From: Tepidimonas fonticaldi
Lineage (GTDB): Bacteria > Pseudomonadota > Gammaproteobacteria > Burkholderiales > Burkholderiaceae_C
Reading direction: 5' to 3'
Length of the DNA stretch: 64,000 bases
Assembly (NCBI RefSeq): GCF_007556755.1
Contig: NZ_VJOO01000009.1
Coordinates: 1-64,000 of the forward strand
Made by a program: the position numbers and the translations under genes. The stretch's first letter is position 1. Every line of letters starts with the position of its first letter. Positions 1-64,000 of this stretch are shown in pieces. The notes beneath the pieces were generated by a model, which saw only the letters and a program-made list of their open reading frames with translations, made no database searches and had not been told where the DNA came from.

Positions 1-793
1 GGGCAGGGGATCCAGGGGTGTTGGGCAAGGGGTGGCGCTCGACGTGCAGGCCGCATTCGCGGGTGTCGTCGTGTTCCCACCACCAGCGGCCGGCGCGAAA
101 GTCCTCGCCGACGGCGATGGGGCGCGTGCAGGGCGCGCAACCGATGCTGGGCATGAAGGCGTCGTGCAGCGGGTTGTAGGGCACCCCGTGGCGGGCGATG
201 TGGTGCCACACGTCGGCCCACGACCAGTCGGCCAGCGGATTGAGCTTGAGGCGACCCTGCGCATCCCGCGCCTGCAGCGGCACGTCGGCGCGGGTGGCGG
301 ACTGCTCGCGCCGCAGGCCGGTGATCCAGGCCTCGCGCCCTGCCAGCAGTCGCTCCAGCGGGGCCAGCTTGCGCAGCGCGCAGCACGCGTGGCGCAGCTC
401 GCGGCTGCGGTACATGGCGTCCAGGCCGTGTTCGCGCTCGAAGGCGTCCACCGCCGCCGGGTCCGGCCGGAAGATCTCGACCGCCAGACCATAGTGCGCC
501 TGCAGCCGGTCGATCAGCGCCCGCGTCTCGGGGTGCAGGCGCCCGGTGTCCAGCGTGGCCACGGCGATGGGCAGACCGTGGCGGGCGATCAGATCCGTGA
601 GCACCATGTCCTCCGCCCCCAGGCTGGTGGCCAGCACGATGCGGCCGGCATGGGCGGCCGCGGCCTCGCGCAGGCGCTGCACCGTGGCGGCCACGCGCTG
701 CGCATGGCCGGGCGTCTCGCGGGCGTACAGCGCGATGGCTCGGCCCGGCTCGACGGGCGGTATGTCGATCCGCAGCGACAGGGGTTCAGCCAT
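1..793 (-). CDS. cysH: Assimilatory adenylylsulfate (APS-type) reductase, 3' end cut by window edge
   Basis: Reduces activated sulfate to sulfite with thioredoxin or glutathione as donor. About 264 codons are visible; the C-terminus runs off the left edge. A PP-loop-like segment TSLGAEDMVL (residues 56-65) is followed by LDTGRLHPET (81-90), a Cys-Cys pair (137-138), CxxC (219-222) and the catalytic ECGLH (C247). The CC plus CxxC set binds a [4Fe-4S] cluster and, by family knowledge, marks APS rather than PAPS reductases. The ATG overlaps the end of the DUF934 gene by 8 bp, so it is translated from the same mRNA as the sulfite reductase upstream. cysD/cysN would be expected just beyond the left edge. 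Confidence 0.93.
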   Translation of the reverse strand, partial: MAEPLSLRIDIPPVEPGRAIALYARETPGHAQRVAATVQRLREAAAAHAGRIVLATSLGAEDMVLTDLIARHGLPIAVATLDTGRLHPETRALIDRLQAHYGLAVEIFRPDPAAVDAFEREHGLDAMYRSRELRHACCALRKLAPLERLLAGREAWITGLRREQSATRADVPLQARDAQGRLKLNPLADWSWADVWHHIARHGVPYNPLHDAFMPSIGCAPCTRPIAVGEDFRAGRWWWEHDDTRECGLHVERHPLPNTPGSPA

Positions 794-1271
794 GGGCGCG
801 CTCCGGTGCCGTGCGTGTGCGGCGGGTGTCGGGTTGATAGTGGCCGTCGAAGGCCTGCAGCGCTTGCTGTGCGACTGCCGTCGATTCGCCCGGGCGCAGC
901 ACCGCGGTGTCGAAGCCGCTGCGCCACAGCAGCGGCGCCATGTCGGGGATGACGTCGCCCACGGCGCGGATTTGGCCGCGCCAGCGCCAGCGACCGCGCA
1001 GCAGCCGGGCCTGGCTGTAGGCCCGGCCGTCGGTCCATTTGGGAAAGGTCAGCGCGATCAGCTCCAGTCGGGGCAGGTCATCCACCAGCTCGGCGATGTC
1101 CGCGTCGTTGGGCCAGGTCACACCGACCGGGACTTCGGCCGGCCAGCCGGCGCGCACGGCACGCCACTGGTCGTGCCGGAGCAACAGGCCGGCGGCCGGG
1201 CGGGGCGCCGCCTCGTCCGGTGCGGGGCGCCACAGGTCCGCGTGGGGATCGATGAAGTGCAGGGTCGTCAT
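786..1271 (-). CDS. DUF934 family protein of the sulfite reductase operon
   Basis: A 161-residue soluble protein of the DUF934 family, which in Beta- and Gammaproteobacteria is found almost exclusively next to a one-piece sulfite/nitrite reductase and cysH. Its biochemical role is not established; a part in electron supply or assembly of the sulfite reductase is an inference from this linkage. Recognisable conserved stretches are the central LPRLELIALTFPKWTDGRAYSQARLL region (split here as LALTFPKWTDGR then YSQARLLR) and the following RGQIRAVGDV. It lies 10 bp after the reductase stop and overlaps cysH by 8 bp, so the three genes form one tight operon. Confidence 0.88.
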   Translation of the reverse strand: MTTLHFIDPHADLWRPAPDEAAPRPAAGLLLRHDQWRAVRAGWPAEVPVGVTWPNDADIAELVDDLPRLELIALTFPKWTDGRAYSQARLLRGRWRWRGQIRAVGDVIPDMAPLLWRSGFDTAVLRPGESTAVAQQALQAFDGHYQPDTRRTRTAPERAHG

Positions 1272-1281
1272 GGCGGCGGGC

Positions 1282-3045
1282 TCAGGCGGGAACGGCGGTC
1301 GTGTGGCGCACGGCATCGGTGGCGGTGCGGAAAGGCTCCAGCCCCAGCCGGGTGAGCGTGTCCAGGAAGCGTTCGCCCGGTGCGCGCTGCTCCAGGTAGG
1401 TTGCGACCACGGCGTCCAGGGCATCGACGATCTCGTCGGCGGCAAAGGCGGGGCCGACCACCCGGCCCGCGCGCGCCGGGCCGTGACGCGTCTGTCCGTC
1501 GGAGCCGCCCAGCGTGAGCTGGTACCACTCGCTGCCGTCCTTGTCCACGCCCAGGATGCCGATGTGCCCGCTGTGGTGGTGTCCGCAGGAGTTCATGCAG
1601 CCGCTGATGTGCAGCGCCAGCTCGCCGATGGCTTCCAGCTCGTCCGGGTCCTGGTAGCGCTCGAGCACGGCCGCTGCGATGGGCAAGGTGCGCGCGTTGG
1701 CCAGACTGCACAGATCGCCGCCCGGGCAGGCGATCAGATCGGTCAGCAGGCCGTGGTTGGATGCCCCCAAGCCCACCGCCTGCGCGGCCTGCCACAGCGC
1801 GGGCAGATCGGCCTCGCGCACCCAGGGCAGCAGCAGATTTTGTTCGTGCGTCACGCGCGCCTCGCCGGCGCTGAAACGGTCCGCCAGATCGGCGGCTGCG
1901 TCGAGCTGGTCGGCACTGGCATCGCCCGGCGGCTGTCCGGCGCGCTTGAGCGTGAGCGTCACAGCGCACAGCCCGGGCAGCCGGTGCGCCTGCACATGGC
2001 GCTCGCGCCAACGCCGGTAGGCGGGCGGCAGCGCCGCGGCTGCTTCGGTCGGCGCAGCGGCGGCCGACGAGGGGGCCGATGGGGCGGTTGGTGGGGCTTC
2101 AGCCGCCCAACCCGGCGGGGGGGCGAAGTGCGCCTGCACCTCCGCCAGGGCGGCTGGTGTCAGACGCAGCTGCGCGCCCAGCGCATCGTCGTCCCGCAGC
2201 GCGCGGTATTCGGCCTCCACCGCGTCCACGAAGCGCTGACCCTCGGCCTTCACCAGAATCTTCAGCCGGGCTTTGTAGAGGTTGTCGCGTCGCCCGAACA
2301 GGTTGTACACGCGCAGGATCGCTTCCAGATACAGCACGATGTCCTGCCACGGCACAAAGGCGCGCAGCTCCGGCGCGATAAGCGGCGTGCGCCCCATGCC
2401 GCCGCCCGCCAGCACGCGAAAGCCCACCGCGCCGTGGGCGTCGCGGCGCAGTTGCAGGCCGATGTCGTGCCAGGCGATGGCCGCGCGGTCGTCCGCCGCG
2501 CCCGTCACGGCGATCTTGAACTTGCGCGGCAGGAAGGCGAATTCCGGGTGCAGCGTGCTCCACTGGCGCAGCAGCTCGCAATAGGGGCGGGGGTCCACGA
2601 CCTCGTCCGGGGCGATGCCGGCCAGCGCATCGGTGGTGATGTTGCGGATGCAGTTGCCACTGGTCTGGATGCCGTGCAGATCCGCCTCGGCCAGCACATC
2701 CATCACATCGGCCGCGCGGGCCAGCGGGATCCAGTTGAACTGGATGTTCTGCCGCGTGGTGAAGTGGCCGAAACCACCCTGACCGGCCTGCGGCCCGTCG
2801 GTCACGCGGTCGAACTCGCGCGCCACGCGCGCCAGGGTGCGCAACTGGCGGCTGCTCAGTTCGCCATAGGGGATGGCCACGCGCAGCATGGGCGCGTGGC
2901 GCTGCACATACCAGCCGTTTTGCAGCCGCAGCGGCCGAAAGTCGTCGGCGCTGAGCTGCCCGGCCAGGTGCCGCCGCAACTGATCGCGGAACTGGGCGGC
3001 GCGCTGGCGGATGAAGCGTCGGTCGAAGTCGGAGTACCGGTACAT
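1282..3045 (-). CDS. cysI: Sulfite (nitrite/sulfite) reductase, siroheme [4Fe-4S] hemoprotein
   Basis: Six-electron reduction of sulfite to sulfide in assimilatory cysteine synthesis; 587 residues, normal for the one-piece betaproteobacterial enzyme. Substrate-binding basic motifs FTTRQNIQFNW (about residue 97) and TSGNCIRNIT are present, and the siroheme/[4Fe-4S] ligands appear as CPGGDLC (about 440-446) and CMNSCGHH (about 481-485). No cysJ flavoprotein is seen in the window, so electrons probably come from ferredoxin or another carrier (inference). It is the first gene of the cysI-DUF934-cysH unit and is preceded by an AT-rich control region (3081-3131). An insert rich in Ala/Pro around residue 325 is unusual-looking but is probably a linker. 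Confidence 0.93.
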   Translation of the reverse strand: MYRYSDFDRRFIRQRAAQFRDQLRRHLAGQLSADDFRPLRLQNGWYVQRHAPMLRVAIPYGELSSRQLRTLARVAREFDRVTDGPQAGQGGFGHFTTRQNIQFNWIPLARAADVMDVLAEADLHGIQTSGNCIRNITTDALAGIAPDEVVDPRPYCELLRQWSTLHPEFAFLPRKFKIAVTGAADDRAAIAWHDIGLQLRRDAHGAVGFRVLAGGGMGRTPLIAPELRAFVPWQDIVLYLEAILRVYNLFGRRDNLYKARLKILVKAEGQRFVDAVEAEYRALRDDDALGAQLRLTPAALAEVQAHFAPPPGWAAEAPPTAPSAPSSAAAAPTEAAAALPPAYRRWRERHVQAHRLPGLCAVTLTLKRAGQPPGDASADQLDAAADLADRFSAGEARVTHEQNLLLPWVREADLPALWQAAQAVGLGASNHGLLTDLIACPGGDLCSLANARTLPIAAAVLERYQDPDELEAIGELALHISGCMNSCGHHHSGHIGILGVDKDGSEWYQLTLGGSDGQTRHGPARAGRVVGPAFAADEIVDALDAVVATYLEQRAPGERFLDTLTRLGLEPFRTATDAVRHTTAVPA

Positions 3046-3080
3046 CGCGGGGCATCAAGTCATCGATGCCCGGGATTCTC

Positions 3081-3131
3081 CGTTTTGGTTATGAAAAAAC
3101 CAACGAAAAGATTGTTTGATATCTATAACCG
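3081..3131 (-). promoter_or_regulatory. AT-rich control region upstream of the sulfite reductase operon
   Basis: A 50-bp AT-rich island in GC-rich surroundings between sirB and cysI. It contains an inverted repeat GGTTAT (3087-3092) and ATAACC (3125-3130), plus TATAGAT and CATAAC candidate -10 elements on the minus strand. The layout resembles an activator site for a LysR-type regulator such as CysB; this assignment is inference, because no footprint-grade motif can be proven by eye. Confidence 0.4.
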
Positions 3132-3135
3132 GTGT

Positions 3136-3561
3136 TCATATGGCAGCGATTGCAATCCCCGCGATCGCCTCCACCAGCCGTGCGTCCTCGCCGATGGCCG
3201 GCGCCAGGAGCCACTGCACCGCCGGGTGCCGCGCGCGCAACCCTTCCAGGAGGTGGGGCAAATCCTTGCGGACGTGGCCGCCTGCGCCCAAAAACAGGGG
3301 CAGCACCGTCACCTGGCGGCAGCCGGCTGCCGCCAGGGCGGCGCCGGCAGCGGGCAAGTCCGGCGCCATGAACTCCAGGAACGCCAGCGACACCGCCAGC
3401 TCCGGCCGCGCGGCGCGCACGGCCGCCGCCACGCGCTCGAACGGGCCGGCCCAGGCCGGATCGCGTGCGCCGTGGGCGAACAGAATCAGCCCCACCTCGG
3501 GGCGGGGTGGCCCGCCCGGCGGGGCGGCGGGTGGCTCCTTGACTGCGTGCATGGCGCGCAT
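3136..3561 (-). CDS. sirB: Short CbiX/SirB-type sirohydrochlorin chelatase
   Basis: A 141-residue single-domain CbiX-family protein, expected to insert Fe2+ (or Co2+) into sirohydrochlorin. The metal-binding histidines sit in LFAHGARDP (about residues 27-35) and GAGGHVRKDLP (about 91-101), the two hallmark motifs. Position directly upstream of sulfite reductase on the same strand, with a 90-bp gap, strongly suggests the ferrochelatase step of siroheme supply for CysI. Two start codons are possible (3561 or 3552). A CATTAT hexamer ends 7 nt before the 3561 ATG and there is no Shine-Dalgarno, so the message may be nearly leaderless. Confidence 0.85.
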   Translation of the reverse strand: MRAMHAVKEPPAAPPGGPPRPEVGLILFAHGARDPAWAGPFERVAAAVRAARPELAVSLAFLEFMAPDLPAAGAALAAAGCRQVTVLPLFLGAGGHVRKDLPHLLEGLRARHPAVQWLLAPAIGEDARLVEAIAGIAIAAI

Positions 3562-3596
3562 AATGGCACGATCCGCGTAAAAAAAGGACCGTTGCC

Positions 3597-5000
3597 ATGG
3601 ATCTGTCGGACCGCTCGCACATCGTCGCCCCCACGGCCGGGGCGTTTACGCCCACCAGCGCCGAGGTCGCGCCCGGCGGCGCCGACTGGATGGCCGCGCA
3701 CTGGATGCCGTTCACGGGCAACCGGCAGTTCAAGGCCGATCCGCGCCTCGTGGTCGCCGCCGAAGGCGCCTACTTGATCGATGCCGACGGGCGCCGCATC
3801 TTCGATGGCCTGTCGGGCCTGTGGTGCACGGGGCTCGGCCATGGCCGGCGCGAGATCGTCGAGGCCGTCAGCCGCCAGGTCGCGACGCTGGACTATTCGC
3901 CCGCGTTCCAGTTTGGCCATCCGCTGTCGTTCGAGCTGGCCAACCGCATCGTCGAGCGCATGCCGGCAGGCCTTAACCGCGTGTTTTTTACCGGGTCGGG
4001 GTCGGAGTCGGCGGACACCTCGCTCAAGATGGCGCGCGCCTACTGGCGGGCCAAGGGGCAGGCCAGCAAGACGCGCCTGATCGGCCGCGCCAAGGGCTAC
4101 CACGGGGTCAACTTCGGCGGCATTTCGGTCGGGGGCATCGTGGGCAACCGCAAGCTGTTCGGCCAGGGCGTGGAGGCGGACCATCTGCCCCACACGCAGC
4201 CGCCGGCCGGGGGCTTTTACCGCGGCCAGCCCCCGGCGGATGCCGCCTATGCCCAGCATCTGGCCGACCATCTGCTGGACCTGATCGCGCTGCACGACGC
4301 ATCGACGATTGCCGCCGTCATCGTCGAGCCGTTTTCCGGCTCGGCCGGCGTGGTCATCCCGCCGGTGGGCTATCTGCAGCGCCTGCGCGAGATTTGCACC
4401 GCGCACGACATCCTGCTCATCTTCGACGAGGTGATCAGCGGCTTTGGTCGCAGCGGCGCCTGGACGGGGGCCGAGGCCTTTGGCGTCACGCCCGACATCC
4501 TGAACTTTGCCAAGCAGGTGACCAATGGCGTGCAGCCCTTGGGCGGCGTCGTGGTGCGGCAAGAGATCTACGACACCTTCATGGCCGCGGGCGGCCCCGA
4601 GTATGCGCTGGAGTTTCCGCACGGCTACACCTATTCCGCGCACCCGGTGGCGTGCGCGGCGGGGCTGGCGTCGATGCGGCTGCTGGAGCAGGACGAGGCC
4701 ATTGCCCGCGTGCGCGCGCTGGCCCCGGTGTTCGAGGCGGCGGTGCACGGCCTGCGCGGCGCCAGCCCGCACCTGACCGACATTCGCAACTACGGGCTGG
4801 CGGCCGGGCTGACCTTTGCGCCGGTGCCGGGCGAGCCGCTCAAACGCCCGTTCGAGATCGCCATGCGCATGTGGGCCAAGGGCTTTTACGTGCGCTATGG
4901 CGGGGACACGATCCAACTGGCACCGCCCTTCATCAGCACCGAGGCCGAGATCCACCGCCTGGTGGATGCGCTGGGCGAGACGATCCGCGAACTCGCCTGA
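3597..5000 (+). CDS. Omega-amino acid (beta-alanine)--pyruvate aminotransferase, class III
   Basis: PLP-dependent class III aminotransferase of 467 residues transferring the terminal amino group of beta-alanine or another omega-amino acid to pyruvate. The N-terminal WMPFTGNRQFK and GLWCTGLGHGR segments and FFTGSGSESADTSLKMARAYW are typical of the beta-alanine:pyruvate subgroup; FDEVISGFGRSG carries the PLP-binding Asp and NFAKQVTNG carries the Schiff-base Lys at about residue 306. The ATG has a good Shine-Dalgarno (AAGGA, 3585-3589). A CATAAT hexamer at 3559-3564 could serve as its -10. Divergent from sirB and convergent with metW; exact substrate is not certain. Confidence 0.9.
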   Translation: MDLSDRSHIVAPTAGAFTPTSAEVAPGGADWMAAHWMPFTGNRQFKADPRLVVAAEGAYLIDADGRRIFDGLSGLWCTGLGHGRREIVEAVSRQVATLDYSPAFQFGHPLSFELANRIVERMPAGLNRVFFTGSGSESADTSLKMARAYWRAKGQASKTRLIGRAKGYHGVNFGGISVGGIVGNRKLFGQGVEADHLPHTQPPAGGFYRGQPPADAAYAQHLADHLLDLIALHDASTIAAVIVEPFSGSAGVVIPPVGYLQRLREICTAHDILLIFDEVISGFGRSGAWTGAEAFGVTPDILNFAKQVTNGVQPLGGVVVRQEIYDTFMAAGGPEYALEFPHGYTYSAHPVACAAGLASMRLLEQDEAIARVRALAPVFEAAVHGLRGASPHLTDIRNYGLAAGLTFAPVPGEPLKRPFEIAMRMWAKGFYVRYGGDTIQLAPPFISTEAEIHRLVDALGETIRELA

Positions 5001-5008
5001 CCGGTGCC

Positions 5009-5023
5009 GACCCGTGCCGGGTC
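5009..5023. terminator. Short GC hairpin between convergent genes
   Basis: GACCCG and CGGGTC form a perfect 6-bp stem with a TGC loop in the 35-bp gap between the aminotransferase and metW, which converge. There is no T-run on either side, so it could at best be a weak bidirectional or Rho-assisted end point. Confidence 0.25.
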
Positions 5024-5035
5024 GCGGCCTCGGCC

Positions 5036-5620
5036 TCAGCGTTTGGTCAGCTTGAACACCGCGGTGCTGGCCAGCAGATTGGGCAGGGTGCGGACCTCGC
5101 GTCCGTTCTCCAGCCCAAACGCATCTTCGATGTGCAGGCCCAGGCGCTGCGCCAGCACCTCGAAGTCCGCGAACGTGCCGACGCGGATGTTGGGCGTGTC
5201 GTACCACTGGTACGGCAGCCGCTTGGTCACCGGCATGCGCCCGGCCAGCACGCGCAGGCGATTCGGCCAGTGCGCGAAGTTGGGGAAGGCGACGATGGCG
5301 CTGCGGCCCACGCGCGCGGTCTCGCGCAGCATCGTCTCGGCGTTGCGCAGGTGCGGCAGCGTGTCGATCTGCAACACGACGTCGAAGCTGCCATCGGCGA
5401 ACATCGACAACCCTTCCTCGAGGTTGAACTGCAGCACGTCCAGCCCGCGCTTCAAGCACGCGAGCACCTGCGCGTCGTCCAGCTCGATGCCGTAGCCGTG
5501 GCAGCCGCGCGCCTCGCGCAGGTGCGCCAGCAGCGCGCCGTCGCCGCAGCCGAGGTCGAGCACGCGCGCGCCGTGCGGCACCAGGCCCGCGATGAGTTGC
5601 TGGATCTGGCGGTCGCTCAT
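5036..5620 (-). CDS. metW: MetW, methionine-biosynthesis methyltransferase-like protein
   Basis: A 194-residue MetW protein with an S-adenosylmethionine-binding fold: motif [16 protein letters not shown] (about residues 20-34), then [11 protein letters not shown] and [10 protein letters not shown], typical of the family. MetW partners MetX, and in Proteobacteria the pair acylates homoserine; MetW is thought to be required for or to stimulate MetX activity, though its own reaction is unsettled. The ATG at 5620 overlaps the metX stop by 4 bp (ATGA), so translation is coupled. Confidence 0.95.
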
Positions 5621-6822
5621 GCGGCACCTCCGGTGGTGGGCGGCTGCAGACCGGCGCCGACGCGGTGCTCGAAGTAGGCGCGCACGGCGGCGTGGTAGCG
5701 CGCGTCGTCGAGCAGGAAGGCGTCGTGCCCGTGCGGCGCGTCGATCTCGGCGTAGCTGACGGCGCGGCGGTTGTCCAGCAGCGCCTTGACGATCTCGCGG
5801 CTGCGCGCCGGCGCGAAGCGCCAGTCGGTGCTGAAGGACACGAGCAGGAAGTCGGCCTGCGCGCGTGCCAGCGCCGCCGACAGGTCTCCGTCGAACTCGC
5901 GCGCCGGGTCGAAGTAGTCCAGCGCGCGCGTGATCAGCAGGTAGGTGTTGGCGTCGAAGTACTCGCTGAACTTGTCGCCCTGGTGGCGCAGGTAGCTCTC
6001 GATCTCGAACTCGATGTCCTGCGTCGTGTAGCGGTAGGTCAGCCGCTCGGCGGCCTCCGCGTCGCCGGCGCGCAGCGCCTGCGCGAGCGGGCGCAGGCGG
6101 CGGCCGAACTTCTCGTTCATCACGTCGTCGCTCAGGTAGGTGATGTGGCCGATCATGCGCGCGATGCGCAGCCCCCGGCGCGGCTTGGTGCCGTGGCGCA
6201 GGTAGTGCCCGCCGTGGAAGTCCGGGTCGCTGACGATGGCGCGGCGCGCCACCTCGTTGAAGGCGATGTTTTCCGCCGTCAGGTTGGGGGCGCTGGCGAT
6301 GACGACCGCGTGGCGTACACGCTGCGGATACTGCAGCGTCCAGCTCAGCGCCTGCATGCCGCCCAGGCTGCCGCCCATCACGGCGGCCAGCCGCTCGATG
6401 CCGAGCGCGTCCAGCAGCCGCGCCTGCGCCTCGACCCAGTCCTCCACCGTTACGACGGGGAAGTCCGCGCCCCACGGCTGGCCGGTGGCGGGGTTGACGT
6501 GCGTCGGCCCGGTGGAGCCGAAGCACGAGCCGACGTTGTTGACGCCGATGACGAAGAAGCGGCGCGTGTCCACCGGCTTGCCGGGGCCGATCATGTTGTG
6601 CCACCAGCCCTCGCTCTTGGGGATGGGCTGCCCACGTTCGTCGGCGTGCAGGCCGGCGACGTGGTGGCTGGCGTTGAGCGCGTGGCAGATCAGCACCGCG
6701 TTGTCGCGCGCGGCGTTGAGCTGGCCGTAGGTCTCGTAGACCAGCTCGAAGGCAGGCAGCACACCGCCCCCGCGCAAGGGCAGGGGTGTGTCGAAGGCAT
6801 GACGCTGAGGAGTGACGATCAC
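5617..6822 (-). CDS. metX: Homoserine O-acyltransferase MetX (MetXS-like)
   Basis: Alpha/beta-hydrolase acyltransferase of 401 residues that activates homoserine for methionine synthesis. The nucleophile Ser is S152 in GGSLGGMQ; the C-terminal Asp and His of the triad are in STDWRF and HGHDAFLLD. In bacteria with MetW the enzyme usually uses succinyl-CoA; acetyl-CoA remains possible. The only usable start in frame after the upstream TAA is the GTG at 6822, giving MIVTPQ, which matches the normal N-terminus; AGGA lies 8 nt upstream. Expression is controlled by the SAM-II riboswitch at 6886-6939, and a 20-codon ORF overlaps the start (GTGA). metW overlaps the 3' end. Confidence 0.95.
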
Positions 6823-6881
6823 GGTATCGATCCTGTAGCCGCGCCGTGATCGAGGGCTTGCCGGACTTGGCCGATGGCCAC
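6819..6881 (-). CDS. 20-codon leader ORF between SAM-II riboswitch and metX
   Basis: GTG at 6881 follows the riboswitch Shine-Dalgarno GAGGA (6890-6886) at a 4-nt spacing, and the frame stays open for 20 codons ([20 protein letters not shown]). Its TGA at 6821-6819 overlaps the metX GTG at 6822 in the sequence GTGA. This arrangement means the Shine-Dalgarno that the riboswitch would hide belongs to the leader ORF, with metX reached by translational coupling or through its own weaker AGGA. Whether the peptide matters or only its translation does cannot be told. It could also be a chance reading frame. Confidence 0.45.
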
Positions 6882-6885
6882 GTCT

Positions 6886-6939
6886 TCCTCTTTAGCGGTA
6901 TTTGTTACGCGCCCGCAAGCGGGACTCAAATCGGCGCTG
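6886..6939 (-). promoter_or_regulatory. SAM-II (SAM-alpha) riboswitch controlling metX
   Basis: Reading the minus strand from 6939, the sequence shows the SAM-II hallmarks in order: P1 5' arm GCGCC (6937-6933), the U-rich loop start GATTTGA (6932-6926), a CCC-containing loop, P1 3' arm GGCGC (6913-6909), GTAACAAATA, then GCTAAAGAGG (6896-6887). Loop bases TCC can pair with GGA of the terminal GAGGA, forming the H-type pseudoknot that in this class hides the Shine-Dalgarno when S-adenosylmethionine binds. Placement upstream of a methionine-biosynthesis acyltransferase is the classical SAM-II context. The class is best known from Alphaproteobacteria; a covariance-model search with Rfam SAM_alpha would settle it. 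Confidence 0.82.
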
Positions 6940-6945
6940 GAAGGG

Positions 6946-6951
6946 AGTATA
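6946..6951 (-). promoter_or_regulatory. metX -10 element TATACT
   Basis: TATACT on the minus strand (6951-6946) is a strong -10 match. Counting six to seven bases downstream puts the start site at about 6939, exactly the first base of the SAM-II aptamer, as expected for an aptamer at the 5' end of its mRNA. No good -35 is visible 17 bp upstream. Confidence 0.65.
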
Positions 6952-7074
6952 CAAGCGCGGCATCCCACCCATGCGGGCGCGTGGCGGCGCGGGCCAAGTG
7001 TTGTTCTGACGCATCGCTGACGCGCTTTATCGGGCCGATCGTCGAAAAAACGGGCGCATATCGCGGCGAGCGCG

Positions 7075-7080
7075 CATAAT
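7075..7080 (+). promoter_or_regulatory. Candidate -10 for the RRM protein gene
   Basis: CATAAT lies in GC-rich DNA 128 bp before the RRM start codon. If used, the mRNA has a leader of about 120 nt, rich in pyrimidines, as is common for RRM/cold-response genes. No -35 consensus is seen, so the call is tentative. Confidence 0.3.
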
Positions 7081-7207
7081 GGGCGTTGCAAGTGTCCGCG
7101 ACGCTTGCGTCTTGGTGATCGGTCGGTTTCGCGTGCTGCAGTTCTCTTGTGTGCCGTCGGGGCTCCATCGCTACCCTTTGTTTCGTGTGTTTTCAGGAGT
7201 CCCTCAG

Positions 7208-7585
7208 ATGGGCAACAAGTTGTACGTCGGCAATCTTCCGTATTCGGTGCGCGATGGCGATCTCGAGCAGGCATTCAGCGCGTTTGGCCAAGTGTCCAGC
7301 GCCAAGGTCATGATGGAGCGCGATACCGGCCGCTCCAAGGGTTTCGGTTTCGTCGAGATGGGCACCGATGCCGAGGCGCAGGCCGCCATCTCCGGCATGA
7401 ACGGCCAGTCCATGGGCGGCCGCGATCTGGTGGTTAATGAGGCGCGCCCGATGGAGGCGCGTCCCCCGCGCAGCGGTGGCTTTGGCGGCGGTCGCCGTGA
7501 TGGTGGTGGCTTCGGCGGCGGCGAGGGCCAGTTCCGCAGCCCGTATGGCACCGGCCGTCGGCGCGACGACCGCGGCGGTTATTGA
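7208..7585 (+). CDS. RRM-domain glycine-rich RNA-binding protein
   Basis: A 125-residue protein with one RNA recognition motif: RNP2 is LYVGNL (about residues 5-10) and RNP1 is KGFGFVEM (about 44-51). After residue 85 comes a Gly/Arg-rich tail with repeated GGFGGG and RRD segments. Such short RRM proteins, in Cyanobacteria and Burkholderiales, bind single-stranded RNA and are often cold-induced; a chaperone-like role is inferred. The ATG is set by CAGGAG eight bases upstream. The gene converges with lptC and its last 7 bp overlap the lptC stop region, so there is no room for a separate terminator. Confidence 0.92.
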   Translation: MGNKLYVGNLPYSVRDGDLEQAFSAFGQVSSAKVMMERDTGRSKGFGFVEMGTDAEAQAAISGMNGQSMGGRDLVVNEARPMEARPPRSGGFGGGRRDGGGFGGGEGQFRSPYGTGRRRDDRGGY

Positions 7586-8241
7586 CTCTGCGCTGGGCGT
7601 GCCACCAGCGTGGCGCGCACCTGCCCCTGCAGGTCGGCGATGCCATTGCGCTCGTCGTACCGCAGGCGGTTGCCGATGAGCGTGTCCGCACCGCGCGTCA
7701 GCCGAACCGGCTGATCCGATTCGAGCAACCGCCGATCGTCATGCCACGTCAGGGTCTGGCCTTCCAAGGTTAGGCGCGGCGTGGCATTTTTGCGTTCCCC
7801 CTCCGGCCAGGCCTCGCGCACCAGGCGCACGTCGCCGCGCAGGTGGTAGGTGGTGCGCGCGTCGTCGGTGCGCAGCTCGCGGGCGCGCGCCAGCAGCCGC
7901 ATTTGCCCCGCGTGGTCGATGCGCTCCAGCGTGGCGTCCTGCACCCGCAGCAGGCCGTTGGCCGGAAAATGCTCCAGCACCGCACCGGTCAGCACCGATC
8001 CCAGGCGGCCATCGGCCTCGTAGCGGCGCAGGATGAAGCCCTCAAGGCGGTAGTCGGGCTGGCCTTCCGCCAGCGGCGTATCCGGTGCAGCGGCTGGCCC
8101 CGGGATGCGTTGGACGATCCCGTAGGTCACCAGGGCCAGTACCCCCATCAGCAGCACCGGCAGGTACAGCGACAGCCGCTCCCACAGCCCGTGCCAGCGC
8201 GGGGTGGCCGGGGACGGCGGGGCGGCGGGGATGGGGTTCAC
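7579..8241 (-). CDS. lptC: LPS export protein LptC
   Basis: A 220-residue bitopic inner-membrane protein with one N-terminal membrane segment (about residues 23-45, around LYLPVLLMGVLALVTYGIV) and a periplasmic beta-rich LptC domain. It links the LptBFG transporter to LptA in lipopolysaccharide export. The GTG start overlaps the kdsC stop by 4 bp (GTGA), giving the order kdsD-kdsC-lptC. In most relatives lptA, lptB and rpoN follow directly; here the next gene is convergent, so those genes must lie elsewhere. Sequence conservation is low, as usual for LptC, but context supports the call. Confidence 0.88.
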   Translation of the reverse strand: MNPIPAAPPSPATPRWHGLWERLSLYLPVLLMGVLALVTYGIVQRIPGPAAAPDTPLAEGQPDYRLEGFILRRYEADGRLGSVLTGAVLEHFPANGLLRVQDATLERIDHAGQMRLLARARELRTDDARTTYHLRGDVRLVREAWPEGERKNATPRLTLEGQTLTWHDDRRLLESDQPVRLTRGADTLIGNRLRYDERNGIADLQGQVRATLVARPAQSQ

Positions 8242-8786
8242 GCCGACGCCTCGGCCAGCAGGCTGGCGTAGCGGCCCGACGCCACCAGCAGCAGGTCGCA
8301 AAACTCCCGCGCCGCGCCATAGCCCGCCGCGGCCTGGGTGATGTGGTGCACACAGGCCCGCACCTCGGCGTGCGCGGATGGCGGGGCCACGGCGAACGCG
8401 CAGCGGCGCAGCACGGGCAGATCGGGCCAGTCGTCGCCCATGGCGGCGGCCTGCGACCAGTCCAGGCCCAGGGCATGCAGAATGGCCTCGGCGGCCGGCC
8501 GCTTGTCCTCCGTGCCGTAACGCACATGCTGCACACCGAGTGCCTGCAGGCGGTTGCGCAGGGCGGCCGAGTCGCGCCCGGTGACGACGGCGGGCTCGAT
8601 GCCCGCGCGGCGCAGCAGTTTCAGCCCATGGCCGTCCAGGCTGGAAAAGCGCTTGAGCGCCTCGCCATCGGGCCCGAAGTAGAGCCCGCCGTCGGTGAGC
8701 ACACCGTCCACGTCGAAGAAGGCGACGCGCACGTCCTGCGCCCGCAGCAGCGTTTCGGGGGGAAAGTTCAGCGCAGGCGGGGTCAT
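8238..8786 (-). CDS. kdsC: 3-deoxy-D-manno-octulosonate 8-phosphate phosphatase
   Basis: HAD-superfamily phosphatase of 182 residues, type C0 without a cap domain, that dephosphorylates Kdo-8-phosphate in lipid A core synthesis. The catalytic aspartates D25 and D27 lie in FFDVDGVLTDG; VTGRDSAALRNR carries motif II and GDDWPDLPVL motif IV. It follows kdsD with a one-base overlap (TGATG) and overlaps lptC by 4 bp, so the three genes are cotranscribed. Length and motifs are normal for KdsC. Confidence 0.95.
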   Translation of the reverse strand: MTPPALNFPPETLLRAQDVRVAFFDVDGVLTDGGLYFGPDGEALKRFSSLDGHGLKLLRRAGIEPAVVTGRDSAALRNRLQALGVQHVRYGTEDKRPAAEAILHALGLDWSQAAAMGDDWPDLPVLRRCAFAVAPPSAHAEVRACVHHITQAAAGYGAAREFCDLLLVASGRYASLLAEASA

Positions 8787-9793
8787 CAGATCACCTTGGC
8801 GCGCATCAGGTCGTGGTGGTTGAGGGCACCCACCAGCCGCCCGCCGTCGTCGACCACGAGCACGCTGGTGATGCGGTGCGTTTCCATGAGGTCGGCCGCC
8901 TCCACGGCCAGCATCTGGGGCCGCACGGTGCGCGGCTGCGGGTGCATGACTTCGCCGGCGGTCAGCTGGCGCAGGTCGGCGCTCTCGCGCCGTTCGATCA
9001 GCCGTCGCAAATCGCCGTCGGTGAAGATGCCGATGGCCGCACCCGCGTCGTCCACCACCGCCGCCGCGCCCAGGCCGCCTGCGCTCATGGCGCGCATGGT
9101 CTCGATCAGCGTGGCGGTGGGGGGCACCTGTGGTGTCGCCTCCAGCGGGCGCATCACGTCGCGCACCAGTGTCAGCAGACGGCGGCCGAGCGCGCCGCCG
9201 GGGTGCGAGCGGGCAAAGTCGTCGGGCTGAAAGCCGCGTGCGCTCAGCAGCGCCACCGCCAGTGCGTCGCCCATGGCCATCTGCGCCGTGGTGCTGGCGG
9301 TCGGGGCCAGGTTATGGGGGCAGGCCTCGCGCGCCACCCCCGTGTCCAGCACCACATCGGCATGCCGGCCCAGGCTGGAGTCGGCCCGCCCCGTCATCGC
9401 CAGCAGCGGCACCCCCATGCGCTTGATCAGCGGCAGGATGGCGGTCAGCTCCTCGCTCTCGCCGGAGTTGCTGATGGCCAGGACCACGTCGGCCGGCGTG
9501 ATCATGCCCAGGTCGCCGTGGCTGGCCTCGGCCGGGTGCATGAACAGGGCGGGCGTGCCGGTGGAGGCCAGCGTCGCGGCGATTTTGCGGCCGACGTGCC
9601 CGCTTTTGCCCATGCCGGTGACCACCACTCGCCCGCGGCAGGCCAGTACCGTGTGCACCGCCTGCGCAAATCGGATGTCCAGCCGGTCGGCCATCGCCTG
9701 CAGGCCCTGGATTTCGGTGTCCAGCGCCTCGCGCGCGAGGGCCAGCAGCGCATCGGCATCGGGCGCGGGATGGGTGGCGGGGGACGGCGTCAT
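8786..9793 (-). CDS. kdsD: D-arabinose 5-phosphate isomerase
   Basis: A 335-residue KpsF/GutQ-family enzyme converting ribulose 5-phosphate to arabinose 5-phosphate, the first step of Kdo synthesis. An N-terminal SIS domain holds GMGKSGHVGRKIAATLASTG (about residues 61-80) and SNSGESEE; two CBS domains fill the C-terminus, ending in NHHDLMRAKVI. The reading frame stays open far upstream, antisense to the antiporter gene, but homology begins at the ATG at 9793. GATAAT (9805-9800) ends exactly 6 nt before that ATG and no Shine-Dalgarno is present, so the mRNA is probably leaderless. Confidence 0.94.
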   Translation of the reverse strand: MTPSPATHPAPDADALLALAREALDTEIQGLQAMADRLDIRFAQAVHTVLACRGRVVVTGMGKSGHVGRKIAATLASTGTPALFMHPAEASHGDLGMITPADVVLAISNSGESEELTAILPLIKRMGVPLLAMTGRADSSLGRHADVVLDTGVAREACPHNLAPTASTTAQMAMGDALAVALLSARGFQPDDFARSHPGGALGRRLLTLVRDVMRPLEATPQVPPTATLIETMRAMSAGGLGAAAVVDDAGAAIGIFTDGDLRRLIERRESADLRQLTAGEVMHPQPRTVRPQMLAVEAADLMETHRITSVLVVDDGGRLVGALNHHDLMRAKVI

Positions 9794-9799
9794 GTGGGG

Positions 9800-9837
9800 A
9801 TTATCCGGCAAGGCCATCGCCCGCGCCGCCGTAAGAT
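9800..9837. promoter_or_regulatory. Divergent leaderless-type promoters for kdsD and the CPA2 antiporter
   Basis: GATAAT on the minus strand (9805-9800) is 6 nt from the kdsD ATG; TAAGAT on the plus strand (9832-9837) is 7 nt from the antiporter ATG. Neither gene has a Shine-Dalgarno, and no -35 hexamer is clear. The spacing places both transcription starts at or within about one base of the start codons. Confidence 0.5.
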
Positions 9838-9844
9838 CGGCGGG

Positions 9845-11830
9845 ATGAACTCGCTGGACATCGCGCTGCTGTATCTGCTGGCTGCCGTGCTGGGTGTCGT
9901 GGTCTGCCGCACCCTGCGGCTGCCGGCGATGATCGGCTACCTGGCGGTCGGCGTGCTGATCGGTCCGCACGCGCTGGCCTTGGCGCAAAACTCCGCCGGA
10001 CTGCGCTACCTGGCCGAGTTTGGCGTGGTGTTCCTGATGTTCGCCATCGGGCTGGAGTTCAGCCTGCCCAAGTTGCGCGCGATGAAGCGCTATGTGTTTG
10101 GGCTGGGGACGGCGCAGGTGGTGGTGACGGTGCTGCTGACCACGCTGGCGTCGCTGGTGCTGGGGTGGTGGCTGCCGCAGTGGTGGAAGCTGGAGTGGCA
10201 GATGGCGCTGGCCATGGGCGGCGTCATGGCGATGAGCAGCACCGCCATCGTCGTCAAGCTGATGGCCGACCGGCTGGAGCTGGAGTCCGAGCACGGCCAG
10301 CGCGTGGTTGGCATTCTGCTGTTTCAGGATCTGGCGGTGGTGCCGCTGCTGGTGCTGATCCCGGCGCTGGGCGCCGACAGCGAGAACCTGGCCGGCGCGC
10401 TGCTGCTGGCGCTGGCCAAAGCGGCGGTGCTGCTGACCGTGCTGCTCACCGGTGGCCAGCGGGTGATGCGCTGGTGGCTGACGCTGGTCGCGCGGCGCAA
10501 GAGCCAGGAACTGTTCATGCTCAACCTGCTGCTCGTCACGCTGGGGCTGGCCTGGCTGACCGAGCATGCGGGGCTGTCGCTGGCGCTGGGCGCGTTCGTG
10601 GCCGGCATGCTGATCGCCGAGACGGAGTACAAGCACCAGGTGGAGTCGGACATCCGCCCTTTCCACGATGTGTTGCTGGGGCTGTTTTTCATCACCATCG
10701 GCATGATGCTGGACTGGCGCCTGGTGCTCGAGCGCTGGCCGTTGGTGTTGCTGCTGCTGACCCTGTCGCTGACCTTCAAGGTGGCGCTGATCACCGTGCT
10801 GGCCCGGGCGTTCGGCGCTTCGATGGGGACCTCGCTGCGCGTGGGGCTGTATCTGATGCAGGCGGGCGAGTTTGGCCTGGTGCTGCTGCAACTGGCCAAC
10901 CAGAACGGCCTGGTGCCCCCGGCGCTGTTCAACCCGACGCTGGCGTCCATGGTCATCTCGATGCTGCTGACGCCCTTCATCATCCAGCACAGCAACGCCA
11001 TCGTGGCGCGGCTGGTCGGCAGCGACTGGCTGATGCAATCGGTGCAGATGACGCAGATCGCGCGCAAAGCCATCGCGGCCGACAAGCACGTCATCATTTG
11101 CGGCTACGGCCGCTGCGGGCAAAACCTGGCCCGCCTGCTGGAGGGCGAGCGCATGCCCTACATGGCGCTGGACCTGGACCCCGACCGGGTGCGGCAGGCG
11201 GCGGCGGCGGGGCATTCCGTCGTGTTTGGCGACGCGGCGCGCCTGCAGTCGCTGATGGCTGCCGGGCTGGCGCGGGCGAGTGCCGTGGTCGTCACCTATC
11301 TGGACACCCCCAGCGCGCTGAAGGTGCTGCACCATGTGCGCGAACACGCACCGCACGTGCCGGTGGTGGTGCGCACGGTGGACGACGCGGATCTGGCCCG
11401 CTTGCAGGCCGCCGGCGCCACCGAGGTCGTGCCCGAAGCGCTGGAAGCCAGCCTGATGCTGGCCAGCCATGCCCTGGCACTGGTCGGCGTGCCGCTGCGC
11501 CGCGTGGTGCGGCTGGTCCAGCAGCAGCGCGAGGCGCGCTACCAATTGCTGCGCGGCTACTTCCACGGGGCCGACGACGACGCCACCGACGAACCCCACC
11601 AAGAGCGCCTGACGACGGTGGTGCTGCCCCCCGCGGGGCCGACCGTCGGGCGCACCCTGGGCGAGCTGGCCCTGCATGCGGTCGGCGTGCGGGTGGTCGG
11701 CGTGCGCCGTGCCGGCGGCCGACACGAGGACCCCACCGACGAGCTGCGCCTGCACGGCGGCGACGCCGTGGTGCTGTACGGCGCCCCGGAAGCGCTGGCG
11801 CTGGCCGAAGGCAAGCTGCTGGCCGGATAA
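9845..11830 (+). CDS. CPA2-family monovalent cation:proton antiporter (Kef/RosB type)
   Basis: A 661-residue inner-membrane antiporter expected to exchange K+ (or Na+) for H+. The first 380 or so residues form the Na+/H+-exchanger membrane domain with about 12 segments. A cytoplasmic TrkA_N Rossmann domain begins at about residue 415 ([16 protein letters not shown]) and a TrkA_C domain closes the protein (about 575-655). Architecture matches KefB/KefC or YbaL; I do not assign glutathione gating because the required residues cannot be judged by eye. It is divergent from kdsD and followed 10 bp later by apt. Confidence 0.92.
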
Positions 11831-11840
11831 TCGCGCCCCT

Positions 11841-12386
11841 ATGGACACCGCCGCCTACCTCAAAGCCCACATCCGCACCGTGCCCGACTGGCCTGCGCCC
11901 GGCGTGCAGTTTCGCGACATCACGCCGCTGCTGCAGGACCCCAAGGTCTTCCGCGTGCTGATCGACACCTTCATCCACCGCTACATGGACCGCGACAAGC
12001 GGCCCGATGTGGTGGCGGGGCTGGATGCGCGCGGTTTCATCATCGGTTCGGTGGTTGCCTATGAGCTGGGGATCGGCTTCGTGCCCATCCGCAAAAAAGG
12101 CAAGCTGCCCTTCACGACGGTGGAAGAGACCTACGAGCTGGAGTACGGCAGCGCCACCGTCGAGCTGCACACCGACGCCGTCAAGCCCGGCGACCGCGTG
12201 CTGCTGATCGACGACCTGATCGCCACCGGCGGCACCATGATGGCCGGCAAGAAACTGCTGGAAAAGCTGGGCGCCACCGTGACCGAGGGCGCGGCCATCG
12301 TGGCCCTGCCCGAGCTGGGCGGCCTGCAGCGCCTGCAAGAGGCCGGCTTGCCCCTGTTTACGCTGGTCAGCTTCGAGGGCCATTGA
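11841..12386 (+). CDS. apt: Adenine phosphoribosyltransferase
   Basis: Purine-salvage enzyme of 181 residues making AMP from adenine and PRPP. The signature PRPP-binding loop [14 protein letters not shown] is present (about residues 120-133), as are the N-terminal [20 protein letters not shown] and the flexible-loop region [20 protein letters not shown]. The ATG at 11841 has no Shine-Dalgarno; GATAAT (11826-11831), spanning the stop of the antiporter gene, ends 9 nt before it and may give apt its own almost leaderless transcript. The 3' end overlaps the convergent gene at 12367. Confidence 0.96.
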
Positions 12387-12834
12387 TCTGGCCATGGGGC
12401 GGGCGGCCACCCGGCAGCGGGTTGCCGCGCCAGTACACGGCGCGCACCTCCAGCCCCAGGGTTTGCCGCGCCTCGGTCTGGACTTCCGCTTCCAGCCGCG
12501 CGGCCTCGGGTACGGGCCCGGCCGCCAGGCCCACCCGGTGCGGCAACCAGTCGATCAGCACCAGGTGCTGCAGGCCCTCGCGGTCCAGCGACAGCACGCG
12601 CACGCGGTAGCGGCCGGACAGCACCCCGTGGCGGATCATGATCTCGCGCACCAGCAGCGCCACCCGCTCGCGCTGGCGCCGCCGCGGGCTGGGCCGCGCG
12701 GCGTCGTGAGCCGACGCCTCGCGCGGCGCCAAGCCCCACCAGCGCCGCCACCGCGCCAGCCAGCCGGCGGCGGCAGGCGAGCGGCTGGGGTTGGGGGGCG
12801 GCGGCGACATGGCGGCGTGGGGCAAGGCGGGCAA
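12367..12834 (-). CDS. Conserved hypothetical protein, small, basic N-terminus
   Basis: Not assignable to a named family. The product is 155 residues from 12834, or 147 from the ATG at 12810. A Pro/Ala/Arg-rich N-terminus with [13 protein letters not shown] is followed by a more ordered region (about residues 55-140: [20 protein letters not shown], then VLSLDREG and AVYWRGNPL). I recall similar short proteins in Comamonadaceae, all without known function. Reading-frame quality and a regular hydrophobic pattern in the second half support a real gene. It converges with apt and overlaps it by 20 bp. Confidence 0.6.
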
Positions 12835-12921
12835 CGGCTGACATTTTGGCCACTTTTGGCGCGTCTGCGTCGCGTTTGCCGACTTTGCGGCCTGTTTTGC
12901 GCTTTCCGCGCGGGCGTTTTG

Positions 12922-12929
12922 GCCGATAC
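12922..12929 (+). promoter_or_regulatory. FliA (sigma-28)-like -10 upstream of cheW
   Basis: GCCGATAC matches the sigma-28 -10 consensus GCCGATAA at 7 of 8 positions and lies 76 bp before cheW, the first of two adhering chemotaxis genes. The -35 side (TTTC 15 bp upstream) does not match TAAA well. Flagellar/chemotaxis control by FliA is plausible but unproven. Confidence 0.35.
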
Positions 12930-13004
12930 TCTGTCACCATTGGTTTTGCGCCGTCCATCGTCGGCGGGCCCGTTCGCCCGGCCCCCTGCCCAAGAGGAGT
13001 CACC

Positions 13005-13505
13005 ATGACCGCTGTTGCCACCTCGATCGCCGCCCATTCCGATGCCGCCTCCGGCCGCACGAGTGCCGAGTTTCTGACCTTCCGGCTCGGGGCGGAGGAG
13101 TACGGCATCGACATCCTGCGCGTGCAGGAGATCCGCTCCTACGAAAACCCCACCCGCATCGCCAACGCACCCTCGCACATTCTGGGGGTCGTCAACCTGC
13201 GCGGCGTGATCGTGCCGGTGGTGGACCTGCGCATCAAGCTCGGGTGCGAGAAGGTTGAATACAATGGCCTGACCGTGGTCATCGTGCTCAACGTCAAGGG
13301 GCGGGTGGTCGGTGCGGTGGTCGATTCGGTGTCGGACGTGCTGGAGCTGCCGCGCGACCAGATCCGCTCCGCGCCCGAAATGGCGTCGTCCACCGTGGAC
13401 ACGGCGTTCATCACCGGCATCGCCAGCGTCGGCGAGCGCATGCTGATCCTGATGGACATCGAAGCCTTGATGGGCAGCCCCGACATGGGGCTGATGGATG
13501 TTTGA
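13005..13505 (+). CDS. cheW: Chemotaxis coupling protein CheW
   Basis: A 166-residue CheW scaffold that links chemoreceptors to the kinase CheA. The single CheW domain runs from about residue 22 to 160, with [34 protein letters not shown] and [12 protein letters not shown] as typical blocks. The start is fixed by AAGAGGAG (12991-12998). Its stop lies 34 bp before the first receptor gene, implying one transcript with the receptors. cheA, cheR and cheB are not in the window, so this is an accessory CheW-receptor cluster or one end of a larger locus. Confidence 0.95.
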
Positions 13506-13539
13506 TCGCCCCCGCCATGCTGATCGAAAGGACACGGGC

Positions 13540-14871
13540 ATGAGCACAAGCGACTGGATGCGCGCCTACAGCGTGCGCGTGCGCATGTGGGGCGCGATCG
13601 CCGTGGTGCTGGTGCTGATGCTGGCGCTGGCCGGGGTGGGTGTGTGGGCCGTGCACCACATGCAGATTGCGCAGCACGAGGCCCTGACGCTCGCCTGGGT
13701 GGCCGCCGGCAACGGCGCCAACGAGGCCTTCGCGCAACAGATGATCGAGCTGACCGAGCACGGCGAGCAGATCCGTGCGCAGTCGCTGTGGGCGCTGGCG
13801 GCCGCGCTGGTGGTGGCGATGGCCATCGTCGCGCCCACCACCTGGATGAACATGCGCAGCATCGTGCATCCGGTGCACGAGGCGCAGGCGCTGGCGGTGG
13901 CCATCGCCCGGGGTGACCTGACCACCCGCGCCGACACCGGCGGGCACGACGAACTGGCCGAACTGATGCGCAGCCTTGCCGATATGCAGGCGTCGCTCGC
14001 GCGCACCGTGGGCGAAGTCCACGCCACCGCCGAGCGCATGCGGGCCACGGCCGAATCGGTGGCCAGCGGCAGCCAGGACCTGGCCCAGCGCACCGAGCAG
14101 ACCGCCGAGCACCTGCGCCAGACCGCCACCAGCATCGACGAGCTGACCCGCCATGTGGCGGCCAGCAGCGAGGCCGCGCAGGCCGCGATCGAACTGGCGC
14201 GACGCAACGCCGAGGTGGCCGAGCGCGGTGGCGAGGCCGTCGGCCAAGTGGTGGCGACGATGGACGGCATCCAGGCCGCCAGCCGCAAGATCGCCGACAT
14301 CATCGGTGTCATCGACGGCATTGCCTTCCAGACCAACATCCTGGCGCTCAACGCGGCGGTGGAGGCGGCGCGCGCCGGCGAGGCCGGCCGCGGTTTTGCC
14401 GTCGTGGCCGGCGAGGTGCGGCAACTCGCGCAACGCAGCGCCCAGGCCGCCAAGGAGATCAAGACGCTCATCGAGGCCAGCGTGGTGCAGGTGGGCACGG
14501 GCACGGCCCAAGTGCACGCGGCCGGCGCCACCATCCGGGACATCGTCGCCAACGCCGAGCAGGTCTCCGCCTTCATCCGCGAGATCACCGCCGCCAGCCA
14601 GCAGCAGGCGCAGGGCTTGGCGCAGATCAACGCGGCCGTGGCCGAGGTGGACCAGATGACGCAGCAGAACACGGCGCTGGTGGCGCACAGCACCGACACC
14701 GCCACCCATGTGCGCGCGCAGGCGGAGCGCATGGCACAGATGGTCGCGGTGTTCCGCCTGCCGGGGGTGGCGGGCGAGCACGCACCGCTGGTGCCGGCGC
14801 AGGTGCGCGGGCATGGCGACCCGTCCAGCTACCACGGGCCGGAGCGGCGCCGCTCGCCGCGGGCGGCGTAA
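13540..14871 (+). CDS. Methyl-accepting chemotaxis protein with minimal periplasmic region
   Basis: A 443-residue transmembrane chemoreceptor. Starting at the ATG at 13540 (AAAGGA upstream) there are two membrane segments (about residues 17-38 and 82-100) separated by only some 43 residues, too few for a 4HB, Cache or similar ligand domain. A HAMP domain follows (about 101-152) and then the MA signalling domain with the hairpin tip [22 protein letters not shown] (given in two parts: [14 protein letters not shown] and AVEAARAG). The C-terminus ends [10 protein letters not shown] and lacks the NWETF-type CheR/CheB tether. It may sense a membrane or energy signal, or work within receptor arrays with its neighbour. 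Confidence 0.93.
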
Positions 14872-14922
14872 CCCAAAGGCAAACGATTTCCTTCACTGCA
14901 CGATACCAAATGGGGCTGCACC

Positions 14923-16728
14923 ATGAGGCTCGATGACATCTCGGTCAGAGCAAGGCTTTACGGAGGATTTGGCGTGGTACTGGCGCTGCTGCTGATCGTG
15001 GCAGGCATCGGTCTGCTCGGGATGCTGCACATCGAAACCGACCTGCGCGAGGCCAAGGCGGTGGAGCGACGCGCGTTCACCGCGCAGCAATGGGCGGCGT
15101 TGACCGAGTTGAACGGCTCGCGCGTGCTCGCCCAGGTCAAGTCGGGTGGGGATCCTTCGGTCAAAGCTTATTTCGAACCGCTGATCAAGGAAACCACGGC
15201 CGAGATCAACCAGCTTCAAAAGGAGCTGGAGCAGTCCGTCCGGAATGAAGAGGTGCGGCGCGCGCTAGAGCAACTCGGCGCCATGCGCAAGGCGTACATC
15301 GATGCTCGTCAAGAGACGTTCAATGCGTTGTCCACCGGTGCTGTCGAGCTGGCGCAACAACTGGCTGACAGCAAGCTGCTGCCCGCGTTGCGCGCATATC
15401 AAAGCGCCCAGGCTCAGCTGGTCAAGCTCCAGACCGATCTGGCCGATCGATACACCCAGCAGACGTCGCAAGCCGTCGCCACCTCGGTATGGATCGTGGC
15501 GGGGCTGACGGTCGTGGCGCTGTTGCTGGGGCTGTTGGCCGCGTGGAGGATCACCCGCTCGATAGTGCAACCGCTGCGCTCCTTGCAGGATGTGGACACG
15601 CGAATTGCGCAGGGACACATCGAACAGACGCTCGACGTGCAGCGCCGCGACGAAATCGGCGACTTGTTGCGCAGCAAGGATTCGGTGCTGATCGCGCTGC
15701 GGCGCATCGTGGGCGACATTCGCCAAGCCAGCGTACAGATCGAGACCGCCAGTGCCGAGATTGCGCAGGGCAACCAGGACTTGTCGGCCCGTACGGAGAG
15801 CGCAGCCTCCAGCTTGGAGCAGACCGCCTCCAGCCTGGAAGAGTTGACCGAAGCGGTGCGCCGCAGCGCGGACGCTGCCCGTACCGCCAACCAGCTGGCG
15901 ACCCAGGCGGCCGAACAGGCCCGGCAGGGGGGGCAAGTGGTGGAGCAGGCGGTGTCCGCCATGCAGGGCATCGAGGCGAGCAGCCAAAAGATCGCCGACA
16001 TCATCCAGGTCATCGACGGCATCGCGTTCCAGACCAACATCCTCGCGCTCAACGCCGCGGTGGAGGCGGCGCGCGCCGGCGAAGCGGGCCGCGGCTTTGC
16101 CGTGGTGGCGGGCGAGGTGCGCGCGCTGGCCCAGCGCAGCGCCCAAGCGGCCAAGGAGATCAAGGCCCTCATCGAACAAAGCGTGGCCCAGGTGCGTGAC
16201 GGCAGCGGACAGGTGCGCCAGGCGGGTGGGACGATACACGACGTCGTGCAGGCGATTCAGCGGGTCGCCGACATGATTGGAGAGGTCACCGCAGCGGCCA
16301 GCGAACAGAGCGAAGGGATCGCCCAGGTCAATGCGGCAGTGGGGCAGTTGGACCAGACCACACAGCAGAATGCGGCGCTGGCCGAGCAGGCCACCGCCGC
16401 AGCCCAAAGCCTGCTCGATCAAGCGCAGCGCTTGCGGGAGTTGGTGTCGTTTTTTCATACCAGCGATGCCACGGTGATGGTGGCGCGTGCGCCGACGTCC
16501 AAGGCGATGGGGAGCGTTTCCGCGCGGCCGGTACCCAAGGCCGTGGGCAACGCCGCCAAACCCGCTGTCCGTTTGAGTGCTCCCGCCTCCAAGCCACGAA
16601 GCGGACCGGCTGCCGCTTTGGCGACCCCAGCGCAGGGGGCTTCTGGGCCAACCAAGGCTGCCTCTGCTCGGCCGGCCGCGGCACCCGCGCCCAAGCCAGC
16701 CGACGACGGCGACTGGGAAACCTTCTGA
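14923..16728 (+). CDS. Methyl-accepting chemotaxis protein, 4HB sensor, WETF tail
   Basis: A 601-residue chemoreceptor: membrane segments at about 12-34 and 188-209 enclose a helical periplasmic domain of about 150 residues (four-helix-bundle type). HAMP follows to about 265, and the MA signalling domain carries the conserved [14 protein letters not shown] tip. A long Ala/Pro/Lys-rich linker (about 515-595) ends in DGDWETF, a pentapeptide-type tether for CheR and CheB. The 5' third is visibly less GC-rich than its neighbours. The signalling tips of this gene and the previous one are nearly identical at DNA level (about 14281-14420 versus 15970-16109). Confidence 0.95.
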
Positions 16729-16747
16729 CCCTGGCTGACCGCGCGCG

Positions 16748-18895
16748 ATGACCGACGACTTCATCGCCACCCTGCCCGGGATGGCCAGTGCGGCCGCCGA
16801 CGAGGCCGCGCGCGCCGGCCGGCTGTCGGTGGCGCAGTTGCTCGACGCGCTGCAGCATGCGTTTGTGGTGCTGGACGCACAGGGGCGGGTGGTGGGCTAC
16901 AACGCTTGCGCGCTGCAGATGCTGGAGTTGCCGCAGGAGCTGATGCAGCGCGCCCCATTGATCGACGAAGTGGTGCGTTGGCAGGCCGCGCGCGGTGACC
17001 TCAAGGGTGATCCACAGCGCCTGATCGAGCGCGTTTGGTACCACCTGCGGGCCACCCATGCCAGCGGCCAACCCCACGTGTACAGCTACACCACCGCCAG
17101 CGGGCGCACGCTGCAAGGCGCCACCGTCGCCGTGCCGGGTGGCGGTTGGGCGCGGGTCTACACCGACATTTCCAAACATGCCCAGGCGCTGGCGCAGCTG
17201 CGCGAAAGCGAGGAGCGCTTCCGCAGCCTCACGGAGCTGTCGGCCGACTGGTACTGGGAGTGGGACGTCCAAGGCCGCTACACCCGCCTGGAAGGGCGGG
17301 TGGTGCGCGAGCAGGGCATTGCGTCGATGTTTTTGGGGCGCGCGCCGTGGGAGGTGCCGGCCGCCAACCGCCCCCGGCCCGAGGATTGGCAGCCGCTGCG
17401 CGACGCCGTGGCGCAGGGCCGGCCGTTCAAGCGCTTTGAAATCCAACGTACCCTGCCGGATGGCGGCACCTATTGGTTTGCCATCAGCGGCGAGCCGGTG
17501 CGCGACGCCGCGGGACGCTGCGTCGGCTGGCGTGGCATCGGGCGTGATGTGACCGCCCGCAAAAACGCCGAGGCCACCATCCAGCGGCTGGCCTACTACG
17601 ACGACCTGACGGGGCTGCTGAACCGCCGGGCGTTTCAGGATCGCTTGCGTCAGGCGCAGGCCAGCAGCGTGCGCAGCGGTCAGTGGGCGGCGCTGCTGTT
17701 CATCGACCTGGACGACTTCAAAGACGTCAACGACGCCTACGGCCACGCCGCCGGTGATGCCCTGTTGCGCGCCTGCGCCGAGCGCTTGCGCGCCGCGGTC
17801 CGAGCCGAAGATACGGTGGGGCGGCTGGGCGGCGACGAGTTCGTGGTGCTGCTGGAAGATTTGCACCCGCAGGCCGACCAGGCCGCCTGGCGCGCGCAGC
17901 ATGTGGCCGAAAAAATCCGCCAGGTGGTGCAGCAGCCGGTCGTCGTCGACGGGCACGACCTGACGGTCACGCCCAGCATCGGCATCACGTTGTTCGCGGG
18001 GCAGGAGGAGAGCGCCGCCGACATCCTGGGCCGCGCCGACTTGGCCATGTACCACTCCAAGGCGGCGGGGCGCAACGCGGTGCAGTTTTTTGACCCATCG
18101 ATGCAGGCCGCGGTGGTGCAGCGCGCCACGCTGCAGCGCGAGCTGCGCCACGGCCTGCGCGACGGCGAACTGCTGCTGTTCGGCCAGCCGATCGTCGACG
18201 TGCGCGCGCAGGTCTGCGGGCACGAGGCGCTGCTGCGCTGGCGCCACCCGGTGCGCGGCATGGTGCCGCCGGCCGAGTTCATCCCGGTGGCGGAGCAGAC
18301 CGGGCTGATCCTGCCGATCGGCCAGTGGGTGCTGCGCGAGGCGTGCCGGGTGCTCGCGCGCTGGGCGGCCGACCCGGCGCGCGCCGGCTGGACGCTGGCG
18401 GTCAACCTCAGCGCCCGCCAGCTGCGCCAGCCGGACTTCGTCGACAGCGTGCGGCAGGCCCTGCACGCCGCCGGCGCCGACCCGCGCCGGCTGAAGCTGG
18501 AGCTGACCGAAAGCCTGCTGCTGCACGACGTGGAGGACACCATCGCGAAGATGGAGGCGCTCGCCGGCCTCGGCATCCAGTTCGCGCTGGACGACTTCGG
18601 TACCGGCTACTCGTCGCTCGGCTACCTGAAGCGCCTGCCGCTGACGCAGCTCAAGATCGACCGCAGCTTCGTGCGCGACCTGCTGACTGACCCCAACGAC
18701 GCGGCCATTGCCCGCACCATTCTGCAGCTGGCGCAGAGCCTGGAGATGGAGGTGGTGGCCGAAGGGGTGGAAACCGCCGGCCAGTACGAGGTGCTGCGCG
18801 CCATGGGCTGCCGACTGTTCCAAGGCTACCATTTCGGCCGGCCCGCGCCGCTGGAGCCGGCCGCTTCTTCGCCTGAGCCAGCGCCGCCCGCCTGA
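16748..18895 (+). CDS. PAS-PAS-GGDEF-EAL c-di-GMP signalling protein
   Basis: A 715-residue soluble protein without membrane segments. An N-terminal PAS_7-like domain (about 30-145), a second PAS with PAC end (about 152-275, WRGIGRDVTARK), a GGDEF domain (about 280-450) and an EAL domain (about 458-705) follow in order. GGDEF is intact (361-365), with a canonical RxxD inhibitory I-site (RAED, 352-355). The EAL side keeps EAL (493-495), LELTES, DDFGTGYSSL, LKIDRSFV and EGVET, so both diguanylate cyclase and phosphodiesterase activity are chemically possible. Twenty bases separate it from the receptor gene, linking c-di-GMP to this chemotaxis cluster. Confidence 0.95.
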   Translation: MTDDFIATLPGMASAAADEAARAGRLSVAQLLDALQHAFVVLDAQGRVVGYNACALQMLELPQELMQRAPLIDEVVRWQAARGDLKGDPQRLIERVWYHLRATHASGQPHVYSYTTASGRTLQGATVAVPGGGWARVYTDISKHAQALAQLRESEERFRSLTELSADWYWEWDVQGRYTRLEGRVVREQGIASMFLGRAPWEVPAANRPRPEDWQPLRDAVAQGRPFKRFEIQRTLPDGGTYWFAISGEPVRDAAGRCVGWRGIGRDVTARKNAEATIQRLAYYDDLTGLLNRRAFQDRLRQAQASSVRSGQWAALLFIDLDDFKDVNDAYGHAAGDALLRACAERLRAAVRAEDTVGRLGGDEFVVLLEDLHPQADQAAWRAQHVAEKIRQVVQQPVVVDGHDLTVTPSIGITLFAGQEESAADILGRADLAMYHSKAAGRNAVQFFDPSMQAAVVQRATLQRELRHGLRDGELLLFGQPIVDVRAQVCGHEALLRWRHPVRGMVPPAEFIPVAEQTGLILPIGQWVLREACRVLARWAADPARAGWTLAVNLSARQLRQPDFVDSVRQALHAAGADPRRLKLELTESLLLHDVEDTIAKMEALAGLGIQFALDDFGTGYSSLGYLKRLPLTQLKIDRSFVRDLLTDPNDAAIARTILQLAQSLEMEVVAEGVETAGQYEVLRAMGCRLFQGYHFGRPAPLEPAASSPEPAPPA

Positions 18896-18904
18896 TCGGC
18901 GGGC
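18886..18904 (+). terminator. Hairpin at the end of the GGDEF-EAL gene
   Basis: GCCCGCC and GGCGGGC form a perfect 7-bp stem around a TGATC loop that includes the stop codon. The following bases are C/T-rich (CTGTCTCTCGCTCTTTG) but not a true T-run, so termination would be weak or Rho-assisted. Confidence 0.35.
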
Positions 18905-18944
18905 CTGTCTCTCGCTCTTTGTTCCATCCGCCGACCCCGCACCC

Positions 18945-20450
18945 ATGAACGCCCGCCTGCCCGACCCCGCCCAGCCCGTGCTCGACGTGCCCACTACCCG
19001 CGCCCGCGTGGACGAGCGCTGGCAGCGCGACATCCTGCCGGCGCTGCAGCGCTACATCGAGATTCCGGCCAAGTCGCCGATGTTCGACCCCGACTGGGCC
19101 ACGCACGGCCACCTGGAGGCGGTGCTGCGCGACGCCGCCGACTGGGTGGCGCGCCAGCCGGTTCAGGGGCTTGCGCTCGAGATCATCCGGCTGCGCCGCC
19201 CGGACGGCACGCCGCGCACGCCGGTGCTGCTGTTCGAGGTCGCCGCACGCGCCGGTGCCGACGGCACGCCCGCGCCGGCCAGCGGCCAGACCGTGCTGCT
19301 CTACGGCCACCTGGACAAGCAGCCGGAGTTTGCCGGCTGGCGCTCGGGCCTGGGGCCGTGGACGCCGCGCCTGATCGACGACCGCCTCTACGGCCGCGGC
19401 GGTGCCGATGACGGCTACGCGGTCTATGCGGCACTCGCCGCCATCGAGGCGCTGCAGGCCGCGGGCCGCGCGCACCCGCGCATCGTGGGCCTGATCGAGA
19501 CCGGGGAGGAGAGCGGCTCGCCGGACCTGCCGGCCACGCTCGAGGCGCTGCGCGCGCGCCTGGGCGACGTCGGGCTGGTGGTGTGCCTGGACAGCGGCGC
19601 CGGCAACTACGACCAGCTGTGGTTGACCGCCAGCCTGCGCGGGATGGTCAGCGGCGTGCTGCGCGTGGACATCCTGACCGAGGGCGTGCACTCCGGCGAC
19701 GCCTCGGGCGTCGTGCCGTCGTCGTTTCGCATCCTGCGCCACGTCCTGGAGCGGTTGGAAGACAGCGCCAGCGGCCGCCTGCTGCCAGACTTCTTCCACG
19801 GCGAGATCCCGGCCGAGCGCATCGAGCAGGCGCGCGTCACCGCCGCGATCCTGGGCGAGGCGGTCTGGCGGCGCTTCCCGTGGGCGCACCACGACTGCGG
19901 CGGCAGCACGGCGTTCGCGCTGCCGGTCACGACCGACCCGGTGGAGGCGCTGCTGAACCGCACCTGGCGCCCGACGCTGTCGGTCACCGGGGCGGAAGGG
20001 CTGCCGCCGCTGCGCGACGCCGGCAACGTGCTGCGCCCCTACACCGCGTTCAAGCTCAGCCTGCGCCTGCCGCCGTTGGTGGACGCGGCGCAGGCCGCGC
20101 AGCGCCTCAAGGCGCTGCTGGAGGACAACGCCCCCTATCAGGCGCGCGTGACCTTCGAGCCGGAGGGCGCGGCCAACGGCTGGAACGCGCCGGGGAGCGC
20201 CCCGTGGTTCGAGCAGGCCCTGCAGGCCGCCAGCCAGGCGCACTTCGGCGCGCCGTGCGCCACCATCGGCCAGGGCGGCACGATTCCGCTGATGAACCTG
20301 CTGAGTGAGGGGTTTCCGCGCGCGCAGATGATGGTCTGCGGCGTGCTCGGCCCGCAGAGCAACGCCCACGGCCCGAACGAGTTCCTGCACGTGCCCTACG
20401 CGCAGCGCCTGACCGCGTCCGTGGCCGAGGTCATCGCGCGCATGCCGTGA
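18945..20450 (+). CDS. M20 family metallopeptidase (dipeptidase-like)
   Basis: A 501-residue zinc peptidase of family M20. Metal ligands and catalytic residues are visible: YGHLDKQP (His and Asp), GRGGADDGY (bridging Asp), ETGEESGS (catalytic Glu and next ligand), CLDSG and the late HGPNEFLH (His). Insertion of a dimerisation domain between about 225 and 380 fits the carnosinase/CNDP-like branch. No signal peptide, so it is probably cytoplasmic; substrate unknown. It is the last gene of a plus-strand run and faces the MFS gene, stop to stop, with a 3-bp gap. Confidence 0.9.
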   Translation: MNARLPDPAQPVLDVPTTRARVDERWQRDILPALQRYIEIPAKSPMFDPDWATHGHLEAVLRDAADWVARQPVQGLALEIIRLRRPDGTPRTPVLLFEVAARAGADGTPAPASGQTVLLYGHLDKQPEFAGWRSGLGPWTPRLIDDRLYGRGGADDGYAVYAALAAIEALQAAGRAHPRIVGLIETGEESGSPDLPATLEALRARLGDVGLVVCLDSGAGNYDQLWLTASLRGMVSGVLRVDILTEGVHSGDASGVVPSSFRILRHVLERLEDSASGRLLPDFFHGEIPAERIEQARVTAAILGEAVWRRFPWAHHDCGGSTAFALPVTTDPVEALLNRTWRPTLSVTGAEGLPPLRDAGNVLRPYTAFKLSLRLPPLVDAAQAAQRLKALLEDNAPYQARVTFEPEGAANGWNAPGSAPWFEQALQAASQAHFGAPCATIGQGGTIPLMNLLSEGFPRAQMMVCGVLGPQSNAHGPNEFLHVPYAQRLTASVAEVIARMP

Positions 20451-20453
20451 GCG

Positions 20454-21650
20454 TCAGACGGGACGTGCCGGCCGGGTGGTGTGTGCCCGCTGCCGCCACG
20501 CCAGCGCCACGAGCGCCAGCCCCATCAGCGCCACCGGCACCGTGGAGCCGAGGTTGAGCCACCACCAGCCCTGCGTCGTCACCAGCGCGCCGGAGGCGAA
20601 CGACGTCAGCGCCATCGTCGCGAAGACGCCGAAGTTGATCGCCGCCTGCGCGCGGTCCTTTTCCTCCGGGCGGTAGGCCTGCATCGCCAGCGTGGTGCTG
20701 CCGGTGAACAGGAAGTTCCAGCCGACGCCGAGCAGGAACAGCGCGATCAGGAACTGGTGCAGATCCTGCCCCGACAGCGCGATGGCGATGCAGGCGGCGT
20801 TCAGCAGCACGCCCACGCCCATGATGCGCAGCACGCCGAAGCGCTGGATCAGGTGCCCGGTGACGAAGCCCGGCGCGAACATGCCGATCACGTGCCACTC
20901 CAGCACCAGCGCCGCATCCGAAAACGGCATGCCGCAGGTCTGCATCGCCAGCGGCGTGGCCGCCATCAGCAGGTTCATGACGCCGTAGCCGAGTGCGGCG
21001 CCCAGCGCCGCCACCGCGAAGCGCGGCTCGCGCAGCAGCTCGGCGACGCTGCGCCCGCCCGCGGCCGCACCGGTCGGACGCGGCGGCTCGGCCGGAAAGC
21101 GGATGCCGGCCATCACCGCCATCGACAGCAGCGCCACCACCGCCAAGGCGAGGTAGGCGCCGAGGAACGGCGTGCCGAGCACGTCGCGCGTGTGGTTGGC
21201 CAGATTCGGCCCGACGATGGCGCCGATCAGCCCGCCGGCCAGCACCAGCGAGACGGCCTTCTCGCGCTGCGACGGCGCGGCCAGTTCCCCGGCGGCGAAG
21301 CGGTAGAGCTGCCCGTTGGCGCTGTAGTAGCCGGCCACCACCGTGGCCGCCACCAGCAGCGCGAAGCTGCCCACCCAAAGCGCCAGCGCCGCCAGCAGCG
21401 CCGAGGCGAACGCCACCGCGAGGCCCAGCTGGAACGCCACCTGCCGTCCCCAGCGCGCCTGCGAGCGCGCCACCAGCCCGGTGGACAGCGCCCCGCCGAC
21501 CACGTAGCCCATCACCGGCAGCGTCGCCATCCAGCCGGCTGGCGCCAGGCTCAGGCCCACCAGCCCGTTGATGGCGATGAAGACGACGTTGTTGGTCAGG
21601 AACAGGCCTTGTGCAACGGCCAACAGCCACAAATTGCGGTTCATGGGCAT
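20454..21650 (-). CDS. MFS transporter
   Basis: A 398-residue major facilitator protein with about 12 membrane segments in two halves and a cytoplasmic linker around residues 190-205. Substrate cannot be assigned; there is no clear sugar or drug signature. Two in-frame ATGs exist, 21650 and 21644. TATAAC (21658-21653), part of the palindrome GGTTATAACC (21652-21661), lies 8 nt before the second ATG and only 2 nt before the first, which favours 21644 (MNRNLWLL) if that hexamer is the promoter. Divergent from gshA. Confidence 0.85.
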   Translation of the reverse strand: MPMNRNLWLLAVAQGLFLTNNVVFIAINGLVGLSLAPAGWMATLPVMGYVVGGALSTGLVARSQARWGRQVAFQLGLAVAFASALLAALALWVGSFALLVAATVVAGYYSANGQLYRFAAGELAAPSQREKAVSLVLAGGLIGAIVGPNLANHTRDVLGTPFLGAYLALAVVALLSMAVMAGIRFPAEPPRPTGAAAGGRSVAELLREPRFAVAALGAALGYGVMNLLMAATPLAMQTCGMPFSDAALVLEWHVIGMFAPGFVTGHLIQRFGVLRIMGVGVLLNAACIAIALSGQDLHQFLIALFLLGVGWNFLFTGSTTLAMQAYRPEEKDRAQAAINFGVFATMALTSFASGALVTTQGWWWLNLGSTVPVALMGLALVALAWRQRAHTTRPARPV

Positions 21651-21675
21651 TGGTTATAACCGATACCCGCCCGGG

Positions 21676-21705
21676 TTGTGGGAGCCGCGCGCGACTTCCT
21701 ACAAT
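21676..21705 (+). promoter_or_regulatory. Sigma-70-type promoter of gshA
   Basis: TTGTGG (21676-21681) and TACAAT (21700-21705) are separated by 18 bp, one of the few -35/-10 pairs in the window that both look right. The start site would be about 21712, leaving a leader of about 60 nt before gshA. Confidence 0.55.
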
Positions 21706-21773
21706 CGGTGCATTCCCCCGCTGACGCCGTCCCGTCGGGCGGCCTCGTTCCTCATTCCGTCAGAGGGCCTACC

Positions 21774-23069
21774 ATGGTTCCCCACCTCGTCACCGCGCTG
21801 ACCGGCCCCATCAACGAGCTGGAGCAGCGCATCCTCGAATCCACCCCGGTCATCGAGCGCTGGTTCCGCCTGGAGTGGATGGAGCACACGCCGCCGTTCT
21901 ATACCTCGGTGGACATCCGCAATGCCGGCTTCAAGCTCGCGCCGGTGGACACCAACCTGTTCCCCGGCGGGTGGAACAACCTCACGCCCGAGATGGTGCC
22001 GCTCGCGGTACAGGCGGCCATGGCCGCGATCGAGAAGATCTGCCCCGAGGCGAAAAACCTGCTGCTCATCCCCGAGAACCACACGCGCAACCTGTTCTAC
22101 CTGATGAACGTGGCGCAGTTGCAGCGCATCTTCTACTCGGCCGGGCTCAATGTGCGGCTGGGCTCGCTCAACCCCGAGATCCAGGCCCCCACCACCATCG
22201 ACCTGCCCAACGGCGAGCAGGTCACGCTCGAGCCCCTGATTCGCGAAGGGCGCCGCCTCGGGCTCAAGCACTTCGATCCGTGCACCATCCTGCTCAACAA
22301 CGACCTCTCCGCGGGTGTGCCGGGCATCCTGGAAGATCTGCACGAGCAGTACCTGCTGCCTCCGCTGCACGCGGGCTGGCATGTGCGGCGCAAGAGCCAC
22401 CACTTCCGCGCCTACGAGGAGGTGGCCAAGCGCTTTGGCAAGCTGCTGGGCATGGACCCGTGGCTGATCAACCCCATGTTCGCCCACTGCGGCCAGGTCA
22501 ACTTTGCCGAGGGGACCGGCTTCGAGTGCCTGCAGGGCAACGTCGATGCGCTACTGGCCAAGATCCGCCGCAAATACAAGGAGTACGGCATCCAGGAGCG
22601 CCCGTTCGTCGTCGTCAAGGCCGACAACGGCACCTACGGCATGGGCGTGATGATGGTGCGCGACGCGGCCGAGCTGGCCAATCTCAACCGCCGCACCAAG
22701 AACAAGATGAGCGTCATCAAGGACGGCCAGCAGGTCAGCGACGTCATCATCCAGGAAGGCGTCATGACGCACGAGCGCATCAACGAGGCCGTGGCCGAGC
22801 CGGTGGTCTACATGATGGACCGCTACGTGGTAGGGGGCTTTTACCGCGTGCACGCCGAGCGCGGTGTGGACGAAAACCTCAACGCCCCCGGGGCGAGCTT
22901 CGTGCCGCTGGCGTTCGAGAAGAGCGCCCTGCAGCCGCAGCCCGGCACCCGGCCGGGGGCGAGCGTGCCCAACCGCTTCTACATGTACGGCGTGGTCGCG
23001 CGGCTGGCCATGCTGGCCGCCGCCTACGAGCTGGAAGCCACCGACCCCGAGGCCGAGCACTATGCCTGA
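21774..23069 (+). CDS. gshA: Glutamate--cysteine ligase, Thiobacillus ferrooxidans type
   Basis: First and limiting enzyme of glutathione synthesis, 431 residues, belonging to the proteobacterial type first named from T. ferrooxidans (distinct from E. coli GshA). Recognisable blocks are EHTPPFYTSVDIRNAGFK, LIPENHTRNLFYL, WHVRRKSHHF and VVKADNGTYGMGVM; the last resembles an ATP-grasp phosphate loop. The start follows AGAGGG (21762-21767) at a normal distance. It overlaps gshB by 8 bp, which with vanZ behind makes a three-gene operon driven by the promoter at 21676-21705. Confidence 0.95.
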   Translation: MVPHLVTALTGPINELEQRILESTPVIERWFRLEWMEHTPPFYTSVDIRNAGFKLAPVDTNLFPGGWNNLTPEMVPLAVQAAMAAIEKICPEAKNLLLIPENHTRNLFYLMNVAQLQRIFYSAGLNVRLGSLNPEIQAPTTIDLPNGEQVTLEPLIREGRRLGLKHFDPCTILLNNDLSAGVPGILEDLHEQYLLPPLHAGWHVRRKSHHFRAYEEVAKRFGKLLGMDPWLINPMFAHCGQVNFAEGTGFECLQGNVDALLAKIRRKYKEYGIQERPFVVVKADNGTYGMGVMMVRDAAELANLNRRTKNKMSVIKDGQQVSDVIIQEGVMTHERINEAVAEPVVYMMDRYVVGGFYRVHAERGVDENLNAPGASFVPLAFEKSALQPQPGTRPGASVPNRFYMYGVVARLAMLAAAYELEATDPEAEHYA

Positions 23070-24063
23070 GACCCCCACCGCACCGGGTGGCCTGGGCCGT
23101 GTGCTGGTGGTGGCCGATCCGCTGCACACCTTCGCCACCTACAAAGACAGCACCTTTGCGATGATGCGTGAGCTGGCGCGCCGCGGCGTGCGCCTGGCCG
23201 CGTGCGAGCCGGCGCACCTGCACTGGCGCCGCGGCGAGCCCGTGACGGCGCTGGTGCGCGAGGTCGAGCTGACCGGCGCGGCCGGCGACTGGTTCCGCGT
23301 GCTCGGCCAGCGCCGCGCGGCGCTGCACGACTTCGATGCCGTGCTGATGCGTAAGGACCCGCCGTTCGACGCCGAGTACTTCTACGCCACGCACCTGCTG
23401 CAGCAGGCCGAGCGCGAGGGCGCGCGCGTCTTCAACCGCCCGGCGGCGCTGCGCGATCACCCGGAAAAGCTGGCGCTGATGGAGTTTGCCGACTGGGCGC
23501 CGCCGACGCTGGTGACGCGCTCGGCGGAGGCGATCCGCGCCTTCCACGCCGAGCACGGCGACATCATCTTGAAGCCCCTGGACGGCATGGGGGGGCGGGG
23601 GATTTTCCGCGTCGGCCCGGACGGGCTCAACCTGGGTGCCGTGGTCGAGACGCTGACCCAGCACGGCCACACCACGATCATGGTGCAGCGCTTCCTGCCG
23701 GCCATCGCGCAGGGCGACAAGCGCGTGCTCGTCATCGGCGGCGAACCGGTGCCGTACTGTCTGGCGCGCATCCCGCAGGGCGGCGAGGTGCGCGGCAACC
23801 TGGCCGCTGGCGGGCGCGGCGTGGCGCAACCGCTGTCCGAGGCCGACTGGGGCATCGCGCGCGCGCTCGGGCCGCGGCTGGCCGCGCGCGGGTTGCTGCT
23901 GGTGGGGCTGGACATCATCGGCGAGCACCTGACGGAGGTCAACGTCACCAGCCCGACGTGCTTTCAGGAAATCACGCAGCAGACCGGCTTTGACGTGGCG
24001 GCGCGCTTCGTCGACGCGCTGCAGGCGGCGGTCGTCGCCGCGGCGGCGGAGGGCGGGGCGTGA
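23062..24063 (+). CDS. gshB: Glutathione synthetase
   Basis: A 333-residue ATP-grasp enzyme adding glycine to gamma-glutamylcysteine. The N-terminal domain starts VLVVADPLHTFATYKDST; LMRKDPPFD, FNRPAALRDHPEKL, ILKPLDGMGGRGIFR (ATP loop, about residues 172-186) and EVNVTSPTCFQEI close the GshB signature. The ATG lies inside the end of gshA (8-bp overlap) and the TGA overlaps the GTG of the next gene, so translation is coupled at both ends. About 18 residues of Pro/Gly precede the first beta-strand, a little longer than in E. coli. Confidence 0.96.
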   Translation: MPETPTAPGGLGRVLVVADPLHTFATYKDSTFAMMRELARRGVRLAACEPAHLHWRRGEPVTALVREVELTGAAGDWFRVLGQRRAALHDFDAVLMRKDPPFDAEYFYATHLLQQAEREGARVFNRPAALRDHPEKLALMEFADWAPPTLVTRSAEAIRAFHAEHGDIILKPLDGMGGRGIFRVGPDGLNLGAVVETLTQHGHTTIMVQRFLPAIAQGDKRVLVIGGEPVPYCLARIPQGGEVRGNLAAGGRGVAQPLSEADWGIARALGPRLAARGLLLVGLDIIGEHLTEVNVTSPTCFQEITQQTGFDVAARFVDALQAAVVAAAAEGGA

Positions 24064-24419
24064 GCGCGCGCTGGGGGCTGGCGCGGCTGGCGTTCGCGGC
24101 GGCGCTGCTGGCGGTGACGGTGCTGTCGCTGCTGCCGCCGCGCCACCTGCCGCAGGTCGCCGTCGACGTCTGGGACAAGGCGCAGCACGCGCTGGCCTAC
24201 GCGGGTCTCGCGCTGCTGGCGTGGGCCGGCTGGCCGCGCGCGCCGTGGGCAGTCGTGGCCGCGGCGCTGCTGGCGCACGGGGCCGCCGTCGAGCTGGCCC
24301 AGCAGGCCAGCGGCTGGCGCCAGGGCGACCCGCTCGACTGGCTGGCCGACGCGGTGGGGGTGGGCATGGGCTGGGGGTTGTGTATCGCCTGGCTGCGCCA
24401 GCGGCCGGGCGCGGCCTGA
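24060..24419 (+). CDS. VanZ-like family small membrane protein
   Basis: A 119-residue integral membrane protein with about four hydrophobic segments and the VanZ-family traits DKAQHALAYAGLALLAW, VELAQQ and the DWLADAVGVGMG stretch. Function of chromosomal VanZ homologues is unknown; no glycopeptide resistance genes are nearby. Its GTG start shares bases with the gshB stop (GTGA), so it is cotranslated with glutathione genes, an association seen in relatives but unexplained. Confidence 0.8.
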   Translation: MSARWGLARLAFAAALLAVTVLSLLPPRHLPQVAVDVWDKAQHALAYAGLALLAWAGWPRAPWAVVAAALLAHGAAVELAQQASGWRQGDPLDWLADAVGVGMGWGLCIAWLRQRPGAA

Positions 24420-24426
24420 GCCGCGT

Positions 24427-25203
24427 TCAGGTGCCCGTGTCGGTCATCGGGGCGCCATCGACGAACACGCGCAGTTCCCCTGGGGCGAACGGAATCCAGA
24501 CCTCGTCCCTCGTCAGCGGGGTGGTGACGATCACCGCCACGCGGTCGCCCGGTTGGGTGACGGTGGAAAAGTCGATCGTCCAGTCTTCGTCGGCCAGTGT
24601 GGCGCGAGAAAACGGGTAATCCCGCACCCGGTAGTGCAACTGCGTGCTGCAGTGGGCCCACATCGCGTCGCCGCACGAGAGCAGGAAGTTGAAGGTGCCG
24701 TAGCGGCTGATGTGCGGCACCAGCTCGCGCAGCGTGGCGGTCAGTTCGTCCACGGGCGGCAGGCTGGCGTGCGACTTGTCCAGCTCCTGCAGCAGCCAGC
24801 AGAAGGCGCGCTCGCTGTCCGTGTCGCCCACGGGGTGGAAGTGGCGGTGCAGCTTGGGCTGATAGCCGTGCAGGTCGCCGTTGTGCGCGAACACCCAGTA
24901 GCGTCCCCACAGCTCGCGCATGAAAGGGTGGGTATTCTCCAGCGCCACACGCCCGAAGGTGGCCTTGCGCACGTGGGCGATCACATTGCGGCTGCGGATG
25001 GGGTAATGCTCGAGAAAGTCCGCCATCGGCGAACGGGCCGCCGCATCCGGATCGATGAACAACCGCACGCCGCGCCCCTCAAAAAACGCGACGCCCCAGC
25101 CGTCGGCATGCGCATCGGTGGCACCACCGCGGCGGCGGAACCCCTTGAAGCTAAACACCGCATCCGTGGGCGTCGCGCAGTTGAGGCCGAGCAATTGGCA
25201 CAC
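24427..25203 (-). CDS. Class II glutamine amidotransferase, YafJ-like
   Basis: A 258-residue Ntn-type amidotransferase domain protein. Class II enzymes need the catalytic cysteine as residue 1 after Met removal; that Cys is preceded here by a GTG at 25203, giving M-CQLLGLN. A longer frame from 25212 would bury it, so I chose the GTG. Other family blocks are GWGVAFFEGRGVRLF, RKATFGRVALENTHPF, FAHNGDLHGY and GDTDSERAFCWLL. Substrate of such stand-alone GATase domains is unknown. It faces vanZ stop to stop with a 7-bp gap and is followed by nothing on its own strand. Confidence 0.88.
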   Translation of the reverse strand: MCQLLGLNCATPTDAVFSFKGFRRRGGATDAHADGWGVAFFEGRGVRLFIDPDAAARSPMADFLEHYPIRSRNVIAHVRKATFGRVALENTHPFMRELWGRYWVFAHNGDLHGYQPKLHRHFHPVGDTDSERAFCWLLQELDKSHASLPPVDELTATLRELVPHISRYGTFNFLLSCGDAMWAHCSTQLHYRVRDYPFSRATLADEDWTIDFSTVTQPGDRVAVIVTTPLTRDEVWIPFAPGELRVFVDGAPMTDTGT

Positions 25204-25230
25204 GATGGGCAAGGCCGGGTCGGCGACGGG

Positions 25231-26058
25231 TCAGAGCTTTTCGGTTTCGCCCGCCTTGGGCTGCCAGGTGAGCAGCCGCCGCTCGATGCGGCCGACCAGT
25301 CCGTCCAGCACCAGCGCAAAGGCCGTCAGCACCAGGATGCCGGCCATGACGGTGTTGATGTCGAAGATGCCCTCGGCCTGCAGGATCAGGTAGCCCACGC
25401 CCTGGCTGGAGCCCAAATATTCGCCCACCACCGCGCCGACGAAGGCCAAGCCCACGCTGGTGTGCAGCGAGCTGAACACCCAGCTCGTGGCGCTGGGCAG
25501 ATAGACGTGGCGCAGCAACTGCTTGGGCGCAGCACCCAGCATGCGCGCATTGGCCAGGATGACCGGGCTGACCTCCCGCACGCCTTGGTAGACGTTGAAG
25601 AACACGATGAAGAACACCAGGGTCACGCCCAAGGCGACCTTGGAGCCGATGCCCAGGCCAAACCACACGGCAAAAATCGGCGCCAGGATGATGCGCGGCA
25701 TGGAGTTGAGCGCCTTGATGTAGGGCTCCAGGATGGCCGAGGCCATGGGCGACAGCGCCAGCCACAGCCCGGCCGCCAGCCCCGTCACCGAGCCGATGCC
25801 AAAGGCCAGCAGCGTCTCGGCCAGCGTCACGCCCAGGTGGCGGTAAATATCGGCATCGGTCACGAACCAAGCCCAGATGCGCTCCAGCACCTTCAGCGGC
25901 TCGCCAAAAAAGAAGGCGGCCTGCCGGTCGTTGTCGAACAAAAAGGGCGGGATCAGGCCCGGCTGCGTCAGCACGTGCCACAGCAGGAACAGCGCGGCCA
26001 GCAAGCCCAGTTGCCACAGCCGCAGGTTGCCCGGTCGGGGTTTGATCAATTGCCACAT
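25231..26058 (-). CDS. ABC importer permease, NMT/sulfonate/taurine type
   Basis: A 275-residue BPD_transp_1-type membrane protein with about six segments. The coupling-helix (EAA-like) region reads MLGAAPKQLLRHVYLPSATSWV; the N-terminal PFLFDNDRQAAFFFGEP and GLWLALSPMASAILEPY-like stretches resemble SsuC/TauC and thiamine-precursor (NMT) permeases. It is the last gene of a minus-strand SBP-ATPase-permease operon (27931 to 25231). Substrate is unknown; sulfonates, pyrimidine precursors or aromatic acids are all possible for this family. Confidence 0.9.
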   Translation of the reverse strand: MWQLIKPRPGNLRLWQLGLLAALFLLWHVLTQPGLIPPFLFDNDRQAAFFFGEPLKVLERIWAWFVTDADIYRHLGVTLAETLLAFGIGSVTGLAAGLWLALSPMASAILEPYIKALNSMPRIILAPIFAVWFGLGIGSKVALGVTLVFFIVFFNVYQGVREVSPVILANARMLGAAPKQLLRHVYLPSATSWVFSSLHTSVGLAFVGAVVGEYLGSSQGVGYLILQAEGIFDINTVMAGILVLTAFALVLDGLVGRIERRLLTWQPKAGETEKL

Positions 26059-26081
26059 AGCGGGGGTGGGGTGGGGTACGC

Positions 26082-26897
26082 TCAGGCAGCGCGGCGCAGT
26101 TGCTGTTGGTAGCCCTTGAGCACCTCCTCGCGCAACACGCCCCAGATGGCGGCGTGCAGCTCCAGGAAGCGCGGGGTCATCTTCACCTCGGCCACGTCGC
26201 GCGGGCGCGGGATGTCGATGGCGAATTCGCCGATCGGGCGCGAGGCCGGCCCGGCGCTCATCACCACCACCCGGTCGCTCATGGCGATGGCCTCGTCCAG
26301 GTCGTGCGTGATGAACAGCACCGCCTTGCGTTTGGCCTGCCACAGTGCCAGCACTTCGTTTTCCATCAACTGCCGGGTCTGGATGTCCAGCGCCGAGAAC
26401 GGCTCGTCCATCAGGATGATGTCGGGGTCGAGCACCAGCACCTGCGCGAGGCTGGCGCGCTTGCGCATGCCACCGCTCATCTGGTGCGGATAGCGGTCGC
26501 CAAAGGCCCCCAGGCCCACGCGGCGCAGCCACTCCTCGGCCTGTGCGCGTGCCTCGGCCGGCGGCATGCCGCGAAACTCCAGCCCCGCCATCACATTGCC
26601 CAGCGCCGTGCGCCACGGCATCAGGCTCTCGGCCTGGAACATGTAGCCCGCGCGCGCATTCAGGCCCGTCAGCGGCTGGCCAAAAATGCGCACCGTGCCC
26701 CGGCTGGGGGCCAGCAGCCCCGCGGCGACGTTGAGCAGCGTGCTCTTGCCGCAGCCGGTGGGGCCGACGACGCTGACGAATTCCCCAGCCCCCACCGTCA
26801 GCGAGACGTGCTCGACCGCCGTGTAGCGCTGGCCCGGGGCGTCCTTGCTGATGAAGGTGCAGGCGATGTCCTGCAGCTCGATCGCCGGCGTCGTCAC
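26082..26897 (-). CDS. ABC importer ATP-binding protein, NMT/SsuB/TauB type
   Basis: A 271-residue nucleotide-binding subunit with Walker A GPTGCGKST (about residues 47-55), Q-loop FQAESLMPWR, signature MSGGMRKRASLAQ (about 148), Walker B IILMDEPFSALD and the switch His in ITHDLDEA. The start is not sharp: a GTG at 26897, two bases after the substrate-binding protein stop, is the first codon that fits the spacing. It lies between the binding protein and the permease, matching the usual gene order for this importer family. Confidence 0.9.
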   Translation of the reverse strand: MTTPAIELQDIACTFISKDAPGQRYTAVEHVSLTVGAGEFVSVVGPTGCGKSTLLNVAAGLLAPSRGTVRIFGQPLTGLNARAGYMFQAESLMPWRTALGNVMAGLEFRGMPPAEARAQAEEWLRRVGLGAFGDRYPHQMSGGMRKRASLAQVLVLDPDIILMDEPFSALDIQTRQLMENEVLALWQAKRKAVLFITHDLDEAIAMSDRVVVMSAGPASRPIGEFAIDIPRPRDVAEVKMTPRFLELHAAIWGVLREEVLKGYQQQLRRAA

Positions 26898-26899
26898 CG

Positions 26900-27931
26900 T
26901 CAGCCTTTCGGATACTTGGCGTTGGCCTTTTGCACGAAGGCGTTGGTGTAGACGGCGTTCAGGTCCAGCTTGGCCGCGGCCAGCTTGTCGTCCACGCTGC
27001 CCAGTGCGCGGAAGGCGGTTTCCGCCCCCTTGGCCGGGAACGCCCCGTCCGGCGACAGCGCGGGCTTGGACGCCAGAAAGCCGTCGATGTATACCGCGCG
27101 GTCGCCCAGCAGGTAGCTTTCCGGCACCACCTTGATGATGTCGCCCGCGCCGGCCTGCTGAATCCACTTGTTGGCGCGCACCATGGCGTTGGTCAGGGCC
27201 TGCACCGTGTTGGGGTGCTTGTCCACGAACGGCACCGGCGCATACAGGCAGCCGGCCGGCATCGGGCCGCCAAAGACGCGCTCGGCCTCGGCCGGCTTGC
27301 GTGTGTCGACGACGATGCGCAGATCGCCCGAGCGCTGCAGCAGCGTGATGACCGGGTCGAGGTTGCTGATGGCGTCGATCTGGCCCGAGCGCATGGCGGC
27401 CACCGCGCCGTTGCTCGCCCCCACGCCGATGACACTGACGTCGCTGGGCTTGAGCCCCGCCTTGGCCAGCACGAAGTTGAGCATGATGTTGGTGGAACTG
27501 CCCGGGGCCGTGACGCCGATCTTCTTGCCCTTGAGGTCGGCGATCGATTTGAAGTTGGGCAGGGTCTTGGGGTTGACGCCGAGCACGATCTGCGGCGCCA
27601 GCCCCTGCAGCACGAAGGCGCGCATCGGCTGGCCCTTGAACTGCATGTTGACCGTGTGCTCGAACGCGCCGGAGACGGCGTCGGCGCTGCCCCCCACCAC
27701 GGCCTGCAGCGCCCGCGCGCCGCCCGCGAAATCGACGATGTTGACGTCCAGCCCCTCGGCCTTGAAATAGCCCAGTTCTTCCGCGATGGTCAGCGGCAGG
27801 TAATAGAACAGGTTCTTGCCGCCGACGGCGATGGTGACCTTGGTCTTTTCCAAGGCCTGGGCGCGCACCCAGGGGGCGGCGGTGGTGGCGGTCAGGGCCG
27901 CGGCGGCGGCCAGCCATTGGCGTCGTTGCAT
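26900..27931 (-). CDS. ABC importer substrate-binding protein, NMT1/SsuA-like
   Basis: A 343-residue periplasmic binding protein. The N-terminus MQRRQWLAAAAALTAT with cleavage after about residue 24 (WVRAQA) is an export signal; the RRQWL start is compatible with the Tat route. The mature part begins KVTIAVGGKNLFYYLPLTIAEE and shows the two-lobed NMT1 pattern (IADLKGKKIGVTAPGSST, NLDPVITLLQ). GAGGAGA (about 27945-27939) sets the start. It heads the operon; ligand unknown. Confidence 0.88.
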   Translation of the reverse strand: MQRRQWLAAAAALTATTAAPWVRAQALEKTKVTIAVGGKNLFYYLPLTIAEELGYFKAEGLDVNIVDFAGGARALQAVVGGSADAVSGAFEHTVNMQFKGQPMRAFVLQGLAPQIVLGVNPKTLPNFKSIADLKGKKIGVTAPGSSTNIMLNFVLAKAGLKPSDVSVIGVGASNGAVAAMRSGQIDAISNLDPVITLLQRSGDLRIVVDTRKPAEAERVFGGPMPAGCLYAPVPFVDKHPNTVQALTNAMVRANKWIQQAGAGDIIKVVPESYLLGDRAVYIDGFLASKPALSPDGAFPAKGAETAFRALGSVDDKLAAAKLDLNAVYTNAFVQKANAKYPKG

Positions 27932-28035
27932 CGTGCGTCTCCTCGTCGTATCGATGGTGATGGTCAGCGGACACTGTAGCGCAAAAGCGCCCGGCCTCGC
28001 GGGTCGCCCGGGGGCACGGGGCAGGGGCCGGTGGC

Positions 28036-29511
28036 TCAGCCGGCCCGCAGGGCGGTCAGCACACCCAGCACCGCCAGCGCCAGGACGTTGAGCACCAGGC
28101 CCGCGCGCGCCATCGCGCCGGCGCCGACCACGCCCGCGCCGTAGACGATGGCGTTGGGCGGCGTGGCCACCGGCAGCATGAAGGCGCACGAGGCCGCCAG
28201 CGCCACCGACGCGGCCATCGCCGCCGCCGGCAGGCCCAGCTCGGCGCTCAGCGTCAGCACGATCGGCACCAGCAGCGCGGCGCTGGCGGTGTTGCTGACC
28301 AGCTCGGTCAGGAAGATCACGAACGCGATCAGCGCCAGCCCGATCAGCCACGGCGGCCAGCCGTGCAGGTGCGCCAGCAGCGCCTGCACCAGCCAGGCGG
28401 TGGCGCCGGTGCGCGCCATCACCTCGCCCAGCGCCAGCCCGCCGCCGAACAGCAGCAGCACGCCCCACTGCGCGTGGCGCTCCAGCGCCTCGAAGCGCAG
28501 CGCGCCGCTGCCCACCAGCGCCACGATTGCGGCCAGCGCCACCAGCGCGTCCGCGTCGCCGGCGATGCCAAGCCGGCGCAGCAGCGGCGCGCCGACTACC
28601 CAGCCCAGCGCCGTCAGCGCGAAGATGACCGCCGTCAGCACGCGCGCCCGGGTCCAGACGAACGGCGCCTCGGCGTCGGCGTCCTGGGCCGGTGCGGTGA
28701 AGGTGGAGTCGCCATCCGCCGCACGGGGGGCGCTGCCGGGGGGGCTCCCCGGGCGGTGGAATGCCGGGCGCAGCAGCAGCGCCAGCGCCAGCCCCATCAG
28801 CGGCCACAGCAGCAGCGCGGCCGGCAGCCCGTAGGCCAGCCACGCCGCGAAGTCCAGCCCCGCCTGCGCCGCGGCGATGGCGTTCGGCGGGCTGCCCACC
28901 AGCGTGGCCATGCCGCCGATGCTGGCGCTGTAGGCCACGCCCAGCAGCACGAAGGCCGCGGTGCGCGTCGCGGCCATGTCGTTGGGTGCGGCCGGTGCAG
29001 GCGGCCGCACCGCCCCGTCGCCGGGGCCGGCCGGTACCGCGGGCCACCAGCCCCCGCGCTGCAGCAGCCCGATGGCCAGCGGCAGCATCATGGCCGTGGT
29101 GGCGGTGTTGCTCAGCCACATCGACAGCAGCGCCGTGGTGCCCCACAGGCCCAGCACCGCGGGCCACGGCCGCCCGCGCGCCAGCCGCAGCAGCTGCCGC
29201 GCCAGCGCCCGGTCCAGCCCGTGCTGCGTCAGCGCCGCCGCCAGCGCGAAGCCGCCCAGGAACAAAAAGATCACCGGCTGCGCGAAGGCCGCCAGCGCCT
29301 CGCGCAGCGGCAGCAGGCCCAGGCCCACCGCCAGCAGCGGCACCAGCAGCGCCGTCACGCTCAGGTGCAGCGCCTGCGTCAGCCACAGCAGGCCGATGGC
29401 CGCAAACAGCGCCAGCCCGCCGCGTGCGGCGGCAGGCGCGTCCACGCCCGCGTGCACCGCCAGCGCCGCCACAGCGGCGGCCGCCAGACCCACGGCCGCG
29501 CGCGCCGTCAT
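28036..29511 (-). CDS. SLC13/DASS-family anion symporter
   Basis: A 491-residue membrane carrier of the divalent anion:sodium symporter family, usually moving dicarboxylates or sulfate. The paired SNT substrate/Na+ motifs are present: SNTATTAMMLP in the first half and SNTASAALLVP in the second, each followed by a loop ending in PPNAI (VGSPPNAI, ATPPNAI). A Pro/Asp-rich cytoplasmic loop of about 40 residues separates the halves. The ATG overlaps the stop of the DHA2 gene by 4 bp (ATGA), so the two transporters are cotranscribed. Confidence 0.88.
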   Translation of the reverse strand: MTARAAVGLAAAAVAALAVHAGVDAPAAARGGLALFAAIGLLWLTQALHLSVTALLVPLLAVGLGLLPLREALAAFAQPVIFLFLGGFALAAALTQHGLDRALARQLLRLARGRPWPAVLGLWGTTALLSMWLSNTATTAMMLPLAIGLLQRGGWWPAVPAGPGDGAVRPPAPAAPNDMAATRTAAFVLLGVAYSASIGGMATLVGSPPNAIAAAQAGLDFAAWLAYGLPAALLLWPLMGLALALLLRPAFHRPGSPPGSAPRAADGDSTFTAPAQDADAEAPFVWTRARVLTAVIFALTALGWVVGAPLLRRLGIAGDADALVALAAIVALVGSGALRFEALERHAQWGVLLLFGGGLALGEVMARTGATAWLVQALLAHLHGWPPWLIGLALIAFVIFLTELVSNTASAALLVPIVLTLSAELGLPAAAMAASVALAASCAFMLPVATPPNAIVYGAGVVGAGAMARAGLVLNVLALAVLGVLTALRAG

Positions 29512-31028
29512 CGCCGCCCCTCCGGATGGCGGGGCGGTCGCAGCGCCCGGGCGCTCAGCAGCGCCAGCGCGCACACCCCGGCCAGCAGCCAGAACGTGTC
29601 GGCGAAAGCCCCCAGCCGCGCCGGCGCCGTGGCGGCCCCTGCCGCCGCGTCGGCCAGCGCCCCCGGCCCCATCGCGGCCACCCCGTGGGCCGCCAGCCGC
29701 CATTCCAGAAACACCCCGCACACGCTCACCCCCGCCGCCCCGCCCAGCATGCGCAGCAGGTTGATGGCGCTGGAGCCGTGCGGCAGCTGCGCTGCCGGCA
29801 GGCCCCGCATCGCCCCCAGGTTGAGCGACGGCAGCACGAAGCCCAGCCCGACGCGCCCGAGCACCGCCAGCGCCACCAGCAGCGCCAGCGGCGCGCCGGC
29901 CGGCACGAGCGCGAAGGCGACGAACGACAGCGTCAGCAGCGCCAGGCCCACGGCGACCAGCCGGTGGGCCGGCTGGCGATCGGCCAGCCGCCCGACGACG
30001 GCGATGGTCAGCGCCAGTACCAGACCGGCCGGCAGCAGCAGCGCGCCCACCCACGCCGCCGACAGCCCCAGCCCGAGCTGCAGATAGACCGGAAACAGGT
30101 AGGTGGAGCCGAACAGCGCCGCGCCGTAGATCAGCGACACCACGCTGCCGGCGGCGAACGCCCGGTGGCCGAAGACGCCCAGGTGCATCAGCGGCTGCGG
30201 CCGGCCCCGGTGCGCGCGCCGCCGCTGCCACGCCACGAAGGCCGCCAGCAGCACGCCGGCCAGCGTCAGCAGCGCCGCCGCCCGCCCCGGCGGGCCGCCG
30301 TGCAGCACGGTCAGCCCCAACAGCAGCGCCAGCGTGGCCGCCGCCGCCAGCGCCAGCCCAGCCAGATCCAGCGCCAGCCCGGGGCGGGCCGGCACGCCGC
30401 CCGGCGCCGTCACCGGCACGTAACGCCGCGCCAGCGCCCACGACACCAGCCCGAACGGCACCACGAGGAAGAAGATCGCCCGCCAGCCCCAGGCGTCCAC
30501 CAGCAGGCCGCCCAGGCTCGGCCCTAGCGCCGGGGCCAGCACCACGCCCATCCCGAACAGACCGCTGGCGCGGCCCTGCTCGTCGGGCCCGAAGGCGCGC
30601 AGGATGATGATGGCCGGAATCGGCTGCACGATGCCGGCGGCCACCCCTTCGGCCAGCCGGGCCGCCAGCACCAGCGCGTAGTGGTCGGCCACGCCGCCCA
30701 GCACGCCGCCCGCGATCAGCGCCGCCATGCACAGCACGTAGGTGCGCCGAAAGCCAAAGCGCGCCAGCATCCACGGCGTCGTCAGCATCGACACCACCGA
30801 GGCGGCCATGAAGCCGGAGGTGACCCACTGCGCCGCGTCCTGCCCGAGGCCGAAGTGGTGGCTCAGGTCCGGGATGGCGACGTTGACGACGGTCGAGGAC
30901 ACCAGCGCCGCCATCGCGCCCAGCATCACTGACAGCAGCAGCCGCCAGCGGTAGCGCGGGCCGTAGCGCGCCTGCAGCGCTTGCAGGCTGTCGGGCGCGG
31001 CGGGGGCAGGGGCGGGCGGGGCGGACAT
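29508..31028 (-). CDS. DHA2-type MFS efflux transporter (EmrB/QacA-like)
   Basis: A 506-residue carrier with about 14 predicted membrane segments. After a Pro/Ala-rich N-terminus, the first segments show STVVNVAIPDLSHHFG and AAQWVTSGFMAASV, the classical DHA2 motif D1 region, and LAPALGPSLGGLLVDAWGWR is motif C, the antiporter signature. Drug or metabolite export is inferred; no membrane-fusion partner gene (EmrA) is adjacent. It is divergent from pyrF with only 32 bp between the start codons. Confidence 0.9.
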   Translation of the reverse strand: MSAPPAPAPAAPDSLQALQARYGPRYRWRLLLSVMLGAMAALVSSTVVNVAIPDLSHHFGLGQDAAQWVTSGFMAASVVSMLTTPWMLARFGFRRTYVLCMAALIAGGVLGGVADHYALVLAARLAEGVAAGIVQPIPAIIILRAFGPDEQGRASGLFGMGVVLAPALGPSLGGLLVDAWGWRAIFFLVVPFGLVSWALARRYVPVTAPGGVPARPGLALDLAGLALAAAATLALLLGLTVLHGGPPGRAAALLTLAGVLLAAFVAWQRRRAHRGRPQPLMHLGVFGHRAFAAGSVVSLIYGAALFGSTYLFPVYLQLGLGLSAAWVGALLLPAGLVLALTIAVVGRLADRQPAHRLVAVGLALLTLSFVAFALVPAGAPLALLVALAVLGRVGLGFVLPSLNLGAMRGLPAAQLPHGSSAINLLRMLGGAAGVSVCGVFLEWRLAAHGVAAMGPGALADAAAGAATAPARLGAFADTFWLLAGVCALALLSARALRPPRHPEGRR

Positions 31029-31048
31029 GGCGGCATGGTAGCCGCTTC

Positions 31049-31054
31049 TACAAT
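31049..31054 (+). promoter_or_regulatory. pyrF -10 element TACAAT, leaderless spacing
   Basis: TACAAT ends 6 nt before the pyrF ATG at 31061, which places the expected transcription start on the A of that ATG. There is no Shine-Dalgarno. A -35 match is not visible in the 32-bp gap. Confidence 0.5.
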
Positions 31055-31060
31055 CCCGGC

Positions 31061-31900
31061 ATGAGCTTTGTCGACATGCTGCTGCGCGCCGAGGCGCGCC
31101 ACCGCTCGCGCCTGTGCGTCGGGCTGGACCCGGACCCGGCGCGCCTGCCCGGCCGCTGGCGCGGCCGCGTGGAGCACCTGTACGACTTCTGTGCCGCCAT
31201 CGTCGACGCCACCGCCGACCTCGTCTGCGCCTACAAACCGCAGATCGCCTACTTCGCCGCACACGGGGCAGAGGCGCAGCTCGAGCGCCTGATGGCGCAC
31301 ATCCGCGTGGCCGCGCCCGAGGTGCCGATCATCCTGGACGCCAAGCGCGGCGACATCGGCAGCACCGCCGAGCAGTACGCCCGGGAGGCGTTCGAGCGCT
31401 ACGGGGCGGACGCGGTGACGCTGTCGCCGTTCATGGGCTTCGATTCGGTCGAGCCCTACCTGCGCTACCCCGGCAAGGGGGTGTTCCTGCTGTGCCGCAC
31501 CAGCAACCCCGGCGGCGACGACCTGCAGGCCCAGCGCCTGGCCGACGTGCCGGGCCAGCCGCGGCTGTACGAGCACATCGCGGCGCTGGCGCAGGGGCCG
31601 TGGAACCGCCACGGCCAGATGGGGCTGGTGGTGGGCGCCACCTACCCGCAGGAGATCGAGCGTGTGCGCGCGATCGCGCCCACGGTGCCGCTGCTGATCC
31701 CGGGCGTCGGCGCGCAGGGGGGCGACGCCGCCACCACGGTGCGCGCCGGCTGGCGCGGCGACGCGCAGGGCCGCACCACGGGGCCGGTGATCGTCAACTC
31801 CTCGCGCGCCATCCTGTACGCCAGCGCGGGCGAGGACTTCGCCGCCGCCGCGCGCGCCGAGGCCGAGCGCACGCGCGCGGCGCTGTGGCTGGCGCCCTGA
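31061..31900 (+). CDS. pyrF: Orotidine 5'-phosphate decarboxylase, type 2
   Basis: Final step of UMP synthesis, 279 residues, belonging to the longer type 2 group rather than the E. coli-like type 1. The catalytic block LDAKRGDIGSTAEQYA (about residues 92-107) has the Lys and Asp residues of the active site, and CVGLDPDP at the N-terminus and PGVGAQGGD near the C-terminus bind the phosphate. Transcription and translation probably begin at the same base (see the element at 31049). The FHA gene converges with it, with 17 bp between stops. Confidence 0.96.
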   Translation: MSFVDMLLRAEARHRSRLCVGLDPDPARLPGRWRGRVEHLYDFCAAIVDATADLVCAYKPQIAYFAAHGAEAQLERLMAHIRVAAPEVPIILDAKRGDIGSTAEQYAREAFERYGADAVTLSPFMGFDSVEPYLRYPGKGVFLLCRTSNPGGDDLQAQRLADVPGQPRLYEHIAALAQGPWNRHGQMGLVVGATYPQEIERVRAIAPTVPLLIPGVGAQGGDAATTVRAGWRGDAQGRTTGPVIVNSSRAILYASAGEDFAAAARAEAERTRAALWLAP

Positions 31901-31917
31901 GCGGGGGCCGCCAAGGA

Positions 31918-32526
31918 TCAGCAGAGCACGAAGCGGATGCGTGTGCCGGCCAGTGCGATCACGTCCCCGTCGTGCAACGGGGCGCCGCTGGGGCCGATGG
32001 CCTGGCCATTGAGCGTCGCGGGGTGCTCCCCGGCCGCCTGGGTCAGCACATAGTCCGCGCCGGTGCGCGTCAACGTGGCCACCGCGACCCCGGGTTTGCC
32101 GATGGTGGTGGCCGCCTTGGTCAGCGCCACGGTTCGGCCGGCGGCCGGGCCATCCAGCACCTCCAGCCGGGCTTGCCGCGCCGGCTGCGCCAGGGCGGGG
32201 GGCGGGGCTGCCGCCGTCGCGGTCGGGGGTAGGGGGGTGTCGTCGATCACCCGCAACTGATAGCGCGCGATCTCGATCAGATCGTCGGGGCCCACGTCGG
32301 CCGACACGACGGCGCGGCCGTTGACGTAGGTGCCGTTGGTGCTGTTGAGGTCGAGCACCTGCACGCGGCCGTCCGGCTGCAGCACGAACACCGCGTGCTC
32401 GCCGCTGACGGCCAGGTGTTCCATCACGATGTCGTTGTACGGCCGCCGCCCGACCGTGGTGCGGGGGCGGGTCAGGGGCAGGCGCTGGAGCTCGCGGCCG
32501 TCCAGCGCGATGGTCAGCGTGGGCAT
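31918..32526 (-). CDS. Tandem FHA-domain protein
   Basis: A 202-residue protein with two forkhead-associated domains. The first (about residues 23-90) keeps the phosphothreonine-binding set: GRRPYNDI, SGEHAVF and LNSTNGTYVNG. The second (about 128-200) is degenerate: TTIGKPG and ATLNGQAIG are present but the Ser/His pair is not obvious. A Pro/Ala linker joins them. The gene overlaps the PP2C phosphatase gene by 13 bp, implying a phospho-Ser/Thr signalling pair; the matching kinase is not in the window. Confidence 0.88.
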   Translation of the reverse strand: MPTLTIALDGRELQRLPLTRPRTTVGRRPYNDIVMEHLAVSGEHAVFVLQPDGRVQVLDLNSTNGTYVNGRAVVSADVGPDDLIEIARYQLRVIDDTPLPPTATAAAPPPALAQPARQARLEVLDGPAAGRTVALTKAATTIGKPGVAVATLTRTGADYVLTQAAGEHPATLNGQAIGPSGAPLHDGDVIALAGTRIRFVLC

Positions 32527-33275
32527 GGGGCGCTCCCGGCCGCGCCATCGGGCGCGCAGTGGATCAGGGCGACGGTGAGGTTGTCGCGGCCGCCGGCGGC
32601 GTTGGCCGCGGCGATCAGGGCCTGCGCCGCGTCGGCGCCCCGGCCGCAGCGGCACAGCAGGTGGGCGATCTCCGGCTCCGTCAGCATGTCGGTGAGGCCA
32701 TCCGAGCACAGCAGGTAGGTGTCGCCCGCCGCCACCGTATGTAAGGCGATGTCGGCGTCCACCCGCGGGGCGATGCCGATGCCCCGCGTGACCAGATTGC
32801 GGTAATCGGTGGCGCGGGCGTCTTGTGCGCGGATCAGGCCCGCGTCGATGTGCTCCTGCACCAGGGTGTGGTCGCGGGTCAGCGGCGCAAACTGCCCCTG
32901 GCGCAAGCGGTACAGGCGCGAGTCGCCCACGTGCCCCACGGCCAGGCGGTCCCCCCGCACCCATGCGGCGACCACCGTCGTGGCCATGCCGCGGTGCGCC
33001 GGGTGGCTCAGCGCGTCCAGATAGACCGCGGCATTGGCCCGTTCGATGGCCTGCGCCAGGGCCTGCCCGGGGTCGGTGCCCACGGTGTGGGGGTGTTGGC
33101 GCAGCGTGGCATGCACCACCTCGCAGCACAGCCGGCTGGCCACCTCGCCGGCGTTGTAGCCGCCCATGCCATCGGCCAGCACGGCCAGTCCCAATTGGGT
33201 ATCGACGAGCACGGCGTCTTCGTTGTTGGGACGCACCCGGCCGACATCCGTGGCACAGGCGAACTGGTATTGCAT
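32514..33275 (-). CDS. PP2C-family serine/threonine phosphatase (Stp1-like)
   Basis: A 253-residue Mn2+/Mg2+-dependent phosphatase without membrane or sensor domains. PP2C motifs run in order: RPNNEDAVLVD, VLADGMGGYNAGEVAS (metal-binding Asp), VGHVGDSRLYR, LTRDHTLVQE, LLCSDGLTDML and GGRDNLTVALI. It resembles PrpC/Stp1-type enzymes that reverse PknB-like kinases or act with type VI secretion PppA. It is the first gene of the two-gene unit with the FHA protein; start ATG at 33275. Confidence 0.92.
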   Translation of the reverse strand: MQYQFACATDVGRVRPNNEDAVLVDTQLGLAVLADGMGGYNAGEVASRLCCEVVHATLRQHPHTVGTDPGQALAQAIERANAAVYLDALSHPAHRGMATTVVAAWVRGDRLAVGHVGDSRLYRLRQGQFAPLTRDHTLVQEHIDAGLIRAQDARATDYRNLVTRGIGIAPRVDADIALHTVAAGDTYLLCSDGLTDMLTEPEIAHLLCRCGRGADAAQALIAAANAAGGRDNLTVALIHCAPDGAAGSAPCPR

Positions 33276-33323
33276 GGTGCGGTGCAGGGCGTGGGGCTAC
33301 CGCAGTGTAGCGCCCCGCGCGCG

Positions 33324-33352
33324 CAAAAAAACGGCCCCGCCAAAGCGGGGCC
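33324..33352 (-). terminator. Rho-independent terminator of sucCD
   Basis: On the minus strand GGCCCCGC (33352-33345), a 4-nt loop TTTG and GCGGGGCC (33340-33333) are followed by GTTTTTTTGCG. The 8-bp GC stem plus seven T residues is the clearest intrinsic terminator in the window and lies 42 bp past sucD. Confidence 0.9.
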
Positions 33353-33393
33353 GGGCCGTTCTGGCGGGGCGCAAGGGGCGCCGCCGCTTGCGA

Positions 33394-34287
33394 TCAGAGC
33401 AGGCTCTTGAGCAGCTTGCCCATCTCGGAGGGGTTGCGCGTGACCTTGAAGCCGCACTCCTCCATGATGGCGAGTTTGGCCTCGGCCGTGTCGGCGCCGC
33501 CGCTGATCAGCGCGCCGGCGTGGCCCATGCGCTTGCCCGGGGGGGCGGTGACGCCGGCGATGAAGCCGACCACCGGCTTTTTCATGTGCTCCTTGCACCA
33601 GCGCGCGGCCTCGGCCTCGTCCGGCCCGCCGATCTCGCCGATCATGATGACGGCGTCGGTGTCCGGATCGTCGTTGAACATCTTCATCACGTCGATGTGC
33701 TTGAGGCCGTTGATCGGGTCGCCGCCGATGCCCACCGCGCTGGACTGGCCCAGCCCGAGCTCGGTGAGCTGCGCGACCGCCTCGTAGGTCAGCGTGCCGG
33801 AGCGCGACACCACGCCGATGCGGCCCTTGCGGTGGATGTGGCCCGGCATGATGCCGATTTTGATTTCCTCCGGCGTGATCAGGCCCGGGCAGTTCGGCCC
33901 CAGCAGCAGCGTCTTCTTGCCGCCGGCGGCCTCCTTGGCCTTCATCTTGTTGCGCACCATCAGCATGTCGCGCACGGGAATGCCTTCGGTGATGCAGACC
34001 ACCAGGTCCAGGTCGGCCTCCACCGCCTCCCAGATGGCGTCCGCCGCGCCGGCCGGCGGCACGTAGATGACGCTGACCGTGGCACCCGTCTCGGCCGCCG
34101 CCTCTTTCACGGAGGCGTAGATGGGGATGTCGAAAATCTTCTCACCGGCCTTCTTGGGGTTGACGCCGGCGACGAAGCAGTTTTTGCCGTTGGCGTACTC
34201 CTGGCACTTTTCGGTGTGGAACTGGCCCGTCTTGCCGGTGATGCCCTGGGTGATGACCTTGGTGTCTTTGTTGATCAGGATGGACAT
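33394..34287 (-). CDS. sucD: Succinyl-CoA ligase, alpha subunit
   Basis: A 297-residue subunit carrying CoA binding and the phosphohistidine of succinyl-CoA synthetase in the TCA cycle. Motifs: [14 protein letters not shown] near the N-terminus (CoA), [22 protein letters not shown] and [15 protein letters not shown] with the active-site His (about residue 247). The ATG at 34287 is preceded by AGAGGAAAG. It lies 27 bp after sucC and ends before the strong terminator at 33324-33352, so the operon is just sucCD. Confidence 0.97.
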
Positions 34288-34314
34288 GATGCGCTTTCCT
34301 CTCGGCAGGGCCAA

Positions 34315-35481
<1,167 letters not shown>

Positions 35482-35578
35482 GTGGTTCCTGTCTGAAGTG
35501 GCGTCTGACGGGAGGTCCGCCCGGCAGCAGGCGAGGGGTCGGCCAGACCGCTCGCGCCGCCGCGTGCACGAGTGCGCA

Positions 35579-35615
35579 GCGCCCCAGCATGGGGCGCCAC
35601 GGCTGGCGGGCCAGC
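35579..35615 (-). other. Two adjacent hairpins in the probable sucC leader
   Basis: GCGCCCCA and TGGGGCGC (35579-35586 and 35590-35597) form a perfect 8-bp stem with a 3-nt loop; GCTGG and CCAGC (35602-35606 and 35611-35615) form a second one. Both would lie in the 5' leader if sucC transcription starts near 35625. They do not match a riboswitch class I know. Confidence 0.35.
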
Positions 35616-35645
35616 GCGGGACAGCGCGAACTGTATCATGGTGCG

Positions 35646-35664
35646 TCGCACAAACCTTGTGCGA
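35646..35664. promoter_or_regulatory. Perfect 8+3+8 palindrome between sucC and argC
   Basis: TCGCACAA, spacer ACC, TTGTGCGA: a perfect 8-bp inverted repeat with a 3-nt centre. On the minus strand it sits just upstream of GATACA/TACAGT (about 35639-35632), a possible sucC -10, so it would cover the -35 zone. Its form fits a GntR- or TetR-type dimer site; the regulator is unknown. A second, smaller repeat TTGAC-CTT-GTCAA (35700-35712) lies closer to argC. Confidence 0.45.
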
Positions 35665-35740
35665 AGCTGACGGGCCGCGCCGTCCCGTCGGGCGGGATTT
35701 TGACCTTGTCAATGGGGGGCAACCCCCGTGGAGTATCGCG

Positions 35741-36661
35741 ATGGCCCACATCTTCATCGACGGGGAAGCCGGCACGACCGGCCTGCAGATCCGCGAGCGG
35801 CTGCAGGGGCTGGCCGGCGTCACGCTGCTGTCGATCGACCCCGAGCGCCGCAAGGACCCGCAGGCCAAGCGCGAGCGCATGGCGCAGGCGGATCTGGTCA
35901 TCCTCTGCCTGCACGACGAGGCCGCGCGCGAGTCCGTGGCCATGATCGACGCCTTGCGGGCCGAGACCGGGCGCGCGCCGCGCATCATCGACGCCTCCAC
36001 CGCGCACCGGGTGGCCCCGGGCTGGGTGTATGGCTTTGCCGAACTGGCACCGGGGCAGGCCGAGGCCATCCGCGCGGCCGACCGCGTGGCCAACCCCGGC
36101 TGCTACGCCACGGGGGCCATTGCGCTGATTCGCCCGCTGGTCGATGCCGGCCTCATCCCGCCCGACCACCCCCTGTGCCTGCCCAGCGTCAGCGGCTACA
36201 CCGGGGGCGGGCGCACCATGATCGAGGCGTACGAATCCGGCCGCGCCCCCGCCTTCGAGCTGTACGCCCTGGGGCTGGAGCACAAGCACCTGCCGGAGAT
36301 CATGGCCTACACCGGCCTGCAGCGCCGCCCGCTGTTCGTGCCGTCCGTGGGCAACTTTGCGCAGGGCATGCTGGTGCAGCTACCGTTGCATCTGGATGCG
36401 CTGCCGGGCCAGGTGCGCCCGGCCGATCTGCACGACGCGCTGGCGGCCCATTACGCGGGCAGCGCGTGGGTGTCGGTCGAGCCGCCCACCGCCGATGGCA
36501 AGCTGGACGCGGTGGCCCTGGCCGGCAGCGACCGGCTGGAGCTGCGGGTGTACGGCAACGACGCGCGCCGCCACGCCCTGCTCGTGGCTCGATTGGACAA
36601 CCTGGGCAAAGGCGCCAGCGGCGCCGCGGTGCAGAATCTGCGGCTGATGCTGGACGTCTGA
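35741..36661 (+). CDS. argC: N-acetyl-gamma-glutamyl-phosphate reductase, type 2
   Basis: NADPH-dependent enzyme of arginine synthesis, 306 residues, the short type 2 form. The catalytic cysteine C121 is in [24 protein letters not shown] is the nucleotide-binding N-terminus, and SGYTGGGR and EHKHLPE are conserved substrate-site blocks. The frame is open upstream, but homology and the GTGGAG before it favour the ATG at 35741. It heads a plus-strand pair with the gamma-glutamyltransferase 14 bp later; no other arg genes are nearby. Confidence 0.94.
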
Positions 36662-36675
36662 CGAGGAGACCGACC

Positions 36676-38514
36676 ATGACCCGCGACCCCCACGACCGGC
36701 GCGCAAGCGCCCACCCCTTGCGGGGCTGGCACCGGCGTGCGCTGTCCGCCCTGGGCGCCCTGAGCGGCGCGCTGCTGTCCGCGTGGCTGGCCGGCTGCGC
36801 GGCCCCGCCGCGCGACTTCGACTACCGCGTTCCAGCCCAGCCGGAGGCTGCCACGGGCAGCGCCGCCAAGCCGGGCTGGGCCACGCAGCGCTTTGCGGTC
36901 GCGGCGGCCAACCCCCTGGCCACGGATGCCGGCTACCAGGTGCTCAAGGCCGGTGGCAGCGCGGTGGACGCGGCGGTCGCCGTGCAAATGGTGTTGACGC
37001 TGGTCGAACCCCAGTCCAGCGGCATTGGCGGCGGGGCCTTCCTGCTGCATTGGGACGGCCGGCAGATCCAGGCCTACGACGGGCGCGAAACCGCCCCCGC
37101 CGGCGCGGACGAGCGCCTGTTCCTCAAACCCGACGGCACGCCCATGGCCTTTCACGACGCGGTGGTGGGCGGCCGCTCGGTCGGCGTGCCGGGTACGCTG
37201 CGCATGCTGGAGCTGGCGCACCGCCAGCACGGCCGCCTGCCGTGGGCCAAGCTGTTCGAGCCCGCCATCCGGCTGGCCGAGGAGGGCTTCCCCGTCAGCC
37301 CGCGCCTGCACGGCCTGCTGCGCACCGAGGCCCACTTGAAGCGCGACCCGGTGGCGGCCCGCTACTTCTACCAGCCCGACGGCCAGCCCTGGCCCGTGGG
37401 CACCCGTGTGCGCAACCCCGAGCTGGCCGCCGTGCTGCGCGAAGTGGCTGCGCGCGGCGCCGATGCGTTCTACCGCGGCCCGATCGCGCGCGATGTGGTG
37501 GCCAAGGTGCAGGGCCATCCGACCAACCCCGGCCGCCTGACCGAGGCCGATCTGGCCGCCTACCGCCCCGCCGTGCGCGAGGCCCTGTGCGCCGACTGGC
37601 GGCAGTACCGCCTGTGCGGCTTTCCGCCGCCGTCGTCGGGGCATTTGGCCATTTTGCAGATGCTGGGCATGCTGGAGCACACGCCGGTGGCCGCGCCGTT
37701 GCAGGACGGGCTGCCGGGGGCGGACTTTTTGCATGTCTACACCGAAGCCGCGCGGCTGGCCTTTGCCGACCGCGCGCAGTACGTGGCCGACCCCGACTTC
37801 GTCGCCGCGCCCGGCGGTGACTGGCGCACCCTCATCGACCCGGCCTATCTGCGCCAGCGCGCCGCCCAGATCGGCGCGCAGTCCATGAAGCAGGCCAAGC
37901 CCGGCCAGCCCGCGCCGCTGCGCGTCTCCCAAGCCCCGCAGCCGGATCAGCCCGAGTACGGCACCTCGCACATTTCCATCGTCGATGCCGAGGGCCGCGC
38001 GCTGGCCATGACCACCACCATCGAAGACCAGTTCGGGGCGCGGCAGATGGTGCGCGGCTTTTTGCTCAACAACGAGCTGACCGACTTCTCCTTCGCGCCG
38101 GCCGATGCCGCCGGCACGCCGATCGCCAACCGGGTGCAGCCGGGCAAGCGCCCGCGCTCCAGCATGAGCCCGACGCTGGTGTTCGACCGCCGCGACGGCC
38201 GGCTGGTCATGAGCGCCGGCTCGCCGGGCGGGGCGTTGATCATCCACTACACCGCCAAGACGCTGCTGGGCACGCTGGCGTGGGGGCTGAATGCGCAGCA
38301 GGCCATCGACCTGCCCAATTTTGGCTCCACCAACGGCCCCACGCTGCTGGAAAAAGGGCGCTTCCCCGCCGCCACCGTCCAGGCGCTGCAGGCGCGCGGG
38401 CACGAGGTGCGCGAGATGGACATGACCAGCGGCCTGCAGGCCATCCAGCGCAGCGGCAGCGGCTGGTTTGGCGGCGCCGATCCGCGCCGCGAGGGCGTGG
38501 TGATGGGGGATTGA
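36676..38514 (+). CDS. ggt: Gamma-glutamyltransferase, lipoprotein-type N-terminus
   Basis: A 612-residue Ntn hydrolase that cleaves glutathione and other gamma-glutamyl compounds. A hydrophobic signal ends in a lipobox LSAWLAGC (C41), so the protein is probably anchored to a membrane on the periplasmic side. The autoprocessing and nucleophile Thr is T430 in YGTSHISIVD; the oxyanion GSPGG and the NNELTDFS and GKRPRSSMSPT blocks are present. GAGGAGAC before the ATG sets the start. Found 14 bp after argC; it would recycle glutathione made by the gshAB operon. Confidence 0.93.
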   Translation: MTRDPHDRRASAHPLRGWHRRALSALGALSGALLSAWLAGCAAPPRDFDYRVPAQPEAATGSAAKPGWATQRFAVAAANPLATDAGYQVLKAGGSAVDAAVAVQMVLTLVEPQSSGIGGGAFLLHWDGRQIQAYDGRETAPAGADERLFLKPDGTPMAFHDAVVGGRSVGVPGTLRMLELAHRQHGRLPWAKLFEPAIRLAEEGFPVSPRLHGLLRTEAHLKRDPVAARYFYQPDGQPWPVGTRVRNPELAAVLREVAARGADAFYRGPIARDVVAKVQGHPTNPGRLTEADLAAYRPAVREALCADWRQYRLCGFPPPSSGHLAILQMLGMLEHTPVAAPLQDGLPGADFLHVYTEAARLAFADRAQYVADPDFVAAPGGDWRTLIDPAYLRQRAAQIGAQSMKQAKPGQPAPLRVSQAPQPDQPEYGTSHISIVDAEGRALAMTTTIEDQFGARQMVRGFLLNNELTDFSFAPADAAGTPIANRVQPGKRPRSSMSPTLVFDRRDGRLVMSAGSPGGALIIHYTAKTLLGTLAWGLNAQQAIDLPNFGSTNGPTLLEKGRFPAATVQALQARGHEVREMDMTSGLQAIQRSGSGWFGGADPRREGVVMGD

Positions 38515-38526
38515 CGCAGGGAAAAC

Positions 38527-39489
38527 TCAACCGCCGTCCACCAGCCAGTTCCCCTCGCGCCGCGCCGCGCCGCTGGCGCACAGGTCGTCGATCAGGTCCT
38601 GCAGCCAGGTGTCGAAGGGCTGGCCCCCGCCGTGGGCGGTGTGCAGGCGCACCAGGTAGGGAACGCCCTGCGCCCAGGCGCGCACCGCGGCGAGGGACTG
38701 GCGCTGCCACGCCAGCAGCTTGAACTTGAGCAGCACCTTCAGCCCGTAGCGCCGGTGTCGCGCCGGGTCGGCGACGAACTGCGCCAGCCGTTGCCGGGCA
38801 ACCGCCAGCGCCGCCGCCACCGGCGCGGCCGGCCCGCCGCCGCGGTGCGCCGCGTCGCCGAACGGGCTGCCGTGGCCGGGGATGACGACGCACGGCGCCA
38901 GCCGCTCGATCAGGTCCAGCGTCGCCGCCACGGCGTCGAAGCCGGGTTCTCCCTCCAGCTCCGGGAAGACGACGCCGAAGCCGTGCTGCCACAGCGCGTC
39001 GCCGCTGATCAGCGTGCGGCTGGTCGGCTCGAACAGCATCACCGCGTCCGGGTCGTGGCCCGGAGCGGCGTGGATTTGCCACGCGCGGCCGGCCAGCGTC
39101 ACCGTCGCGCCCGGGGCCAGCAGCGCGTCGAAGGCAAAGCGCGCGCAGTCCTGCCCGGTGGCGCGGTAGCTCAGGCGATCCTCGTCCCAGGCGCGCACGG
39201 CGTCGGCCGCCCCGGGTGGGATGGCGGTGCGCAGACCGGGATAGCGGGCCTGCAGCGCGGCGTTGCCGCCGCAGTGGTCGCTGTGCAGGTGGGTGTTGAG
39301 CAGCCGGCCCAGCGGCCGCCCGCCGAGCGCCTGCTCCACCAGCGCCAGCGTCTGCGCGGCGTGGGTGACGTAGCCGCTGTCGATCAGCGCCGTGCCCTCC
39401 GGCCCCTCGCACAGCACATTGTTGGCCGACAGCCAGCCGCGCTCGAACACGCGCACGCCGGCGGGCAGGGCAGGGTGGTGCGTGCTCAT
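38527..39489 (-). CDS. MBL-fold metallo-hydrolase
   Basis: A 320-residue metallo-beta-lactamase-fold protein. The zinc motif is THLHSDHCGG (HxHxDH); AAPGHDPDAVMLFE supplies the next His, SGDALW the bridging Asp and PGHGSPF the last His. A C-terminal extension of about 100 residues, ARHRRYGLKVLLKFKLLAW, resembles the helical MBL_C domain. Substrate is unknown; related proteins include thioesterase- and glyoxalase II-like hydrolases. The ATG overlaps the stop of the 62-residue membrane gene by 4 bp. Confidence 0.88.
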   Translation of the reverse strand: MSTHHPALPAGVRVFERGWLSANNVLCEGPEGTALIDSGYVTHAAQTLALVEQALGGRPLGRLLNTHLHSDHCGGNAALQARYPGLRTAIPPGAADAVRAWDEDRLSYRATGQDCARFAFDALLAPGATVTLAGRAWQIHAAPGHDPDAVMLFEPTSRTLISGDALWQHGFGVVFPELEGEPGFDAVAATLDLIERLAPCVVIPGHGSPFGDAAHRGGGPAAPVAAALAVARQRLAQFVADPARHRRYGLKVLLKFKLLAWQRQSLAAVRAWAQGVPYLVRLHTAHGGGQPFDTWLQDLIDDLCASGAARREGNWLVDGG

Positions 39490-39674
39490 CTCACCCCGCG
39501 CAAGCCCATCAGCACCGTGCCGACGAAGATGACCAGCGGCCCAGCCGCCCACCACGCGGCGGCGGGCAGCAGCTCGCGGTTCTGCCGCCACAGATGCAGC
39601 AGCACCACCGAGGTCAGCACGCCGATGGCGCCCAACAGCAGCACCACGGCGCGCAGGTCGAGTTCGCTCGTCAT
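39486..39674 (-). CDS. 62-residue membrane protein, resembles a truncated diguanylate cyclase N-terminus
   Basis: Two hydrophobic segments (about residues 9-28 and 40-57) flank HLWRQNRELLP. The pattern MTSELDLRAVVLLLGAIG ... LWRQN ... WWAAGPL ... GLRG is like the membrane start of some betaproteobacterial GGDEF proteins, but the frame stops at 62 residues and no GGDEF follows: the next gene is the MBL-fold hydrolase, overlapping by 4 bp. It may be a real small membrane protein or a leftover of a larger sensor gene. Confidence 0.55.
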   Translation of the reverse strand: MTSELDLRAVVLLLGAIGVLTSVVLLHLWRQNRELLPAAAWWAAGPLVIFVGTVLMGLRGVR

Positions 39675-39774
39675 CGCCCATCCCTACGACGTTGCCGGAT
39701 GGATACCAGTGTAGCCGGCTGGCGGGGCGAATCGGGCCGGAGCGTGGCGGGCGCGGGCGGCGCGAGGGCATCGG

Positions 39775-40192
39775 TCACAGCGCGAACGTCCAGCGGCGCA
39801 GCACCGCCACCGTCTGCGTCAGGCCCTGCGCCCGCAGGGTGTCGAGGTATTCCTCGGCGGTCTTGGGCGGGTGGCGCAGCGAGCGGCGGTGGCGGGCGGC
39901 CGCCTCCAGCGTCCGCGCCGGTTGCTGGTCCAGCAGGTCGGTGACGAAGTCGTCCGGGTGCTGCGCCACGAGGCCATGGGGCCGCAGCGCCTCGGCGGGG
40001 AAGTCCTGCAGGTTGAAGGTGACGATCAGCTCGGCCCCGGCGCGCCCGGACGTTGCGCATCCATTCCTCGTGGATGCGTGCACTCCAGCGCGCCCGCACC
40101 AGATCGGCCAGCGCCAGGTGCATCAGCAGGTCGCGCAGCGGCGCGGGGTAGAGCACGCAGGCGTCGTAGACGGCGGTCGGCGGCGCGCCCAT
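39775..40192 (-). pseudogene. Decayed PIN-domain toxin gene (internal deletion plus frameshift)
   Basis: Reading from 40192 the first 47 codons are a normal PIN start (VYDACVLYPAPLRDLLMHLA, then ARIHEEWMRN). At about 40052-40045 this frame ends in low-complexity residues, while a second frame picks up RAGAELIVTFNLQDFPAEAL and runs to the usual C-terminus PPKTAEEYLDTLRAQGLTQ, stopping at 39775. About 55-60 codons are missing compared with the family, including the central DPDDRHV-type acidic residues. The first Asp and last Asp survive but in different frames. It follows its HTH partner by 4 bp, so the toxin half of a toxin-antitoxin pair is dead. Confidence 0.8.
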
Positions 40193-40196
40193 CCCG

Positions 40197-40574
40197 TCAG
40201 TAGCCCATGCCGAGCGCCTGGGCCTGGGCCGCCAGCTCGTCGAGCGCCTGGCCGCGCGCGGCGTCGATGCGCTGCTTGTAGGCGAGCACGTCCTGGTAGC
40301 GCACGCGCCGGTGGCGGCCGACGCGGTGGAACGGGATCTCGCCCTTTTCCAGCAGCTGGACCAGGAAGGGCCGCGACACCTGCAGCAGGTCGGCCGCCTC
40401 TTGCGTCGTCAGCTCGGCGTGCAGCGGGATGAGGGTGACGGCGTGCCCCTGGCCGATCTCGGTCAGCACGTCCAGCAGCAGGCGCAGCACCGGCGCCGGC
40501 AGCGTCACCGAATGCACGCCGCCCTGCTCGTCGCGAAAGTCGATGCACTGGCTGCCCGCGCGGGTCTGCAGCAC
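40197..40574 (-). CDS. HTH (excisionase-type) antitoxin-like DNA-binding protein
   Basis: A 125-residue protein with a MerR/excisionase-type helix-turn-helix: [37 protein letters not shown] is split here as [16 protein letters not shown] and [15 protein letters not shown] (about residues 54-92). Proteins with this form usually precede PIN toxins and act as autorepressing antitoxins. The start is GTG at 40574; no ATG exists between it and the fadD stop. The downstream toxin gene is broken, so this gene may persist as a stand-alone regulator or be drifting. Confidence 0.82.
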
Positions 40575-40626
40575 GGTCGATCCGTCATTCGTTTCTCTCG
40601 TCGCCCCTTCCTTCCCACGCCGCGGA

Positions 40627-42321
40627 TCAGGTCTTGCCGCGCAGCTCGCGGCGCAGGATCTTGCCGACGTTGCTCTTGGGCAGCTCCTCGCGGAACTCGA
40701 TGTACTTGGGCCGCTTGTAGCCGGTCAGGTTGTCGTGGCAGAAGCGCATCACCTGCTCCTCGGTCAGCGTCGGGTCGCTGCGCACGACGTAGAGCTTGAC
40801 CGCCTCGCCGGAGTGCGGGTCCGGCACGCCCACCGCGGCGCACTCCAGCACCCCGGGGCAGGTGGAGACGACGTTGTCGATCTCGGTTGGGTAGACGTTG
40901 AAGCCCGAGACGATGATCATGTCCTTCTTGCGGTCGACGATGCGGATGTAGCCGCGCTCGTCCATGATGCCGACGTCGCCGGTGCGCATGTAGCCGTCGG
41001 GGGTGAAGACCTTGGCCGTCTCCTCCGGCTTGTTGTAGTAGCCGGTCATGACGTTGGGGCCGCGGATACAGATCTCGCCGACGCCGCCCGGCGGCAGGTC
41101 CTGGCCGTCGTCGTCCTTGATGGCGATGTCGACGCTGGGCAGCGGCAGGCCGATGGTGCCGGTGAACTCGGTGTTGGTGACCGGGTTGTTGGTGCCGATG
41201 GCGCAGGTCTCGCTCATGCCCCAGCCCTCGATCATGGCGCAGCCAGTGACCTTTTGCCACTGCCGCGCCGTGCCCTCGCTGGCCGCCATGCCCCCGGCCT
41301 GCGACAGCACCAGCGACGAGAAGTCCAGCTGGCGGAAGCGCGCGTTGTTCAGCAGCCCGTTGAACAGCGTGTTGACGGCGGGCAGGACATTGAACGGCCG
41401 GCTCTTGAGGACTTCGACGAACTTGGGGATGTCGCGCGGATTGGGGATGAGGGTGGCGTGCGCGCCGTGGCGCATGACCAGCAGCATCAGCGTCAGCGCA
41501 AAGATGTGATACAGCGGCAGCGCCATGATGTGGTTGGCGTGCCGCGGGTCGCCCACCTTGCTGAGCGCGGGGGTGAACCACGCCTCGGCCTGCAGAATGG
41601 CGGCGATGACGTTGCCGTGCGTCAGCACCGCGCCCTTGGACAGGCCGGTGGTGCCGCCCGTGTACTGCAGGAAGGCGATGCTGTCGCGGTTGACCGCCGC
41701 CGGCTTGAGGGCTTGCGACTGGCCACTCTCCAGCGCCCGGCGAAAGGGCACGATGGTGCGCGCGCCCCCGGGCCCTTGCAGCGGGAGCTTGAACGCCGGC
41801 ACCAGCTTGGCCACATGCCGCACCAGGAAGGTCATCCATCGCCCATACCAAAAACCCAGCAGATCGCCAAAGCTGGCCACCACCACGTGCCGCACCGGGG
41901 TGTGGTCGATGACCTCCTCCAGCGTGTGGGCAAAGTTCTCCAGGATGACGATGGCCTCCGCGCCCGAGTCCTTGAGCTGGTGCTCCAGCTCGCGCGCGGT
42001 GTAGAGTGGATTGACGTTGACGCAGGTGTAGCCGGCGCGCAGCACCGCCGCCATGGTGATCAGAAACTGCGGCAGGTTGGGCAGCATGATCGCCACGCGA
42101 GCCCCCGTGGGCAGGCCCAGCGACTGCAGGTACGCACCCAGCGCGGCGCTGTAGCGGTCCAGTTGGCCGTAGCTCATCCAGCGGTCCATGCACACCGACA
42201 CCGGGTCCTGCGGATGCCGGCGGAAGGCCTGTTCCAGCAGGCTCACCAGCGAGTCGTACTGGGTCGGGTCGATGTCGGCGGGCACGCCGGGGGGGTAGCT
42301 CGATAGCCAAATTCTTTGCAT
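40627..42321 (-). CDS. fadD: Long-chain fatty-acid--CoA ligase
   Basis: Adenylate-forming ligase of 564 residues activating fatty acids with ATP and CoA. The AMP-binding loop [12 protein letters not shown] (about residue 207), [16 protein letters not shown], the TGD of [18 protein letters not shown] and the hinge [17 protein letters not shown] match FadD; the C-terminal Lys of the adenylation step is in [12 protein letters not shown] prefer the ATG at 42321 ([12 protein letters not shown]); an in-frame ATG at 42351 would add ten residues. Acyl-CoA dehydrogenases and a thiolase lie elsewhere in the window. Confidence 0.95.
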
Positions 42322-42460
42322 GGCGGCGTCGTGATCGTGTGGGCTGCCCATTGTGGCCGGTGCCCCGCGCCGCCCGGCTCAGGGGATGCCCCTAGAAGCT
42401 GTCGCCGGCGGCACAGTTGCGCGGGGTGCGCCGGCCGTCCCCGCGATGTGAGGGCATACG

Positions 42461-42480
42461 GGAAAACCCTAACCGTTTCG
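42461..42480. promoter_or_regulatory. AT-rich element between fadD and the GNAT gene
   Basis: GGGAAAACCCTAACCGTTTC is a 20-bp low-GC island in the 184-bp divergent gap. GGG-AAAA-CCC is a small inverted repeat. It may be a regulator site for either gene; I cannot name the factor. The GNAT -10 lies 13 bp downstream. Confidence 0.25.
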
Positions 42481-42492
42481 GGCGATTCGCCG

Positions 42493-42498
42493 TATAGT
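42493..42498 (+). promoter_or_regulatory. -10 element TATAGT, near-leaderless spacing for the GNAT gene
   Basis: TATAGT ends 7 nt before the ATG at 42506, and the bases between (GTGGGCC) contain no Shine-Dalgarno. The transcription start would fall within about one base of the start codon. Confidence 0.45.
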
Positions 42499-42505
42499 GT
42501 GGGCC

Positions 42506-43207
42506 ATGGTCGTCTCCGCCCCGCCGCCCCACGTCGCCGCGCCCCTGCGCGGCGAGCGCGTGCCTGTGCGCGATCTGCCGGCCGCCACCGACCCCGGCCC
42601 GGTGCGGGTGCGGCGCCCGCGCGCGCCGATCCGCACCCTGGAAGCCCAGCACCGCGACGCCATCCTGCGCCACCTGCTCGCCCTGGGCGAGCGCGACCGC
42701 TACCTGCGCTTCGGCTACGCCGCGCAGGACGAGCACATCCGCCGCTACGTCGATGGCCTGCGGTTTGGTCTGGACGAGGTGTTTGGCATCTTCAACCGGC
42801 GGCTGGAGCTGATCGCCATGGCGCATTTGGCGTACATGGTGTCGCCCGAGCGCGGCAGCGACAGCGCCGAGTTTGGCGTCAGCGTCAGCGCCCATGCGCG
42901 CGGCCGCGGCTACGGTCACCAGTTGTTCGGCCGGGCGGTCGTGCATGCGCGCAACCACGGGGTGCGCTACCTGTACATCCATGCCCTGAGCGAAAACGCG
43001 CCGATGCTGCGCATCGCGCGCAGCGCCGGGGCCGCGGTCGTCCAGCACGCGGGCGAGAGCGAGTGCCACCTGGAGCTGCCGCCGGCCGACTTCGAGTCGC
43101 ACGTCAGCGAACTCATCGAGGAGGAGGTGGCCCGCACCGACTACTGGCTCAAGGCCTGCCGCCGCGGCTGGCGGCGCCTGGTGCGCTGGCTGGCCGCGCG
43201 CGGCTGA
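42506..43207 (+). CDS. GNAT-family N-acetyltransferase
   Basis: A 233-residue protein whose central part (about residues 45-185) has the GNAT fold: beta-strand ELIAMAHLAYM, the acetyl-CoA loop SVSAHARGRGYGHQLFGRAV (R-x-x-G-x-G/A form) and HALSENAPMLRIARSAGA. The N-terminal 35 residues are Pro/Arg-rich and the C-terminal 50 are helical and basic. Acceptor substrate is unknown. It stands alone between fadD (divergent) and corC (88 bp downstream). Confidence 0.85.
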   Translation: MVVSAPPPHVAAPLRGERVPVRDLPAATDPGPVRVRRPRAPIRTLEAQHRDAILRHLLALGERDRYLRFGYAAQDEHIRRYVDGLRFGLDEVFGIFNRRLELIAMAHLAYMVSPERGSDSAEFGVSVSAHARGRGYGHQLFGRAVVHARNHGVRYLYIHALSENAPMLRIARSAGAAVVQHAGESECHLELPPADFESHVSELIEEEVARTDYWLKACRRGWRRLVRWLAARG

Positions 43208-43217
43208 CGCCCGACGC

Positions 43218-43250
43218 GGGGACACGGCAAGGGGACACGCCAGGGACATG
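43218..43250 (+). repeat. Three short direct repeats upstream of corC
   Basis: GGGGACACG occurs at 43218-43226 and 43231-43239, and a third degenerate copy AGGGACATG at 43242-43250, with start-to-start steps of 13 and 11 bp. The phasing of about one helical turn could fit a regulator binding site; it may also be chance. Confidence 0.25.
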
Positions 43251-43294
43251 AGCCTGTTGTATCCTAGGGCCCGTCGCAACCCCTGACCACACCC

Positions 43295-44158
43295 GTGGCC
43301 GATTCTTCCCACTCTCCGGGGCCGCACGCAGGCGTGCGGCACGAGGACAAGCGCAGTTTCCTGCAGCGGCTCGCCGAGTTTCTGCATCCGGGGCCGGACT
43401 CCAAGGACGAGCTCATCGAGACGCTGGCCGAGGCCGAGGACAACGCCGTCATCGACGCCGAGTCGCGCGTGATGCTCGAGGGCGTCATCCGCATCGCCGA
43501 CATGACCGCGGGCGATGTCATGGTGGCCGCCCCGCGCATGGACGTGCTCGACATCCACGCCCCCTACGCCGAGCTGCTCAACACCGTCATCGACACCGGG
43601 CATTCGCGCTTTCCGGTCTACGAGGGCGAGCGCGAAAACATCATCGGCATCCTGCTGGCCAAGGACCTGCTCAAGCTGCAGCGCGCGCCCGAGCTGAATC
43701 TGCGCGCCCTGCTGCGGCCGGCGGTGTTCGTGCCCGAGAGCAAGGGCCTGAACGACCTGTTGCGCGAGTTTCGCGGCAACCGCAACCACTTGGCCATCGT
43801 CATCGACGAATTCGGGCGGGTCGCCGGCCTCATCACCATCGAGGACGTGCTGGAGGAGATCGTCGGCGAGATCGAGGACGAGTTCGACGAGGACGAGGAA
43901 GAGGGCGACATCTTTGCGCTGGCCGACGGCACCTGGCGGGTGAGCGGCGACACCCCCATCGAGCGCGTCAACGAGTGGTTCCAGGTTGCGCTGCCGGAGG
44001 CGGACTTCGACACCATCGGCGGCTATGTGGCCCACGCCATGGGGCGCGTGCCCCGGCGGGGCGAGTCCCACCAGGCCGCGGGGTTGGTGTTCCAGGTGCA
44101 GCACGCGCGCGGCGGCGCGGTGCGCTGGTTCAAGGTCACGCGGCAGACGGCCGCATGA
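43295..44158 (+). CDS. corC: CorC/YbeX-type CBS-domain protein
   Basis: A 287-residue cytosolic protein with two CBS domains (about residues 68-190, with ADMTAGDVMVAAPRMDVL and HSRFPVYEGERENIIGIL) and a C-terminal CorC_HlyC transporter-associated domain (about 205-283). CorC homologues have been linked to Mg2+/Co2+ efflux and, in the lnt-ybeX context, to envelope or ribosome physiology. The start is the GTG at 43295; no upstream ATG fits. It overlaps lnt by 4 bp (ATGA), the usual corC-lnt pairing. Confidence 0.93.
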   Translation: MADSSHSPGPHAGVRHEDKRSFLQRLAEFLHPGPDSKDELIETLAEAEDNAVIDAESRVMLEGVIRIADMTAGDVMVAAPRMDVLDIHAPYAELLNTVIDTGHSRFPVYEGERENIIGILLAKDLLKLQRAPELNLRALLRPAVFVPESKGLNDLLREFRGNRNHLAIVIDEFGRVAGLITIEDVLEEIVGEIEDEFDEDEEEGDIFALADGTWRVSGDTPIERVNEWFQVALPEADFDTIGGYVAHAMGRVPRRGESHQAAGLVFQVQHARGGAVRWFKVTRQTAA

Positions 44159-45759
44159 GGGGGCGGGTCGGCGCGGCGCTCGTGCTGGCCGGGCTGGCGC
44201 ACGCGGCGGCGCTGGCGTGGCCCTTCGACCTGGCGCTTGGCGCGTGGCTGCGCCCCGGCGAGCCGGTGGCCGGGCTGCAGGGGGCGAGTCTGGTCGTGCT
44301 GGTTGCGCTGCTGGCCCGCGCGCCGACCGCTGCCGCCGCCGCGGTGCGGGCGGGCGGGTTTGCCCTCGCGTGGCTGGCGGGCACCTTCTGGTGGCTGTTC
44401 GTTTCCATGCATGTTTACGGCGGGCTGGCCGCGCCGTTGGCGGTCGCTGCCGTGCTGGCGCTGGCGGCCTTTCTGGCGCTGGACTACGCGCTGGCCGCCG
44501 CCCTGTGGTGGCGCTGGCGCCACGCGGGCGTCGCAGCCCGGGTGGGGGCCTTTGCCGCGCTGTGGACGCTGGCCGAGATGGCCCGCGGCGTGCTCTGGAC
44601 CGGCTTCCCCTGGGGTGCCGGGGGCTACGCCCAGATCGAGGCGCTGGGCTGGCTGGCGCCCTGGGTGGGCGTCTATGGCATGGGCGCGGCGTCGGCCGCG
44701 CTGGCCGCGGCGCTGGCACTGGGGGGGACGGCGCTGCGCGCCGGGGCGGGCGTGCTGGCCCTGGCCCTGTGGGCGGTGCCCGCCACCGGCCCCGGGCTGG
44801 TCGCGGCGCTGCCCGACGCCACTCGGCCCGCGGGCACCCTGCCCGTGCGGTTGCTGCAGGGTGCCATCGCACAAGACCAAAAATTCGACACCGAGGCCGG
44901 CGTGCCCCTGGCACTGCGCTGGTACGGGCAGGCCATCGTGCACGCCAGTGCCGACCCCAAGCTGGCGGGCGGCCTGGTCGTCGCGCCCGAGACGGCCATT
45001 CCCGTGCTGCCGCAGGACATCGACGCCGATTACTGGCACGCGCTCGCGGGCGCCGTGCGCGCCGGCCGCGTGGCGGTGCTGCTGGGCGTGCCCTTGGGCA
45101 GTTTCACCGATGGCTACACCAACTCGGTCGTCGGCTGGCCGCCGGACGAGCCGGCGACCGATGCGGGCCCTGACCCCTTCGCGGCGCTGAGCCGCTACCG
45201 CTACGACAAGCACCATCTGGTGCCGTTTGGCGAATTCATCCCGCGCGGCTTTCGCTGGTTTACCGACCTGATGCACATCCCGCTGGGGGATTTCGACCGC
45301 GGCGCGCTGCCCCAGCCGCCGTTTGCGTGGGCCGGGCAGCGCATCGCGCCCAACATCTGCTACGAGGACCTGTTCGGCGAGGAACTGGCCGCGGGTTTTC
45401 GCGATCCGGCCACGGCCCCCACCGTGCTGGTCAACGTCAGCAACATCGCGTGGTTTGGGGACACGGTGGCCATCGACCAGCACCGCCACATCTCGCGGCT
45501 GCGGGCGCTGGAGCTGGGCCGGCCCATGGTGCGCGCCACCAACACCGGTGCCACCGCCTTCATCGACCACCGCGGCCGCGTGGTGGCGGAGTTGCCGCGC
45601 GGGCAGCGTGGCGTGCTGGACGCGACCGTCGAGGCCCGCACCGGCATCACGCCCTATGCCGCCTGGGCCGCGCGCTGGGGCCTGTGGCCGCTGGCGGCCG
45701 CCTGTGTGGCGGTGCTGGCGCTGGGCCGGCTGGGGTGGCCGCGCCGGAGCGCGCCGTAG
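44155..45759 (+). CDS. lnt: Apolipoprotein N-acyltransferase
   Basis: A 534-residue inner-membrane enzyme adding the third acyl chain to lipoproteins. About six to seven membrane segments fill the first 200 residues; the C-terminal half is a nitrilase-type domain with the Glu in VVAPETAIP, the Lys in YDKHHLVPFGEF and the catalytic Cys in NICYEDLFGE, followed by NVSNIAWFGDT. One last membrane segment lies near the C-terminus. Ordinary length. A lipobox-bearing Ggt in this window is one plausible client. Confidence 0.95.
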   Translation: MRGRVGAALVLAGLAHAAALAWPFDLALGAWLRPGEPVAGLQGASLVVLVALLARAPTAAAAAVRAGGFALAWLAGTFWWLFVSMHVYGGLAAPLAVAAVLALAAFLALDYALAAALWWRWRHAGVAARVGAFAALWTLAEMARGVLWTGFPWGAGGYAQIEALGWLAPWVGVYGMGAASAALAAALALGGTALRAGAGVLALALWAVPATGPGLVAALPDATRPAGTLPVRLLQGAIAQDQKFDTEAGVPLALRWYGQAIVHASADPKLAGGLVVAPETAIPVLPQDIDADYWHALAGAVRAGRVAVLLGVPLGSFTDGYTNSVVGWPPDEPATDAGPDPFAALSRYRYDKHHLVPFGEFIPRGFRWFTDLMHIPLGDFDRGALPQPPFAWAGQRIAPNICYEDLFGEELAAGFRDPATAPTVLVNVSNIAWFGDTVAIDQHRHISRLRALELGRPMVRATNTGATAFIDHRGRVVAELPRGQRGVLDATVEARTGITPYAAWAARWGLWPLAAACVAVLALGRLGWPRRSAP

Positions 45760-45762
45760 AAT
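45757..45762 (+). promoter_or_regulatory. -10-like TAGAAT before glyQ
   Basis: TAGAAT overlaps the lnt stop codon and ends 9 nt before the glyQ ATG at 45772. No Shine-Dalgarno precedes glyQ, so a transcript starting at about 45769 would have a leader of about 3 nt. Confidence 0.4.
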
Positions 45763-45771
45763 CGGGCGCTT

Positions 45772-46692
45772 ATGCTGACCTTCCAACAGATCATCCTGAA
45801 GCTCCAGTCGTACTGGGACGCCCAGGGCTGCGCGCTGCTGCAGCCATACGACATGGAGGTGGGGGCGGGCACCAGCCACACCGCGACCTTTTTGCGCGCC
45901 ATCGGCCCCGAGCCGTGGAAAGCCGCCTATGTGCAGCCCAGCCGCCGCCCCAAGGACGGCCGCTATGGCGAAAACCCCAACCGCCTGCAGCACTACTACC
46001 AGTACCAAGTGGTGCTCAAGCCCGCGCCGGCCAACATTCTCGAACTCTACCTGGGCAGCCTGGAGGCGCTCGGCTTCGACCTCAAGCGCAACGACATCCG
46101 CTTCGTCGAAGACGACTGGGAGAACCCCACGCTGGGCGCCTGGGGCCTGGGCTGGGAGGTCTGGCTCAATGGCATGGAGGTGACGCAGTTCACCTACTTC
46201 CAGCAGGTTGGTGGCATCGACTGCAAGCCCATCACGGGCGAGATCACCTACGGCCTGGAGCGGCTGGCCATGTACCTGCAGGGCGTGGAAAACGTCTACG
46301 ACCTGACCTACGCGCCCGGCCTGACCTACGGCGACGTGTTCCACCAAAACGAGGTGGAGCAATCCACCTACAACTTCGAGCACTCGGACCCGGACTTTTT
46401 GTTCACCGCCTTTGCCGCGCACGAGCGGCAGGCCAAGCACCTGATGGAACAGCAACTGGCCCTGCCGGCTTATGAGCAGGTGCTCAAGGCCGCGCACACC
46501 TTCAACCTGCTGGACGCGCGCGGCGCGATCAGCGTGACCGAGCGGGCCGCCTACATCGGCCGCATCCGCAACCTGGCGCGCAGCGTGGCGCAGAGCTATC
46601 TGGAGAGTCGCGCGCGGCTCGGCTTCCCGATGGCGCCGCGCGCCTGGGCCGACGATGTGCTCGGTCAGCTCGAGAAAAAGGGGGCCGCATGA
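45772..46692 (+). CDS. glyQ: Glycyl-tRNA synthetase, alpha chain
   Basis: A 306-residue alpha subunit of the bacterial tetrameric class II enzyme that charges tRNA-Gly. The N-terminus [20 protein letters not shown], the motif-2-like [20 protein letters not shown] and [15 protein letters not shown] (motif 3) are textbook for GlyQ. It overlaps glyS by 4 bp. The upstream TAGAAT hexamer suggests its own promoter in addition to read-through from corC-lnt. Confidence 0.98.
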
Positions 46693-48815
46693 CGACCCGG
46701 ACCGCAAACCTGCTGGTGGAGCTGTTCGTCGAAGAGCTGCCGCCCAAGGCGCTCAAGACCCTGGGCGAGGCCTTTGGCCGTGTGCTGGCCGACCAGTTGC
46801 GAGACCAGGGCCTGGTCGATGCCGACGCCGTGCTGACCCCCTACGCCAGCCCGCGCCGGCTGGCCGCCCACCTGAGCGGCGTGCGCGCCAAGGCGGACGA
46901 CCGCGCGGTGCAGCTCAAGCTGATGCCCGTGGCCGTGGGTCTGGACGCGCAGGGCCAGCCGACGCCCGCCTTGCTCAAGAAGCTGACCAGCCTGGGTGTG
47001 GACACGGCCGACCCCGCAGCGCTGAGCGCCCGACTGCGCCGCCAGTCCGACGGCAAGGCCGAGGCGTTGTTCTGGGACAGCGTGGTGGCCGGGGTGACCC
47101 TGGACGTCGGGCTGCAGAAGGCGCTGGACGAGGCGCTGCGCCGCTTGCCCATCCCCAAGGTCATGACCTACCAACTGGCCGACGGCTGGAGCAGCGTGCA
47201 CTTCGTGCGCCCTGCGCACGGTCTGGTCGCCCTGCACGGGGACCAGGTGGTGCCGGTGCAGGCCCTGGGGCTGACCGCCGGGCGCCACACCCATGGCCAC
47301 CGCTTCGAGGCGGCGCGCGACCCGATCGAGCTGCCGCACGCCGACGCCTATGCCGAGACCCTGGCGCGCGACGGTGCTGTCATCGCCAGCTTTGCCGAGC
47401 GCCGCGCCGAGATCCAGCGCCAGCTCGCGCAGGCTGCGGCCCGCGTGGGCGGCGGCTGCCGGCCCATCGAGGACGACGCGCTGCTCGATGAGGTGACCGC
47501 GCTGGTCGAGCGCCCGAATGTGCTGGTCTGCCAGTTCGAGGAGACCTTTCTGGAAGTGCCGCAGGAGTGCCTGATCCTGACGATGAAGGCCAACCAGAAG
47601 TACTTCCCGCTGCTCGATGCGCAGGGGCGGCTGACCCACCGCTTTTTGGTGGTGAGCAACATCACGCCGCAGGATCCGAGCGCCGTCATCGCCGGCAATG
47701 AGCGCGTGGTGCGCCCGCGGCTGGCCGACGCCAAGTTTTTCTACGATCAGGACCGCAAGCGCCCGCTGGAGTCGCGGGTGCTCGGGCTGGCCAAGGTGGT
47801 CTACCACAACCAGTTGGGCACCCAGGGCGAGCGGGTGGAGCGCGTGGGGGCGATCGCGCGCGCCATCGCCGCGCGCCTGGGCGACGACACCCTGGTGCGC
47901 CAGGCCGATCTGGCGGCCCTGCTGGCCAAGGCCGATCTGCTGACCGACATGGTGGGCGAATTCCCCGAGCTGCAAGGCATCATGGGGGCCTACTACGCCC
48001 GGCACGACGGGCTGGACGATGCGGTCGCCGACGCCATCGAAGACCACTACAAGCCGCGCTTTGCCGGCGACGACCTGCCGCGCAACCCCGTCGGCCTGTG
48101 CGTGGCCCTGGCCGACAAGCTGGAAACGCTGGTCGGGCTGTTCGGCATCGGCAGCCTGCCCACCGGCGACAAAGACCCCTACGCCCTGCGCCGGCATGCG
48201 CTGGGGGTGGTGCGCATGCTCATCGAGCGCGACCTGCCGCTGGATCTGCCCGCCCTCATCGACGCGGCCGTGCCGGTGTTTGGCGACCGCATCCGCGACC
48301 CGCGCGAGGCGCTGACCGCGTTTTTCTACGACCGTCTGGCCGTGAACCTGCGCGAGCAGGGCTACAGCGCGCAAGAGGTGGACGCCGTGCTGGCGCTGCG
48401 CCCGGCGCAACTGCGCGAGGTGCCGCGCCGGCTGGCCGCGGTGCGCGCCTTTGCCGCGCTGCCCGAGGCGCCGGCGCTGGCCGCCGCCAACAAGCGCGTC
48501 ACCAACATCCTGCGCAAGGCCGAGGCGGCCGTGCAGCCCCAGGTGGACCCGGCCCGGCTGGTGGAGCCGGCCGAACAGGCCCTGCACCAGGCCCTGCAGA
48601 CCGTGCAGCCCGCCGCCGATGCGGCGTATGCCGCGGGCGACTACACCGGCAGCTTGCAGCGTTTGGCGGCGCTCAAGGCGCCGGTGGACGCCTTCTTCGA
48701 CGGGGTGATGGTCAACGCCGACGACGCCGCCCTGCGCGCCAACCGGCTAGGGCTGCTGGCCGTGCTGCACCAGGCCATGAACCGCGTGGCCGACCTGTCG
48801 CGTCTGGCGGCCTGA
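46689..48815 (+). CDS. glyS: Glycyl-tRNA synthetase, beta chain
   Basis: A 708-residue beta subunit with the typical start [21 protein letters not shown] followed by the central [20 protein letters not shown]-like block (here [21 protein letters not shown]), and [16 protein letters not shown] and an HD-like region. The C-terminal DALR anticodon-binding domain covers about residues 590-700. ATG overlaps the glyQ stop (ATGA), keeping both subunits in stoichiometry. Confidence 0.98.
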
Positions 48816-48824
48816 AGGCGATCC

Positions 48825-49445
48825 ATGGCGGTGCGTGACCTGCGGCTGGTCGTCATCGATCGCGACGGCACTCTCAACCGGGATCCGGAAGACTTTCTGC
48901 ACGGCCCGGACGATTGGGAGCCGCTGCCCGGCGCGCTGGAAGCCGTCGCGCGCCTGAACGAGGCCGGCTGGCGCGTGGTCGTTGCCTCCAACCAGTCGGG
49001 GCTGGGGCGCGGGTTGTTCGACGTGGACACCCTCAACGCGGTGCATGCCCGCATGCACAAGGCGCTGGCCAGGGTGGGCGGGCGCATCGACGCCGTGTTT
49101 TTCTGCCCCCACGCGCCGGAGGACGCCTGCGACTGCCGCAAGCCCGCGCCCGGGCTGTTTTTGCAGATTGCCGCCCGCTACGGCATCGCGCCGGCCCAGT
49201 TGGTGGCCGTGGGCGATTCGGTGCGCGACGCCTGCGCCGGGGTGGCCGCGGGCTGCGATACCCATCTGGTGCTGACCGGTCAGTCGGCCGTGCACCGCGA
49301 TGGCACCCGCCCGGTCGGTCTGCCCGAGGGCGTCACCATCCACGACGACCTGCTGGCCTTTGCCGACGCCCTCATCGCCCGCCATGCGCCAGCGGCCCGC
49401 GCGGCGGACGGGCCCGCCGGGGGGATGGGAGCGGCGCGCCCATGA
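48825..49445 (+). CDS. gmhB: D-glycero-D-manno-heptose 1,7-bisphosphate 7-phosphatase
   Basis: HAD-family phosphatase of 206 residues for ADP-heptose (LPS core) synthesis. The nucleophile and acid/base aspartates are D12 and D14 in VIDRDGTLN; NQSGLGRG is motif II, CPHAPEDACDCRKPAPG is the zinc-binding loop unique to GmhB, and VGDSVRDACAG is motif IV. The last 25 residues are an Ala/Gly-rich tail. The next gene, plsC, starts inside its stop (4-bp overlap), a common gmhB-plsC pair in Burkholderiales. Confidence 0.93.
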   Translation: MAVRDLRLVVIDRDGTLNRDPEDFLHGPDDWEPLPGALEAVARLNEAGWRVVVASNQSGLGRGLFDVDTLNAVHARMHKALARVGGRIDAVFFCPHAPEDACDCRKPAPGLFLQIAARYGIAPAQLVAVGDSVRDACAGVAAGCDTHLVLTGQSAVHRDGTRPVGLPEGVTIHDDLLAFADALIARHAPAARAADGPAGGMGAARP

Positions 49446-50209
49446 TCATGAATGTCCTGCGCTCCTGGCTCCACCTGCTGTTCATGGGGGTGACGGTCGT
49501 GCCATGGGCCACGGCCGCGGTCGTCATGTCCCCGTTCGTCTCGGCCAACCGGCTGTACTGGTTTTGCGTGGGCTGGGTGCGGCTGCAGGTCTGGGCCGCG
49601 CGCTGGATGCTGGGCATCCGCAACGAGGTCATCGGCTGGGAGAACCTGCCCGTCGGCGAGACGGCCCCCGCCATCCTGCTGGCCAAGCACCAATCGACGT
49701 GGGAGACGTTTTGCCTGCCGGCGCTCATGCCCCATCCGCTGGCCTTCGTCTTCAAGCGCGAGCTGCTCTATGTGCCCTTCTTCGGCTGGGCGCTGGGCCG
49801 GCTGGACATGGTCCACATCGACCGCGCCAAACGGGCGCAGGCCTTCAACAAGGTCGTGGAGCAGGGGCGCCGGCTGCTGGCGCGCGGCACCTGGGTGATC
49901 ATGTTCCCCGAGGGCACCCGCGTCGCCCGTGGCGCCCGGGGCCAATACAAGACCGGCGGCAGCCGCCTGGCGGTGCAGACCGGCGCGCCCGTGATTCCCA
50001 TCGCCGTCACGTCGGGCCGCTGCTGGCCGCGCCGGGCCATCGTCAAACGGCCGGGCACCGTGGTGTTTTCCATCGGCCGGCCCATCCCGAGCGAGGGCCG
50101 CGACCCCGAAGCGCTGATGCGCGAGGTCGAGGACTGGATCGAGTCCGAGATGCGCCGGCTCGACCCCGAGGCCTACCGCGACGAGCGCCAGGCGGCGCTG
50201 GCCGCCTAA
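49442..50209 (+). CDS. plsC: 1-acyl-sn-glycerol-3-phosphate acyltransferase (PlsC-like)
   Basis: A 255-residue membrane-associated acyltransferase making phosphatidic acid or a related lipid. An N-terminal hydrophobic segment (about 8-34) precedes the acyltransferase domain. Motif I reads KHQSTWETF (His 83): the usual HX4D is HX4E here. Motif III is FPEGTR (about residue 155), followed by GGSRLAVQTGAPVIPIAV. The HX4E form looks typical of this betaproteobacterial subgroup, but whether it alters acyl or acceptor choice is unknown. Start at 49442, with 49448 as an alternative. Confidence 0.9.
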   Translation: MIMNVLRSWLHLLFMGVTVVPWATAAVVMSPFVSANRLYWFCVGWVRLQVWAARWMLGIRNEVIGWENLPVGETAPAILLAKHQSTWETFCLPALMPHPLAFVFKRELLYVPFFGWALGRLDMVHIDRAKRAQAFNKVVEQGRRLLARGTWVIMFPEGTRVARGARGQYKTGGSRLAVQTGAPVIPIAVTSGRCWPRRAIVKRPGTVVFSIGRPIPSEGRDPEALMREVEDWIESEMRRLDPEAYRDERQAALAA

Positions 50210-50219
50210 GGGCTGTCGG

Positions 50220-50831
50220 GTGTCGCGGCTGCCCGCTGCCCCACCGCAACCGCCCGCGACGCCAACCGCGTGGGCGCATCCGCGCGCCAACCGCGAGGTC
50301 GAGCTGCACGGGGTGCGCATCGCGTACGAATTTCGGCGCAGCGCGCGGCGGACCATCGGTCTGTCGGTTGGCCCCCACGGCCTGAGCGTGCGCGCCCCGC
50401 GCTGGGCCACGTGGCCGGAGATCGAAGGTTTTCTGTGCCGCAAAGCGGCCTGGGTGCTGGCCCATCTGCACCGCCAAGCCACCCGGCCGCGCCCCGCCTG
50501 GCCCGAACCGACCCCCGCCCTGCGCGCGCAGGCGCGCGCGCTGTTTGCCGCGCGCGTGGCCCACTACGCCCCGCTGCTGGCCGTGCGTCCGGCGGCGCTG
50601 CGGGTGTCGTCGGCGCGCACGCGCTGGGGCAGTGCCAGCACGCGGGGCACGGTGTCGCTCAACTGGCGGCTCGTCTGCCTGCCGGCGGAGCTGCTGGATT
50701 ACGTCGTGGTGCACGAGCTGGCGCACCTGCGCGAGATGCACCACGGCCCCGCCTTCTGGGCCCTGGTTGCTGCGGTGCTGCCGGACTACGCCGAGCGCCG
50801 CGCGGCCCTGCGGCGCTACGCTCTCGGCTGA
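50220..50831 (+). CDS. YgjP/SprT-like zinc metallopeptidase (DUF45)
   Basis: A 203-residue M48-like protein with HELAH (His 165) and a following HHGPAFW that supplies the third ligand. The N-terminal half holds RRTIGLSVGPHGLSVRAPRWA, a family mark. DUF45 proteins are common but physiologically undefined; one E. coli homologue has been linked to nucleotide hydrolysis. The start is the GTG at 50220, ten bases after plsC, so it is the last gene of the corC-to-YgjP plus-strand run. The MenA gene faces it. Confidence 0.85.
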   Translation: MSRLPAAPPQPPATPTAWAHPRANREVELHGVRIAYEFRRSARRTIGLSVGPHGLSVRAPRWATWPEIEGFLCRKAAWVLAHLHRQATRPRPAWPEPTPALRAQARALFAARVAHYAPLLAVRPAALRVSSARTRWGSASTRGTVSLNWRLVCLPAELLDYVVVHELAHLREMHHGPAFWALVAAVLPDYAERRAALRRYALG

Positions 50832-50894
50832 TCCCTCTCGACGGGGAGGCCTCGATCGGCCCCGGCCCGGTGTCAGACGGATCTGCGCGCGCCT

Positions 50895-51839
50895 TCAGAG
50901 CGACCGGGCGATGGCCGCAAAGGCGCTCGCCAGCGCCACCGCATGCACCAGCGCCGCGCCGATGGTCAGGCCAATCACCGGGCGCAGCGTGGCCACGGGC
51001 CGGCCCGTGGCCACATGCCGCCACAACAGGCTTGCCGCCGCCAGCGACAGCGGCAGCGAGGCCAGCCCCCACCACGCCGTCTCCGGCGCGATCACGCCCA
51101 GCACCGCGGCCGCCAAGGCCCCGTGGGCCAGCACCACCAGCGCCGTGTACAGGGCTGCCACGCCGATCGGGCCCAGGCGCACCGCGAGCGTGCGCTTGCC
51201 CACCTGGGCATCCCAGGGGGCGTCCGGCAGCCCGTTGACCAGCAAAATGGCCGCCACCAGCAGCGCAAAGGGGATGGCCGACACCATGGGCACGATCAGC
51301 CATTGTCCGCGCTGGGTGTAGTAAGCGCCCAGGACGACCAGCCACCACGCCAGCGCCACCGTCAGCTCGCCGGCGCCGCGCGCCATCAGCCGCAGCGGCG
51401 GTGCCGAATAGGCCCAGCCGAGCAGCAGGCCGCCCAGCCCGATGGCGATCAACCCGCCGCCTGCCGTCAGGGCCAGCCACAGCCCGCCCAGCACCACCAA
51501 CCCCGTCAGCCCCAGGGCCAGGTGCCGCGCATGGGCGGGCGATGCGGCCCCATCGGGGATCACGCGCGAGCCCCCCGTGAACGGCGACAGCGGCGCCGGG
51601 TTGAGGGCGTCCGCCCCGCTCAGCGCATCGTGGTAGTCGTTCCAGACGTTGGCCGCCGCATGGGCCATGGCCGCCAGCGCCAGCGTCACGCCCGCGCGCA
51701 GCGGGTCGAATCCGCAGCCACAGGCCGCCGCCATCGCCAGGCCCAGCGCCACGCCGGCCACGGTCACCCAAAGAAAACCCGGGCGACTCAGCCGCCATGC
51801 CGCGGACAGGCTCAAAGGGGTGTTGGGGGATACCGTCAT
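50895..51839 (-). CDS. MenA/UbiA-family prenyltransferase
   Basis: A 314-residue membrane prenyltransferase with about eight segments. The first Asp-rich motif is NVWNDYHDALSGAD (N67, D68, D71); the second is LPDAPWDAQVGKRTLAVRLG. The pattern is nearer to 1,4-dihydroxy-2-naphthoate prenyltransferase (MenA) than UbiA, but men genes are not seen here and the true acceptor is open. The ATG at 51839 (MTVSPNTP) is preceded by TATAGT at 51852-51847 with a 7-nt gap and no Shine-Dalgarno, suggesting a leaderless message. Confidence 0.85.
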   Translation of the reverse strand: MTVSPNTPLSLSAAWRLSRPGFLWVTVAGVALGLAMAAACGCGFDPLRAGVTLALAAMAHAAANVWNDYHDALSGADALNPAPLSPFTGGSRVIPDGAASPAHARHLALGLTGLVVLGGLWLALTAGGGLIAIGLGGLLLGWAYSAPPLRLMARGAGELTVALAWWLVVLGAYYTQRGQWLIVPMVSAIPFALLVAAILLVNGLPDAPWDAQVGKRTLAVRLGPIGVAALYTALVVLAHGALAAAVLGVIAPETAWWGLASLPLSLAAASLLWRHVATGRPVATLRPVIGLTIGAALVHAVALASAFAAIARSL

Positions 51840-51937
51840 CGGTATCACTATAGCCAAGCCGCGGCGTGTTGCGACATGCTCCGTCTCTTTCGGTGTGCCG
51901 CCGGCCCGCCTCCCTGCCGCCCGGGCGCACTCTGCCG

Positions 51938-51975
51938 TAAGATCGGGCCTGCATTGACGTTTACGTCAACGTCAA
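51938..51975 (+). promoter_or_regulatory. liuR promoter and LiuR-type operator 1
   Basis: A TAAGAT -10 (51938-51943) is followed at 51954-51975 by a 22-bp imperfect palindrome: left half TTGACGTTTAC, right half GTCAACGTCAA (10 of 11 positions symmetrical). The operator starts about 4 bp after the expected start site, ideal for autorepression of the MerR-type gene at 52023. The sequence agrees with the LiuR motif known from Proteobacteria. Confidence 0.78.
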
Positions 51976-52022
51976 ATTTGGCGGCCCCCGCCTCGGCGCG
52001 CCGCCGTTCACCGTCACCCGCC

Positions 52023-52445
52023 ATGGCGAGCAGCACCACCTACACCATCAGCGATCTGGCACGCGAATTCGACCTGACCACGCGCGCCATCCGCTTCTAC
52101 GAAGACATGGGGTTGCTCAGCCCGCGCCGGGAAGGCCCGGGCGGGCGCAGCCGGGTCTATTCCGCGCGCGACCGCACGCGCCTGAAGCTGGTGCTGCGTG
52201 CCAAGCGCCTGGGCCTGAGCCTGTCCGAGGCCAAGGACCTGATCGACATGTACGACAGCCCCCGCGATACGGGGCCGCAGTTGCGCAAGTTTTTGCAGGT
52301 GCTGGCCGCCCACCGGCGCCAGATCGAGGAGCAGATGGCCGACCTGCAGGCCACGCTGGACGAGATCAAGGTGCACGAGAAAGAAGCGCGCACCTTGCTG
52401 GCCCGCCTGGGCGACGGGGCGAGCCCGCCCGAAAAAGCGGCATAA
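52023..52445 (+). CDS. liuR: MerR-family regulator LiuR of leucine/isovalerate catabolism
   Basis: A 140-residue MerR protein: the N-terminal winged HTH reads YTISDLAREFDLTTRAIRFYEDMGLL (shown in two parts: YTISDLAREFDLTTR, AIRFYEDMGLL), then a dimerising coiled coil (about 85-125). No metal-binding cysteines are present, as expected for LiuR rather than MerR/CueR. Operators flank it on both sides (51954-51975 and 52445-52468). By family knowledge LiuR represses branched-chain acyl-CoA genes until a CoA intermediate binds; here it would control both itself and the downstream operon. Confidence 0.9.
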   Translation: MASSTTYTISDLAREFDLTTRAIRFYEDMGLLSPRREGPGGRSRVYSARDRTRLKLVLRAKRLGLSLSEAKDLIDMYDSPRDTGPQLRKFLQVLAAHRRQIEEQMADLQATLDEIKVHEKEARTLLARLGDGASPPEKAA

Positions 52446-52468
52446 TTGACGTTTACGTAAACGTCAAT
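52441..52468 (+). promoter_or_regulatory. Liu operon promoter and LiuR-type operator 2
   Basis: A perfect 24-bp palindrome at 52445-52468 has half-site ATTGACGTTTAC followed by its exact reverse complement. It begins within the stop codon of liuR and overlaps a CATAAT -10 (52441-52446), so a bound regulator would block the promoter of the thioesterase-ivd-can-aceK-thiolase genes. It is the better of the two operators. Confidence 0.85.
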
Positions 52469-52504
52469 CAAAGCGTTCGCTACCCCGCGCCGGAGAACTC
52501 GCCC

Positions 52505-52951
52505 GTGACCGCTGCCGCCCCCGATCCGACCGCGCTGCGCGAGCGCGTCGCCGCCAGCCTGGCCCGCCAGGGCATGATGCGCCACCTGGGCGTGCGGCTG
52601 GTCGATGTGGCGCCGGGCACCGTGACGCTGGCACTGCCGTACTCGGACAAGGTGACGCAGCAGCAGGATGGCTTCCACGGCGGCGCCATGGGGGCGCTGG
52701 CCGACATCGCGGGGGGCTACGCCGGCCTGACCGTGGCCCCGGACGGCATGGAAGTCACCACCGTCGAATACAAGATCAATTTCCTCGCCGCCTTCCAGGA
52801 CGGCGAGTTGCTGGCCATCGGTCGCGTCGTGCGCGCCGGCCGGCGCATCATCGTCACCACGGCGGAACTGGTGCATGTGGCCCCCGACGGCACGCGCAGC
52901 CCCTGCGCGGTCATGCAGCAGACGCTGGTGCCGGTGCCCAAGACCTATTGA
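52505..52951 (+). CDS. PaaI-type acyl-CoA thioesterase (4HBT)
   Basis: A 148-residue hotdog-fold thioesterase with the conserved FHGGAMGALADIAGGYA block (about 57-73) that holds the catalytic Asp/Asn region and EYKINFLAAFQDGELLA (CoA side). Start GTG at 52505. It is the first gene behind LiuR operator 2. A housekeeping role, releasing CoA from stalled branched-chain acyl-CoAs, is inferred from position. The gap to ivd is 39 bp and carries AGGAGAC. Confidence 0.85.
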   Translation: MTAAAPDPTALRERVAASLARQGMMRHLGVRLVDVAPGTVTLALPYSDKVTQQQDGFHGGAMGALADIAGGYAGLTVAPDGMEVTTVEYKINFLAAFQDGELLAIGRVVRAGRRIIVTTAELVHVAPDGTRSPCAVMQQTLVPVPKTY

Positions 52952-52990
52952 CCGCGATTCCACCCCGATCCCCACTCCAGGAGACGACCC

Positions 52991-54172
52991 ATGACCCACT
53001 TGCCCGGCCTCGATTTCCAGCTCGGTGACGACATCGATGCGCTGCGCGACGCGGTGCGCGCCTTTGCCCAGGCCGAAATCGCCCCGCGGGCCGCGGAGAT
53101 CGACCGCACCGACCAGTTCCCGATGGACCTGTGGCGCAAGATGGGCGAGCTGGGCGTGCTCGGCATCACCGTGGAGGAGGAGTACGGCGGTGCGGCCATG
53201 GGCTATCTGGCGCACATGATCGCGATGGAGGAAATCAGCCGCGCCAGCGCGTCGGTAGGCCTGTCGTACGGTGCGCATTCCAACCTGTGCGTCAACCAGA
53301 TCCGCCGCAACGGCACCGAGGCGCAGAAGCGCAAATACCTGCCCAAGCTGATCACCGGCGAGCATGTCGGCGCGCTGGCGATGAGCGAGCCCGGCGCCGG
53401 CTCCGACGTGGTGAGCATGAAGCTGCGCGCCGAGGACAAGGGCGGCTACTACCTGCTCAACGGCAGCAAGATGTGGATCACCAACGGCCCCGACGCCGAC
53501 ACGCTGGTGGTCTATGCCAAGACCGAGCCCGAGCTGGGCGCGCGCGGCATCACCGCCTTCCTGATCGAAAAGGGCATGAAGGGCTTTTCCATCGCGCAGA
53601 AGCTCGACAAGCTGGGCATGCGCGGCAGCCACACCGGCGAGCTGGTGTTCCAGAACGTCGAGGTGCCGGCGGAGAACATCCTGGGCGGCCTCAACAACGG
53701 CGTCAAGGTGCTGATGAGCGGGCTGGACTACGAGCGCGCGGTGCTCGCCGCGGGGCCCGTCGGCATCATGCAGGCGGTGATGGACAACGTCATCCCCTAC
53801 ATCCACGACCGCAAGCAGTTCGGCCAGAGCATCGGCGAGTTCCAGTTGATTCAGGGCAAGGTCGCCGACATGTACACCACGCTGCAGGCGGCGCGCTCGT
53901 TCCTGTACACCGTCGGCAAGAACCTGGACCGGCTGGGCGCGGCGCATGTGCGGCAGGTGCGCAAGGACTGCGCCAGCGTCATCCTGTGGTGTGCCGAGCA
54001 GGCCACCAAGATGGCTGGCGACGGCATCCAGATCTTCGGCGGCAACGGCTACATCAATGAGTATCCGCTCGGCCGCCTGTGGCGCGATGCCAAGCTGTAC
54101 GAGATCGGTGCCGGCACCAGCGAGATCCGGCGCATGCTGATCGGCCGCGAACTGTTCGCGGAGACCCTGTAA
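52991..54172 (+). CDS. liuA: Isovaleryl-CoA dehydrogenase
   Basis: FAD-dependent acyl-CoA dehydrogenase of 393 residues, third step of leucine degradation. The catalytic base is E248 in [14 protein letters not shown], the position characteristic of isovaleryl-CoA dehydrogenase rather than of the C-terminal Glu type. Other marks: [43 protein letters not shown] and [10 protein letters not shown], where the Gly-Ala replaces the usual YEGT Glu. AGGAGACGACCC sets the ATG. The stop overlaps the next gene by one base (TAATG). Confidence 0.95.
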
Positions 54173-54834
54173 TGCCCCTGCGCCACCTGCTGGCCCACAA
54201 CCGCGACTGGGCGTCGCGGATGGAGGCGGAACGCCCGGGGTTCTTCTCGGGGCTGGCCGGGCAGCAGTCGCCGCGCTACATGTGGATCGGCTGCTCCGAC
54301 AGCCGGGTGCCGGCCAACCAGATCACCGGGTTGGAGCCGGGCGAGGTCTTCGTGCACCGCAACGTGGCCAACGTGGTGGTGCCCACCGACCTGAACTGCC
54401 TGACCACCATCCAGTACGCGGTGGACATGCTGCACGTGGAGCATGTGATGGTGGTCGGCCACTACGGTTGCGGCGGGGTGCATGCCGTGCTGGAGGGCAT
54501 ACGCGTCGGCTTGGCCGACAACTGGCTGCGCCATGTGCGCGACGTGGCGGACCGCCACCAGCGCCTGCTGCAGGTGGCGCCCGCCGAGCGCCGGCTGGAC
54601 GTGCTGTGCGAGCTCAACGTCATCGAGCAGGTGCGGCACGTTGCGCAGTCCACGGTCATCCAGGACGCCTGGGCGCGCGGCCAGCCCGTCATGCTGCACG
54701 GCTGGGTGTACGGCCTCAAGGACGGCCTGCTGCAGGACCTGCGCGTGTCCATGCGCGGCGCCGACGAGGTGGAAGCCGCTCATCGCGCCGCCTGCGAGGG
54801 GGTCGCGCAACGCCACGGGCTCGTTCTGTCATGA
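54172..54834 (+). CDS. can: Beta-class carbonic anhydrase
   Basis: A 220-residue beta-carbonic anhydrase; zinc ligands are C41 with D43 in CSDSR, and H97 and C100 in GHYGCGGV. It begins in the ATG that overlaps the isovaleryl-CoA dehydrogenase stop, so it is made with a leucine-degradation enzyme. The obvious reason is bicarbonate supply for biotin-dependent methylcrotonyl-CoA carboxylase, although that carboxylase is not in the window. It could also buffer CO2 generally. Confidence 0.95.
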   Translation: MPLRHLLAHNRDWASRMEAERPGFFSGLAGQQSPRYMWIGCSDSRVPANQITGLEPGEVFVHRNVANVVVPTDLNCLTTIQYAVDMLHVEHVMVVGHYGCGGVHAVLEGIRVGLADNWLRHVRDVADRHQRLLQVAPAERRLDVLCELNVIEQVRHVAQSTVIQDAWARGQPVMLHGWVYGLKDGLLQDLRVSMRGADEVEAAHRAACEGVAQRHGLVLS

Positions 54835-54867
54835 TGGCGCGGTGTCCACCGCCGTAGGAAAGACCGC

Positions 54868-56757
54868 ATGCTGCCGCGCCGACTCGACTCCTCGCTCGCC
54901 TACGACATCGCCCGCGCGATGATCGATGGCTTCAACCGCCACTACCGGCTCTTTCGCACCGAGTCGGCCCGCGCCAAGCACCGCTTCGAGACCGCGGACT
55001 GGGTGGGCCAGCAGCGGGCGCAGCGCGAGCGCATCGAGTTCTACGACCTGCGCGTCAAGGAGTGCGTCACGCGCCTGGAGCGGGAGTTCCACGCCTCGCA
55101 GCAGCCGATGGAGGTGTGGCAGCAGGTCAAGCTGCTCTACATCGGCATGCTGGTGGATCACCGCCAGCCGGAGCTGGCCGAGACCTTCTTCAACTCGGTC
55201 ACGACCAAGATCCTGCACCGCAGCTATTTCCAGAACGATTTCATCTTCGTGCGGCCGGCCATCAGCACCGAGTACATCGAGCCGGAAGACCCCAAATCGC
55301 ACACCACCTACCGCTGCTACTACCCCAAGTCGGTCGATGAACTGCCCGCCACCCTGACCCGCCTGATCGAGGACTTTGGCCTGCGCGTCCCGTTCGAGGA
55401 CCTGGCGCGCGACGTGGGCGACGTGCTGGCGGCGCTGCTGCCGCTGTTCGACCATGGCCGCCTGCGGGCCAACTTCCAGATTCAGGTGCTGGACAGCCTG
55501 TTCTACCGCAACAAAGGGGCGTACGCGGTGGGCAAGCTGATCAACGGCTTTCAGGAGGTGCCCTTTGCCCTGCCCATCCTGCACGGGGCGGCCGGTCGGC
55601 TCGTCATCGACGCGCTGCTGCACGGCGAGGACGACCTGCTGATGATCTTCAGCTTCGCGCGGGCCTACTTCATGGTGGACATGGAGGTGCCCAGCGCCTA
55701 CGTGCAGTTCCTGCGCAGCATGATGCCGCGCAAACCCCGCGCGGAGTTCTACAACGCGCTGGGCCTGGCCAAGCAGGGCAAGACGCTTTTCTACCGCGAC
55801 TTCCTCTACCACCTGCGGCACAGCACCGACCAGTTCCGCATCGCCCCCGGCATCAAGGGCATGGTCATGCTGGTGTTCGACCTGCCGAGCTTTCCGTTCG
55901 TGTTCAAGGTCATCAAGGACTACTTCCCGCCGCAAAAGGACACGACGCGCGAGCAGATCCGCGGCAAATACCAGCTCGTCAAACAGCACGACCGCGTCGG
56001 CCGCATGGCCGATACGCTGGAGTTCAGCGGCGTGGGCTTCCCCCGCGAGCGGTTCACCGACGAGCTGATCGAGGAAATCCAGAAGTTCGCGCCCAGCCAG
56101 ATCGAGATCGGCGACCGCAACGGCGACGGCAACGTCGAGGTCTTCCTCAAGCACGTCTACATCGAGCGGCGCATGATCCCGCTCAACATCTACCTGCAGG
56201 AGTGCTTCGACACCCTGAGCAAGGATCCGGGCAATGCAACGGCCCGCCAGCAGCTCGAGCATGCCGTCATCGAGTACGGCAACGCGATCAAGGACCTGGT
56301 GGCGGCCAACATCTTCCCCGGCGACATGCTGTGGAAGAACTTTGGCATCACGCGCCACGGCAAGGTGGTGTTCTACGACTACGACGAGATCGAGTACATC
56401 ACCGACTGCAACTTCCGCCGCGTGCCGCCGCCGCGCGACGAGGACGACGAGATGAGCGGCGAGGTCTGGTATTCGGTGGGGCCGCACGACGTCTTCCCCG
56501 AGACCTTTGGCCCCTTCCTGCTGGGCAACCCGATGGTGCGCGAAATCTTCATGCGCCACCATGGCGACTTGCTGGATGTGGCCTTCTGGCAGGGCCACAA
56601 GGAGCGCATCCTGGCCGGCCACGTCCACGACGTTTTCCCCTACGAGCGCGAGCGGCGTTTCTGCGCGCAGCGCGCCGTGCCCCTTTCCCCCACGGCCGAG
56701 GCCGCGAATGCGCCGGCCGCCACCTCCACCCTCCATCCGACAGGAGCCACAGCATGA
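54868..56757 (+). CDS. aceK: Isocitrate dehydrogenase kinase/phosphatase
   Basis: Bifunctional enzyme of 629 residues that phosphorylates and reactivates isocitrate dehydrogenase, steering isocitrate to the glyoxylate shunt. The N-terminal regulatory half is followed by the kinase fold: [18 protein letters not shown] holds the ATP-binding Lys, and [25 protein letters not shown] (shown in parts: [22 protein letters not shown]) holds the catalytic and metal Asp residues. The last 30 residues are an Ala/Pro tail. No aceA or aceB is adjacent: it lies in the LiuR operon, 33 bp after can, and overlaps the thiolase by 4 bp. Confidence 0.96.
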
Positions 56758-57941
56758 GCCAAGCCGATCCGATCGTCATCGTCGGTGCCGCGCGCACCCC
56801 CATGGGCAGCTTCCAGGGCGACTTTTCCGCGCTGGCCGCGCACGACTTGGGCGCCGCCGCCATCCGCGCCGCCGTGGAGCGCGCGGGCATCCAGCCCGAT
56901 GCGGTGGACGAGGTGCTGATGGGCAACTGCCTGATGGCCGGCCAGGGGCAGGCCCCGGCGCGGCAGGCGGCGCTCAAGGCCGGCCTGCCCAAGAGCGCGG
57001 GCGCGGTGACGCTGTCCAAGATGTGCGGCTCGGGCATGCGCGCGGCGATGTTTGCCCACGACATGCTCGCGGCGGGCACGGCGGACGTCATGGTCGCCGG
57101 CGGCATGGAAAGCATGACCAACGCGCCGTACCTGCTGCTCAAGGGCCGCGGCGGCTACCGCATGGGGCACGACCGCGTCTTCGACCACATGATGCTCGAC
57201 GGCCTGGAGGACGCCTACGAGCCCGGCCGCAGCATGGGCACCTTCGGCGAGGACTGCGCCGCCAAGTACCAGTTCACCCGCGAGCAGCAGGATGCGTTTG
57301 CCACCGCCTCGGTGACACGGGCCCAGAAAGCCGTGGCCGACGGCAGCTTCGCGGCCGAGATCACCCCCGTCACCGTCAAGGAGCGCGCCGGCGAGCGCGT
57401 CGTTGCCAGCGACGAGGGCCCGGGCAAGATCAAGCTCGACAAGATCCCGCAGCTCAAGCCCGCGTTCAAAAAGGACGGCACCATCACGGCCGCCTCCAGC
57501 TCGTCGATCAACGACGGTGCGGCGGCCCTGGTGCTGATGCGCGCCTCCACCGCCGAGCGGCTGGGCTGCACGCCGCTGGCGCGCATCGTCGGCCACGCCA
57601 CCCATGCGCAGGAGCCCAACTGGTTCACCACCGCGCCGGTCGGCGCCACGCGCAAGCTGCTCGCCAAGACGGGCTGGCAAGTGTCCGACGTGCAGCTGTG
57701 GGAGGTCAACGAGGCCTTTGCCGTCGTGCCGATGGCGCTGATGGCCGAGCTGGGCGTCTCCCACGACATCGTCAACGTGCACGGCGGCGCCTGCGCACTG
57801 GGGCACCCGATCGGCGCCAGCGGCGCGCGCATCATGGTGACGCTGATGTATGCGCTCAAGGCGCGCGGCCTCAAGCGCGGCGTGGCCACGCTGTGCATCG
57901 GCGGCGGCGAGGGCACCGCCATCGCGCTGGAGATGCTCTGA
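56754..57941 (+). CDS. Acetyl-CoA acetyltransferase (thiolase II)
   Basis: A 395-residue thiolase joining or cleaving acetoacetyl-CoA. The first cysteine is in [12 protein letters not shown] (about residue 91), [10 protein letters not shown] follows, and the C-terminal [26 protein letters not shown] (His) and the last Cys in CIGGGEGTA complete the site. In this operon it would finish leucine (acetoacetate) degradation or serve polyhydroxybutyrate synthesis. ATG overlaps the aceK stop; the run ends here, facing the Uma2 gene 26 bp on. Confidence 0.94.
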
Positions 57942-57967
57942 TGCGCGCGGCGGCGCGGCGCCGAGGC

Positions 57968-58525
57968 TCAGCCCAGCAGGGCCGACAGCGGGCCGCGCCA
58001 GCCGATGCTGGTCAGTTCCGCTTCGGCCTGTATCCCTTCGACGACGTGGTGCTCGAAGCGCCCCTCGGCGTTGCGGCGGAATACCTCCAGCCGCAGGCGC
58101 GCGGGGTCGAGCAGCGCGTACTCGCGAACGCTGGGCAGGCGCTGCAGGCTGAGGAATTTTTCCCCGCGGTCGTACGCGGCCGTGGAGGGCGACAGCACCT
58201 CCAGCACCAGGACGGGTGCGCGCAGCGCCGTGGCGTCCGGGTCGTCCAGATCCTGCGGGTCGCAGGTGACGACCACATCGGGGTAGAACCAGTGCTGCGC
58301 CGCGTCCACCGCCACCCGCACGTCGCTGACGAACACCTGGCAAGGCGTATCCTGCAGATGCCGCTGCAGCGTCATCGCCGTGGCCAGCGTGGCGCGGTTG
58401 TGTCGCAGCGAGCCGCCCGTCATCGCATACACCTCGCCGCGCCAGAAGTCGTGACGCACCGTTTGCGTACTTTCCCAACGCAGGTATTCCTCGAGGCTCT
58501 GGCGGGCGGAGGCGGCTCGACCCAT
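57968..58525 (-). CDS. Uma2-family (DUF820) restriction endonuclease-fold protein
   Basis: A 185-residue PD-(D/E)XK-like protein. The nuclease core shows FYPDVVVTCD and PVLVLEVLSPSTAAYDRGEKF (about residues 100-150), the Asp and Glu-x-Leu pattern of Uma2 proteins. These are abundant in Cyanobacteria and scattered in Proteobacteria, often as mobile orphans with unknown role. AAAGGAGC gives the ATG at 58525. GATAG and CTATC form a 5-bp inverted repeat 25 bp upstream (58550-58564), perhaps a small operator. It sits between the thiolase and an acyl-CoA dehydrogenase gene, unrelated to either. Confidence 0.85.
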   Translation of the reverse strand: MGRAASARQSLEEYLRWESTQTVRHDFWRGEVYAMTGGSLRHNRATLATAMTLQRHLQDTPCQVFVSDVRVAVDAAQHWFYPDVVVTCDPQDLDDPDATALRAPVLVLEVLSPSTAAYDRGEKFLSLQRLPSVREYALLDPARLRLEVFRRNAEGRFEHHVVEGIQAEAELTSIGWRGPLSALLG

Positions 58526-58674
58526 GGGGGCTCCTTTGGGCGGGGGACGGATAGAAAGCCTATCGTAGTGGATCGGCAAGGCGGGTGCCAGCCCACGGCA
58601 CCGCAGCCGACGATGGCCCCCTTGCGCGTCCGCCCGCAGGGATGGGCCTTTGATCGAGACGAGGACATCCAACG

Positions 58675-59802
58675 ATGCTGTTGACCGACGACCAACACAT
58701 GATTCGCGACGCGGTGCGCGCCTATGCCCGCGAGCAGCTTTGGCCCCATGCCGCGCGCTGGGATCTGGAGCACACCTTCCCGCGCGAGGCGCACCGCGCC
58801 CTGGCGGAGCTGGGCTGCTACGGCGTGTGCGTGCCGCCGGAGTACGGCGGCGCCGGGCTGGATTACCTGAGCCTGGCGCTGGTGCTGGAGGAGATCGCCG
58901 CCGGCGACGGCGGCACCAGCACCGCCATCAGCGTCAACAACTGCCCGGTGTGTGCGATCCTGCTGCGCTACGGCAGCGAGGCGCAGAAGCGCCGCTGGCT
59001 CACCCCCTTGGCGCGCGGCGAGATGCTGGGCGCCTTCTGCCTGACCGAACCGCACGTGGGCTCGGATGCGGCGGCGCTGCGCACCACCGCGCGGCGCGAC
59101 GGCGACGCCTACGTGCTCGACGGCGTCAAGCAGTTCATCACCAGCGGCAAGAACGGGCAGGTGGCCATCGTCATCGCTGTGACCGACAAGGCCGCCGGCA
59201 AGCGGGGCATGAGCGCCTTCCTCGTGCCGACCGACACACCCGGCTATATCGTCGAGCGGCTGGAGGACAAGGTCGGCCAGCACTCCAGCGACACGGCGCA
59301 GATCCGCTTCGACGGCTGCCGCATCCCGCTGGAAAACCGCATCGGCGAGGAGGGCGAGGGCTACCGAATCGCCCTGTCGGCGCTGGAGGGCGGGCGCATC
59401 GGGATCGCGGCGCAAAGCGTCGGCATGGCGCGCAGCGCGCTGGAGGTGGCGATCGACTACGCCAAGCAGCGCGAAAGCTTCGGCAAGCCGATCTTCGAGC
59501 ACCAGGCGGTGGGCTTTCGCCTGGCCGAGGCGGCGGCGCGGCTGGAGGCGGCGCGCCAGCTCACCTGGCACGCCGCGGCGCTGCGCGACGCCGGCCAGCC
59601 ATGCCTGAAGGAGGCGGCCATGGCCAAGCTGATCGCCAGCGAAACGGCCGAGTGGGTCTGCTCGGTGGCGATCCAGACGCTGGGCGGCTACGGCTACGTG
59701 CGCGACTTCCCGGTCGAGCGCATCTGGCGCGACGTGCGCGTCTGCCAAATCTACGAGGGCACCAGCGACGTGCAGAAAATCCTGATCCAGCGCGCCCTGT
59801 GA
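58675..59802 (+). CDS. Acyl-CoA dehydrogenase, short/medium-chain type
   Basis: A 375-residue FAD enzyme, distinct from the isovaleryl-CoA dehydrogenase: here the catalytic Glu is in the C-terminal IYEGTSDVQKILIQRAL block. LTEPHVGSDAAALRT, GVKQFITSGKNG and LGGYGYVRDFPVERIWRDVR are standard. Short- or branched-chain substrates are likely; closer assignment is not justified. The upstream GACGAGGACA supports the ATG. It has no LiuR operator of its own. Confidence 0.92.
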   Translation: MLLTDDQHMIRDAVRAYAREQLWPHAARWDLEHTFPREAHRALAELGCYGVCVPPEYGGAGLDYLSLALVLEEIAAGDGGTSTAISVNNCPVCAILLRYGSEAQKRRWLTPLARGEMLGAFCLTEPHVGSDAAALRTTARRDGDAYVLDGVKQFITSGKNGQVAIVIAVTDKAAGKRGMSAFLVPTDTPGYIVERLEDKVGQHSSDTAQIRFDGCRIPLENRIGEEGEGYRIALSALEGGRIGIAAQSVGMARSALEVAIDYAKQRESFGKPIFEHQAVGFRLAEAAARLEAARQLTWHAAALRDAGQPCLKEAAMAKLIASETAEWVCSVAIQTLGGYGYVRDFPVERIWRDVRVCQIYEGTSDVQKILIQRAL

Positions 59803-59841
59803 CGCGCGCCCGCGGCGCTGCTGCCGTCCGCGGGCGCGGCG

Positions 59842-59847
59842 TATGAT
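59842..59847 (+). promoter_or_regulatory. -10-like TATGAT before trkA
   Basis: TATGAT ends 9 nt before the trkA ATG at 59857; no Shine-Dalgarno is present in AGGCGCGCC. It fits the short-leader pattern seen for several other lead genes here. Confidence 0.4.
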
Positions 59848-59856
59848 AGGCGCGCC

Positions 59857-61248
59857 ATGAACATCATCATCTTCGGCGCCGGGCGGGTGGGGGAGAGCGT
59901 GGCCGAGAGCCTGGTGTCCGAGCAAAACGACATCACGGTCATCGACCAGGACCCGGCGCGGGTGCGCGCGCTGGAGGAGCGGCTCGACCTGCGCGGCGTG
60001 GTCGGCAATGGCATCCAGCCCTCGGTGCTGGCCGAGGCGGGTGCCAAGGATGCGGACATGGTGATTGCCTGCGCGGCGCTGGACGAATCCAACCTGGTGG
60101 TGTGCAAGGTGGCGCACGACGTGTTCCAGGTGCCGACGACCATCGCCCGGCTGCGCTCGCCGGAGTTCGAGGAGGGCAGCCCCCTGCTGGACAAGGCCGG
60201 CTTTGCGGTGGACCATGTGATCTGCCCGGAAGAGTCGGTGATGCGCTATATCCACCAGCTCATCGACTACCCCGAGGCGCTGCAGGTGGTGGAGTTTGCC
60301 GAGGGCCGGGTGTGCCTGATCGTCGTGCGCGCGGCGGCCGGTGGGGCGTTGGTGGGCCACACGATCGGGGAGTTTCGCGACCGTTTTCCGCAGGCCGAGA
60401 TGCGCGTGGTCGCCCTCTACCGGCTGGACGCCGAGGTGGAGGCGACCGCGCAGACCCGCATCCTGCCGGGGGACGAGGTATTCGTCCTGGCCGCCAGCGA
60501 CCAGATCCGCTGGGTGCTGGCGGCCATCCACAACATCGACCAGCCCGTGCAGCGGGTGATGATCGCCGGCGGGGGCAAGGTCGGGCTGCGGCTGGCCCGC
60601 TCCCTGGTCGGGCAGTGCGAGGTCAAGATCATCGAGAGCAACCCCCGGCGCTGCGAGTACCTGGCCAGCCAACTGCCGTCCAGCACGCTGGTGCTGCAGG
60701 GCGACAGCGTGGACGAAGCGCTGCTGGAGGAGGAAAACGTCGCCGACATGGACCTCTTCCTCGCGCTGACCAACGACGACGAGGACAACATCATGTCGGC
60801 CATGTTGGCCAAGCGGCTGGGCGCGCGCCGGGTGATGGCCTTGATCAATCGCCGCGCCTATGCCGAGATGATGCAGGGCAGCGCCATCGACATCGCGGTG
60901 TCGCCCGCGCAGACGGTGATCGGCGAGCTGCTGGCACACGTGCGCCGCGGCGACGTGGTGGCGGTGCACAGCCTGCGCCGCGGCGCCGCCGAGGCGCTGG
61001 AGGGCGTGGCGCGCGGCGACGTCAAGACCTCGCGGCTGGTCGGCCGGCGGGTGGAGGAAATCCGCCTGCCCAAGGGCGCGCGCATCGGCGCCATCGTGCG
61101 CGGCGAGGGGCGCGACGCCGAGGTGCTGATGCCGCACCACGACACGCTGATCCGCGCCGACGACCACATCGTCATCTTCATCCCCCACAAGCGCCTGGTG
61201 CGCGAGGTGGAAAAGCTCTTCCAGGTCGGGGCGACCTTCTTCGGCTGA
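59857..61248 (+). CDS. trkA: Trk potassium uptake regulatory subunit TrkA
   Basis: A 463-residue peripheral protein with the duplicated plan TrkA_N-TrkA_C-TrkA_N-TrkA_C. The two NAD-binding loops are FGAGRVGESVAESL (about residue 6) and AGGGKVGLRLARSL (about 235). It gates the membrane subunit TrkH, whose gene follows 31 bp later. Length and pattern are normal for Proteobacteria. Confidence 0.96.
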   Translation: MNIIIFGAGRVGESVAESLVSEQNDITVIDQDPARVRALEERLDLRGVVGNGIQPSVLAEAGAKDADMVIACAALDESNLVVCKVAHDVFQVPTTIARLRSPEFEEGSPLLDKAGFAVDHVICPEESVMRYIHQLIDYPEALQVVEFAEGRVCLIVVRAAAGGALVGHTIGEFRDRFPQAEMRVVALYRLDAEVEATAQTRILPGDEVFVLAASDQIRWVLAAIHNIDQPVQRVMIAGGGKVGLRLARSLVGQCEVKIIESNPRRCEYLASQLPSSTLVLQGDSVDEALLEEENVADMDLFLALTNDDEDNIMSAMLAKRLGARRVMALINRRAYAEMMQGSAIDIAVSPAQTVIGELLAHVRRGDVVAVHSLRRGAAEALEGVARGDVKTSRLVGRRVEEIRLPKGARIGAIVRGEGRDAEVLMPHHDTLIRADDHIVIFIPHKRLVREVEKLFQVGATFFG

Positions 61249-61279
61249 CACCCGCGGCCCGCACCCGCCATCCGCACGC

Positions 61280-62740
61280 ATGCAATCCCTCGGCCCCGCG
61301 CTCTACGTCTTTTCGCATGTGCTGATGGCCTTTTCCGTGGCCTTCGGGGTACCGATGGCGTGGGCCTGGTTCCACGACGACCTGACGCACGAGCTGCAGT
61401 GGGCCGCGTGCGCGGGGCTGACCCTGGCCAGCGGCGCGGTTCTGTGGCTGATCACGCGCTCGCGCCGGCGCGAGCTGATGCCGCGCGACGGCTTTTTGCT
61501 GGTCAATCTGGTGTGGCTGGTGCTGCCGGCGTACTCCGCCGTGCCGCTGATGCTGATGGTGCCCGGCATCACCTGGCACCACGCCTACTTCGAGGCCATG
61601 AGCGCGCTGACCGCCACCGGCGCCACGGCGCTGTCCGGGCTGGAGCGCTTGCCGGTGTCCATCAACATTTGGCGCTGCTTTTTGCAGTACGTGGGCGGCC
61701 TGGGCGTGATGCTGCTGGTGGTGGCGGTGCTGCCCATGCTGGGCCTGGGGGGCATGCAGCTCTACAAGGCCGAGACGCCCGGCCCCATGAAGGATGCCCG
61801 CCTGACCCCCCGCATCGCCGAGACCGCGCGCGGGCTGTGGGGGGTGTACTTCGGCTTTTCGGTGCTGTGCCTGCTGGCCTACCGCTGGGCCGGCATGGGC
61901 TGGGCCGACGCCTTCATGCACATGTGCTCGACCATGGGCTTGGCGGGGTTTTCGTCCTACGACGCCAGCATCGGCCACTTCCAGTCCGCAGCGGTGGAGT
62001 GGGTGGCCGTGGTGTTCATGGCGCTGGCGGGCATCAGCTTTCTGCGTTACTTCATGGTCCTGCGCGGGATGACGCTGCGCCCGCTGTGGAACGACCACGA
62101 AATCCGCACCTACGCCATCGTGCTGGCAGCCTCCATCGCGCTGGTGACGCTGATGCTGCTGGCCGAAGGGGTGTACGCCGACGGGCCGACGGCCGTGCGG
62201 CAGGCGGCCTTCCATGTGCTGTCGCTGGCCACGACCACCGGCTACGCCACGACGGACTATATGCAGTGGCCGGTGTTCATCCCCGTGTTCCTGTTGTTTT
62301 TGGGGACCTTCGTGTCGTGCGCCGGGTCCACCGGCGGCGGGATCAAGATGGTGCGCATGGTGCTGCTGGTCAAGCAGGCGCGGCGCGAGCTGGTGCGCAT
62401 CATCCACCCGCATGTGGTCAATCCGGTCACGCTGGGGGGGCAGGCCGTGCCGGCGCAGGTGATGGCGGCGGTGCTGGGCTTCATGCTCTTCTACGGTGCC
62501 GCAACCATGGGGCTGACGTTTTTGCTGCTGCTGTCGGGGCTGGATCTGGTGACGGCCTTCTCGGCCGTGGTGGCGACGGTCAACAACATCGGCCCCGGCC
62601 TGGGCGAGGTCGGCCCCGCCGGCAACTACGGCGGGTTGTCGCCGTTTCAGTTGTGGGTGCTGAGCTTTGCGATGCTGCTCGGGCGGCTGGAGCTGCTGAG
62701 CGTGCTGGTGCTGTTCACGCGGGCGTTTTGGCGGCGGTGA
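61280..62740 (+). CDS. trkH: Trk potassium transporter membrane subunit TrkH
   Basis: A 486-residue K+ translocating subunit with about ten membrane segments and four pore-like loops: FEAMSALTATGATALSGL, FMHMCSTMGLAGFSSYD, LSLATTTGYATTDYMQW and ATVNNIGPGLGEVGPAGNY, each with a central Gly replacing the K+-channel filter. Charged FVSCAGSTGGGIKMVRM lies in the mid-loop. It pairs with trkA. Together with the CPA2 antiporter at 9845 the cell can both import and release K+. Confidence 0.96.
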   Translation: MQSLGPALYVFSHVLMAFSVAFGVPMAWAWFHDDLTHELQWAACAGLTLASGAVLWLITRSRRRELMPRDGFLLVNLVWLVLPAYSAVPLMLMVPGITWHHAYFEAMSALTATGATALSGLERLPVSINIWRCFLQYVGGLGVMLLVVAVLPMLGLGGMQLYKAETPGPMKDARLTPRIAETARGLWGVYFGFSVLCLLAYRWAGMGWADAFMHMCSTMGLAGFSSYDASIGHFQSAAVEWVAVVFMALAGISFLRYFMVLRGMTLRPLWNDHEIRTYAIVLAASIALVTLMLLAEGVYADGPTAVRQAAFHVLSLATTTGYATTDYMQWPVFIPVFLLFLGTFVSCAGSTGGGIKMVRMVLLVKQARRELVRIIHPHVVNPVTLGGQAVPAQVMAAVLGFMLFYGAATMGLTFLLLLSGLDLVTAFSAVVATVNNIGPGLGEVGPAGNYGGLSPFQLWVLSFAMLLGRLELLSVLVLFTRAFWRR

Positions 62741-62745
62741 GGGGA

Positions 62746-63948
62746 TCAGTGCCCGCCCAGCATCCAACCGCCCGCCGCGTACACCCCCACCAGCGCCCAC
62801 ACCGGCACCCGGCCGCTGCGCAGCAGCGCCAGGGCGGCGGCTGCGGCCACGGCCGTCGCGACCCCATGGATGGCGGCGTGGGCCGCGTGGGCGAGGGCGG
62901 CAGCCAGCAGCCCGGCCACGCCCGCGTGCACGCCCTCCAGCATGGGCCGCAGCCGCGGAGACTGGCACCAACGGGTCCAGCCGGGCAGGGTGCCGGCGAG
63001 CACCAGAAAAGCCGGGGCGTAGATGGCCAGCAGGGCCACGGTGGCGCCGGTCCAGCCGCCCAGGGGTGGCGTCAGGGCGGCGCCCACATAGCTGGCGATG
63101 GTCAGCATGGGTCCCGGCATGGCTTGTACCGCGCCATAGCCGGCCAGAAAGGTCTCTGCGCCGATCCAGCCAGGGCCCACCACTTCCGCCTGGATCAGCG
63201 GCAGCACCACATGACCCCCGCCGAAGATGAGCGCCCCGATGCGGTAGAACGCATCAGCCACGGGCCACCACCCGCCAGGGGCCCAAGCCGCCAGCATGGG
63301 CAGAACGGCCAGGCCCGCGCCGAACAGGCCCAGCCAGACGGCGCCCGCCCGGCGCCCGATGTCCACGGCCAAGGGGCTGGCAGGGGGTGCCCATCCCTGG
63401 CGGAAGGCCCACGCGCCAAAGCCGGCGCTGAGGGCGATCAGCACCGGCTGGGCCCAGGCGCTGGGCCACACCCAGGCGGCAACGCCCACGGTCGCGGCCC
63501 AGGCCAACCGCCGGCCGCCGGGGGCGTAGCTGCGTGCCATGCCCCAAACGGCATGGGCCACCACGGCGACGGCGGCCAGCATCAGGCCCTGCAGCAGGCC
63601 CGGGGGCACGCGCGCGCCGGGGGCTGGGCCCGCCAGCCACAGGGCCAGCGCCGCCATCGCGACGGCCGAGGGCAGCGTGAAGCCGATCCACGCCGCCAGC
63701 GCCCCGGCGTAGCCCTGCCGCAGCAGCCCCAGCGCCATGCCCACCTGGCTGCTGGCGGGCCCGGGCAGCACCTGACACAGCGCGACCAGATCACCGTAGG
63801 CCCGGGCATCCAGCCAGCCGCGGCGCTGCACGAATTCGCGCCGGAAGACCTCCAGGTGCGCCACCGGCCCGCCAAAGCTGGTCAGGCCCAGTCGCAGGAA
63901 GATCAGCGCGATGGCAAAGCACTCGCGTGCGGACTCGCGTCGGGACAT
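62746..63948 (-). CDS. chrA: Chromate transporter ChrA (two-domain CHR family)
   Basis: A 400-residue membrane protein made of two CHR halves. The first half has LGLTSFGGPVAHLE and ALCQVLPGPASSQVGM, the second FGGGHVVLPLIQ and GYGAVQAMPGPM, the paired hallmarks of the family, with about ten membrane segments. Long-form ChrA exports chromate and is often plasmid-linked; in this setting there are no chrB/chrC partners. CATGAT (63960-63955) ends 6 nt before the ATG at 63948 without a Shine-Dalgarno. It converges with trkH (5 bp apart). Confidence 0.92.
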   Translation of the reverse strand: MSRRESARECFAIALIFLRLGLTSFGGPVAHLEVFRREFVQRRGWLDARAYGDLVALCQVLPGPASSQVGMALGLLRQGYAGALAAWIGFTLPSAVAMAALALWLAGPAPGARVPPGLLQGLMLAAVAVVAHAVWGMARSYAPGGRRLAWAATVGVAAWVWPSAWAQPVLIALSAGFGAWAFRQGWAPPASPLAVDIGRRAGAVWLGLFGAGLAVLPMLAAWAPGGWWPVADAFYRIGALIFGGGHVVLPLIQAEVVGPGWIGAETFLAGYGAVQAMPGPMLTIASYVGAALTPPLGGWTGATVALLAIYAPAFLVLAGTLPGWTRWCQSPRLRPMLEGVHAGVAGLLAAALAHAAHAAIHGVATAVAAAAALALLRSGRVPVWALVGVYAAGGWMLGGH

Positions 63949-64000
63949 GCGTGGATCATGCCCGATCGGCAGGTGATCGCTATGCCAGGCGGTTGGCGGG

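Follow-up and report, generated by a model that had tools for sequence, protein, structure and literature searches.

The SAM-II riboswitch class was published in 2005 with a Bordetella sequence in its figure, terminators in many of its members, and, as a stated feature, a promoter just a few bases upstream of P1 (Corbino; PMC1273637), and a 2007 account gives termination as its most frequent association in alpha- and beta-Proteobacteria (PMC2258182). Leyn 2014, in its account of SAM_alpha, names the Rhizobiales and Rhodobacterales only, and presents a new element from beta-proteobacteria, termed 'metXZ', with a pseudoknot and a terminator, upstream of metXW or metZ (PMC4239095). In the SAM-II leader of S. 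meliloti metA, translation is described as starting far downstream of the aptamer, as it would at the locus studied here, with a terminator between two in-frame starts and a requirement for the aptamer's Shine-Dalgarno sequence (PMC9373788). SAM-V, as described in PMC6061858, has the same H-type pseudoknot and pocket logic and is translational, but its Shine-Dalgarno sequence is contained in, or adjacent to, the short helix of the aptamer itself, and its phylogeny is different.

Here we analyzed the leader of metX in Tepidimonas fonticaldi, which lies in a 64-kb stretch of DNA, hereafter the window. In comparison to SAM-II as published (PMC1273637), the locus shares P1, the pseudoknot, the GATTTG/TTGC/GCTAAAG core, a promoter near P1 and a methionine gene downstream, but in Tepidimonas it is without a U-tract terminator and has a block that could capture the start codon. 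It differs from the S. meliloti metA leader in that a U-tract terminator was not found and metX has its own Shine-Dalgarno-like box. The SAM-II class and its promoter-in-register feature are already known; new here are the loss of the terminator together with the putative start-capture block in Tepidimonas, and an unlisted SAM-II-like element before metK, a subtype to which the window aptamer served as a pointer. We think there is a good chance that Burkholderiales carry an unlisted SAM-II subtype before metK, with GAGUUA for GAUUUG and a covarying P1, which would place SAM synthesis under SAM feedback in a group without a known methionine regulator of metK, and that the Tepidimonas metX member swapped its terminator for start-codon capture.

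The metX leader carries a SAM-II aptamer

Of 4227 Rfam families scanned against the 64-kb window, RF00521 was the sole gathering-threshold match (6947-6871 on the minus strand; score 39.5 bits, E 2e-5), exceeding its cut-off of 36 by 3.5 bits, and the 3.0-Mb genome contained no other RF00521 match at E<=0.001. Long-loop SAM-II (RF01726) was ruled out, with 14.6 bits against a cut-off of 44. The initial annotation, made from the sequence alone, had described a metX transcript that begins with a SAM-II riboswitch and had proposed an Infernal search with RF00521 as a check. The aptamer passed that family threshold, the class assignment was upheld by this match and by covariation in P1, and each sequence element named at that stage, from TATACT through P1, GATTTGA, GTAACAAATA and GCTAAAGAGGA to the loop TCC and GGA, was located on the minus strand (Table 1).

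Table 1. Positions of features in the metX leader and its genes (window coordinates), and of the metK-linked element elsewhere in the genome
Feature	Position	Strand	Remarks
-10 box TATACT	6946..6951	-	predicted transcription start ~6939; register conserved in relatives
SAM-II (SAM_alpha) aptamer, RF00521 match	6871..6947	-	39.5 bits; family model R1 70.4 bits, own sequence included in the R1 training set
P1 hairpin	6909..6937	-	GCGCC 6937-6933 with GGCGC 6913-6909; covariation, 62 sequences
GATTTGA	6932-6926	-	read on minus strand
P2 pseudoknot	6886..6924	-	TTGC 6918-6915 : GC(T)AA 6896-6892; TCC 6924-6922 : GGA 6888-6886
GTAACAAATA	6908-6899	-	read on minus strand
GCTAAAGAGGA	6896-6886	-	read on minus strand
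20-codon GTG upstream ORF	6819..6881	-	TGA overlaps metX GTG; overlap in 2/11 Tepidimonas, not conserved
Anti-aptamer block CCGGCAAGCCCTCGATCACGGCGC	6841..6864	-	CGGCGC 6846-6841 : P1 5′ strand; GCAAGC : GCTTGC 6920-6915
Putative anti-start strand CGATCACGG	6844..6852	-	9-nt perfect inverted repeat with 6824-6816
Shine-Dalgarno-like AGGA belonging to metX	6831..6834	-	by eye; AGGA-like box in 11 Tepidimonas leaders
metX start region CCGTGATCG, partner of the putative anti-start strand	6816..6824	-	perfect repeat with 6852-6844
metX, homoserine O-acyltransferase	5617..6822	-	NF047916, 638.8 bits, cut-off 560
metW, overlapping metX end	5036..5620	-	TIGR02081, 227.6 bits, cut-off 189.5
metK-linked SAM-II-like element (outside the window)	L231 1569-1511 (G000 contig C33)	-	metK ATG 73 nt after first GCTAAAG base

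Across 62 family aptamers, 98.1% of P1 cells were paired, with 16 double-change cells versus 3.1 in shuffles; the number of pair types was not above that of shuffles (48/500 reached it), and the outermost pair formed as A-U, C-G, U-G, G-C and U-A. The P2 pseudoknot has the bulged U and A-rich strand (GCUAAAG) of the class. Its UUGC:GC(U)AA helix was invariant in 62/62 aptamers and is thus silent on covariation, while the TCC:GGA side was paired in 71% of cells and double changes were absent. The element was present in all 11 Tepidimonas genomes, in six of them over the Rfam cut-off. Judged by its sequence, the window element is a true, ordinary SAM-II member in an interesting setting. Weak additional RF00521 or R1 matches were also seen in Tepidimonas and in the same genome (L200, L201, L232, L233).

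The gene context likewise held, the aptamer being positioned directly upstream of metX, identified by its NF047916 score, and of metW, which places it before methionine/SAM genes; the closest named MetX, from T. thermarum, was 91% identical. A further proposal, that the loop TCC could pair with a Shine-Dalgarno GGA, survived in part. The two motifs do stand opposite each other in P2, but the GGA is some 64 nt upstream of the metX start codon (GTG at 6822), and the loop cannot be taken to hide the metX Shine-Dalgarno sequence because metX has its own AGGA-like box near the GTG. By eye, such a box was found 6-10 nt before the GTG in the 11 Tepidimonas leaders, as a degenerate GGAA in one (L199).

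Of 117 aptamers, 116 had a -10-like box at a distance of 4-20 nt upstream of P1, versus 0-10/117 in nine upstream control windows. A pattern scan of 6600-7300 returned no sigma-70-like box pair, and the -35 hexamer rose slightly at most across the family, with a mean of 1.50/6 matches at offset -39, where most other offsets had ~1.1-1.4 but -30 had 1.59; a -35 box was therefore dropped. The predicted transcription start, which coincides with P1 or falls a few bases from it, is supported by comparison with relatives, on which it rests because the -10 box is conserved in register and there is no clear -35. The register itself had been put forward as worth recording, and here the class description (PMC1273637) takes precedence.

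SAM-II is widespread in the family and order

The expectation that a clear SAM-II case would be unusual in a Burkholderiales-type genome was not borne out. RF00521 matched 142/250 family genomes at E<=0.001 and 60/250 over the Rfam cut-off. The family-built model R1, which derives from 62 of 110 fetched family aptamers so that training genomes match by construction, matched 220/250 family genomes at E<=1e-5 and 213/300 genomes of the order at E<=0.001, these counts being matches by score, a minority of which were inspected singly. Many SAM-II members in the family fall below the 36-bit Rfam cut-off (60 vs 142 vs 220 of 250). In the T. fonticaldi genome, R1 noise began at E 0.02, well separated from two strong matches. 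Among named metX loci, 78/80 matched R1 (in 12 cases with the core alone), including those of Hydrogenophaga, Variovorax, Malikia, Polaromonas and Tepidicella. SAM-II is thus ordinary here, and occurrence outside the Alphaproteobacteria was on record already, both in the 2005 class figure with its beta-proteobacterium (PMC1273637) and in the 2007 account (PMC2258182).

These loci also bear on 'metXZ', which is described in PMC4239095 as new and apart from SAM_alpha. As described there, it resembles SAM-II of the family in lying upstream of metXW or metZ, in occurring once per genome, in its pseudoknot and terminator, and in taxa, being present in 10/11 Comamonadaceae; further, the letter M (A/C) in its legend would fit column 31 of A2, which is A or C in 62/62. 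The fit of gene, position, copy number and taxa, with one ambiguous legend letter, suggests that 'metXZ' and SAM-II are one RNA, a comparison made at the level of their descriptions. If true, an orphan element would find its class.

Terminator loss and a putative start-codon capture platform in Tepidimonas

A hairpin with a U tract followed the aptamer in 85/106 family loci and 68/77 named loci (153/183 relative loci). The two sets overlap, and with distinct leaders counted once an intrinsic terminator was present in 143 of 171 relatives versus 0/11 Tepidimonas, by script criteria strict enough that Tepidicella xavieri was scored a miss despite a hairpin and T run clear to the eye; the hairpin of Tepidicella baoligensis appeared weaker. 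The script search between aptamer and metX yielded no hairpin with a U tract in any of the 11 Tepidimonas, nor did a pattern scan of 6600-7300 yield a terminator-like site. The transcriptional platform usual in the family, an intrinsic terminator before metX, was therefore not found in this genus, and the comparison indicates that the Tepidimonas expression platform is genus-specific and probably translational.

In its place, the Tepidimonas leaders have a block complementary to two partners. Its CGGCGC paired with the P1 5′ strand in 66/66 cells across the 11 Tepidimonas, and the helix joining its GCAAGC side to GCTTGCGG of the aptamer was complete in 6/11. The pairing of CGATCACGG with CCGTGATCG over the metX GTG was retained in 98/99 cells. 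Nine of the 12 CGATCACGGCGC columns were invariant in the genus, with just 3 further invariant columns in the stretch from GAGGA to the start side. At least 9 contiguous pairs with the start codon (G-U allowed) were found in 10/11 Tepidimonas vs 10/172 relatives (8/164 distinct), and the longest such pairing averaged 9.0 in Tepidimonas vs 5.6 shuffled; the best contiguous start pairing in one leader (L191) was 6. The anti-P1 and anti-start pairings share CGG and so exclude each other.

From the aptamer, its in-register promoter, the lost terminator and this doubly complementary block, each established by sequence comparison, we propose that the SAM-II riboswitch heading the metXW mRNA is a translational OFF switch acting by start-codon capture, through which high S-adenosylmethionine would lower metX; on balance we judge this reading the probable one. 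When SAM is absent, the aptamer 5′ half would pair with the block, leaving the start codon reachable. When SAM is present, the aptamer (P1 and pseudoknot) would fold first during transcription and free the block, whose strand CGATCACGG could then close over the metX GTG by pairing with CCGTGATCG, blocking translation. The switch would thereby have moved from transcription termination, as in sister genera, to start-codon capture. If true, one aptamer family has changed its output within a single genus, providing a natural test of expression-platform evolution.

Folding models gave mixed evidence for start-codon capture. In the minimum free energy structures, the P1 5′ strand was paired with the block in 8/11 Tepidimonas leaders, including that of the window, the anti-start helix was already present in 2/11, and neither helix in 1. 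With the aptamer forced, the accessibility of the window's start codon fell from 0.32 to 0.00; 8/11 Tepidimonas in all showed a decrease and 3/11 an increase. In the unforced fold, the start was free with a probability <0.5 in 9/11. Against shuffled platforms, the aptamer-block duplex reached p<=0.05 in only 4/11 (window 0.074) and the start duplex in only 5/11 (window 0.051). No compensatory changes were found in the anti-start helix among the Tepidimonas leaders, the changes being one-sided and equaled by shuffles; the 3′ side of this helix is coding and invariant. The aptamer-block helices had a single double-change pair and did not outperform shuffles.

A serious though unlikely alternative is a distant Shine-Dalgarno (standby) arrangement, in which GAGGA in the aptamer would serve as the loading site for ribosomes that initiate at a downstream codon, with SAM hiding GAGGA in the pseudoknot. 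The S. meliloti metA SAM-II leader is reported to work in this manner, with its start 74 nt downstream (PMC9373788), and, counted from the first GCTAAAG base, the metX GTG in the window also lies 74 nt downstream, a distance measured from a different base than that of S. meliloti. GAGG is kept in 11/11 Tepidimonas, but GAGG or CAGG was also seen by eye in many terminator-bearing relatives among the matches listed, so its retention may serve only the aptamer. Moreover, metX has an AGGA-like box of its own, and standby loading leaves the conserved anti-start block unexplained. Under translational coupling, the riboswitch would hide the start of a 20-codon ORF (GTG 6881) with its stop over the metX start, and translation of this ORF would open the anti-start hairpin. 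GAGGA does lie just before this GTG, and a GTGA overlap occurs in the window and in one other leader (L008), which made coupling attractive on the window alone. It was dropped, and we hold it to be very doubtful, given that the stop-start overlap is missing in 9/11 Tepidimonas and that the GTG frame runs beyond the metX start in two leaders (L193 and L194).

Regulated transcription termination at a non-canonical or Rho-dependent site would keep Tepidimonas in line with its relatives, among which termination is the usual mode, and with the linkage reported as commonest for SAM-II in alpha- and beta-Proteobacteria (PMC2258182). We consider it improbable in view of the searches above, which found a hairpin with a U tract in 0/11 Tepidimonas and no terminator-like site across 6600-7300. 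That the RF00521 match arose by chance or is vestigial, without regulation, might be entertained for a score just 3.5 bits over the cut-off, but the element's presence in all 11 species, its covarying P1, its promoter in register and the metX downstream make this extremely improbable.

An unlisted SAM-II-like element upstream of metK

The second strong R1 match in the T. fonticaldi genome (43.1 bits, E 4e-10) lies outside the window, before metK. The element was found before metK in all 11 Tepidimonas, with 57/59 core positions invariant. By score it does not belong to RF00521, since Rfam gave no match at E<=1 in any of 12 metK loci scanned, namely the T. fonticaldi locus and 11 from other genomes. 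It is SAM-II-like, however, in its P1/P2 topology, its covariation and its SAM-contact bases, the contacts being mapped by eye onto SAM-V.

Model R2, built from the 11 Tepidimonas metK elements, matched 171/300 genomes of the order at E<=1e-4, a count that includes metX- and metZ-type cousins. We inspected 70 R2-match loci, comprising the best 30 and 40 picked to avoid metX-type places and thus not a random sample, of which 38 were before metK, 2 before metX and 30 before other genes. The 38 metK-type loci span 10 families of the order, and one metK-upstream copy was found in another order of the class (L324). GCTAAA was 63-105 nt before the metK start in the 36 distinct leaders, and a -10-like box preceded the element in 42/48 cases, vs 0-6/48 in controls.

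Covariation was evaluated in 33 of 34 distinct sequences, the one with a long insert (L311) being left out. Pairing in P1 and P2 extended to 93.2% of cells, and double-change pairs numbered 8 vs 3.9 shuffled (0/500), for example C-G 16 / U-A 16 in P1 and G-C 23 / A-U 8 in P2; pair types were no more numerous than in shuffles (453/500), and the outermost P1 pair held in only half. The GAUUUG of the metX type was replaced by GAGUUA in 26/33 metK-type sequences and by GAUUUA in 3, while UUGC and GCUAAAG were unchanged in 33/33. P2 was longer in Tepidimonas.

Mapped by eye onto the SAM-V contacts given in PMC6061858, all bases touching the SAM adenine, sulfonium and amino acid were kept, the sole change in the contact area being the weak partner of the adenine-binding U. 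Because the contact bases are kept, SAM is likely the ligand of the metK element. By the same mapping, a pocket-adjacent base (U8 of SAM-V) was G in 30/33 sequences, a change that makes altered affinity, or even an altered ligand, conceivable. Downstream of the aptamer, the best complement covered a Shine-Dalgarno-like motif in 21/36 distinct leaders (mean 6.4 vs 5.0 shuffled; p<=0.05 in 10/36), which is suggestive only of an anti-Shine-Dalgarno stretch.

Additional SAM-II-like loci

Several other arrangements were observed. In Burkholderiales and other orders of the class, SAM-II followed by a GC-rich hairpin and T run (by eye) occurred before sulfhydrylase-like frames (metZ/metY; L271, L260, L263, L310, L325-L328, L330-L336, L339, L341), and the two such proteins scanned (L271, L263) were PF01053. 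Tandem SAM-II-like elements ~100-160 nt apart were present at L248, L282, L283, L293, L305, L314-L317, L319 and L329, some preceding genes unlike methionine metabolism, and the 10 SAM-II-like matches of a single genome (G792) formed five tandem pairs. SAM-II-like elements, mostly with GAUUUAA or GAGUUAA, were also located upstream of a ~100-aa protein beginning MYDC or MFDC (L275, L281, L300, L308, L309, L288, L292, L305), for which two scanned representatives had no Pfam match; a MATE-like frame was next in L281, L300 and L309, that of L281 being PF01554 when scanned.

Finally, RF02424 (Bp2_287, 'Burkholderia sRNA') matched the strand opposite SAM-II leaders, at 29.8-35.0 bits vs a cut-off of 70 (L314 1487-1356, minus strand; L315 1574-1696, L325 1457-1593 and L316 1581-1689, plus strand). 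When reverse-complemented, its consensus reads by eye as GATTTGAT...CAGCTTGCGG...CAGCTAAA together with a terminator-like hairpin, and this reading suggests that RF02424 may be a SAM-II leader on the wrong strand.
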